Below, in pieces: positions 1-37,686 of a stretch of 37,686 bases of DNA. Numbering within the stretch: position 1 is the first letter of the stretch; every line of letters starts with the position of its first letter. The notes beneath the pieces are model-generated. The model did no database searches and was not told the DNA's origin. It was given only the letters and a program-made list of their open reading frames with translations. This DNA comes from Lacticaseibacillus parakribbianus (GTDB taxonomy: Bacteria > Bacillota > Bacilli > Lactobacillales > Lactobacillaceae). The position numbers and the translations under genes were made by a program. The stretch is from the NCBI RefSeq assembly GCF_025490915.1, contig NZ_JANQBA010000019.1, positions 1 through 37,686 of the forward strand. Direction: 5' to 3'.

Positions 1-84
1 GGACCAATTTCCCGTCAACTCATTTGCCTCGCGCTTGCGAAAAGCGGACGGCCACAGCCGGCGGCCGGTCGCGCCAAGGGTGCG

Positions 85-609
85 TCACCGCGTCAGCGCC
101 GCCAGCACCGCGGCCTTTTCCCGGGTGTTATGCGCGACCCACAGCCGCTGGTTCGGCCGCCGGGCGGCCAGCAGCGGCGCGATGTTTTGGCCGAACCGCG
201 CGTTGTAATCCCAGACGTAGCCAAGAAAGTCCAGGTAGTCGCGGTCCAGGTGTTCGACGAAGCCCGGCGCCATGTCCGGGCGGGTGCTGGGGTCGCGGCG
301 AAACGCCAGCGAGCGGCGAATCACCCGGGCGATCGACACCACCCGCGGCGCTGTCAGCAGCACGATGGTGTCGGCCTGTTCCAGCCGCAGCGGCATCGTG
401 CCGCCGTAGTTGCCGTCGATGATCCAGTCGCGGTTGGCCGCCATGAACGCGCGTTGCGCCTGGGCGAACTTGAGCTTGGCGACGTGGCCGTAATCCATGG
501 TGTGCCACACGGTGTCCAAGGATAAAAGCGGCCAGCCGGTGGCCGCGGTCAGCCGCCTGGCAAAGGTCGACTTGCCGGTGCCGGCGTTACCAATCAGCAT
601 GATGCGCAT
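85..609 (-). CDS. P-loop kinase of the FlaR / 'topology modulation' type
   Basis: A 174-residue nucleoside-triphosphate-binding protein of the adenylate-kinase-like fold. The N-terminus shows a Walker A motif, GNAGTGKST, at about residues 7-15, followed by the D-x-V-W-H pattern (about 32-36) and DGNYGG (about 65-70) typical of the small proteins annotated as topology modulation protein or FlaR in Firmicutes. An Arg-rich stretch (RVIRRSLAFRRD) probably forms the lid. The substrate is unknown; the family name is historical and does not establish a role in DNA topology. The ATG at 609 is preceded by AAGGAGG at a normal distance. It is followed upstream by the convergently arranged yitT gene on the same strand with about 180 bp between them, so it may be transcribed alone. 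Family confidence is good, function low. Confidence 0.8.
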   Translation of the reverse strand: MRIMLIGNAGTGKSTFARRLTAATGWPLLSLDTVWHTMDYGHVAKLKFAQAQRAFMAANRDWIIDGNYGGTMPLRLEQADTIVLLTAPRVVSIARVIRRSLAFRRDPSTRPDMAPGFVEHLDRDYLDFLGYVWDYNARFGQNIAPLLAARRPNQRLWVAHNTREKAAVLAALTR

Positions 610-788
610 GTTGCGTTCCTCCTTGTGATGGAATGTGTTTCACAATTAATCGCCGTCGACCGAGCTGGCCTCGCCACCGAACGGCTGCGGCCCCCTTGCC
701 GGTTTCCCCCGAACGGGGCGACGCGGGGCGGCCGCTCGGTTGGCGCCGCGGGGTTCGGCGGCTGCCGCCACCGCGCTAACGGCCGGCC

Positions 789-1622
789 TCACAGCAGCTT
801 GCTCAGCTGCAACCCCCGGACGCTTCGCACCTGATCGGCGACAATCAAGGCGTTCGGGTCGGCGGCGGCAACAATAGCCAGCGCCTGGGGCCACGCCGCG
901 TTGGTGCAGACGAAGTACAGAATCTCCTGCGGCTTTTGGCTGTGAAAACCGGTCGCGGCAAGCATCGTCACCCCCTGCCCCAGCGCATCGGTCAGCGCCT
1001 TGGCAATCGCCTGGTTGTGCGGCGACACCACCATCAGCGAGTGCTTGGCGCCGAAGCTGTCGAGGTAGCGGTTGAGCACCACCGCCGACACGTAGAGCTC
1101 AAGCACCGTCAGCAGCATGTTTTGAAAGCCGATAATCAGCCCCGACGGCACCGCAACGCACAGGTCGAACATCAAGGTCGCCGTGCCGTTTTTCATGCCG
1201 AAGTACTTGTTGATGATTTTGGCCAAAATGGTGCTGCCGGCGATGGTCCCGTTGGCGCGAAAAATGACCCCCATCGCCACGCCCATCAACACGCCGCCGA
1301 ACACCGCAGCAATCACGGATTGGCTGGTGTGGAAGCCGGCGATCACTGGCAACCGCAGGAACCCGGAGATGCACACGATTGCCCACAGCGTGTAACCGAT
1401 GGTGCGGCGATCCAAAAAGCGCAACCCAAGGACCAGCAACAGGCCATTGAGCACCAGGTTGGTCAGCGCCGGGCTGATGTTCAGCGCGTAATAGCCGACG
1501 GTGGTCAGCCCGGTGACCCCGCCTTCGCCGATGCGGTTGGGAATCAGGAAGTAATTGATGGCCAGCGCGTAAATCGCCGCACCCAAGGCGATCAGCGCCA
1601 TATTTTGTGCTACTTTTCTCAT
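789..1622 (-). CDS. YitT family membrane protein with DUF2179 domain
   Basis: A 277-residue integral membrane protein. About five or six hydrophobic segments fill residues 5-185, with the family features FLIPNRIGEGGVTGL near the N-terminus and GxxxGVAMGVIFRANGTIAGSTILAK in the middle. The C-terminal ~85 residues (from NRYLDSFGAKHS) match the soluble DUF2179 domain that ends YitT/YpjC proteins. The transport substrate is not established for the family. The open frame continues upstream to 2162, but that part overlaps dps on the other strand. I chose the ATG at 1622 because GGAGG lies 8 bases before it and the residues after it begin the conserved domain. The gene is divergent from dps, with a 159-bp shared intergenic region. 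Confidence 0.88.
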   Translation of the reverse strand: MRKVAQNMALIALGAAIYALAINYFLIPNRIGEGGVTGLTTVGYYALNISPALTNLVLNGLLLVLGLRFLDRRTIGYTLWAIVCISGFLRLPVIAGFHTSQSVIAAVFGGVLMGVAMGVIFRANGTIAGSTILAKIINKYFGMKNGTATLMFDLCVAVPSGLIIGFQNMLLTVLELYVSAVVLNRYLDSFGAKHSLMVVSPHNQAIAKALTDALGQGVTMLAATGFHSQKPQEILYFVCTNAAWPQALAIVAAADPNALIVADQVRSVRGLQLSKLL

Positions 1623-1688
1623 TCTAACGCCTCCAGTCGAACCTTCACATTCTACACCCCCAGGCGCCATCCCGCTTGAGCATATTTC

Positions 1689-1718
1689 TTGGGTCCGAGT
1701 CGCGCCGTCGGTTACACT
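1689..1718 (+). promoter_or_regulatory. probable dps promoter
   Basis: TTGGGT at 1689-1694 and TACACT at 1713-1718 are separated by 18 bases and lie about 60 bases before the dps start codon. The -35 is a partial match. I see no clear PerR or Fur operator. Confidence 0.45.
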
Positions 1719-1781
1719 ATAAGGGTCGATTGGAAGCGCTGGCACGCGTCTGCAAGGCAGGCGCATTAGGAGGAGAAACAG

Positions 1782-2255
1782 ATGATGAGTGTTCCACAGA
1801 CCAAGGAAACCCTGAACCAGCTGGTAGCAGACCTCAGCCAGATGAGCGCGGTGGTTCACCAAGTTCACTGGTACATGCGCGGCCCCGAGTTCCTGCACCT
1901 GCACCCCTTGATGGACGACTTCCGCGAGGACCTCGATGAACAGCTCGACGAAATCGCCGAGCGGCTGATCACGCTGGACGGCGAGCCGGTGTCGACGCTC
2001 GAGGAATTCGCCGACCTCACCGGCATCAAGGACGAGCACGGCACATTCGGCACCCCGACGCCGGAACGCCTGGCCATTTTGGTCGAAGGCTACCGCTACT
2101 TGGCCGACGTCTACCAGCACGGCATCGAGGTGTCCGGGGCGGAAGGCGACGACACCACCCAAGACATCTTCATCGGCTTCAAGGGCGCCACGGAAAAGCG
2201 CATCTGGATGCTGCAGGCCCAGCTGAACCAGGCCCCGCTGTTGGCGGAGGAATAG
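1782..2255 (+). CDS. dps: Dps-family ferritin-like DNA/iron-storage protein
   Basis: A 157-residue Dps protein, which forms a hollow dodecamer, oxidises Fe(II) with hydrogen peroxide and stores the iron, limiting Fenton chemistry. All inter-subunit ferroxidase ligands are present with canonical spacing: His29 in QVHWYMRGP, His41 and Asp45 in LHPLMDD, and Asp56 and Glu60 in DEIAER. There is no lysine-rich N-terminal tail, so direct DNA binding as in E. coli Dps is not evident. The start is one of two consecutive ATG codons behind AGGAGGAG. The gene stands alone on the plus strand. Its stop codon is followed at once by a copy of the structured intergenic repeat and then by a bidirectional terminator. 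Confidence 0.93.
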   Translation: MMSVPQTKETLNQLVADLSQMSAVVHQVHWYMRGPEFLHLHPLMDDFREDLDEQLDEIAERLITLDGEPVSTLEEFADLTGIKDEHGTFGTPTPERLAILVEGYRYLADVYQHGIEVSGAEGDDTTQDIFIGFKGATEKRIWMLQAQLNQAPLLAEE

Positions 2256-2390
2256 AGGGCAGAACCCGGCGCATTTAGCGGGACGGCTAGCCTAGCCGTG
2301 GCGCTTGGGCCCTGGGCTTGGGCCAAAGTGACGCGGCGTAGCTAGCCGCTCCCGCGTTGCCGGGTGGCGCCCGTTTAAAGTGCAGAGCCG
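2256..2390 (+). repeat. structured intergenic repeat, copy A
   Basis: Begins at the dps stop codon. The outer stem is ACCCGGC (2264-2270) with GCCGGGT (2359-2365). The middle stem is GCGGGACGGCTAGC (2278-2291) with GCTAGCCG plus TCCCGC (2341-2355, one bulged C). The apical stem is TTGGGCC with GGGCCAA. A partial second unit (AGAGCCGAGCGC and onward) follows to about 2470. The element is sense with respect to dps. Confidence 0.8.
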
Positions 2391-2490
2391 AGCGCTTTTA
2401 GCGAACCGGCTAGCGCGGCGCCGGCACTTGCGCGGCTTGCGCCTCAAGCACTGAGATCGCCGGGACGCGTTCGCGCCGCCGCCCCGTATC

Positions 2491-2540
2491 AAAACGGTGC
2501 CGCCCCTCGCAAGTTCAATGCGAGGGGCGGCACCGTTTTT
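2491..2540. terminator. bidirectional terminator between dps and the ClbS-like gene
   Basis: A perfect 20-bp inverted repeat (2491-2510 with 2520-2539) around a 9-nt loop, with A-run on the left and T-run on the right. It can end transcripts from both convergent genes. Confidence 0.9.
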
Positions 2541-2548
2541 GGCGAGCT

Positions 2549-3079
2549 TTAATTGCTGGCCACCGCGTGTTGTTCGGCCAGCTGATGCGCGAAGCGGTCC
2601 AGGACCTTGATGCCCCAGGCGAAGTGCTGCGACGAGACCATCGCCGCGTATTCCCCCAGCGCCATCGAGCCGGTCCAGGGGTAGAAGCCGCGCAGGAACA
2701 GCTGCTCGTTGGTCAGCTGCTCGTACTGATCCATAATTTTGCCGTATGCGCTTTCAAACAACTGCCGAGCGTCACTCAGCGTGGTGTCAACGTGCTCGGC
2801 CTGAATCTTGCGGCCGAGCTTGCCGACCGTCTGCCAGGTGTAAGGCTGCGGCAGGAAGCGCTTGGCGTCGCCGGCGAGGTTCGCCTGGCTCCAATCCAGG
2901 TACAGGTCCTCCCAGGCGGCCAGCTGCACGAACACGTCGCGCAGGTTGTGGTCGCGGCCCTTGAACGCAAAGGCGGCGGCCTGCTCGCTCGGGCTCAGCG
3001 CGTCGACTTGCGCCACCAGCCGGTCGTGGTGCCGGTAAGTGCTGAGAATTAAGTCTTGTCTTGTTTGTGGTTTTGCCAT
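2549..3079 (-). CDS. ClbS/DfsB family four-helix protein
   Basis: A 176-residue soluble protein of the DinB-like four-helix bundle superfamily, ClbS/DfsB branch. Features that point to the family are the N-terminal MAKPQTRQDL helix, the RDHNLRDVFVQLAAWEDLYLDW segment in the middle, and the PWTGSMALGEYAAMVSSQHFAWGIK segment near the C-terminus. The named member ClbS is a colibactin-resistance cyclopropane hydrolase; most relatives have no known substrate, so no activity should be assumed here. The open frame extends 30 codons further, but the ATG at 3079 has GGGAGGAG directly upstream and starts the conserved domain. It converges on dps and is divergent from the 616-residue surface protein. 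Confidence 0.8.
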   Translation of the reverse strand: MAKPQTRQDLILSTYRHHDRLVAQVDALSPSEQAAAFAFKGRDHNLRDVFVQLAAWEDLYLDWSQANLAGDAKRFLPQPYTWQTVGKLGRKIQAEHVDTTLSDARQLFESAYGKIMDQYEQLTNEQLFLRGFYPWTGSMALGEYAAMVSSQHFAWGIKVLDRFAHQLAEQHAVASN

Positions 3080-3237
3080 TTTCTCTCCTCCCTTGGGTTC
3101 GAATTCAAGCCAACCTAAAACTGACTCCGCCTCAATGATGGGCCACTTACCGGCAACTTGCAAGGCCACCGCGACGTTTCCCGGGAAATAATCTCAAGAA
3201 AAATGCACCTCGAGCCCGATGTCCCGACACCCGAGTT

Positions 3238-3246
3238 TGCTACAAT
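3238..3246 (+). promoter_or_regulatory. extended -10 promoter for the 616-residue membrane protein
   Basis: TGCTACAAT (TGn plus TACAAT at 3241-3246), 35 bases before the ATG. No good -35 is visible. A second AT-rich candidate, TATAAT, lies at 3252-3257. The same 9-mer occurs at two other promoters in the window. Confidence 0.55.
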
Positions 3247-3281
3247 ATAAATATAATGATGTATTAGGGGGAAAATGACCT

Positions 3282-5132
3282 ATGTTGGGACTGTTCTTAG
3301 GGATTACGCTGCGCTTCACCGCGGCCGGGGTGGCGGTCGGCCTGATCGGCGCGATCGCCCTGGCCGTCCGGCACCGCGCCGGCCGCGCCTGGCGCCTGGC
3401 CGTGACCACGGTGCTGCTGTTCGCGCTGATGCTCGCCTTGATTTACTTCGCGCTGCCGGAGCCAAGCCTCGCCACCACGGTTTTGTGGAACCTGCTGACC
3501 GGCACGGTGGCGGCTTTGATCACCGCCAGCTTCGCCGGTGGCGGCGCCAAGATTGACTGGACCAAGTTCGCCACGGCCGCCGGCAAGCACGGCAAGGCGC
3601 CGCGCCAGGACGTGACGCCAGGCGCCAAGAGCCACAAGCCGACCGGACTGGCCAAGCCCTTTTTGCGGCTGGCCGGCGCCGGTTTTGTGCTGAGCCTGAT
3701 TGCGATGGCCGTGTTTGCCATCATGGGCGTCGTCGACGCCAAGCAGGTCGCCAACAACGCGCCGGTGATCAGCTACCAATCGACGACCAAGGCGCCGCTG
3801 CCGGTGGTCGGCGGCAAAAAGGCCCAGGCGCCGGTGGTCAACGCGCCGGCGACCGTGCTGACTCAGGTCAACAACTCGCTGAGCAACATTCCGAACGCCA
3901 ACGTCTACGCGGTCGACCACGTCCGGGCCCAGATCAACGGCGGCAAGCTGGTTTACGTGGCGCCGCTGGATTTTGACGGCAGCTTTTTCCGCTACCTGCG
4001 CTACAAGCAGGTCGACGGCTACTTCAAGGTCGACGCGACCAGCAAGTCGGCCTCGCCGCGTTTTGTGAAAAAGGCGATGCGCTACACCCCGGCCGCCTAT
4101 TTTGGCCAGGACGCGCGGCGCCTGATGTACGCCGCCACCGCGACCTCCGGCTACGTGATGATGAGTAACACCCCGCAGCTTGAAATCGCCGAGGACGGCA
4201 CCCCGTACTACGTCGCCACCCTGGTGCGGCGCTACGGCGTGACCAACCGCCAGGATTTCCGCCACAAGGCCGTCGTGACCCTGAACGCGGAGTCCGGCCA
4301 GCTGCATTTTTACCGCAACCTAGCGCAAAAGCCGGATTGGCTAGACGTCGCCATCGACCCGACCACCGCAAGCAGCCAGGTCGCCGCGTGGGGTGCCGAG
4401 CGCAACGGCTGGTGGAACGCCAACGGCTGGGGCGGGGCTCGCAACGGCGTGATGGTCGCCGTGACCGGCGCCGGCACCGAGGGCCACGACAACGACGTGA
4501 CCCCGGTGATGTACGACGGGCAGATCTACTACCAGCAGTCTTTGACCTCGGCCAAATCCGCGCAGACCTCGGTGATGGGCTACACCTTCACCGACGCGGC
4601 GACCGGCAAGACCTACTACTACCGCGAGACGCACGACGCGATGACGCCGGACCGGGCTCAAAAGCTCGCCAAGGACATGATGAAGCAAACCGGCTGGAAG
4701 CCGAAAATGCCGATGCTGTACCGCATCGACGGCCGTCCGACCTGGGTCGTGTCGATGCTGGACTCCTCCGACGCCTTCCGCAGCTACGTCTACCTGCTGG
4801 CCAGCGGTAATGGCACCCAAAGCACCGTGGCCACCGGCAGCGACGCCGACGCGGCCCTGACCGCCTACCGGGCCCTGTTCGGCAGCGACCCGACCGCGGC
4901 CGCCACCGCCGGCAAAAAGACCAAGGTTCAAGGCACCGTCAACCGCGTCAGCCTGAGCGGCGACGCGATGAGCTTCCTGCTGGACGACGACCCCGTGGTC
5001 TACACCGTCAGCGTCAAAACCGACCCCCGAGCTCGCTTCATCATGGCCGGCGACAAGCTGACCTTCACCGCCCGAGTGGCCAAGGGCCTGGGCAGCGTGG
5101 CCGGCAAGGTGACGAACGGAACGCTGAAGTAA
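3282..5132 (+). CDS. membrane-anchored protein with large extracytoplasmic domain, unknown function
   Basis: A 616-residue protein I do not recognise beyond its architecture. Three hydrophobic segments lie within residues 5-84, then a basic cytoplasmic stretch rich in Lys/Gly (about 90-125), a fourth membrane segment (about 128-150), and about 460 residues predicted outside the cell. The outer region is rich in Tyr, Asn and Gly, includes an unusual WWNANGWGGARNG patch (around residue 378) and ends in a small beta-rich module (about 548-616) that could be an OB-like fold. Similar large membrane proteins of unknown role are common in lactobacilli. The start is supported by GGGGG 10 bases upstream; an overlapping ATG at 3275 is in another frame. 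The gene is monocistronic and ends in repeat copy B and a terminator. Confidence 0.75.
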   Translation: MLGLFLGITLRFTAAGVAVGLIGAIALAVRHRAGRAWRLAVTTVLLFALMLALIYFALPEPSLATTVLWNLLTGTVAALITASFAGGGAKIDWTKFATAAGKHGKAPRQDVTPGAKSHKPTGLAKPFLRLAGAGFVLSLIAMAVFAIMGVVDAKQVANNAPVISYQSTTKAPLPVVGGKKAQAPVVNAPATVLTQVNNSLSNIPNANVYAVDHVRAQINGGKLVYVAPLDFDGSFFRYLRYKQVDGYFKVDATSKSASPRFVKKAMRYTPAAYFGQDARRLMYAATATSGYVMMSNTPQLEIAEDGTPYYVATLVRRYGVTNRQDFRHKAVVTLNAESGQLHFYRNLAQKPDWLDVAIDPTTASSQVAAWGAERNGWWNANGWGGARNGVMVAVTGAGTEGHDNDVTPVMYDGQIYYQQSLTSAKSAQTSVMGYTFTDAATGKTYYYRETHDAMTPDRAQKLAKDMMKQTGWKPKMPMLYRIDGRPTWVVSMLDSSDAFRSYVYLLASGNGTQSTVATGSDADAALTAYRALFGSDPTAAATAGKKTKVQGTVNRVSLSGDAMSFLLDDDPVVYTVSVKTDPRARFIMAGDKLTFTARVAKGLGSVAGKVTNGTLK

Positions 5133-5133
5133 A

Positions 5134-5210
5134 CCAGAGCGCAAGCCGGCGAACTTAGCGGGACGGGTAGCCTAGCCGCGGTGCTTGGGACCCGCACTTG
5201 AGACTAGCGA
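5134..5210 (+). repeat. structured intergenic repeat, copy B (left half only)
   Basis: Starts one base after the stop codon with ACCAGAGCG and continues TTAGCGGGACGGGTAGCCTAG and GCTTGGGACC, matching the left half of the other copies. The right half is missing; the sequence runs straight into an intrinsic terminator. Confidence 0.7.
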
Positions 5211-5243
5211 AGAGGGGGACCGCGTCAGCGGCCCCCCTCTTTC
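5210..5243 (+). terminator. intrinsic terminator of the surface-protein gene
   Basis: GAGGGGGACCGC pairs with GCGGCCCCCCTC around GTCA with one mismatch, followed by TTT. It appears fused to the truncated repeat copy B. Confidence 0.75.
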
Positions 5244-5257
5244 AATCGTCCCGGGTC

Positions 5258-5554
5258 TCAGATCCGCAACACTAAGTGCTCAACCAGCCACAAGCCCAGG
5301 TAAGTGCCGAAGGGAAACCAGGCGTTGAGCCGCGCGTAGATAAGCGCCTGCTCTCTGTCGGGCTTGCCCTTGCGCAAAAAGGCCACCAGCCGCCAACCCG
5401 CGGCGCCGAACACGACCCAGTAACCCCAGTTGCTGAGCGCAAAGCGGGTCAGCGGCGCGAATTGATTGAAAGCAAGGCTGTAGCCGAGCAGAATGAACAG
5501 TGCGATGTAAAAATCAATGGAAAGAGACTGAAACCACCTCTTGTGTTGACGCAT
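5258..5554 (-). CDS. small membrane protein, unknown function
   Basis: A 98-residue protein with three hydrophobic stretches (about residues 11-30, 36-58 and 79-96) separated by a basic loop containing RKGKPDREQ. I recognise no motif that gives a function. The open frame starts at 5662, but the ATG at 5554 has AAAGGAGG just upstream and the preceding residues look non-coding, so I start there. It converges with the 616-residue protein gene and has an AT-rich upstream region. Conserved hypothetical membrane proteins of this size are frequent in lactobacilli. Confidence 0.7.
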   Translation of the reverse strand: MRQHKRWFQSLSIDFYIALFILLGYSLAFNQFAPLTRFALSNWGYWVVFGAAGWRLVAFLRKGKPDREQALIYARLNAWFPFGTYLGLWLVEHLVLRI

Positions 5555-5939
5555 GACGACCTCCTTTTGTGGCGATTGCGCCACGCAAAACGAGCCATTC
5601 ACAGCCGTTGTAACCGTTTGCATCGCCAGTATACAGCCGACGGAATATTCAGTCAATCTCACCGCAGTACAAACACAATAAATGTCTGATTAAACTGTTC
5701 AAGAACGATTTCACCCGCTATCGAACCACACGGTATTTGACTGATTATTTCAACAATGATAGGTCGTGCTTGGCTCAACCCGTAGCGAACAACTGAACCG
5801 ATCACGCGGCGTTAAGTCGCTTAATAGCAACGAAAGTCCGGCGTTTCGCTCCCGCCAAGCCACCGCGCCGCTGGTTCACCTGGCTCACTCGATGTCAACG
5901 GACGTGACACCAACGCGTCACGCCCCATCCACGTCAAAA
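5555..5939. other. intergenic region, no gene supported
   Basis: About 385 bases, more AT-rich than the surroundings (notably 5640-5760). It should carry the promoter of the small membrane protein gene. A 60-codon plus-strand frame here lacks a ribosome site and looks non-coding. Confidence 0.5.
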
Positions 5940-5966
5940 AGACGATAGCCTTGCGACTATCGCCCG
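5940..5966 (-). terminator. terminator of the GNAT gene
   Basis: On the minus strand CGATAGTC and GGCTATCG form a hairpin with loop CGCAA-type sequence, followed by TCTTTTT. It lies about 50 bases after the GNAT stop codon. Confidence 0.65.
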
Positions 5967-6013
5967 GATTTCCTCAGTAAGCTGACGGCGAATGCGGTCA
6001 GGCAAGGTCCAAC

Positions 6014-6607
6014 CTACCGCGAGGAACCCGCATCGCCCAGCCCCTCCTCCACAAAGTGCGTCGGGTACATGTCCCAGTACTTCGGAAACGTCCGGCTCGC
6101 CTCGCCGTCGCGGTTGAGCAGGTACAGGCGAAAATGCACCGGGATGTCCTTGGGCTGCCACTGCTCCAGGTACGTGTACTGGTAGGTCATGCCCAGCCGC
6201 CGCATCACCGCGCCGCTGCGCGGGTTCTCGCGGTCGTGCGTCGCAGTCAGGAAGGGGTAGTCGGCCACCGGCAAGTGGGCGATCAGGGCCGCCCCGGCCT
6301 CGCTCATGTAGCCGTGACCCCAGAATTCTTGGGCCATGCCGTAGCCAAAATCATGGGCGGCGCTGGCCTCGGCGTGGATGAAGCCGATCAGCTGCCCCGT
6401 GGTTTTCAGGCAGATGGCCAGGGCCTCGCCGTCCGGGTCGTCCAGGTACTGCTGGTGCAAAAGCGCCGCCGCCGCGGCTTCGGTTTGCGGGGCGAACCAC
6501 GGCAGGAAGCGGTTGACGACCGGGTCGTGCTGAATGGCGAAGAAGGCCGGCAGGTCGGCCGCAGCGAACGGCCGCAGCACCAGGCGGTCGGTGGTGATTG
6601 TGAGCAT
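6014..6607 (-). CDS. GNAT family N-acetyltransferase (RimJ/RimL-like)
   Basis: A 197-residue acetyltransferase. It opens with the motif TDRLVLRPFAAADLPAFFAIQ that starts RimJ/RimL-type GNAT proteins. The acetyl-CoA-binding region is near DFGYGMAQEFWGHGYMSEAG (about residues 90-110), followed by the ATHDRENPRSGAVMRRLGM segment (about 129-148) that carries the conserved Asn and Ser of motif B. The likely reaction is transfer of an acetyl group from acetyl-CoA to an amine or protein N-terminus; the acceptor cannot be inferred. The ATG at 6607 is chosen over the longer frame because GGGAGG lies 7 bases before it and it begins the domain. Confidence 0.85.
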   Translation of the reverse strand: MLTITTDRLVLRPFAAADLPAFFAIQHDPVVNRFLPWFAPQTEAAAAALLHQQYLDDPDGEALAICLKTTGQLIGFIHAEASAAHDFGYGMAQEFWGHGYMSEAGAALIAHLPVADYPFLTATHDRENPRSGAVMRRLGMTYQYTYLEQWQPKDIPVHFRLYLLNRDGEASRTFPKYWDMYPTHFVEEGLGDAGSSR

Positions 6608-6654
6608 GGTTTTGCCTCCCATAAAACGCTTACTGTGCCTCCAGCATAACACAA

Positions 6655-6682
6655 AAAGGCGCCGCTCACCGGCGCCTTTTCC
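6655..6682 (-). terminator. terminator of ABC cassette 1
   Basis: AAAAAGGCGCC, loop GCTCACC, then GGCGCCTTTT. On the minus strand this is a GC stem followed by a T-run, 12 bases after the last permease gene; it could also work in the other direction. Confidence 0.85.
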
Positions 6683-6693
6683 TCGTACCTGGC

Positions 6694-7962
6694 TCAGTTC
6701 AGCCACGGCCCCCGCTTGCGGTACCGCACGTGCTGGACGACAACGCCCAGCACCCAGGCAACCACCGTCCAGACGATCAGCACGGTCAACGCCCGGTGCA
6801 GTGGGATCAGCCGGAAATAATCCGCCCGGTCGGCCAGCGCCGGCGGGTTGGTGTATAACCCGGGAAATAATTGCCGAACCGGCAGCGGCAGCACCTCAAG
6901 AAACTTCAGCGGCAGCCCCAGAAAGGTCAGCGAGCACAGCAAGAGCACCAACAGCGGTTCGGCCACGAACTGCGTCACGACGTAGGCGACGCCGCTGAGC
7001 AGCACCGCCCAAAGCACGTACTGCGCAAGCGCCGTGCCGACGTACTGCCACACCGGCGTCACGATGACGGTCGCGGCGCTGGTGGTGATCAGCGGATACC
7101 CAAGCGGCCCCAGCGTGTGGCCCGAAAGCCCCGCGTTGATCGCCAGCGCCAGCACCACCGTCAGCGCCAGCACCGCCACGATGATGCTAAGCGTCACTGC
7201 GGCTCGCACCAGCACCATCGCCCAGTCGCGGCGCGGACTCATGCGCATCAGGTTCTCGGTGTTGTTGCGGCGGTCGAAGTTGAACACCAGGGCCAGCGCC
7301 AGCACGACGTAGCAGAGAAAAATCCAGGTCAAAGGCGTTCCGGCGTTCAGCTTGACGAAGCTTTGCTTCTTGTTGTCCAGCACGAGCACCTTGTAGACGT
7401 GCGACCCGTAGCGGCTCATGACGCCTTGCACCGCGGTCACCGCGCTGACCTTCTCGTCGATGATCTGCAGGCTGTTGATGCGGTGGTCGATGTAGTAGTG
7501 CAGGCTGGCGGCCATCGCGTCGGCGTTCAGCGACGCGGAACCGGCGTCGGTGGTGTTGATGACCTGCTTGAGCTCGTAGCTGTTGGCTAAAAGCGGCTCC
7601 TTGTCGATGGCGGCCAGGGTCAGCTTGTTGGCGGTCAGGTAATCGCGCTGGGCCAGCGGCCGGCGCAGGTCCCGCATCAGCTTGAGCATCGCCTTCGTGT
7701 CATTGGCCGGGCGGATTTTGACGGCGCCGACGTACTGTTTTTCCACCGCCGCCCGGGCCTTTTGCACCGCCTTGGCCTCGGAGTCCGTGGTGTAGTTCAC
7801 GTAGCTGGGCGTTCTGACGCCGCCGAAGAAGCGATAGGTGGTGGGAATGACGCCCAGCGCGTGGCCGAGCGGTCCGGCGAACAGCAACAGCATCGCGATC
7901 AGCCCGGCCAGGTGCAGCAGCCAGGGTTGCTTGCGCAGTTCAAGGCGAATCTGTCCAAACAT
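6694..7962 (-). CDS. ABC-2 type exporter permease, cassette 1 second permease
   Basis: A 422-residue permease. A first membrane segment (about 14-33) is followed by a long hydrophilic extracytoplasmic loop of about 160 residues, then about five further membrane segments in the C-terminal half (from LTWIFLCYVVLALALVF onward). This single-TM, long loop, multi-TM layout is shared with the neighbouring permease and with both permeases of the second cassette. Such proteins usually export peptides, lipids or drugs, or give immunity to bacteriocins; the substrate is not predictable. The start ATG has GAGGAGGGG upstream that overlaps the end of the preceding gene, showing co-translation in a three-gene operon. 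Confidence 0.82.
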   Translation of the reverse strand: MFGQIRLELRKQPWLLHLAGLIAMLLLFAGPLGHALGVIPTTYRFFGGVRTPSYVNYTTDSEAKAVQKARAAVEKQYVGAVKIRPANDTKAMLKLMRDLRRPLAQRDYLTANKLTLAAIDKEPLLANSYELKQVINTTDAGSASLNADAMAASLHYYIDHRINSLQIIDEKVSAVTAVQGVMSRYGSHVYKVLVLDNKKQSFVKLNAGTPLTWIFLCYVVLALALVFNFDRRNNTENLMRMSPRRDWAMVLVRAAVTLSIIVAVLALTVVLALAINAGLSGHTLGPLGYPLITTSAATVIVTPVWQYVGTALAQYVLWAVLLSGVAYVVTQFVAEPLLVLLLCSLTFLGLPLKFLEVLPLPVRQLFPGLYTNPPALADRADYFRLIPLHRALTVLIVWTVVAWVLGVVVQHVRYRKRGPWLN

Positions 7963-7974
7963 GGCGGCCCCTCC

Positions 7975-9171
7975 TCAGATCAGCTGGCGCCGGCGCAGAA
8001 TCAGGGTGCAGCCGGCGTAAAGCAGCAGGCTCCAGGCCAACAGCACCACCACGCCGAAGCCGATGCCGGGAATCGACCAGCTGGTTTCGTGCAAAATCAC
8101 CGAGTTGATCTGGAAGTACGCGGTCGGCAAAAACCGCGCGAGGCCGGCCGGCACCCGCGTCATCACCTGCGGGGCCCCCAGCAGGATGACCACCAGGCTG
8201 GCGACGATGTTGACGGCGAGGTTGCCCGAGTACAGGCTGACCAGAGTGCTGACCATCATGATGAACACCGCGACCGCCAACAGCAGCGCCAGGTACAGCA
8301 GCAGGAACTGACCGATGCCCATGATTGACACGTGCTGACCATCGGCGGAGTAGACGATCGGGTACTGCCAGGAACCGATCTCGAAGCGCTGCGCCGCCGT
8401 CACGTAGGCGATACCGCAGGCCGCCAGGAACAGCGGCACCGTCAGCACCAGGAAGCTGACCATCCGCGCGGTCAAGACGCCGAGCTTGCCCCGCGGGACG
8501 ATGTTCAGGAAGTTGATCGTGCCGCGGCGTTTTTCAACCGTGAAGAGCTGGCCCAGCTGCACGGCAAACACGGCCAGCAAAAGCAGCGGCGACACGTTGT
8601 ACAGGAAGGCGTAGGCGATGTAGTTGTTGGCCGGCGCGTCCTTTTTGGTCGCCGGCACCTCGACCAGCTTGTGCTTGACCAGATACTCGTAGTAGGCGAC
8701 GTCCTTCTTGCGGCCCAGCAGGCTCTTGTCGGTTTTCTTGCCCGGCAGCGCGATGACGACCAGGTCCTTGCCCCGCCCGGCCTGCACCTCGCGCAGCGTG
8801 TAGCGCTCGTAGGCCAGGACCGCCTTTTCCGTCTCCAGCCGCGCCTTGGTCAGGTTGGTGGTGAAGACGTTGTCGAGGTCGGTGTGGGCCAGCTCGATGG
8901 TCTTGAGGTACTCGTGCTGGGCCATGCGCCGCTGCAGCTTGCGAACCGTCGCGGCGTCCGGATTCTTGATCGCCTGCAGCTTAGCCACGTGGGTCAGCAG
9001 CTTGTCGTCGGCGACGTTGTAGGCGTTGTAATTATCGTTGTCGGACTGATCGGCGGTGCTGCGAGCGGTGAAGTAGGTCACCAGAAGCAGCAGCGTGAAG
9101 GCGATCAAGATCACCAGGTTGGTGGTCGCCAGCCAGTTCTTCTTCAGGTCAAAATGGATCTGGTCATGCAT
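7975..9171 (-). CDS. ABC-2 type exporter permease, cassette 1 first permease
   Basis: A 398-residue permease with the same plan as its neighbour: one membrane segment at about residues 16-35, a charged extracytoplasmic loop to about 185, then about six hydrophobic segments to the end. The motif TVEKRRGTINFLNIVPRGKLGVLTARM after the second segment resembles the coupling-helix region of ABC-2 permeases that contacts the ATPase. Its start overlaps the ATPase stop region by 8 bases, and the next gene starts 12 bases after its stop. The pair of permeases probably forms a heterodimer with the ATPase encoded at 9164-9856. Confidence 0.82.
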   Translation of the reverse strand: MHDQIHFDLKKNWLATTNLVILIAFTLLLLVTYFTARSTADQSDNDNYNAYNVADDKLLTHVAKLQAIKNPDAATVRKLQRRMAQHEYLKTIELAHTDLDNVFTTNLTKARLETEKAVLAYERYTLREVQAGRGKDLVVIALPGKKTDKSLLGRKKDVAYYEYLVKHKLVEVPATKKDAPANNYIAYAFLYNVSPLLLLAVFAVQLGQLFTVEKRRGTINFLNIVPRGKLGVLTARMVSFLVLTVPLFLAACGIAYVTAAQRFEIGSWQYPIVYSADGQHVSIMGIGQFLLLYLALLLAVAVFIMMVSTLVSLYSGNLAVNIVASLVVILLGAPQVMTRVPAGLARFLPTAYFQINSVILHETSWSIPGIGFGVVVLLAWSLLLYAGCTLILRRRQLI

Positions 9172-9856
9172 GCACGGCCTCCTGCAGGAAGGTCTCGGTG
9201 TACAAGGCCATCATGTCCTGCCCGGAATTTTCGACGTCGTGGATGTGCTGGTCCTTCAGGAAAAACACCGAGTCCGACACCCGCCCGACGGAGTCCATCT
9301 GGTGCGACGAGACCAAAAGCGTCTTGCCTTCGGCCTTCAACTCGGCAAAAATCTGCTCGAACAGCTGAATCGACGTCGGATCCAGCCCGTTGAGCGGCTC
9401 ATCGATGAACATGGTCTGGGCGTCGGAGACGATGTACATCGCCAAAAGGGCGTGTTGCTTCATGCCCAGACTGAGGTTCTTAATCTTCTTCTTGAAGTAG
9501 GACGCCATGCCCAGCTCGGCCACGGTTTTTTGGACGTCGACCTTGGACTTCCACATCTTCTTCACGTACTCGAGGTGGTCCTTGACGGTCAGGTCGGCGT
9601 ACAGCTGGTTGGAATTTTCCAGGAAAAACAGCTGCTTGAGGTAGGCGGTGCGGTGCTGGTGCAAGTCGACGCCGTTGAGTGCGATGGTCGCCTTGGCGTC
9701 GGGCAAAAGGCCGCACAAGAGGCGCAGCAGCGTGGTCTTGCCGGTGCCGTTGGGGGCGACCAGGCCGATCACCTGACCATCCTGCAGGTCAAAGGCGACG
9801 TTGTCGAGAATCGGCTTGTCGTGAAACGCGAAGGTTAGGTTTTTGACGGTTAGCAT
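9164..9856 (-). CDS. ABC transporter ATP-binding protein, cassette 1
   Basis: A 230-residue ATPase that powers the two following permeases. Walker A is APNGTGKTT (34-42), the signature is a divergent LSLGM (128-132) in place of LSGGQ, and Walker B plus D-loop is MFIDEPLNGLDP (149-160). The switch histidine follows at SSHQM. The Q-loop region reads FFLENSNQLY, with Glu where Gln is usual. Small single-domain ATPases like this pair with ABC-2 permeases. The gene is first in the operon, preceded by an AGAGGATGAG-type ribosome site; its last codons overlap the next gene. Confidence 0.9.
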   Translation of the reverse strand: MLTVKNLTFAFHDKPILDNVAFDLQDGQVIGLVAPNGTGKTTLLRLLCGLLPDAKATIALNGVDLHQHRTAYLKQLFFLENSNQLYADLTVKDHLEYVKKMWKSKVDVQKTVAELGMASYFKKKIKNLSLGMKQHALLAMYIVSDAQTMFIDEPLNGLDPTSIQLFEQIFAELKAEGKTLLVSSHQMDSVGRVSDSVFFLKDQHIHDVENSGQDMMALYTETFLQEAVHA

Positions 9857-9937
9857 GCTCTCATCCTCTGTTCATTTTTTCATCATTTTATCACTAAAGA
9901 CGTGACATCGCTATCAATTTTTCGTTATTTGAGCATT

Positions 9938-9964
9938 AAAAAAACGCCGGGCCGAGGCCCGACG
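9938..9964 (-). terminator. terminator of the fic gene
   Basis: CGCCGGGCC (9945-9953) pairs with GGCCCGACG (9956-9964); on the minus strand seven T follow. Almost identical to the terminator on the other side of fic at 10840-10867. Confidence 0.9.
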
Positions 9965-9968
9965 CACT

Positions 9969-10802
9969 TCACTGGTGGTTGCCTTGATCATCCGCTTCCA
10001 GGCGGCTGTCGCCGGCCGCCGCCTGCCGGTTCGCCTCGGCGAGCTGCAGGGTTGCGATTCGCGCCTGCAGCGTGGCCCGAACATTCGCCACGATAATCGC
10101 CGTGAATGGTGCCGCGTCACCGGTGGTCTGGCTGAGGTGCAGTGCCGCCATGTAGGCATCGCGGCTCGCCCGGTCCGGTTGAATGTTGATGACTGGGTAA
10201 CCGAATTCCGTCAGCGCCAGGTTCATCAAGAGCCGCGCCGTGCGGCCGTTGCCATCGGCGAAGGGGTGGTTGGTAACGAAGCGCCGGTGCAGCTCGGCCG
10301 CGTATTTCACGGGGTGCAGCGTGACCTGGGCGGTGTGGCTCCAGTCAATCAGGTCAGCCATCGCCGCATTAATCGCGAAGGGTTCGGTGTAAGGCGTCTC
10401 CTCAAACCCGCTGGGCCACGCCGCGACGGCGCGGTACCGTCCGGCGTCGGGGTTATCCACCCGCCGCATTGCCAGCCGGTTCAAGTCGCGAACCGTGGTG
10501 GCGGTCAGCAGCTGCGGTCGCGCCGCCAAGTCCATCATGTAGTCATAGGCGCGGTTGAGGTCCATCGCATCGAGAATCTCGGCCACCGGGGCCCCGTGAA
10601 TCGTCATGCCGCGGTTGAGAATTGAGGCCGTCTCGTACTTCGTCAGGGAACTGCCCTCAATCGCGTTCGAGGACCAGACGTGCTCGATTCGCACATCCTC
10701 CTCCAAGGCTCGCACCTCGGCCGCCGCCAGCGGACGAAAGGCCGCCATCTTGGCCTGAAGCGCGGTCAGTTCGGCCAGCGCCTGCACTTCGTCAGTCATC
10801 AT
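9969..10802 (-). CDS. Fic domain protein, class II (AMPylator-type)
   Basis: A 277-residue Fic protein. The catalytic motif is complete: H179-PFAD-GNGR-TAR190, containing the general-base His and the phosphate-binding GNGR loop. Upstream lies S45-N-A-I-E49-G50, which fits the inhibitory-helix signature [S/T]xxxE[G/N]; its N-terminal position makes this a class II, intramolecularly autoinhibited Fic protein. Known relatives transfer AMP to protein hydroxyl groups, often in self-regulation; the target here is unknown. No antitoxin gene is adjacent, as expected for class II. Two consecutive ATG codons lie behind AGGAGGTG; the second (10799) has the better spacing. It follows the rpsF-ssb-rpsR operon but is insulated by that operon's terminator. 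Confidence 0.9.
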   Translation of the reverse strand: MMTDEVQALAELTALQAKMAAFRPLAAAEVRALEEDVRIEHVWSSNAIEGSSLTKYETASILNRGMTIHGAPVAEILDAMDLNRAYDYMMDLAARPQLLTATTVRDLNRLAMRRVDNPDAGRYRAVAAWPSGFEETPYTEPFAINAAMADLIDWSHTAQVTLHPVKYAAELHRRFVTNHPFADGNGRTARLLMNLALTEFGYPVINIQPDRASRDAYMAALHLSQTTGDAAPFTAIIVANVRATLQARIATLQLAEANRQAAAGDSRLEADDQGNHQ

Positions 10803-10839
10803 GTCACCTCCTGATTGGATTATAACAGGCCCGAGCCAT

Positions 10840-10867
10840 AAAAAAAACGCCGGACCGAGGCCCGACG
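10840..10867 (-). terminator. terminator of the rpsF-ssb-rpsR operon
   Basis: CGCCGGACC (10848-10856) pairs with GGCCCGACG (10859-10867), followed on the minus strand by eight T. It differs from the fic terminator at one stem position. Confidence 0.9.
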
Positions 10868-10877
10868 TTTCGCGCGA

Positions 10878-11114
10878 TTAGTCTTCCGCAACGAACGGAA
10901 GCAGGCCCATGATGCGGGCACGCTTGATCGCAACGGTCAGCTTGCGCTGGTTCTTAGCACTGGTGCCGGTCACCCGACGAGGCAAAATCTTGCCGCGTTC
11001 GGATACGAACCGCTCCAGCAGGTTGGTGTCTTTGTAATCGATGTATTCGATGTGGTTAGCGGCGATGAAGTCGACTTTACGACGACGACGGCCACCACGA
11101 CGCTGTTGTGCCAT
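10878..11114 (-). CDS. rpsR: 30S ribosomal protein S18
   Basis: A 78-residue bS18. The basic start [16 protein letters not shown], then [33 protein letters not shown] and the ending [12 protein letters not shown], are diagnostic. S18 pairs with S6 in the central domain of the 30S subunit. I place the start at the ATG at 11114, 8 bases after AAAAGGAG; a GTG three codons upstream lies too close to that ribosome site. It is the last gene of the S6-SSB-S18 operon. Confidence 0.97.
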
Positions 11115-11139
11115 GTGTGTCACTCCTTTTCAAGAATTC

Positions 11140-11712
11140 TTAGAACGGCAAATCATCATCGGAGATATCGATCGACTTGCCGCTATCGGCGAAGGGATCG
11201 CCCGTGTTGGTCGGGGTGCTTGGCGCCGCCGGCCGCGATGGGTTCGTGTTGCCACTGTTGTTGTTCGATGATGAGGCGGGGTTTTGGCCAAAAGCCGGGG
11301 CGGCAGGCTGTTGGGCCTGGTAGCCTTGGTTTTGACCGTAGCCTTGGTTCGAATTGCCCGTTGCGGGTTCGGCCGGCCGCGCTTGGGTGGTCGCCCGGGA
11401 CTCGAGCAAAGCAAAGTTATCAACGACGACTTCGGTGACATAGACCCGCTGGCCTTGATTGTTGTCGTAGTTACGCGTCTGGATGCGGCCTTCAATCCCA
11501 ATCAGCGACCCCTTGCGCGTGAAATTGCTGAGGTTCTCAGCGCTTTTACGCCAGATGACGCAGTTGATGAAGTCGGCCTCGCGCTGACCCTGCTGGTTCG
11601 TGAACTGCCGATCAACGGCAAGTGTGAACGAACCGACGGCGGTACCGCTTTGCGTGTAGCGCAGCTCGATATCGCGGGTCAGGCGACCAGTCAAAGAAAC
11701 GTTGTTGATCAT
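11140..11712 (-). CDS. ssb: single-stranded DNA-binding protein
   Basis: A 190-residue SSB. The OB fold occupies residues 1-105, starting [20 protein letters not shown] with [29 protein letters not shown] in the middle. A flexible linker rich in Gly, Gln, Asn, Pro and Ser follows, and the acidic tail ends SDDDLPF, the docking peptide for replication and repair partners. It binds single-stranded DNA as a tetramer. It lies between rpsF and rpsR with short gaps, the usual Firmicutes arrangement. Confidence 0.97.
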
Positions 11713-11749
11713 TCCTTCAGCTCCCCTTCGTAAAAATGTTGGCTATGAA

Positions 11750-12046
11750 TTAGTCTTCGCGAACCACGATCATCTGACGCAGAATATCGCCGGAGATCTT
11801 GGCAAGACGATCGAATTCATCGACAGCCTTCGCATCGTTAGCAGTCAAGTTCACGATGTGGTAGATGCCTTCGTTGTACTTCTTGATTTCATAGGCCAGC
11901 TTACGCTTTTGCCAATCCTTGGAATCAATGATGGTGGCACCATTTTCCTTCAGAATATTGTCAAAACGTTCAACCAGTTGTGCCTTAGCTTCTTCATCCA
12001 TGTCAGGACGAATGATGTAAGTTACTTCATACTTAGTTTCAGCCAT
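11750..12046 (-). CDS. rpsF: 30S ribosomal protein S6
   Basis: A 98-residue bS6, first gene of the operon. The start [23 protein letters not shown], the central [21 protein letters not shown] and the end [21 protein letters not shown] are typical. S6 binds S18 before both enter the 30S subunit. The ATG at 12046 has AAGGAGGTG at good spacing. The leader contains a strong hairpin and may be the site where the S6:S18 complex represses its own mRNA. Confidence 0.97.
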
Positions 12047-12073
12047 TTGACGTTCACCTCCTTATGGTCTTTG

Positions 12074-12092
12074 GCCCCTAGTTCCTAGGAGC
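12074..12092 (-). promoter_or_regulatory. hairpin in rpsF leader, candidate S6:S18 autoregulatory site
   Basis: A perfect 8-bp stem (12074-12081 with 12085-12092) with a 3-nt loop lies about 30 bases before the rpsF start; CCGG lies a little upstream. S6:S18-binding leaders with a conserved CCG are known upstream of rpsF in many bacteria. The match to that fold is inferred, not checked. Confidence 0.4.
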
Positions 12093-12133
12093 AAGGAGTA
12101 AGCCGGCCCTAAGGCACATGCTCACAAATTAAA

Positions 12134-12163
12134 AGTGTACCATAAACGGCCCGGCGCCGTAAA
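12134..12163 (-). promoter_or_regulatory. promoter of the rpsF-ssb-rpsR operon
   Basis: On the minus strand TTTACG and TACACT are 18 bases apart, with TG one base before the -10 (extended -10). The start site would lie about 80 bases before rpsF. Confidence 0.6.
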
Positions 12164-12434
12164 GCTAATTCATGAAAACCCAGGCCGCCCGGATTGCCAC
12201 CGCTTCCCGGGTTCGGCTGGGTTGCATCCCAACGCCCGGTTCCGAGTGGCTCGCACCCGCCCGTAGTCCCCCGTGGCAAGCCGCTGGTGCCAACGCGCCG
12301 GCCCCACGCGTCGCCGCCCAAAAGGCGGTGACCTTGGCGACAGCCGAGGCGTCGCGCATGCTGCGGGTTTTGACGACCATCGGTTCTTCCGCCTAGGCGA
12401 CTCAGGCCCCACTTATTGATTACGCAAAACGACT
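12164..12434. other. intergenic region, no gene supported
   Basis: About 270 GC-rich bases between the rpsF promoter and the aldo/keto reductase. Several 70-80-codon frames overlap on both strands, but none has a credible ribosome site or recognisable content. Confidence 0.5.
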
Positions 12435-13406
12435 TCAGTCCCCCGCTGCGAACGCAAAATCCGCCGGGGTTAGCGTTGGCCCGGCCGCCCCCAGCGTGTC
12501 CTCCAGCTGCGCCAGGTTGCGCGGCGCGAACAGCGGCAGGCAGGCGAAGGGCTGAACCGCGAAGAAGCCGAACACCACCTGAGTGATCGTCGCACCGGTG
12601 CGGTGAGCCAGCGCCACCGCCTGCTCGGCTCGGGCGAGGTTGGCCGGCGTCGCGTAGTCGCTGCCGGCCACCGCGGCGGCGCCGCCCTTGGCGAAGTGAT
12701 GGAAAAAGCCGTTGGCCACGCCGGAGTACGGCATCGCCAAAAGCGCCGGCTGGGCCGCGTGGTAGTCGGCCAGCTTCCCGGTCAAGGCGACCAGCGTGTC
12801 GTCGCCACCCGGCGCCTTGTGGGCCACGCCGAGGTTGAACAGCGCCTCGTCGGCGACGAAGCCGCGGTAGCCGCGCGATTCACAGTAGGCCGCGGCTTCG
12901 GCGATGCGGTCGACCTGCCAGTTCGAGCAGCCGTAGTAGCGGATTTTGCCCTCGCGGCGGAAGGTCTCCATCACCTCGATCAGGGCCGCCACCGGCTGGC
13001 CGCGGTCGTCGCGGTGGTAAAAGTACAAATCGACGGCGTCGGTGTGAAGCGCCGTCAGCGACAGCTCCAGGTCGTGGCGCATGGCGGCCGCCGTCATCCG
13101 GCTGCGGTGGATGTCGGCGTCCGGCCGCTGCAGGTCCGGGTGGCCGCCCTTGGTGACCAGCACCACGTCCTGGCGCTTGCCGGAGCGCTGCAGCCAGTCG
13201 CCGACCACCCGCTCGGAGCGGCCGGTTTCGCCCGGCACCCAGTCCGAGTAGACCCGGGCGGTGTCAATCACGTTGCCGCCGAGGTCGAGGTAAGTGTCCA
13301 AAATCCGGTCGGCCGCGGCCCCGGCCCAGGTCAGCCCGGCGCTGGCGGTGCCCAGGCCGATGCTGCTCATAGTCAGTTCGGTATTGGGAATGATGATTTG
13401 CTTCAT
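12435..13406 (-). CDS. aldo/keto reductase
   Basis: A 323-residue NAD(P)H-dependent oxidoreductase with the TIM-barrel AKR fold. The catalytic tetrad is visible: Asp48 and Tyr53 in VIDTARVYSDW, Lys86 in VLVTKGGHP and His131 in DLYFYHRDD. The sequence YYGCSNW (around residue 157) is the standard strand-helix turn of the family. The substrate cannot be told from sequence; relatives reduce sugar aldehydes and other carbonyls. The start is ATG behind AGGAGG. The gene stands alone, downstream of repeat copy C. Confidence 0.9.
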   Translation of the reverse strand: MKQIIIPNTELTMSSIGLGTASAGLTWAGAAADRILDTYLDLGGNVIDTARVYSDWVPGETGRSERVVGDWLQRSGKRQDVVLVTKGGHPDLQRPDADIHRSRMTAAAMRHDLELSLTALHTDAVDLYFYHRDDRGQPVAALIEVMETFRREGKIRYYGCSNWQVDRIAEAAAYCESRGYRGFVADEALFNLGVAHKAPGGDDTLVALTGKLADYHAAQPALLAMPYSGVANGFFHHFAKGGAAAVAGSDYATPANLARAEQAVALAHRTGATITQVVFGFFAVQPFACLPLFAPRNLAQLEDTLGAAGPTLTPADFAFAAGD

Positions 13407-13513
13407 TGGCTCATCCTCCTATGCTTGCAATCGCTCAGATGATAACACATCACTCGCCGCTCGGCACGGATAGTGTCTTTGACTGGCTTAGAAGCTGATT
13501 GTGAATCTCCGGT

Positions 13514-13680
13514 CAACCCGCGCTTCTGCGCTCTGGGTTCGTCGAGCTACGAACCGCAACGCGGGAGCGGCTAGCTCCGCCGCGTCTCTTGGGACCAAGT
13601 TCGGGTCCCAAGCGCCACGGCTAGTCTACCCGTCCCGCTAAAACCGCGCTTCTGCGCTCTGGGTTCGGCTCCGCTCTGGA
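13514..13680 (-). repeat. structured intergenic repeat, copy C
   Basis: Minus-strand copy that begins right after the FemX stop codon (CCAGAGCGG). The core is 13561-13638. The apical stem is a perfect CTTGGGACC/GGTCCCAAG (13588-13596 and 13604-13612). Direct repeats of 26-27 bases, nearly identical, flank the core at 13515-13541 and 13642-13667. Confidence 0.8.
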
Positions 13681-14688
13681 TTACTTGGTGAACTTGTCGT
13701 AGGCTTCCTGGTTCAGCACGTAATCGATTTCGCCGAGGTACTCCAGGACGCCGCGGTCCGGGGCGAAGGGGTGCTTGAAGCGGTACAGGCCATCGGAGTT
13801 GTCCTCGGCCCAGACGCCGCCCATGTCGTAACGCGCGACGCCTTGCTCGGTCGCCCATTTGATCATGTCGTACTGCAGCACGTACGGCACCATCAGGCTG
13901 TTTTGGATGCGCTTAGAGCCGCCGAACACGTGCCAGGTCTTGTCGCCGAAGGTCAAGGCCAACGCGCTGGCCTGAACCTCGCCGTCGTACTTGGCGATGA
14001 AAATCTTGAGGTGACCGGTGCCGCCAAAGGCTTCGGCAATCCGCTCGAAGTAGGCCTGAGGGCGGTAGGTGATGCCGTGGATCTCACTCATGATCTTGTA
14101 GCAATCGAAGAAGTCCGGCACCAAGTCGATTGAATCGCCGGATTCCACGGTCACGCCGGCCTTGATGCCATGGCGAATCTTGGTGCGGGTCTTGCCGGTC
14201 ATCGTCGCCATCACGCCGTCGATGTCCTTGCCGGCCACGTCCAGCACGATGTTGTAGCGCGGCTGGATGGTGTCGTGGTCGCCGGTGAACTGCCGGTTCC
14301 GCAGCACAAAACCGGCCTGTTCGAATTCCTGGTTCAGCTCATCACTGTACAAGACCTCCGGATCCATCCGCAGCAGGAAGACGTTGTGCTCGATCAAGGC
14401 CGGCTTGGCCTCGGCCACCAGCTTTTGGATCAAGGCGACGTCGGTGGGGTCTGCGACCGGCCCCTTGGAGCAGTAGGCGAAGGTGTCGCCGTTGGGGTCT
14501 TTGGTCATCAGAATCGACATCGCCGCGGTGATGGCGCCGCCGTCTTCCAGGTAGACGTACAGCGGCGTCCAGTTGTTTTTGACCTTGCCCCAGTTCACGG
14601 ACTGGGTGACGGAGGTATACGGCGCCTTTTCCACGAAGGCCTCGTAGCGGTCCAGTTCGGCTTGGTCGTTCAGGTTTACGATTGGCAT
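13681..14688 (-). CDS. FemX/MurM-like peptidoglycan branching aminoacyltransferase
   Basis: A 335-residue FemABX-family enzyme with two GNAT-like domains. These enzymes use aminoacyl-tRNA to add amino acids to the stem-peptide side chain of a cell-wall precursor. Family signs are TSVTQSVNWGKVKNNW near the N-terminus, MTGKTRTKIRHGIKAGV in the centre, and GGSKRIQNSLMVPYVLQYDMIKWA with YDMGGVW and RFKHPF at the end. The length equals that of the well-studied Weissella FemX type and lacks the coiled-coil arm of S. aureus FemA. The amino acid added is not deducible. It follows the ATP-grasp gene by 15 bases with its own AAAGGAG, so the two are co-transcribed. Confidence 0.88.
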   Translation of the reverse strand: MPIVNLNDQAELDRYEAFVEKAPYTSVTQSVNWGKVKNNWTPLYVYLEDGGAITAAMSILMTKDPNGDTFAYCSKGPVADPTDVALIQKLVAEAKPALIEHNVFLLRMDPEVLYSDELNQEFEQAGFVLRNRQFTGDHDTIQPRYNIVLDVAGKDIDGVMATMTGKTRTKIRHGIKAGVTVESGDSIDLVPDFFDCYKIMSEIHGITYRPQAYFERIAEAFGGTGHLKIFIAKYDGEVQASALALTFGDKTWHVFGGSKRIQNSLMVPYVLQYDMIKWATEQGVARYDMGGVWAEDNSDGLYRFKHPFAPDRGVLEYLGEIDYVLNQEAYDKFTK

Positions 14689-14703
14689 GTGCAGACTCCT
14701 TTT

Positions 14704-15951
14704 CTAGAAAATCCCGTCTTGTTCGCGCTTGGCCTTTTTCTCGGCGAAGCGCTTGGTGTAGCTGTCGTAGTACTTCTTGACGCGGTGGTTGCGGAAAATG
14801 GACTTGTCGGCGGCGTACTGCAGCGTGTTGGATGCCTTACCGGCCGCGATCAGTTCCTTCATGTGTTCCCGCACGTCCGAATGCTCGACGTTGGCCACGG
14901 CGTCGTCGGCGTTGACCCCCAGCCACAGGTAATCGGCGCGGTTGTAGTCGGTCTCGGTGAACGGCACGTTGAACAGCAACTCCTCCACGGCCGGGATCAC
15001 CAGGTTGGTGCCGCTGGCGGTGGTGTAAAAGGCGGAGCGGCCCTGGCGTGGGTTCAGCTCGATCAGCTTGAACTCCTGATCCCGGGCGTCGAACTTAAGG
15101 TCGAAGTTACCAAAGCCGGAGTAGTGGATGGCCTTCACAAAGTGGATCAGCTTCTGCTCGATTGCCTCGTGGTGCTCGATGAAGGTCGCAACGTAATTGC
15201 CGACCAGGAAGTCGGACGGGTCCTGCAGCAGCTGGCGGCCCATCGTGATCTGCCGCACGTTGTGGTCGCGGTCGGCGTAGAAGTTCACCGTGTACATCGA
15301 ATCGTCGCCGCCGGGGATGAAGTCCTGCAGCAGGATGTTGCCGTCGTAACCGGCCGCGTAGGTGCGTTGAATCATGTCCAGGATGTCTTCTTTGTTCTGG
15401 AACTTGTAGGCCTTGCGCTGCCCCTCAAAGTCCAGGGCAATCTGCTGGGCGGCGTCGGCGGGTTTCATCGCGACCGGAAAATCGATCGCGAGAGCGGCCA
15501 CTTTTTGCTTGTAGTCGTGCTGGTTGACCACCACCGTCGTCGGGTACGGCAGGCCGTTTTGCTCGCACAGGGCGTAGAAGTGGTCCTTGTAGTAAACGTC
15601 GTCGAGCACGGCGAGGTCCGGGTACGGAATCCAGACCACGTCCTTGAGCGCTTCGCGGTTGCGAATGCCCAGCTCGACGTACTCGTCGCCGGCCATGCAC
15701 AGGATCGGCTTGACGCCTGGCACCCCGAACTTCGCGGCGAGGTCCTTGATCGCCTGAACGAAGGTCGCGTCCTCCTTGAGCCCGTCGACGATCGTCACGT
15801 CGCAGATCTGCGAGTCACGGGTCATGATGAGCGGCGCGACGCCGACACAGTGGGTCTTGACGCCGTAAGCCTCGTGGAACGAGCGGGCCATCTGGTAGCC
15901 GTTGACGTCCGTCCCGACCATGATTGGAACAATTTTACTAGTATCGACCAT
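14704..15951 (-). CDS. ATP-grasp carboxylate-amine ligase, possible peptidoglycan cross-bridge ligase
   Basis: A 415-residue ATP-grasp protein. A pre-ATP-grasp domain comes first (MVGTDVNGYQMARSFHEAYG). The nucleotide-binding lysine is in FPVAMKPADAAQQ, the adenine-hinge region is LLQDFIPGGDDSMY, and the Mg-binding acidic pair is in FNFDLKFDARDQ-type sequence and LIELNPRQGRS. The family (predicted ATP-grasp enzymes that include D-aspartate ligases of lactic-acid bacteria) joins a carboxylate to an amine with ATP. Adjacency to a FemX-like gene suggests a role in the side-chain bridge, for example D-Asp addition, but that is inference. A GGGAG lies 9 bases before ATG. An intrinsic terminator lies about 130 bases upstream, so the promoter is likely between 15952 and 16080. 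Confidence 0.78.
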   Translation of the reverse strand: MVDTSKIVPIMVGTDVNGYQMARSFHEAYGVKTHCVGVAPLIMTRDSQICDVTIVDGLKEDATFVQAIKDLAAKFGVPGVKPILCMAGDEYVELGIRNREALKDVVWIPYPDLAVLDDVYYKDHFYALCEQNGLPYPTTVVVNQHDYKQKVAALAIDFPVAMKPADAAQQIALDFEGQRKAYKFQNKEDILDMIQRTYAAGYDGNILLQDFIPGGDDSMYTVNFYADRDHNVRQITMGRQLLQDPSDFLVGNYVATFIEHHEAIEQKLIHFVKAIHYSGFGNFDLKFDARDQEFKLIELNPRQGRSAFYTTASGTNLVIPAVEELLFNVPFTETDYNRADYLWLGVNADDAVANVEHSDVREHMKELIAAGKASNTLQYAADKSIFRNHRVKKYYDSYTKRFAEKKAKREQDGIF

Positions 15952-16079
15952 AATTATAGCTCCCGTATGTTTGGTGTCGGATCAATCGCCTTTTATTATG
16001 CCACAAAAGCCGCCGCCCTGCCGCCTTGCCGGGCCGATTGCCCGGGGCTTTGCGGAAAATTAAGCGAGCGGCAGACGCC

Positions 16080-16109
16080 AAAAAGGCCCCGAGTGTCATC
16101 CCTGGGGCC
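16080..16109 (-). terminator. intrinsic terminator upstream of the ATP-grasp gene
   Basis: Minus strand GGCCCC (16104-16109) and GGGGCC (16085-16090) around a 13-nt loop, followed by TTTTT. What transcript it ends is unclear; it could be a leader attenuator for the ATP-grasp operon or the end of a lost gene. Confidence 0.6.
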
Positions 16110-16399
16110 GAGCAAATCGATTCGAAGAAGCCGAAGGTATCCTTCACCGCAGCCAGCGCCTGCGCCCGTTCCTTCGCGCTGACACGCTCAACGACTCGGC
16201 CGCTCCGTGCCACGAAGTCGTAGCCGAGCAGACCGGTCAAAATGACGTGGCCGTGAATCTGGTGTCCTGTTAGCTCGAATTGAAACGGCGGTCAAATACG
16301 CATGCTGCTGCTAATCGGCAAGCCAACACCCCTCCCCGTTCGGGCATTGTATGCGGCGTCCGACACCCGACCGACCTTTTTGCGTTCGTCTCCGACAAC
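16110..16399. other. intergenic region, possible gene remnant
   Basis: A minus-strand frame from about 16285 to the terminator reads like coding sequence (FELTGHQIHGHV, then LLGYDFVARSGRVVERVSAK) but has no proper start and runs through the terminator. A possible -10 (TACAAT, minus, 16346-16351) and a GGGGAGG site lie upstream of very short frames only. I do not call a gene. Confidence 0.3.
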
Positions 16400-16429
16400 A
16401 AAAAAGGCCCCCGGCGACCGCCGGGAACC
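16400..16429 (-). terminator. terminator of the tRNA-like gene
   Basis: An 11-bp stem (16406-16416 with 16419-16429, two G-U pairs) and six T on the minus strand, only 6 bases past the tRNA 3' end. Confidence 0.88.
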
Positions 16430-16435
16430 CGCATA

Positions 16436-16521
16436 AGGAGAGCGAAGGGATTGAACCTCCGTACGCTTTCGCGCCCACAGGCTGCAAGCAGCCCGCAACA
16501 TTACCACTCTGCCAACTCTCC
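16436..16521 (-). tRNA. tRNA-Cys-like gene with expanded anticodon loop and long variable arm
   Basis: 86 nt without encoded CCA. The acceptor stem is GGAGAGT/GCTCTCC (last pair U-G), the discriminator is U as in tRNA-Cys. The D-arm TGGCAGAGTGGTAATGTTGC closely follows tRNA-Cys sequences. The T-arm is GGAGG-TTCAATC-CCTTC. The anticodon stem can pair as GCGGG/CCTGT, leaving a loop CTGCTTGCAG of 10 nt in place of 7, so the anticodon cannot be read with confidence (GCA is likely ancestral). The variable region is 16 nt and can fold as GCGC-GAAA-GCGT. A strong promoter and a terminator flank it closely, so it should be expressed. It may be a non-translational or specialised tRNA; a pseudogene is the alternative. 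Confidence 0.65.
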
Positions 16522-16536
16522 AAAACAACAGGGATT

Positions 16537-16565
16537 AGTATAGCATCGATGCCGCTTTCTGTAAA
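16537..16565 (-). promoter_or_regulatory. strong promoter of the tRNA-like gene
   Basis: TTTACA and TATACT with 17 bases between them and TGC before the -10. Transcription would start about 9 bases before the tRNA. It is divergent from the L,D-transpeptidase promoter. Confidence 0.8.
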
Positions 16566-16623
16566 GCCGCGCGTTAAGGAACGCTAAAAACGCCGCGTCA
16601 GGGGTCACAGCAACGCTTCGTCC

Positions 16624-16632
16624 TGCTACAAT
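16624..16632 (+). promoter_or_regulatory. extended -10 promoter of the L,D-transpeptidase gene
   Basis: TGCTACAAT with TACAAT at 16627-16632; the -35 (GTCACA, 16604-16609) is weak. It lies 33 bases before the ATG. Confidence 0.5.
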
Positions 16633-16664
16633 GAGAAGTAACGAGTGATGGGAGGCATCAGCCG

Positions 16665-17501
16665 ATGGCGAAGTGGCGAGAAACCGGCCGCGCAATGCGC
16701 GATTATCTGAAAACGCACCACCTGCGGCCCTGGGTTCGCTGGGCCGCGGCGGCCTTGGTGGTGCTCGCCCTGGTCGCCGGCGTCGCCTGGCGCAGCCACC
16801 GCCAGGCGCTGCAGCCGCCGCATGCGTCGACGGCCCAGGCCGCGGCCACCGGCGGCAAAAAGGTCGCCAGCAAGACAACCAATACCACCAAGGCCAAGGC
16901 AGCAGACCGGCAGACTGGCACCGCGGTCGCCGATCACGACACCGGCACCAAGACAACTACCGCCAAGCAGACCGCTGCGGCCAAGGCCGCCAAAGCTAAG
17001 GCCGCCGCGAAGAAAGCGGTCAAAGCCAAGGCCGCCAAGGCGAAGGCCGACGCCACGCCGGCCAACCTCGACTGGCGAGCCCCCTCGGAGGACAAGCCCT
17101 ACCCCGACGCCGCGGCGATGCCCAACCTGCAGATTGTCGTGTCGCTGGCTAAGCAGCGCGTCTACCTGAAGGACGGCAACCGGCTGGTGTACACCATGTA
17201 CTGTTCCAGCGGCACCGACAACACGACCCCACGCGGCGTTTTTCACATTCAGGCCGAACGCGGCGCCTACTTCTACAACGCACGTGAAAAGCTGGGGGCT
17301 CACTACTACACCAGCTTCTTGGACCACGGCGTCTACCTCTTCCACACCGTGCCGACCGACGCCTCCGGCCACTACATCGCCTCGGAGGCCGCTAAGCTCG
17401 GCAAGGAGCCCGGCTCCCATGGTTGTGTTCGGCTGAGCGTGGCCGACGCCAAGTGGATCAACGAGCATATTCGCGTCGGCACCCGCGTCACGATTGCGTG
17501 A
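16665..17501 (+). CDS. L,D-transpeptidase (YkuD domain) with Lys/Ala-rich stalk
   Basis: A 278-residue membrane-anchored cell-wall enzyme. A basic cytoplasmic end precedes one membrane helix (about 25-43). Residues 50-132 form a low-complexity stalk of Thr, then Ala/Lys repeats, which could span or bind the wall. The YkuD catalytic domain (about 153-278) has IVVSLAKQRVYL at its start, His227 in LFHTVP and the active-site S251-H-G-C254-V-R. Such enzymes form 3-3 cross-links or attach proteins in peptidoglycan through the Cys thiol. GGGAGG lies 9 bases before the ATG. It is monocistronic, ends in a terminator, and sits near other wall-synthesis genes (FemX, ATP-grasp). Confidence 0.92.
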   Translation: MAKWRETGRAMRDYLKTHHLRPWVRWAAAALVVLALVAGVAWRSHRQALQPPHASTAQAAATGGKKVASKTTNTTKAKAADRQTGTAVADHDTGTKTTTAKQTAAAKAAKAKAAAKKAVKAKAAKAKADATPANLDWRAPSEDKPYPDAAAMPNLQIVVSLAKQRVYLKDGNRLVYTMYCSSGTDNTTPRGVFHIQAERGAYFYNAREKLGAHYYTSFLDHGVYLFHTVPTDASGHYIASEAAKLGKEPGSHGCVRLSVADAKWINEHIRVGTRVTIA

Positions 17502-17518
17502 CCCGAGGTGCCGCAAAA

Positions 17519-17561
17519 GCGCCATCCCCGCACAAGCTAGCCGCGGTGATGGCGCCTTTTT
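17519..17561. terminator. bidirectional terminator after the L,D-transpeptidase gene
   Basis: GCGCCATCCCCGC (17519-17531) pairs with GCGGTGATGGCGC (17543-17555) with one mismatch. Five T follow on the plus strand; four T follow on the minus strand. Confidence 0.85.
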
Positions 17562-17682
17562 GAATGCCGATCGGCGCGGTGCCGCGACGCCGAACACCAA
17601 AAGACCCGCCACCAGCACCGACTGATCGGATTTTCGATACAGCCGGCGCCGGCAGCGGGTCAGCACCCAGACACTTTTTCTT
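17562..17682 (-). ncRNA. candidate short transcript
   Basis: The minus-strand promoter at 17689-17717 would start RNA near 17682 and the bidirectional terminator would end it near 17515, giving roughly 165 nt. No start codon with a ribosome site follows, though one frame contains RRRLYRKSDQSVLVAGLLVFGVAA, which looks like a signal-peptide remnant. It may be a small RNA or the relic of a secreted-protein gene. Confidence 0.3.
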
Positions 17683-17688
17683 GCGATT

Positions 17689-17717
17689 ATTGTAGCAGGC
17701 CCGCAACTAAAATTCAA
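17689..17717 (-). promoter_or_regulatory. promoter without an evident gene
   Basis: TTGAAT and TACAAT are 17 bases apart with TGC before the -10, on the minus strand. It points toward the L,D-transpeptidase terminator. Confidence 0.6.
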
Positions 17718-18168
17718 AGCCGTGCCGGCAGCAACCAGTGCCCCAGCCCTTTAGAGACTAGACCAACTTCTTCGAGCCACCCCACCCAATCCTCGCATAA
17801 CCAACCAAGGCGTCCCACCGAAGAAGAACTCCCAGAAAAGATCAAGTTGGTCCCCAACATCAGTTGACGCAGAGTCCTCATCTCATGCGTCTTCGTGAAG
17901 ACTGCTATAACAATGTTTCAATCATTCAACAGGCACTAGGTAGGTTGTTTGCAGCGGCCCTCAGTCGTGCGTGCCTTGTATCTGTTGTTGCGGTGATTCC
18001 ATTTTACAAGGACTCAGGCTACGCGTTTCTTCTATTTAGCTAAGTTGTGACACTTACGTTGTAAATTCATTCCGGTTGCGGTGAGTAGGTCCCCCCGCTA
18101 ACTTAACAGGTTATTCGGCGAGCGCAGTCTGACCAAAGATGCGCTGCCGTTCGCACAAGGTGGCACTA
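17718..18168. other. intergenic region, more AT-rich, no gene supported
   Basis: About 450 bases between the orphan promoter and ABC cassette 2. The base composition is clearly less GC-rich than the core. A 52-codon plus-strand frame (17885-18043) has a hydrophobic end but no ribosome site. Confidence 0.5.
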
Positions 18169-19260
18169 TCAGCCGCCCCCGTGGCTCGTCACGCGCAGTT
18201 GGCGAGCGACAGCGGCCACTGCCACCAGCGCCACCAGTACCAAAACTGCCGCCGGCCACCAACCATCCGTCTGCTCGGCCGTCAACGCCCTGCATTGTAA
18301 CTGCGCGAACGGATTCGCGCTACCGGGGATGAAGCCCAATCCAATCGCAACCAGTAGCAAAAGCGCCAAACGTCCACTGAGCTGGCGCACCACCAGCGTT
18401 CCGAACTGATACCAACTAACTACCATCACCGTGCAGGGTAGCCAGTAACTAAGCTGGGTCAGCCACTGATGCCCCAGCGTCGAAGTGTTACTCAGCGGAT
18501 AGCGCCACCCCACTTGCTCAGCACCGCCAAGCGCACACCCCCACAGCGTGGCGATTCCTACCGCAACCACTGTGAATCCAAGCAACAAGACCACGGTGAA
18601 TCCGAGGTCCACGACCTGCAACTGCCAGCCCCTACGCGTGTTGAGCAACTGGAAGCGCCAGTTGGGCGTGTCGAAAAGCTCTCGCCACAATGTGCCACAT
18701 CCAAAAGTGACAAACACCAAAACAGGTAACCACATCAAAAATGCTAAACAACGCTGGGCCAACGCGCGCGGCGCTAACGACCATATCGACCAGATTAGCG
18801 TCTGCTTGCTGGCCGCAATCTGCAAGGCCTTGTGCCGGCGCGCATTCAAGGCCGGTAATGTCATTTGAGCGAACGCCAAGCCGCTGTCGGGCTGCACCTT
18901 TTCCAGCTCCAGTGTCGTCGTCAACGCGACCGCGTAGTCGTCAGTAAAGCGCCGGTAATCCTTTGCCGCCAGTGCCAGGGCTGCGTGATGCTGAGCCGTG
19001 ACTAACTGCTTTTTGATTGCCAAAGCTTGCCAGTATGGTTTTTCCGCCGTCTGTAGTTTTTGGGGCCGTGCCGGGGCCTGCTGCACCTCTTGGGCCAACG
19101 ACTCGACCTGCCGATTCAGTCGCGCAACCAATGCCTGATCCTCCTGGCCCTTGCGCCAGTACGACACCCCGGCCACGCCGCTGCCGAACACCACCGCCCC
19201 GGCCGCCAGCATCCATAGCAGACGCGAGCGCCGCAAACGCCACCACCACAGCTCAAACAT
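18169..19260 (-). CDS. ABC-2 type exporter permease, cassette 2 last gene
   Basis: A 363-residue permease: one membrane segment near residues 14-32, a hydrophilic loop to about 160, then about five hydrophobic segments. The layout matches the permeases of cassette 1. I start at the ATG at 19260 (FELWWWRLRRS); a GTG three codons earlier is possible, and the ribosome site (GGGGTGAGGG) does not decide between them. It follows the ATPase by about 50 bases. Base composition is lower in GC than the flanking core genes. The substrate is unknown. Confidence 0.78.
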   Translation of the reverse strand: MFELWWWRLRRSRLLWMLAAGAVVFGSGVAGVSYWRKGQEDQALVARLNRQVESLAQEVQQAPARPQKLQTAEKPYWQALAIKKQLVTAQHHAALALAAKDYRRFTDDYAVALTTTLELEKVQPDSGLAFAQMTLPALNARRHKALQIAASKQTLIWSIWSLAPRALAQRCLAFLMWLPVLVFVTFGCGTLWRELFDTPNWRFQLLNTRRGWQLQVVDLGFTVVLLLGFTVVAVGIATLWGCALGGAEQVGWRYPLSNTSTLGHQWLTQLSYWLPCTVMVVSWYQFGTLVVRQLSGRLALLLLVAIGLGFIPGSANPFAQLQCRALTAEQTDGWWPAAVLVLVALVAVAAVARQLRVTSHGGG

Positions 19261-19310
19261 TGCCCTCACCCCATCTCACCACCAGCGTGTTTCTACTTTT
19301 TGGTCTTTCC

Positions 19311-19982
19311 TTAGTGGAACAGCGCCTCATACCGCGCCTCTGCATCCACCATCACCCGTTCTTCTTGAATCGCCGTGCCAACCTTGAACAAGTAGTGCTG
19401 CGTAACCTTCTCAAGCTCGGCCAAGTTATGCGACGACACCAACACGATTCGGCCGCTATCTTTCAGTGACATCAGCAGATCACGAATGATGATGATGGAA
19501 TCCGGATCCAGACCGTTCAGTGGCTCATCCAGCAGCAGTATCGGCGTTTGCGGCAACAACGCCAAGGCAATGGCCACCCGTTGCTTTTGGCCCATGGACA
19601 GACGACCAACAGGTTGCTCAGCAAAAGCGGTTAATTCCAGCTGTTCAGACACGCGTGCAATCGCCGCCGTTTCGTGGTGCTGCCTTGCCACGAAGCGCAA
19701 GTGATCAACTGCTGAAAGGTGCGAATACAAGACGCTGGCGTCTTGTCCATAGGCAATTTTGTCAAAAACCACATCGGCACTAGGCGCCGCGCCATCTAGT
19801 GCAATGGTCCCGGATTGCGGCCGCAACAGCCCGCAAAGCAGGTCGAACAGCGTGCTTTTGCCACTGCCATTGGGTCCCACTAGTCCGTAAACCCCCGGCT
19901 GCGTCAGCGTCAAGCTCGCATGCTCATACACCGGGTGCCCCCGGTAAGCAAAACTCATTTGGTTCAAACTAATATCGGTCAT
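19311..19982 (-). CDS. ABC transporter ATP-binding protein, cassette 2
   Basis: A 223-residue ATPase with a complete nucleotide site: Walker A GPNGSGKST (36-44), Q-loop Gln80 in AYGQDASVLY, signature LSMGQ (128-132), Walker B with D-loop LLLDEPLNGLDP (149-160) and the switch His in SSHNL. It belongs to the same class of small exporter ATPases as the cassette 1 protein. Its ATG overlaps the stop codon of the upstream permease by 4 bases, so the two are translationally coupled. It is placed between two permeases, whereas in cassette 1 the ATPase is first. Confidence 0.9.
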   Translation of the reverse strand: MTDISLNQMSFAYRGHPVYEHASLTLTQPGVYGLVGPNGSGKSTLFDLLCGLLRPQSGTIALDGAAPSADVVFDKIAYGQDASVLYSHLSAVDHLRFVARQHHETAAIARVSEQLELTAFAEQPVGRLSMGQKQRVAIALALLPQTPILLLDEPLNGLDPDSIIIIRDLLMSLKDSGRIVLVSSHNLAELEKVTQHYLFKVGTAIQEERVMVDAEARYEALFH

Positions 19983-21226
19983 GAAAGTCGCCTTCCTTTC
20001 ACGGGAATCAAGGCGCCCATCAGCGCAAGAACCGCCACGGCGCTAATTCCGCCAAGTACATAGGGCCATACCGTGACGCTTGTACCAAGCACATGCGCCA
20101 AATAGTTACTGGCCACCCAGTCCCCATTCAAATAAGTCCACGGGTTAAACTTGCTGGCCGGCAGCGCGAAGAATAGCAGTGGCGAAACTACGCCAAGCAT
20201 TAATCCGGCAACTCGGCTGGGCACGAAGCGGTTGACCAACATGGCCAGCGCGCTGTTAGCGGCTAAGATTGCAACCACCAAGCCAGCATAGCGGCCCAAG
20301 TAGCGTGCCAGTGGCGTCATTGTAATCTGCAGTGGCAAGAAAAAGTTCGCGTCATCTTTAGCCGTAATCCAAGCCCAGTGCGGCGTCACCAGCTTGCCGG
20401 CCACCCATGTCTGCACCGGATACCGCAGGTCACCAAGGCCGCTACGCACCGTGGCGTAAAGCAAAAACACACCGAATGCAGTGGTCACTAACGCCAGTGA
20501 AGCCACGAAATGGAAAACGAACTTAGTTAAAACCAACTGGTGCCACGACACATTTTGCAGCCGCAGCCACCGCACGTGATCGATGCGACCGTAACGCTCT
20601 AAAGCCAAGGTGTCCCCTAAAAATAAGTTCAAAACCGTCAGCCCAACCAGCAAGCCCCCGATTGAGGCCCACTGCCAAACCTGAGTCCAAGCGTTCGGAT
20701 GGTACTGGCGCGTATGTGAGAAGAACGCCAAATCATACGCATCCATGTTCTGATTCGTTGCGGTCTCAGCATTTGTCGCGAAAACAAGTGGTAATATTGG
20801 GGTCACATTATGCTGGCGTAAATATTGTAGTTGGGCACGCGTTGCCTCGACTTCACCGGCATGAAGCGTACGGGCAATAAGATCGCTGCCCGGCGCAACA
20901 TTCGGCAGCCCGCCCTTGAAGCTTTGCCACACACCATTCAACAGCGGCTTGGCGTCGTCAGACTTTAGTCGCTTTTTAAGTAGCTGATGCTCAACCATAT
21001 CCTGTTTTGCCAATGCACGAGCGGTCTCACTGCTCGACTTGGCGTACCGCTTATCTAACATGATTCTGTTATTAACTTGCTCAACTTGCCAATCCTTGGC
21101 AACAGCCTGCTGATGCAGTTCAAGCTCCAGACAGCCCACCATTAACGCAGCCAAGATTAGCAGGCATAGCCACAGCCGACGACTGGACCGCCATTTCTTA
21201 AGTTCAAGGATTAGAAAGCCCCTCAT
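19979..21226 (-). CDS. ABC-2 type exporter permease, cassette 2 first gene
   Basis: A 415-residue permease. After the basic start MRGFLILELKKWRSSRRLW comes a membrane segment (about 17-34), a hydrophilic extracytoplasmic region to about 185, then about six membrane segments to the end. FLGDTLALERYGRIDHVRWLRL after the second segment resembles the coupling region seen in the cassette 1 permease. It heads a three-gene operon and has GGAGG before the ATG. The lower GC content suggests a different history from the core genes. Confidence 0.8.
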   Translation of the reverse strand: MRGFLILELKKWRSSRRLWLCLLILAALMVGCLELELHQQAVAKDWQVEQVNNRIMLDKRYAKSSSETARALAKQDMVEHQLLKKRLKSDDAKPLLNGVWQSFKGGLPNVAPGSDLIARTLHAGEVEATRAQLQYLRQHNVTPILPLVFATNAETATNQNMDAYDLAFFSHTRQYHPNAWTQVWQWASIGGLLVGLTVLNLFLGDTLALERYGRIDHVRWLRLQNVSWHQLVLTKFVFHFVASLALVTTAFGVFLLYATVRSGLGDLRYPVQTWVAGKLVTPHWAWITAKDDANFFLPLQITMTPLARYLGRYAGLVVAILAANSALAMLVNRFVPSRVAGLMLGVVSPLLFFALPASKFNPWTYLNGDWVASNYLAHVLGTSVTVWPYVLGGISAVAVLALMGALIPVKGRRLS

Positions 21227-21564
21227 CTTTATCCCTCCACTTTACTAATGCAAAAGCGTCCCTAAAAATATTTATCCGGCAAAAGTAACATCAGAGGCAT
21301 TCACGCCAACTAAGGCATGTCTTCAAACTCGTAATCGTTCGTAACCTACGTATAATTCGCCTGTTCCGTCCTCAACCTGAGCTGTTGGCGTAAAGGACTG
21401 ATTGGAATACTAATCCATCAGGATAAAATCAACGATAGACAATGATGCTGCAGTCGATTCCCCATTTCCAGCATCTGTTGCTGATTGGTCTTCAATTTGG
21501 GACAACCGCACTGTGCTGAATGATGTCTTTTGGCTGAGGTGGACAGAAGTACCATGACGTGATC
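21227..21564. other. AT-rich region with one doubtful small frame
   Basis: A 45-codon minus-strand frame (21418-21555) begins with ATG behind GGGAGG. Its ribosome site lies in the hairpin at 21565-21588. The protein has no recognisable character, and an alternative frame of 63 codons overlaps it. I do not call either as a gene. The promoter of ABC cassette 2 must lie at the left of this region. Confidence 0.3.
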
Positions 21565-21588
21565 CTCCCGAGCAGCTCAGCCCGGGAG
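21565..21588 (-). promoter_or_regulatory. hairpin covering a Shine-Dalgarno site
   Basis: CTCCCGGGC, loop TGAGCT, GCTCGGGAG on the minus strand (9 bp, one G-U). The GGGAG of the only ribosome site here is in the right arm. Confidence 0.4.
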
Positions 21589-21656
21589 AATCAGTGTACA
21601 CGCCTCTGACGCGATGGTGTGCTTAAAACCATCTTTCGTTAATTTCGCGTTGCCGC

Positions 21657-21690
21657 AAAAATTAAAAAGCTATCCGCGTCAGCGAATAGC
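21657..21690 (-). terminator. terminator of the frameshifted secreted-protein gene
   Basis: AAGCTATTCGC, loop TGAC, GCGGATAGCTT on the minus strand (11 bp with one G-U), followed by a T-rich run. Confidence 0.8.
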
Positions 21691-21739
21691 TTAACAAGCG
21701 AAGACACAGACCATTAGAAATTGTCAGCATAAAAAACTT

Positions 21740-22011
21740 TTACTGATAAAAGCCCTCATACATTCCATTTCCGACGTAGACAACTTGAACGAGAGTCTTC
21801 TCTCCCTTGAAACCAAAATCCGCTTTTTGCGGTAGCGTGCCGGAGCCGGGAGAAAACAGAACACACGTTCCCATGTACTGATCTGGATTGACAATTACTT
21901 CCTGAAGCGCTGATTTTGATGTTCTAGTTTGACTGGCTGCATCAACATTTGTTGGAGTCATCAACCCCATCAGGCACAAAAACCAACAGTAGCGCCAATA
22001 ATCTTTTTCAT
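21740..22011 (-). pseudogene. small secreted-protein gene with frameshift in the signal peptide
   Basis: From the ATG at 22011 (GGAGG 5 bases upstream) the frame reads MKKIIGATVGFCA and stops. One extra T in the five-T run at 21978-21982 would restore MKKIIGATVGFLCLMGLMTPTNVDA, a good signal peptide, joined to the open 66-residue mature part (ASQTRTSK through GMYEGFYQ). The restored protein would have about 91 residues. Promoter, ribosome site and terminator are all intact, so the break is recent, a sequencing error, or a phase-variable switch. The mature part has one Cys and no family I recognise. The region is AT-rich. Confidence 0.7.
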
Positions 22012-22043
22012 GTTATCCTCCATCGGCCCATGTCTTCGTCTAG

Positions 22044-22072
22044 AGCATACGCTTTCAAATAGTGTTCGTCAA
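22044..22072 (-). promoter_or_regulatory. promoter of the secreted-protein gene
   Basis: TTGACG and TATGCT on the minus strand, 17 bases apart, about 33 bases before the ATG at 22011. Confidence 0.75.
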
Positions 22073-22435
22073 TCATTTTACCGTTTTTACGAGATTTAAA
22101 AAATACGTAGCGCGTGCGCTAAAGGCTGGATATTCCTGATTTCACACTTTATTTACCAAAACCTAAAAGCCCAGTCCTCCGTAACAACGCCTTCGATTTA
22201 AGAATTAGTTGCTTCTTGCTTGATTCTTTTGCGGCAGGCAGAACAAAGTCAATCCTAAAACCGATTACCTCCGAGGGGGCTTACGAATCGCAAACGATTC
22301 GCCGTCCCCTTAATCCGCAGACGCACCCCACAGAAGCCTCGCCTTCTACTTCCGAGACAAATTACGTTATTTACTCCGTCTCTGGACCCCACAGTCCCCG
22401 TCGCCGCGTCATTTCAGACTTCCCGTATTCGGCCG
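22073..22435. other. intergenic region, no gene supported
   Basis: About 360 bases of AT-richer sequence. A 76-codon plus-strand frame (22216-22446) lacks a ribosome site and runs into the mgtC-like gene. A short palindrome GAATCG/CGATTC lies near 22285. Confidence 0.45.
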
Positions 22436-23140
22436 TTACAGGCTGACGGTCTGAATGCGCATGATGTTCTTGTTCAGCGAGATGTCCTCGATGATATCCG
22501 CGTAGTTCATGTTGCGCGGGATTTCGATTTCGTAGATGTTGGTGTAGATCTGCGCGTCGTCGGTTTGGGTCACGCGGAAGTTGACGTCCGACACCGTGAT
22601 GCCGTGAGCCTCGAAGTAGTTTTGGATGAACTCCTTGGTCTCCAACTTGTGGCGATACTGAATCTCGATTTTCTTCATCGTGTTGACGTGAACAATCTTC
22701 TTCATGAACATCAGCACCGAGATCACGACCACGGCGCTGGCAATCGCAATCTCGTAGTTGCCCATGCCGATAGCCAGGCCCAGGCCGGCCACGGCCCAGA
22801 GGCTGGCGGCGGTGGTCAGCCCCCGCACGGTGCGGTGCTGAACGATGATCGTGCCGGCGCCGAGAAACCCGATGCCGGACACCACCTGCGCGATCAGCCG
22901 CGCATCGTCGGCTCGCAGCACCCCGGACAGGCGGGGGTGGGCCAGCGCGGTGTTCAGCGCGTTGAAGCCGATCTCCTTTTGCACCAGCGCGATGATGCAG
23001 GCGCCGACGCAGACCAGCACGTGGGTCCGCAGCCCCGCCGGCCGGTTCTTGTGCTCGCGGTCGTAGCCGATCACGCCGGACACCACGACGGCCAAAAGCA
23101 GCCGCCCGATGATTTCCATTAAGCTTAATTCGTAAGTCAT
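22436..23140 (-). CDS. MgtC/SapB family membrane protein
   Basis: A 234-residue protein. Four or five membrane helices fill the first 140 residues and include the family signatures DREHKNRPAGLRTHVLVCVGA, GIGFLGAGTI and GLTTAASLWAVAGLGLAIG. A soluble ACT-like C-terminal domain (about 150-234) ends in the conserved INRNM-type region NKNIMRIQTVSL. MgtC proteins affect magnesium homeostasis and membrane energetics; they are not proven transporters. The open frame extends to 23212, but GAGGAGG 7 bases before the ATG at 23140 fixes the start. It follows gyrA, separated by that gene's terminator. Confidence 0.88.
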   Translation of the reverse strand: MTYELSLMEIIGRLLLAVVVSGVIGYDREHKNRPAGLRTHVLVCVGACIIALVQKEIGFNALNTALAHPRLSGVLRADDARLIAQVVSGIGFLGAGTIIVQHRTVRGLTTAASLWAVAGLGLAIGMGNYEIAIASAVVVISVLMFMKKIVHVNTMKKIEIQYRHKLETKEFIQNYFEAHGITVSDVNFRVTQTDDAQIYTNIYEIEIPRNMNYADIIEDISLNKNIMRIQTVSL

Positions 23141-23210
23141 GAATGCCTCCTCACAATCGCACGTGATTGAACGCACGAATCTCGATTCGAAACCGCGAAC
23201 GGTTCCTGTC

Positions 23211-23246
23211 AAAAAGGGTCAGACCCGCCACTGGCGAACCCGACCC
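23211..23246 (-). terminator. gyrA terminator
   Basis: On the minus strand a 14-bp stem with several G-U pairs (23216-23229 with 23233-23246), 3-nt loop, then TTTTT. Confidence 0.75.
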
Positions 23247-23275
23247 CAAAGTTACGCCCCGCAGTGGGGTCTCAG

Positions 23276-26026
23276 TTATTCCGCATCGTTGTCCGAGTCG
23301 TCGGTGGCGTCCGAGTCGTCGGCGTTACCGGCCGCGTCGCCAGCCGCTTGGTCGGCTTGGTCGGCCGCGGCGCGGTTCAGCAGCTCGCTCAGCTGCGCGT
23401 CGGCGTTGCCGGCCGGCGCCGCTGCGCTGCCTGCGGCGTCGGTTGCCCCGGCGACGGTTGCGCCTTGATCGGCGGTTGCGCCGGTCTGAACGGTGCTGCC
23501 GGTTGCGCCGGCGGTCCCAGTGGCGGTGGCGTTTTGGCTGCCGTCAGCACTTGGTTCCGCGTCGGCTGCGGTCGTCGGCTCCGGTTCGTCCGGTTCCGGC
23601 TCAACCTTGGCCATGGTCGCGACCTTGGCGCCGTCATCCACGCGGATCAGGCGAACGCCCAGCGTCGCGCGACCGGTTTGGCTGACGGTGTCGATGTTGA
23701 AGCGAATCATGACGCCGGAGTCGGTCATCACCATGATGTCGGTGTCGCCGTCAATCGTGGCGACGCCGGCCAGCGGCCCGTTTTTCTCCGTGATGTTGGC
23801 GGTCTTGATGCCCTTGCCGCCGCGGCCCTTGATCGGGTACTCGGAGGCCGGGGTGCGTTTGCCGTAGCCGTTCTCGGAGATGACGAAGACCTCCGCATCG
23901 GGCTTGAGCACGTCGGAGCCGACCACGTAGTCGCCTTCGCGCAGGCGAACGCCGCGAACGCCGGTCGCGGTGCGGCCCATGCTGCGAACGTCCTCCTCCT
24001 TGAAGGTGACGGAGTAGCCCAGGTGGGTGCCGATGAACAGGGTGTCGTCGCCGCTGGTCGGGATTACCCGGCTGAGCTCGTCGTCTTCCTTCATGTTCAG
24101 GGCGATCAGGCCGTTCTTGCGAATGTTGTAAAAATCACTGACCGGGGTGCGTTTGACCAGGCCGTTTTTGGTGACGAAGAACAGGAACTTCTCGTCCGTC
24201 GCGCCGCCCGGGGTGACGTTGATGATGGTCTGGATCTTCTCGTTGTTGGCGATGCCCAGCAGGTTGATGATCGGGATGCCCTTGGCCGTGCGGCTATACT
24301 CGGGAATCTCGTAACCCTTGCTGCGGTAGACCTTGCCGGCGTTGGTGAAGAATAGCAAGACGTCGTGGGTCGAGGTCGAGACGATGTGCTCGACGAAGTC
24401 ATCGTCGTGGACGCCCATCCCCTGCAGGCCGCGGCCGCCGCGGTTTTGCGTCTTGAACTCGCTGGCCGGCAGGCGCTTGACGTAGCCGTTGTGGGTCAGC
24501 GTGATGACGACGTTCTCCTCTTCGATCAGGTCCTCGTCTTCGATGTTCAGGTCCTCGCCGACCAGAAGCTCGGTGCGGCGCTTGTCGCCGAACTTGCGCT
24601 GGATTTCCAGCAGCTCGTCGTAGATGATCTGGTGAACGCGTTCCGGCTTGGCCAAAATGTCCTTGTAATCGGCGATTGCGGCCTGAACGTCTTGGAACTC
24701 GTTTTCAACCTTCTCGCGTTCCAGACCGGTCAGGCGAACCAGGCGCATGTCGAGAATGGCCTGGCTTTGCTTGTCGGACAGCTGGTACTTGTCCATCAAG
24801 ATGACCTTGGCCTTGTCGCCGGTTTCGCTGGAGCGGATGATGCTGATGATCGCGTCGATGTGGTCCAGCGCAATTTTCAAGCCTTCCAGAATGTGGGCCC
24901 GGGCCTCGGCCTTCTTGAGGTCGAACTGGGTCCGGCGCCGGATGACCTGTTCCTGGTGTTCCAGGTAGTAGGTCAGGATTGCCTTGAGGCTCAGGGTCTT
25001 GGGGGCCCCGTTGACGATGGCGACCATGTTGAAGGAAAAACCGGTCTGCAAAGGCGTCAGCTTGAACAGGTTGTTCAAAACGACGGTCGCGGAAATGTCG
25101 CGCCGCACGTCGATTGTGATGCGCATCCCTTCACGATCAGACTCATCGTTCAGGTCGGTGATGCCTTCGATCTTCTTCTCCCGGGCGAGCTCGGCGATGC
25201 GTTCCACCAGCTTGGCCTTGTTGACCATGTACGGGATCTCGGTGACGATGATGCGTTCGCGGCCGTTCTTCTCCGTTTGGATCTCGGTTTTGGCGCGAAC
25301 GGTGATCACACCCTTGCCGGTTTCGTAGGCGCGGCGAATGCCGGACTTGCCCAGCACCAGGCCGCCGGTCGGAAAGTCCGGCCCCGGCAAGGCGCTCATC
25401 AGGTCCAGCGTCGTGGCGTCCGGGTTGTCCATCAGAATGTGCAAAGCGGAGATGACCTCCGCCATGTTGTGCGGCGGAATGTTGGTGGTCATCCCCACCG
25501 CGATGCCGGTGGCGCCGTTGACTAAGAGGTTGGGAAAACGGGCCGGCAGCACGACCGGTTCTTTTTCCGTGCCGTCGTAGTTGTCCTGGTAGTCGATGGT
25601 GTCCTTGTTGATGTCGCGCAGCATCTCCATGGTGATGCGGCTCATCCGCGCCTCGGTGTAACGCATCGCGGCGGCGCCGTCGCCGTCGACGGAGCCGAAG
25701 TTCCCGTGCCCGTCGACCAGCATGTAGCGGTAGGAGAAGTCCTGCGCCATTCGCACCATGCCTTCGTAGATCGAGGAGTCACCGTGGGGGTGGTACTTCC
25801 CCATGACGTCCCCGACGATGCGGGCGGACTTCTTGTAAGGCTTGTCGGGGGTGACCCCCAGCTCGTTCATCCCGTACAGAATCCGGCGTTGCACCGGCTT
25901 GAGGCCGTCGCGAACATCCGGCAGGGCCCGGGCCACGATGACACTCATCGCGTACTCGAGAAACGAGGTCTTCATCGTTTTGGCCAGATTGACTGTCGTA
26001 ATCCGGCTTTCTTGGCGATCGTCCAA
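23276..26026 (-). CDS. gyrA: DNA gyrase subunit A with acidic low-complexity tail
   Basis: A 916-residue GyrA, the DNA-cleaving subunit of gyrase, which introduces negative supercoils. The catalytic Tyr123 lies in [10 protein letters not shown] (E. coli Tyr122). The quinolone-determining residues are Ser84 and Glu88 in HGDSSIYE, the usual susceptible types. The beta-pinwheel follows, with a GRGGKGI box. From about residue 809 a 108-residue extension rich in Ala, Asp, Gly and Thr follows, ending DDSDNDAE; typical firmicute GyrA ends near 820-840. The start is taken as TTG at 26026 behind AAGGGAGAG; the longer frame has no ribosome site. The gene is separated from gyrB by 435 bases containing a repeat copy. 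Confidence 0.96.
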
Positions 26027-26062
26027 AAGAATTATCTCTCCCTTCAGTGAACAACAGCACAC

Positions 26063-26300
26063 GGCGTTGTCCTTGTGTGAAGCTTGGCAGTTTCAGTGCC
26101 AGTGGGTTGCTTTAAATTTCGTGGGTGGTGGTCGAGGTCGCGAGCTACGGAGCCCGTTACATTGCGGCTAAGAGGCGACCGCCGTGACGGGCGGCAGGCA
26201 AGCGCCGCGCGACTGATTCCGAACATCGGTCTCACGTCGCGATATGCCCACGCGGTTGTAGTCAGAAACCCGACTCACGAAGGCTTCCGCAACGCTTCAG
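26063..26300. other. gyrB-gyrA spacer, no gene supported
   Basis: The stretch between repeat copy D and gyrA should hold a gyrA promoter, since the repeat may interrupt transcription from gyrB. I see no strong -35/-10 pair. Confidence 0.4.
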
Positions 26301-26461
26301 ACCTCTGCAGGCCAGCGCCAAAGCCCGGCGCAGCCGCTCTCGTCGAGCTCCGGGCCGCAACGCGGGAACGCCTAGCTACGCCGCGCCACTCGGGCCAAGT
26401 TCGGGCCCAAGTGCCACGGCTAGGCTAGTCGTCCCGCTAAAAACGCGGCCCTCCGCTCTGG
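26300..26461 (-). repeat. structured intergenic repeat, copy D
   Basis: Starts right after the gyrB stop codon (CCAGAGCGG). The core is 26362-26437. The outer stem is GGGCCGC/GCGGCCC, the middle stem GCGGGA/TCCCGC, the apical stem CTTGGGCC/GGCCCGAG. Sense with respect to gyrB. It shares the downstream GAGCTCGACGA-type motif with copy C. Confidence 0.8.
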
Positions 26462-28800
<2,339 letters not shown>

Positions 28801-28847
28801 CGGCACTGCGCGTTATCGCGTGATGATGATTGCTTCCATGCATTAAT

Positions 28848-30170
28848 TTATGTTTCGTCTGAGTCGGGCGCCGACCCCGGCTGCGGCGCAGCCGGCGTCT
28901 GGTCCGGTTCGGCCTCGGACCCATCCGACTGATCGGCAGCGACCGCATCCGTGGCCGGTGCCGCCGCACCACGCGCCGCGGCCAGGGCGGCCGCCGCATT
29001 CTCCGTGGCGTCGCTGCCGCGCGGCTGGGTGGCGATGGTGGCGGCCGCATCCCCGCTCACCGCCGTCAGCTCGCCGCTGGCGACGCGAAAGACCGCCGGT
29101 GCGGCGATTATTTCCCGGGCAATACCGTCCAGGCTGGTGGTGGTGAGGAAGGTCTGCACCTTGTTTTGGATTGCCTTCAGCAGGTGGGTCTGGCGGTCGT
29201 CGTCGAGCTCCGACAGCACGTCGTCCAAAAGCAGCACCGGGTACTCGCCGGTGTTAGCCTTCATCAGGTCGATCTCGGCCAGCTTGACGGCCAGCGCGGT
29301 GGTGCGTTGCTGGCCCTGGCTGCCGAAGCTCGCGACGTCCTTGCCGTTGACCACGAAGGCCACGTCGTCTCGGTGCGGTCCGACCAGGGTCGTGCCCTGC
29401 TCGATCTCGCGGTCCTTGTGGCTCGCCAGCAGCTCGCGCAGGGCCTGGTAGGCCGCCTCGGTGCTGTCGCGCCGGTCGGCCGGCACCTGCGTCTGGTAGG
29501 CGAAGGTCAAGTCCTCCGCCCCCTTGGTGATGCCTCGGTGGATGACCGCGGCGAAGTCGGCCATTTGGGCCAACAGCGCCTCCCGGGCGACCACAATCTC
29601 GGCGCCGAACGCCGCGAGCTGGTCGGACAGCACATCGAGGAACACGCGGTCCTTGGCCTGGTGGAACTTTAGCTGCTTGAGGTAGGCGTTGCGCTGGCGC
29701 AGCATCGTGCGGTACTGGCTCAGGTTGTACAGGTACTTGGCGCTCATCTGCCCGAACTCCATGTCGATGAAGCGCCGCCGCGTCGCCGGGCTGCCCTTGA
29801 CGATGGCCAGGTCCTCCGGCGCGAACAGCACGACGTTGAGCTTGCCGAGGTACTGCGACAGCTTGGGCTGCTCGATGCGGTTGACCCGGGCCTTCTTGCC
29901 GGCCTTGGCCACCACCAGCTCGAGGGCGTCGCTGCCGGTTGCGCGAACCACGGTGCCCTCGATTTTGGCAAAATCGGCGCCGAAGCGAATCAGCTCACGG
30001 TCGTTGCTGGTGCGGTGGCTCCGCGCTAACGCCAGCACGTACACCGCCTCCAGCAGGTTGGTTTTGCCTTGCGCGTTCGCCCCGATCAAGACGTTGATTT
30101 GCGGGGAGAAGGCGACGTCAAGCGCCGGGTAGTTGCGGTAGTCGCGCAGCCTGAGCCGCTCGAGTCTCAC
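28848..30170 (-). CDS. recF: DNA replication and repair protein RecF with C-terminal extension
   Basis: A 440-residue RecF, an SMC-like ATPase that helps load RecA at gaps. Walker A is GANAQGKTN (about 33-41). The signature region is in SFGSQGQQRTTALAVKLAE and Walker B is LLLDDVLSELD. Normal RecF proteins have about 360-375 residues; here about 72 extra residues rich in Ala, Asp, Pro and Ser follow the conserved end. The start is GTG, overlapping the yaaA stop as GTGA, so yaaA and recF are translationally coupled. gyrB is not close behind. Confidence 0.95.
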   Translation of the reverse strand: MRLERLRLRDYRNYPALDVAFSPQINVLIGANAQGKTNLLEAVYVLALARSHRTSNDRELIRFGADFAKIEGTVVRATGSDALELVVAKAGKKARVNRIEQPKLSQYLGKLNVVLFAPEDLAIVKGSPATRRRFIDMEFGQMSAKYLYNLSQYRTMLRQRNAYLKQLKFHQAKDRVFLDVLSDQLAAFGAEIVVAREALLAQMADFAAVIHRGITKGAEDLTFAYQTQVPADRRDSTEAAYQALRELLASHKDREIEQGTTLVGPHRDDVAFVVNGKDVASFGSQGQQRTTALAVKLAEIDLMKANTGEYPVLLLDDVLSELDDDRQTHLLKAIQNKVQTFLTTTSLDGIAREIIAAPAVFRVASGELTAVSGDAAATIATQPRGSDATENAAAALAAARGAAAPATDAVAADQSDGSEAEPDQTPAAPQPGSAPDSDET

Positions 30171-30385
30171 TTAGACCGCTTCACGGTGAACGCCGCGCCG
30201 TCCGGCAGGGTCACCACGTCGCCGGGTGCGAGCTTGCGACCGCGCCGGTCGTCCGCTTCGCCGTTGACCTGGACCTTGTTTTCCTTCAAAAACCACTTGG
30301 CCGCCCCACCGGAATCGATCACGCCGGCGTCTTTCAGTAACTGCCCCAGCGTGATGGTTTCGGTTGTGATCGAAACTTCGTTCAT
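30167..30385 (-). CDS. yaaA: S4-domain RNA-binding protein YaaA
   Basis: A 72-residue S4-like protein usually found between dnaN and recF in Firmicutes. The pattern TLGQLLKDAGVIDSGGAAKWFLKENKVQVNGEADDRRGRKLAPGDVV is the S4 fold. Its role is not settled; ribosome-assembly links have been suggested for relatives. The ATG at 30385 has AAAGGAG 8 bases upstream and is preferred to a GTG three codons earlier. It overlaps recF by 4 bases. Confidence 0.92.
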   Translation of the reverse strand: MNEVSITTETITLGQLLKDAGVIDSGGAAKWFLKENKVQVNGEADDRRGRKLAPGDVVTLPDGAAFTVKRSK

Positions 30386-30434
30386 CGTTGCCACTCCTTT
30401 GGCGCTAAATGTTAAACACAGCGTTTACCTATAT

Positions 30435-30463
30435 ATTATACATTTTTTTGCGTGTCTCGACAA
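30435..30463 (-). promoter_or_regulatory. yaaA-recF promoter
   Basis: TTGTCG and TATAAT on the minus strand, 17 bases apart, about 50 bases before the yaaA ATG, in an AT-rich patch. Confidence 0.8.
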
Positions 30464-30696
30464 CGGAATTTGGGCGTCAAACGCGTTCTAAGCGATTTTT
30501 AGTTGCGGCCGGTCCCCGGTCCCGGAACCGGCCAAAATTCCCCAAAACGTCCATCTGCGCCTAAAATCGCCTGCCGGCCAAAAAATCGGCCCGGCAAACC
30601 GCGTGAAAATCGCCTTGCAAGGCCGACGCCTCCGCTAGCCACCGCGAAGGCTGCGAGCCGCCACGCGGGGCCCGAACCCGCAGCCGGCACGGCACC
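30464..30696. other. intergenic region, no gene supported
   Basis: About 230 bases. It contains a GGCCGGT/ACCGGCC hairpin (30507-30513 with 30527-30533) and no credible frame. Confidence 0.4.
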
Positions 30697-30724
30697 AAAA
30701 AAGGCGGCCGCTGGCGCGACCGCC
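30697..30724 (-). terminator. terminator of the 39-residue protein gene
   Basis: GGCGGTCGC, loop GCCA, GCGGCCGCC on the minus strand (9 bp with one U-G pair), followed by six T. Confidence 0.9.
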
Positions 30725-30732
30725 CGACTCGC

Positions 30733-30852
30733 CTAGCTGCGAGCCCACTTGATTAAGAGCCTGATCAACGCATACGCGACCGCCACCACCAGCACCCCGA
30801 TGATTACGGTGAAGGCCGCATCGCCCCAGTCAATCGCTGCCAATTCCGTCAT
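30733..30852 (-). CDS. 39-residue single-span membrane protein
   Basis: A very short gene with full expression signals. The peptide has an acidic N-terminus (MTELAAIDWGD), a hydrophobic helix of about 20 residues (FTVIIGVLVVAVAYALIRLL) and a basic end (IKWARS). It has GGGAGG 6 bases before the ATG, a promoter (TTGCCG, 17 bases, TAAAAT) at 30882-30910 and its own terminator. It lies between dnaN and yaaA, where Firmicutes normally have no gene. I know no family for it; holin-like or regulatory membrane peptides are possible. Confidence 0.7.
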   Translation of the reverse strand: MTELAAIDWGDAAFTVIIGVLVVAVAYALIRLLIKWARS

Positions 30853-30881
30853 GCGCATCCTCCCGTCTCGAATCACCGCCT

Positions 30882-30910
30882 ATTTTACGCCGCCGGCCAG
30901 GGGGCGGCAA
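30882..30910 (-). promoter_or_regulatory. promoter of the 39-residue protein gene
   Basis: TTGCCG and TAAAAT on the minus strand with exactly 17 bases between, 30 bases before the start codon. Confidence 0.7.
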
Positions 30911-30931
30911 GCCGTCCGCTTCCGAAACAAT

Positions 30932-30960
30932 AAAAAAACACGCCATAAGCGTGCTTTTTT
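30932..30960. terminator. dnaN terminator
   Basis: CACGC/GCGTG stem (30939-30943 with 30949-30953) with A-run on the left and T-run on the right, so active in both directions; it is 7 bases after dnaN. Confidence 0.8.
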
Positions 30961-30967
30961 ATTGCAA

Positions 30968-32107
30968 TCAGTAGGTTCTAACCGGCGTGATCAGCTGAAT
31001 GAAGTGGTCCTTGTCCTCGGACGGCACCAGGGTGAACGGCCGCAGCGGGGCGGTGAAGTTCACCGCAATCACCGTTTGGCCCAGGCCCTGCAGCGCATCC
31101 TTCATGTAATCCGGGTTGAAGGAGATCTCCAGGTCGTCGCCGGTCAGGCTTTCGAAGTGCAGGTCTTCCTCGACGTTGCCGACCTCCGGGGAGTTGCCGT
31201 AGATCGTGGCCTTTTGCCCGGCCACGTCCAGGTTCAGGCGAACCACGTTATTGGCGCTTTCGTGGCTCAGCAGGCTGGCGCGTTGAATCGCCGCCAGCAG
31301 GCCGTTGGCGGTGAACTCGGCCGTCGTGGTCGAGCTGGTCGGAATCAGGCGGCTGGTGTCCGGGTAGTTGCCTTCGAGCAGCCGGGAGTAAAACGCGGTG
31401 GCGCCGGCCAGGAAAAGCACCTGGTTGTCGGCGAAGCGGATCTCGACTTGCTTGATGTCGTCGGTCAGCGTCCGGGACAGCTCGACCAGGCTCTTGCCCG
31501 GCACGATGACGTCGAAGTCGGCGTCTTGGGCGGCCGGCAGCGCGATGGTGCGTTGCGCCAGGCGGTGCGAGTCGGTGGCCACGGCGACCAGCTCCCCGTT
31601 GTCAATCTGGATGTGAACCCCGGTCAGGATCGGCCGGCTCTCCTGGTTGGACACGGCGATGACGGTTTGGCCGATCAGCTCCTTCAAGACGGCGGCGTCC
31701 AGCACCAGCGGGTGGTCGGAGACGATCTCCGGCAGGTGCGGGTAGTTGTTGGCGTCCAGGCCGTTGATGGTGAACTCGGACGAGCCGGAGGTGATCACGG
31801 TCTGGAAGTTGTCCTGCACGTCCAGCGTCATGGTTTGCTCGGGCAGGCGCTTCACAATGTCGGTGAAGAAGCGGGCGGGCAAAACGATGCTGCCGGTGGA
31901 TTCGATCTGCAAGTCGTTGGTCTCGGCGGTCGCGTCGATGCGCGACTCAATGGAGATGTCGGCGTCGCTGCCGGTCAGCACCAGCGCCTCATCGGACAGC
32001 ACCAGCTTCAGACCGGTCAGAATCGGAATCGTGGTTTTGCTGGTGATGGCGCGTGACACGTCGTTGAGCGTCTTGATGAAAGTTGAGCGAGTAATCGTGA
32101 ATTTCAT
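30968..32107 (-). CDS. dnaN: DNA polymerase III sliding clamp (beta)
   Basis: A 379-residue beta clamp, which encircles DNA as a dimer and tethers polymerase III. It starts MKFTITRSTFIKTLNDVSRAIT and ends in the clamp pattern FTAPLRPFTLVPSEDKDHFIQLITPVRTY. Three similar domains fill the length and the hydrophobic partner-binding pocket region is retained (e.g. TVIAVSNQESRPILTGVHIQ). The ATG at 32107 has AGGAGG upstream. It is separated from dnaA by 279 bases that contain the unwinding element. Confidence 0.97.
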   Translation of the reverse strand: MKFTITRSTFIKTLNDVSRAITSKTTIPILTGLKLVLSDEALVLTGSDADISIESRIDATAETNDLQIESTGSIVLPARFFTDIVKRLPEQTMTLDVQDNFQTVITSGSSEFTINGLDANNYPHLPEIVSDHPLVLDAAVLKELIGQTVIAVSNQESRPILTGVHIQIDNGELVAVATDSHRLAQRTIALPAAQDADFDVIVPGKSLVELSRTLTDDIKQVEIRFADNQVLFLAGATAFYSRLLEGNYPDTSRLIPTSSTTTAEFTANGLLAAIQRASLLSHESANNVVRLNLDVAGQKATIYGNSPEVGNVEEDLHFESLTGDDLEISFNPDYMKDALQGLGQTVIAVNFTAPLRPFTLVPSEDKDHFIQLITPVRTY

Positions 32108-32386
32108 AGCGGACCTCCTGGTGGTCGTGTATAGATATTAGGTCTTTAAGTAATAGTAGTAGGGCCTGTGGGTTCTGTGGATAACTCGCAAAACGGCGCG
32201 AGCTCACACTTATCCCCCTGTGGATAACGGGAACGGATAAGTCGGCCGGATTCGTTGAGTTGTCCACACTGGCCAAAACGCGGTGGGTGGTCCGGCGGGG
32301 CGTGGCGCCTGGTCGCCGCGACGCAATGGCGCGTGGGTCGCAGCCGCTGGCGCCGCTTGGGCGCGGTTCCCCCTACCGGCCGGCGG
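32108..32386. other. oriC part 2: DnaA boxes and DnaA-trio unwinding element
   Basis: Between dnaN and dnaA. DnaA boxes TGTGGATAA lie at 32176-32184 and 32219-32227, and a one-mismatch box TTGTCCACA at 32260-32268. Left of the first box come a GC cluster (32163-32175) and then TAG-TAG-TAG-TAA trios (32151-32162, read leftward), bordered by an AT-rich stretch to 32130. This order matches the B. subtilis unwinding element that DnaA opens. The dnaN promoter should also be here. Confidence 0.75.
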
Positions 32387-33730
32387 TCACCCGCGGTTTT
32401 TCAGCCGGTTCTTCAGCTCGATCACCTGCGACTTGAGGTCGGCGTCGGCCGAAATCTCCGCGGTGATTTTCTCATGGGCGTGAATGACGGTCGTGTGGTC
32501 CTTGCCGCCGAACTCCGAGCCGATTTTGGGCAGCGAGTTGTCCGTCATTTCCCGGGCCAAGTACATCGCAATCTGGCGCGGTATGACGATTTGCTTCACG
32601 CGCTTTTTCCCCTTCAGGTCCGAAATCGTGATGTGGTAGTACTTGGCGACCACGTCTTGGATGTGGTTGATTGACAGCGCCGCGTCCTTGTCGTCGATCT
32701 TGAGGCTCTTCAAGGCGTCGGCGGCCAAAGACGTGGTGATGTCGGCGTGGTTCATCGCGGCGAAGGCCTGAACCCGCACCAAGGCGCCTTCCAGCTCCCG
32801 AACGTTGGAGTCGATCTGCCCGGCGATGTAAGACAGCGTGTCGTCTGGAATCACCAGCTGCTCGGCGTTGGCCTTGTTGCGCAAAATGGCGATGCGGGTC
32901 TCTAGGTCCGGCGGCGTGACGTCGACGGACAGCCCCCACTTAAAGCGCGACACCAGCCGCTCTTCGAGCTTGGGAATCTCGTTGGGCAGGCGGTCGGAGG
33001 TCAGCACGATCTGCTTTTTGTCCTCGTACAGCGCGTTGAAGGTGTGGAAGAACTCCTCTTGCGTCTGCTCCTTGTTGCCGAGAAACTGGATGTCGTCGAC
33101 CAACAGCAGGTCGACGTTGCGGTACTCCTGGCGGAACTGCTCGGTGCCGTTGGTGCGAAGCGCGTTGATGAAGTCGTTGGTGAAGGCCTCGGAGGTGACG
33201 TACTTCACGTTGGCCTCCGGGTGGTACTGCAGCAGCTGGTGGCCGATCGCCTGCATCAGGTGGGTTTTGCCCAGCCCCACGCCGCCGTACAAAAACAGCG
33301 GGTTGTAAAGCTTGCCGGGCTCCTCGGACACCACTAAGGCCGCGGCATGCGCCATCTGGTTGCCCTTGCCGGTGACGAACGTCTCGAACGTGTACTTACT
33401 ATTGAGGTGCGTCGGCGCCTTGAAGGTCGGCACCGGATTGGTCGCCTGAGTCGGCGCGACCTCGGGTTCCGGCACCGGATTGTCGCCGATCAGCTTGATC
33501 AGCGGCTGAATCTCGAGGTTCTTGTACCCGTAGCTCCACTCCACGACCTTGGTGACGAGGTTGGCCTCCCAGTAAGACTTGTGGTAAGGCGTCGGCACCC
33601 CGATCACCAGGGTGTGACCGTTCAGGCTCAGCGGCTTGGCGGCCTCGATCCAGGTGTTGAAGCTGACCTGGACCAGGTCGTCGCGGAATTTATTTACGAG
33701 GTACGCCCATAATTCGTCTAATGATGGCAC
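32387..33730 (-). CDS. dnaA: chromosomal replication initiator protein DnaA
   Basis: A 447-residue initiator ATPase. Domain I (about 1-90) has the normal [12 protein letters not shown] start, domain II is short, the AAA+ domain has Walker A GGVGLGKT (149-156) and Walker [11 protein letters not shown], and domain IV ends with the box-recognition motif [12 protein letters not shown]. It binds DnaA boxes and opens the origin. The start is GTG at 33730 behind AAGGGGG. DnaA boxes flank it on both sides, in line with autoregulation. Confidence 0.98.
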
Positions 33731-34203
33731 CCCAAAGCCCCCTTCGTGTCAAAATTCCCGGCATGCATAAATATTCACGCGGTTAGATGCCGCCATGCAG
33801 TTAGGGATCGCAAGCCTAAGTTTAGCATTTTGTCAGAAAGTTTTCCACAAGTAAGACGTATATCCACAGCTGGGGAAAAATAGTCGGCAGGTTGTCGACA
33901 AAGCTGGTGATAAGTTTTCCACAAGGGTGTGAACGACTTGGCGACACCCTCGTTCATCTGGGGTTATCCACAAGCTGGCTGTGAAACTAAGCCGCAACAC
34001 AATGCGTGTTTCACACGTTATCAACAGTCAAAATCACACCTGTGGATAATCACAATCACCGGCTGTGAACTTCCGGACAACTCGGGAAAAGCCTGTGATT
34101 AGTTTCAGCAACGCCCAGCAACCGGCCACAAATTATCCACAGCTTTTCCGCCTTTTTCACAAAATCTGTGGATAAGATTGCCGCGGCTTTTTTGCAAACC
34201 GGC
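33731..34203. other. oriC part 1: DnaA-box cluster between dnaA and rpmH
   Basis: Perfect DnaA boxes (TTATCCACA or its complement) lie at 33964-33972, 34041-34049, 34133-34141 and 34167-34175. Near matches lie at 33841-33849, 33860-33868 and 33915-33923. Boxes face both ways. The dnaA promoter must lie in the left part. Confidence 0.88.
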
Positions 34204-34232
34204 TTGACGCCGCGGGGTGCGGTCCGTATAAT
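34204..34232 (+). promoter_or_regulatory. rpmH: rpmH promoter
   Basis: TTGACG and TATAAT, 17 bases apart, about 64 bases before the rpmH start. Confidence 0.88.
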
Positions 34233-34295
34233 GGGAAGATGTTTGAATGACAATACGTTACTGAAAATAGTAATCGATAAACAGGAGGTGTCCTT

Positions 34296-34436
34296 ATGAC
34301 CACCAAGCGTACTTTCCAACCTAAGAAGCGTCACCGCGAACGCGTTCACGGCTTCATGAAGCGGATGAGCACCAAGAACGGCCGTAAAGTTTTGGCTCGT
34401 CGTCGCGCTAAGGGACGTAAAGTATTATCCGCCTAA
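34296..34436 (+). CDS. rpmH: 50S ribosomal protein L34
   Basis: A 46-residue bL34 (too short for many gene finders). [21 protein letters not shown] and [19 protein letters not shown] are diagnostic. It is a small, highly basic part of the 50S subunit. AGGAGG lies 7 bases before the ATG. A terminator follows at once, so unlike in many bacteria it is not co-transcribed efficiently with rnpA, which lies 560 bases away. Confidence 0.98.
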
Positions 34437-34440
34437 CAAC

Positions 34441-34469
34441 CCACTGACCGCGGTCAGTGGTTTTTTTTT
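34441..34469 (+). terminator. rpmH terminator
   Basis: CCACTGACCG pairs with CGGTCAGTGG, followed by nine T, five bases after rpmH. Confidence 0.95.
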
Positions 34470-34594
34470 GCAGAGGGCAGAGCCGAGCGCTTAGCGGGAC
34501 GGCTAGCGTAGTCGTGGGCTGCGGCGCTGGGCTTAGCGCCGGAGACCGCGACGCAGCTAGACGCTCCCGCGATGCTCGGCGGCGCCCGTTTAGC
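34470..34594 (+). repeat. structured intergenic repeat, copy F1 (tandem)
   Basis: Unit of 125 bp that starts GCAGAGGGCAGAGCCG. The outer stem is GCCGAGC (34482-34488) with GCTCGGC (34574-34580). The apical stem is GGCGCT (34523-34528) with AGCGCC (34535-34540), different from other copies but still paired. Confidence 0.8.
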
Positions 34595-34723
34595 GCAGAG
34601 GGCAGAGCCGCGGCGGTCTTAGCAGGACGGGTGGCCTAGCCCCGGGGGCTGGGACCTGTACTTGGCCCCAGTCACCGGGGCGTCGCCAGCCGTTCCTGCG
34701 TTGCCGCGCGGCGCCCGTTTAGC
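34595..34723 (+). repeat. structured intergenic repeat, copy F2 (tandem)
   Basis: Follows F1 head to tail and starts with the same 16 bases. The middle stem is GCAGGA with TCCTGC where other copies have GCGGGA with TCCCGC, a paired change. CCCCGG and CCGGGG form an extra helix. A partial third unit follows to about 34800. Confidence 0.8.
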
Positions 34724-34995
34724 GCAGAGCGTGGAAAGCCGCGGGTAGCGCAGCCCGGCTCCTGGGGAATTCGCGCCCCGGCTCAGCCGGCCTACGCATG
34801 ATCCGCAGCCGGGCACCTTCGCCCGTCACCTGCTAGGCAACAAAACGGCGCCAAGGCGCTAGGGTCGGGCCGCTTTTTTGCGCCAGGCGCCACTTAGGCT
34901 TGCTTGGCACTGCACATACATAGGAAATTGCCGGTTTCAGGTGCGTCGACTGACCGAGTCTTGTATACTTAAGAACAGATTGTGAGGGAGCGTTA

Positions 34996-35352
34996 TTGCG
35001 TAAATCGTACCGAATCAAAAAAGAAGATGAGTTTCAGCGCGTGTTCGATCAGGGGGCCTCGGTGGCCAACCGCAACTTCGTGGTTTACCACCTGCCGGCC
35101 GATCAGCCACATTTTCGCGTGGGGATTTCCGTGGGCAAAAAAGTTCACCTCCGCGCCGTGGTTCGCAACCGCGTGAAGCGCTACATCCGTCAGTCGCTGC
35201 TCGAGCTCAAACCGGACATCGACCCGCAGACGGATTTTCTCGTGATCGCGCGTAAGTCGGCCAAGACGCTCGACATGGCCGGGACCAAGAAGAACCTCGT
35301 GCATGTGCTGAGCCTGGCCGGCATCCTGAACGATCACATCGACATCATCTGA
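34996..35352 (+). CDS. rnpA: ribonuclease P protein component
   Basis: A 118-residue RnpA, the protein part of RNase P that matures tRNA 5' ends. It opens [19 protein letters not shown] and has the RNA-binding motif [11 protein letters not shown] (RNR at about 57-59). The start is TTG with GAGGGAG upstream. A -10-like TATACT lies about 35 bases upstream. It is followed by yidC after 70 bases, the usual order. Confidence 0.96.
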
Positions 35353-35422
35353 GTCTGGGCGGCCTTGCCACCCGGCTTTTGTATACGACGGCGCAACGCG
35401 TCGAATGAAAGAGGGAGAATTC

Positions 35423-36253
35423 GTGAACAAACGCAATACCAAGCGGCTCTTGGTTGTGCTGGGGATGCTGGCCTTGACCGTGTTTCTGACGGCCTGTGGC
35501 ACCAGCACGGTCACCGCTCACAGCACCAACGTCTGGGACCGCTACGTCATCTACAACGCCGCGCAGTTCATCTTGTGGCTGGCCAAAATCTCCGGCGGCA
35601 ACGCCGGGGTCGGGATCATCATCTTCACCATCCTGATCCGCATCCTGATCTTCCCGCTGAGCTACATTTCGATTAAGAACATGTCCAAGCAGCAGGAAAT
35701 CGCGCCGCAGCTCAAGGAACTTCAAAAGAAGTACCGCAGCAAGGACACCGATACCCAGCGCAAGCTGCAGCAGGAGACGCAAAAGCTCTACGCCGCCGAG
35801 GGCATCAACCCGGTGATGGGCTGCCTGCCGATTGCCATTCAGATGCCGTTCCTGTTCGCCTTGTACCAGGCGATCTACCGGACACCGGCGCTGAAGGTCG
35901 GCCACTTCCTGTGGACCAACCTGGGCCAGCCCGACCCGACTTGGATCCTGCCGATTCTCGCCGCGGTCTTCACGCTTTTGACCAGCTTGACCTCGACTTT
36001 GGCCCAGCCGACCCGGACCACCGTGCAGTGGGTCATGGTCGCCGTTTCACCAATCATGATTCTTGCGATGGGCTTCACGTTCCCATCGGCGCTTGCGATT
36101 TACTGGGTTGTCACCAACGCCTTTTCACTGGGGCAGACCCTGCTCCTGCAAAACCCGTTCAAGATGAAACGGGCTCGCGACGAGAAGGCCCAAGCCGAGC
36201 GCGACCGCAAAAAGGCGCTGCGCAAGGCCTACAAACGCGCGTTGAAGAAGTAG
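35423..36253 (+). CDS. yidC: membrane protein insertase YidC/OxaA lipoprotein type
   Basis: A 276-residue insertase that moves membrane proteins into the bilayer. The signal peptide ends in the lipobox LTAC (Cys25), so the mature protein is lipid-anchored, as in B. subtilis SpoIIIJ. The conserved core has ISGGNAGVGIIIFTILIRILIFPLSYISIKN with the hydrophilic-groove Arg (TILIR), a charged hairpin loop, then NPVMGCLPIAIQMPFLFALYQAIY. The basic tail KKALRKAYKRALKK may bind ribosomes. GTG at 35423 behind GAGGGAG is chosen; the ATG six codons earlier has no ribosome site. Confidence 0.96.
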   Translation: MNKRNTKRLLVVLGMLALTVFLTACGTSTVTAHSTNVWDRYVIYNAAQFILWLAKISGGNAGVGIIIFTILIRILIFPLSYISIKNMSKQQEIAPQLKELQKKYRSKDTDTQRKLQQETQKLYAAEGINPVMGCLPIAIQMPFLFALYQAIYRTPALKVGHFLWTNLGQPDPTWILPILAAVFTLLTSLTSTLAQPTRTTVQWVMVAVSPIMILAMGFTFPSALAIYWVVTNAFSLGQTLLLQNPFKMKRARDEKAQAERDRKKALRKAYKRALKK

Positions 36254-36299
36254 CCAGCGCGGGGCAAGGCAACTTGCCAATGTAAGGAGGATACCACCC

Positions 36300-37064
36300 A
36301 TGCCTACTTTTCAAGGGGCAACGATCCAAAAGGCGATAGACGCCGGTCTGGTGACGCTTGGCGTCGCCCGTGAGCAGGTGGCCGTCGAGGTGATCCAGGA
36401 GGGCAAGCACGGCTTGTTCGGCCTGGGCCGCCAGCAGGCCATCGTCAACCTGAGCGTGCAGCCGGCCACCGCGGCCAGCCTGCACGCCGATCCCGTGCCG
36501 GAAAAGCCGGCGGTCCAGGCCGCACCGGCGCCGGCCGCCGCCAAGCCGGAACACCAGCTGCCACTGCACCACCTGCACGAGGGCAACGGCCTGCACCGCG
36601 ATGACCAAACCGCCATCGCGCTGGTGCAAAGCTACCTGGAAGACATCACCCGCGAGCTGGGGCTGGCGGCGACCATCGATAACACCCGCGAAGGCGATCA
36701 GGTCTGGTTCGATCTGGCCACCGACAAGGAGGCGCTTTTGATCGGCAAGCACGGCAAGATCATCAACGCCATCCAGTACCTGGCCCAAACCGAGTTCAAC
36801 CACTACGGCAAGTCCAAGTGGACCGTCATGCTGAACGTCGGCGACTACCGCCAGCGCCGCGACGCCGCGGTGCGGCGCCTGGCCGAAAAAAGCGCCAGGG
36901 AGGTCGTCGCTCGCGGTGCCAGCGTCTACCTGGACCCGATGCCGTCCTTTGAACGCAAGGCGATCCACGCCACGCTGGCGGATAGCCCGTACGTCGACAC
37001 GCACTCGGAGGGCACGGACCCGCGGCGCTACGTTGTGGTCACGCCCAAGGGCCGCAGCTTGTAA
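36300..37064 (+). CDS. khpB: RNA-binding protein KhpB (Jag / EloR)
   Basis: A 254-residue protein of three domains: Jag_N (about 1-55, with VEVIQEGKHGLFGLGRQQA), a Pro/Ala/His-rich linker (about 56-100), a KH domain (about 105-180, with LIGKHGKIINAIQYL) and R3H (about 185-254, with MPSFERKAIHATLAD and TDPRRYVVV). KhpB works with KhpA as an RNA chaperone that affects cell elongation and division in lactobacilli and streptococci. AAGGAGG lies 9 bases before the ATG, 46 bases after yidC, so they form an operon with rnpA. A terminator follows. Confidence 0.95.
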   Translation: MPTFQGATIQKAIDAGLVTLGVAREQVAVEVIQEGKHGLFGLGRQQAIVNLSVQPATAASLHADPVPEKPAVQAAPAPAAAKPEHQLPLHHLHEGNGLHRDDQTAIALVQSYLEDITRELGLAATIDNTREGDQVWFDLATDKEALLIGKHGKIINAIQYLAQTEFNHYGKSKWTVMLNVGDYRQRRDAAVRRLAEKSAREVVARGASVYLDPMPSFERKAIHATLADSPYVDTHSEGTDPRRYVVVTPKGRSL

Positions 37065-37084
37065 AATGAATCACTGACTTTGAG

Positions 37085-37115
37085 AATCCGGGAGGCCGCC
37101 GCCGCCCGGATTTTT
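37085..37115 (+). terminator. terminator of rnpA-yidC-khpB
   Basis: AATCCGGG pairs with CCCGGATT around a 12-nt loop, then TTT, 20 bases after khpB. Confidence 0.85.
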
Positions 37116-37229
37116 GGTGTGGGGCCGCACCAGGCGCCGGAGGAACCGGATGCCCGCTCGCAGCCGGTTGCGGTTGCGTTTTAGTTGGGGGAGGCAAGGG
37201 GTTCTGGCTGGCAGTCGCCGTGGTCAACT

Positions 37230-37238
37230 TGCTACACT
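37230..37238 (+). promoter_or_regulatory. extended -10 promoter of the LPxTG mini-gene
   Basis: TGCTACACT about 165 bases before the start codon. The long leader holds a GCGGCCA/TGGCCGC hairpin (about 37250-37264). Confidence 0.45.
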
Positions 37239-37401
37239 GAAATTAAGGCGGCCAGGGTGGCCGCACACAACCGACAACCACTGAACGGATGCGCCGACTG
37301 CGATTGCGTAAGCTCCGACCGAACGTCGAGGACCACCTCCCGTCTGTGCCGCGCTGCCAGATCACGCCCCGCCCCGTTTGCAACGATGAGGAGGAATTCT
37401 G

Positions 37402-37563
37402 ATGTACGGAAATAGCTCGAAGGCCGGCCTCGCCGGCGCCGCTGTGCTGCCCGCGACCGGCGGGGTGATTTCGCCTTGGGTGGCGGTGATCGGCTACGCA
37501 GTCTTAGCCGTGACGCTCGTCTCCTTCTTCTTCCTGTGGCGTGCCACCAAGCGCGTTCACTGA
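37402..37563 (+). CDS. 53-residue orphan LPxTG membrane protein
   Basis: A tiny gene with GAGGAGG before the ATG. The protein is essentially a cell-wall sorting signal: LPATG (residues 16-20), a hydrophobic span (about 22-44, ending SFFFLW) and a basic tail (RATKRVH). Sortase A cuts such motifs between Thr and Gly and links the upstream part to peptidoglycan. Here only 19 residues precede the cut and no signal peptide is visible. It may be a relic of a larger surface protein or a real small peptide. Promoter, ribosome site and terminator are intact. A 37-codon upstream frame ends by overlapping its ATG (TGATG). Confidence 0.75.
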   Translation: MYGNSSKAGLAGAAVLPATGGVISPWVAVIGYAVLAVTLVSFFFLWRATKRVH

Positions 37564-37568
37564 TGGCG

Positions 37569-37595
37569 ACCGGTGGGGGTACCCACCGGTTTTTT
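37569..37595 (+). terminator. terminator of the LPxTG mini-gene
   Basis: ACCGGTGGG pairs with CCCACCGGT around GGTA, followed by a T-run, 6 bases after the stop codon. Confidence 0.92.
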
Positions 37596-37686
37596 GCTGC
37601 TGGGGCACCTGGAAAATGCCGGTGGTGCGGCCTTTGCCGGCGAAAAAACGCGGGCTGAGTCGAATTGTTTGACGCCGAATTGGTCT

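Follow-up and report, generated by a model that had tools for sequence, protein, structure and literature searches.

The family of intergenic repeats described here, each about 125 nt long, is best explained, with chances that we put at roughly even, as a non-autonomous and probably mobile hairpin element of the Lactobacillaceae whose folded single strand is under selection. The repeats look like small selfish elements, and we infer their mobility from copy number, carriage by plasmids, choice of sites and polarity of the arrays. In favour of this explanation stand the covariation along the hairpin, the excess of G-T over A-C in its stems, the precision of the 5' ends, the 3' truncation of last units, the presence on plasmids and the existence of empty spacers. 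Against it weigh that the searches found no mobilising gene, no base-level insertion and no consistent target duplication, that arrays could also grow by unequal recombination, and that the 5' rule has exceptions.

The analysed window, the whole 37,686 bases of contig C11, comes from a genome of 2.82 Mb that GyrB places in Lacticaseibacillus, with L. daqingensis (94%) and L. kribbianus (93%) as its closest named relatives. It carries gyrA, gyrB, recF-like, dnaA and yidC-like genes by Pfam match, together with rpmH, assigned by reading of the letters. Seven full and several partial copies of the repeat lie between its genes (Table 1). The covariance model R1, built from these copies and therefore matching them by construction, recovers the seven full ones and finds the partial copy at 5135 weakly (14.8 bits, E 0.11); an own-genome profile searched with nhmmer returns copy B and the unit after copy A as 5' fragments. 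The preliminary description had counted at least seven copies, which stands with the seven full copies plus partial ones found here, but it had missed the full copy E0; the stems that it quoted for copies A, C, D, E, F1 and F2 are all where it had placed them. In copy E0 the stems are altered, reading CGGCCAGC/GCTGGCCG against CGGCTAGC/GCTAGCCG in the other copies.

Table 1. Full copies and fragments of the repeat in the window, with the basis of their identification and their surroundings.
Feature	Positions	Strand	Basis and surroundings
Full copy A	2253..2380	+	R1; the upstream frame ends in a TAG whose AG belongs to the copy
Second unit, 3'-truncated	2377..2448	+	nhmmer
Copy B, 3'-truncated	5136..5201	+	R1 (weak), nhmmer; begins 3 nt after a TAA stop
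Full copy C	13536..13661	-	R1; fragments of other copies on both sides, about 13509-13535 and 13664-13679
Full copy D	26337..26460	-	R1; gyrB-gyrA spacer, 2 nt past the gyrB stop
Full copy E0	28507..28629	+	R1; adjoins the gyrB Shine-Dalgarno sequence in antisense
Full copy E1	28630..28756	+	R1
5' fragment of a further unit	28757..28798	+	E0-like by letters
Full copy F1	34471..34595	+	R1; immediately past the rpmH terminator T-run
Full copy F2	34596..34724	+	R1

All seven full copies, taken with a few flanking bases, fold more stably than 200 of 200 dinucleotide shuffles (z -4.1 to -7.1). Against the same kind of shuffles, two further candidate stretches fold unremarkably (34728-34835, z -1.55; 2379-2500, z -0.15). 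The comparison with Rfam that the preliminary description had named gives no match in the window at the gathering score, and five sub-threshold matches (up to E 1) all fall outside the repeats. A sub-threshold match to AsdA, the antisense RNA of dnaA, was seen at 33209-33289 (34.7 bits, gathering score 52). The longest gyrB reading frame (26462-28693) opens with a GTG at 28693 that falls within copy E1; this GTG is not likely to be the gyrB start. The Shine-Dalgarno sequence near 28499-28506 would place the start near 28487.

Covariance models, the type of search that the preliminary description had suggested, find copies both in the rest of the genome and in its relatives. The own genome holds at least 147 copies at 74 loci, a lower bound because just 150 of the 1,792 candidates that passed a first look were scored (147 of the 150 match R1). 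Two to five copies are present at 44 of these loci, always head-to-tail (mixed orientation in 0 of 44), and spacing within loci is 118-127 nt in 68 of 73 cases. Contigs C1, C2, C3, C4, C9 and C10 contain one array locus in 837 kb, and C28 (195 kb) contains 17. With at most 35 candidates scored per genome, R1 matches 22 of 30 same-genus genomes (the own one included), 1 of 31 genomes of other Lactobacillaceae and none of 39 genomes outside the family. A better model, R2, matches 51 of 251 Lactobacillaceae genomes in 13 of 40 genera (E 1e-6, 13 candidates scored per genome). Relatives are also carried by plasmids: a copy from G027 used as query retrieved them from 14 plasmid records, with L. paracasei, L. 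rhamnosus, Pediococcus acidilactici and P. inopinatus as hosts. Window copy A as query found nothing in the plasmids, and the phage collection searched gave no match.

The fold is that of one strand, a single long hairpin with about 43 base pairs and conserved internal loops between them. Among 46 sense-strand copies of the own genome, aligned to the structure of the model, two-sided changes occur in 32 of the 43 pairs and 94.1% of cells are paired; none of 500 shuffles reaches any of five measures, and sliding the partners abolishes the signal. In 92 rows from relatives, likewise fitted to the model's structure, 25 of 43 pairs rise above the null (E <0.05), against one of 8085 column pairs outside the structure; the null consists of 100 alignments simulated along the inferred tree without pair constraint, with E-values taken from a fitted exponential tail. 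These rows derive from 104 matches, less ten (six on the opposite strand, three partial or cut ones and the true copy L171:40-165) and after merging of two duplicates. With L171:40-165 returned (93 rows), 23 of 43 pairs remain, every one of them higher than any simulated value, and aligning by sequence only, with MAFFT, retains 14 of 43; in each of these two, one of the 8085 column pairs outside the structure also covaries, and it is the same pair, 2-124, perhaps an additional outer pair. The preliminary description had proposed a fold shared among copies whose letters change; this is upheld by every full copy against its shuffles and by the covarying pairs, and the covariation that it expected in a larger alignment is strong. 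To our knowledge, RNA-grade covariation along a whole 43-pair hairpin is rare among bacterial intergenic repeats.

The stems also indicate which strand folds. In structure-fitted alignments, relatives show 349 G-T and 12 A-C cells, or 259 versus 12 once the fixed G-T pair 19-106 is set aside, and the own genome shows 160 versus 28. Since folding of the complementary strand would leave an A-C mismatch, the sense strand is the folded one, and the excess points to selection on one folded strand, in line with the earlier proposal of selection on a folded RNA or DNA structure. The mismatches are themselves conserved: positions 9-10 and 115-116 are mostly GA and GA in relatives, like tandem G-A mismatches, and all three opposing positions of two symmetrical loops are paired in merely 6 of 91 and 4 of 60 rows. 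The element is therefore an imperfect hairpin of one strand with conserved mismatches, as are the elements of REP/RAYT systems. Orientation towards the neighbouring genes makes little difference to this fold. Among 45 of 47 own-genome units (two without context excluded), those antisense to both neighbours are 94.2% paired (n=11; G-T 43, A-C 7), those sense to both 91.7% (n=20; G-T 68, A-C 11) and those in mixed context 94.2% (n=14; G-T 42, A-C 4). Pairing is thus equally good in every orientation, so the fold is maintained whatever the local transcription. This suggests selection on the element itself and not merely on mRNA.

The arrays are placed with a precision that differs between their two ends. 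Among 42 of the 43 own-genome arrays sampled, from stretches partly picked for holding copies and with genes called by a simple script instead of a gene finder, 27 have their 5' end no more than 20 nt from a called gene boundary, 20 at a stop codon in sense and seven at a start codon in antisense; none has its 3' end that close to one, the 3' ends being ragged. In the other 15 the 5' start lies more than 20 nt from any called boundary, or deeper inside one, and terminators precede some of them. In six arrays a TAG stop codon takes its last two letters from the initial AG of the element, five arrays begin 2 nt past the stop, and seven start 12-19 nt from an antisense start codon, just past its Shine-Dalgarno sequence. 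Upstream T-runs within 14 nt were seen for 5 of 43 own arrays and 20 of 75 first units of relatives, and the mirror-image A-run beyond the 3' end for 0 of 43 and 1 of 75. Letters resembling the rpmH terminator are followed by an element in G000 (the own genome), L059, L109 and L063, with differing subfamilies. Unit ends read mostly AGAGGG..CCCGTTT or CCAGRGCG..GCYCGAC, and inspection of junctions by eye revealed no consistent target duplication, a duplication of this sort being one mark of a MITE of a DDE transposon, along with terminal inverted repeats shared with an autonomous element.

The same polarity is seen within arrays. By pattern match, 13 of 108 units show 3' truncation, each of them the final unit of its array; two show 5' truncation, one beside a masked stretch, and one is short at both ends. 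Where the first and last units are full (29 arrays), 15 arrays show another 5' start beyond the last unit, and just one a 3' end ahead of the first. Units two apart are more similar (median identity 0.87, n=21) than neighbours (0.75, n=49; p 0.013), and given this period-two similarity, arrays could also grow by unequal recombination. A general alternation of two hairpin types was rejected, as 32 of 65 neighbours differ against a shuffled mean of 32.6, leaving the weaker period-two similarity.

Comparisons between plasmids show how individual copies change. L241 and L242 are 98.7 and 99.8% identical in the flanks and 77.5% in the hairpins, where six of 44 pairs changed on both sides, two on one side, and three are broken; the hairpins of L242 and of the Pediococcus plasmid L247 do not differ at all, between flanks of 98.0 and 96.9% identity. 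One and the same spacer holds two units and a remnant in pWX3, one unit in p1 and a remnant alone in pLp02. The inner stem is uninterrupted in the p1 copy and has internal loops in unit 2 of pWX3, which is a sign of template correction. Remnants alone are found in L243, L244 and L248, internally deleted copies in L245 and L246, and the operon spacer without visible remnant in L249, L250 and L251. As the empty-spacer plasmids are only about 80% identical, insertion is not observed at base resolution. Candidate recent empty sites in near-identical plasmids were rejected because remnants remain, and are read as deletions.

Some compensation can arise without selection, through template correction of near-palindromes and swaps of whole hairpins between copies, both of which can be seen between plasmids. 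If this were the main source, by template-switch correction of quasi-palindromes plus gene conversion, little selection on the fold would be needed, and both the inner stem of p1 and the divergence of the L241 and L242 elements between nearly identical flanks agree with such an origin. However, it predicts that loops disappear and that G-T and A-C are about equally frequent, contrary to the rarity of fully paired loops and to the G-T counts in both relatives and own genome, and we regard it as not very likely. A role in cis in mRNA, for example as 3'-UTR stabiliser, RNase III site or backup terminator, would suit the 20 of 42 arrays beginning near an upstream stop codon in sense and the very stable predicted folds, and it has a precedent in Yersinia, where ERIC repeats regulate adjacent genes through RNA hairpin folding according to the cited part of PMC2267715. 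Nevertheless, 12 of 43 sampled arrays are antisense to both flanking genes, with their 11 scored units equally paired, and in the copies read the hairpin has no T-run of its own, as a Rho-independent terminator would have; such a role is therefore unlikely to account for the family.

The gene searches bear on how the element could move. A REP/BIME-type element moved by a RAYT or TnpA (Y1) transposase would share much with our repeats: in the passages cited, REP, BIME and REPIN sequences with RAYT are of high copy number, extragenic and clustered, with imperfect strand-specific hairpins (PMC3733652, PMC8266576), REP ends supply TAG stop codons (PMC3733652), and single-stranded hairpins with needed mismatches follow a similar logic (PMC8266576). 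The Y1 transposase family PF01797 does have matches in 13 of 30 same-genus genomes, the copy-rich G012, G014, G015, G017, G020 and G021 among them, but gives none in G000, G001, G006, G013 and G027, which belong to the 30 and are copy-rich too. The hairpin, at about 125 nt, is also some 2.5 to 6 times as long as a REP (20-50 nt), the unit ends as read have no constant GTAG or CGTC tag at the hairpin foot, and multi-copy loci are in the same orientation only, so that this explanation is weakened to very unlikely. The Y2 transposase family of IS91-like rolling-circle elements, PF04986, was found in none of 22 genomes, and the control genomes were equally silent. A site acting as single-stranded DNA, whether a hairpin for priming or resembling a single-strand origin, for the cell or its plasmids, or a chromosome-organising site, would fit the one-strand fold, the carriage by plasmids and an excess near the origin in G000, where 48 of 71 mapped loci lie within 794 of 2223 mapped kb. 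However, G027 lacks this bias (KS p 0.33), so the excess is not treated as a shared property and an origin-proximal function common to both was rejected. A replication-strand bias was rejected as well, since fork direction shows none in G027 (22 of 52) or in G000 (32 versus 32, tallied by hand with 10 of 74 loci, on C12, C30 and C1, excluded). We consider a site of this kind most unlikely.

Bacterial class C group II introns prefer sites just past terminators, and our repeats resemble them in their terminator-adjacent sites. In contrast to such introns, the copy-bearing G000, G001 and G006 have no reverse transcriptase match; among 22 genomes, PF00078, the reverse transcriptase family that a group II intron or a retron would call for, is found in seven (G007, G013, G014, G017, G025, G029 and G049) and gives no match in these three or in G027. 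Repetitive hairpin elements of organelles (double-hairpin elements, RHE) are G+C-rich, spread between genes and show compensatory changes; our repeats are similar G+C-rich, spreading intergenic hairpins, although in a bacterial host. The ERIC, NEMIS and YPAL repeats are likewise single long stem-loops, with a size of 127 bp given for ERIC in the cited part of PMC2267715, but they occur in other phyla, whereas tandem head-to-tail arrays, polar ends and stem letters largely free to change characterise the present family. A table of PMC2267715 reports three stem-loop clusters in Lactobacillus johnsonii, and the palindromic-repeat passages of PMC3496567 concern CRISPR. Among the matches listed, no paper has a title or opening lines of an abstract that describe repeats of this kind in lactobacilli; most subscription journals lay outside this search, and an earlier description is possible.

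Under the mobile-hairpin explanation, the folded single strand, as DNA or RNA, would be the substrate of some enzyme that inserts copies. Insertion would begin at the 5' end and could continue past the element into a second unit that stays incomplete. In the intervals, template-switch correction, swapping akin to gene conversion and deletion across the hairpin would edit the copies, and this editing would accelerate compensatory change. More tentatively, and doubtful as it still is, the repeats could represent an undescribed class of mobile element of lactobacilli, propagated as a folded single strand and inserted from its 5' end, that forms arrays by overrun and needs an enzyme other than a RAYT or a reverse transcriptase. 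Its insertion sites would be the edges of genes and terminators, polar head-to-tail arrays would form as the element runs past its own end, and the enzyme would come from the host or a plasmid. The family thus amounts to a natural experiment on how hairpin pairing is kept up, by selection on the fold, by template correction or by both; its hosts are readily cultured bacteria of food and probiotics, and its features suggest an enzyme acting on folded single strands.

Other elements were observed in the same material. Different, longer nested palindromes stand right past the gyrB stop in the gyrB-gyrA spacer of L. kribbianus (L109, about 12167-12460) and past that stop in L060 (about 11948-12200), and by their letters are possibly further hairpin families. 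On contig C9 of the own genome, positions 8846-10072 of L179 give a match to a MobT-family relaxase, below the family's curated cut-off, in a stretch of lower G+C that is probably an integrative element.
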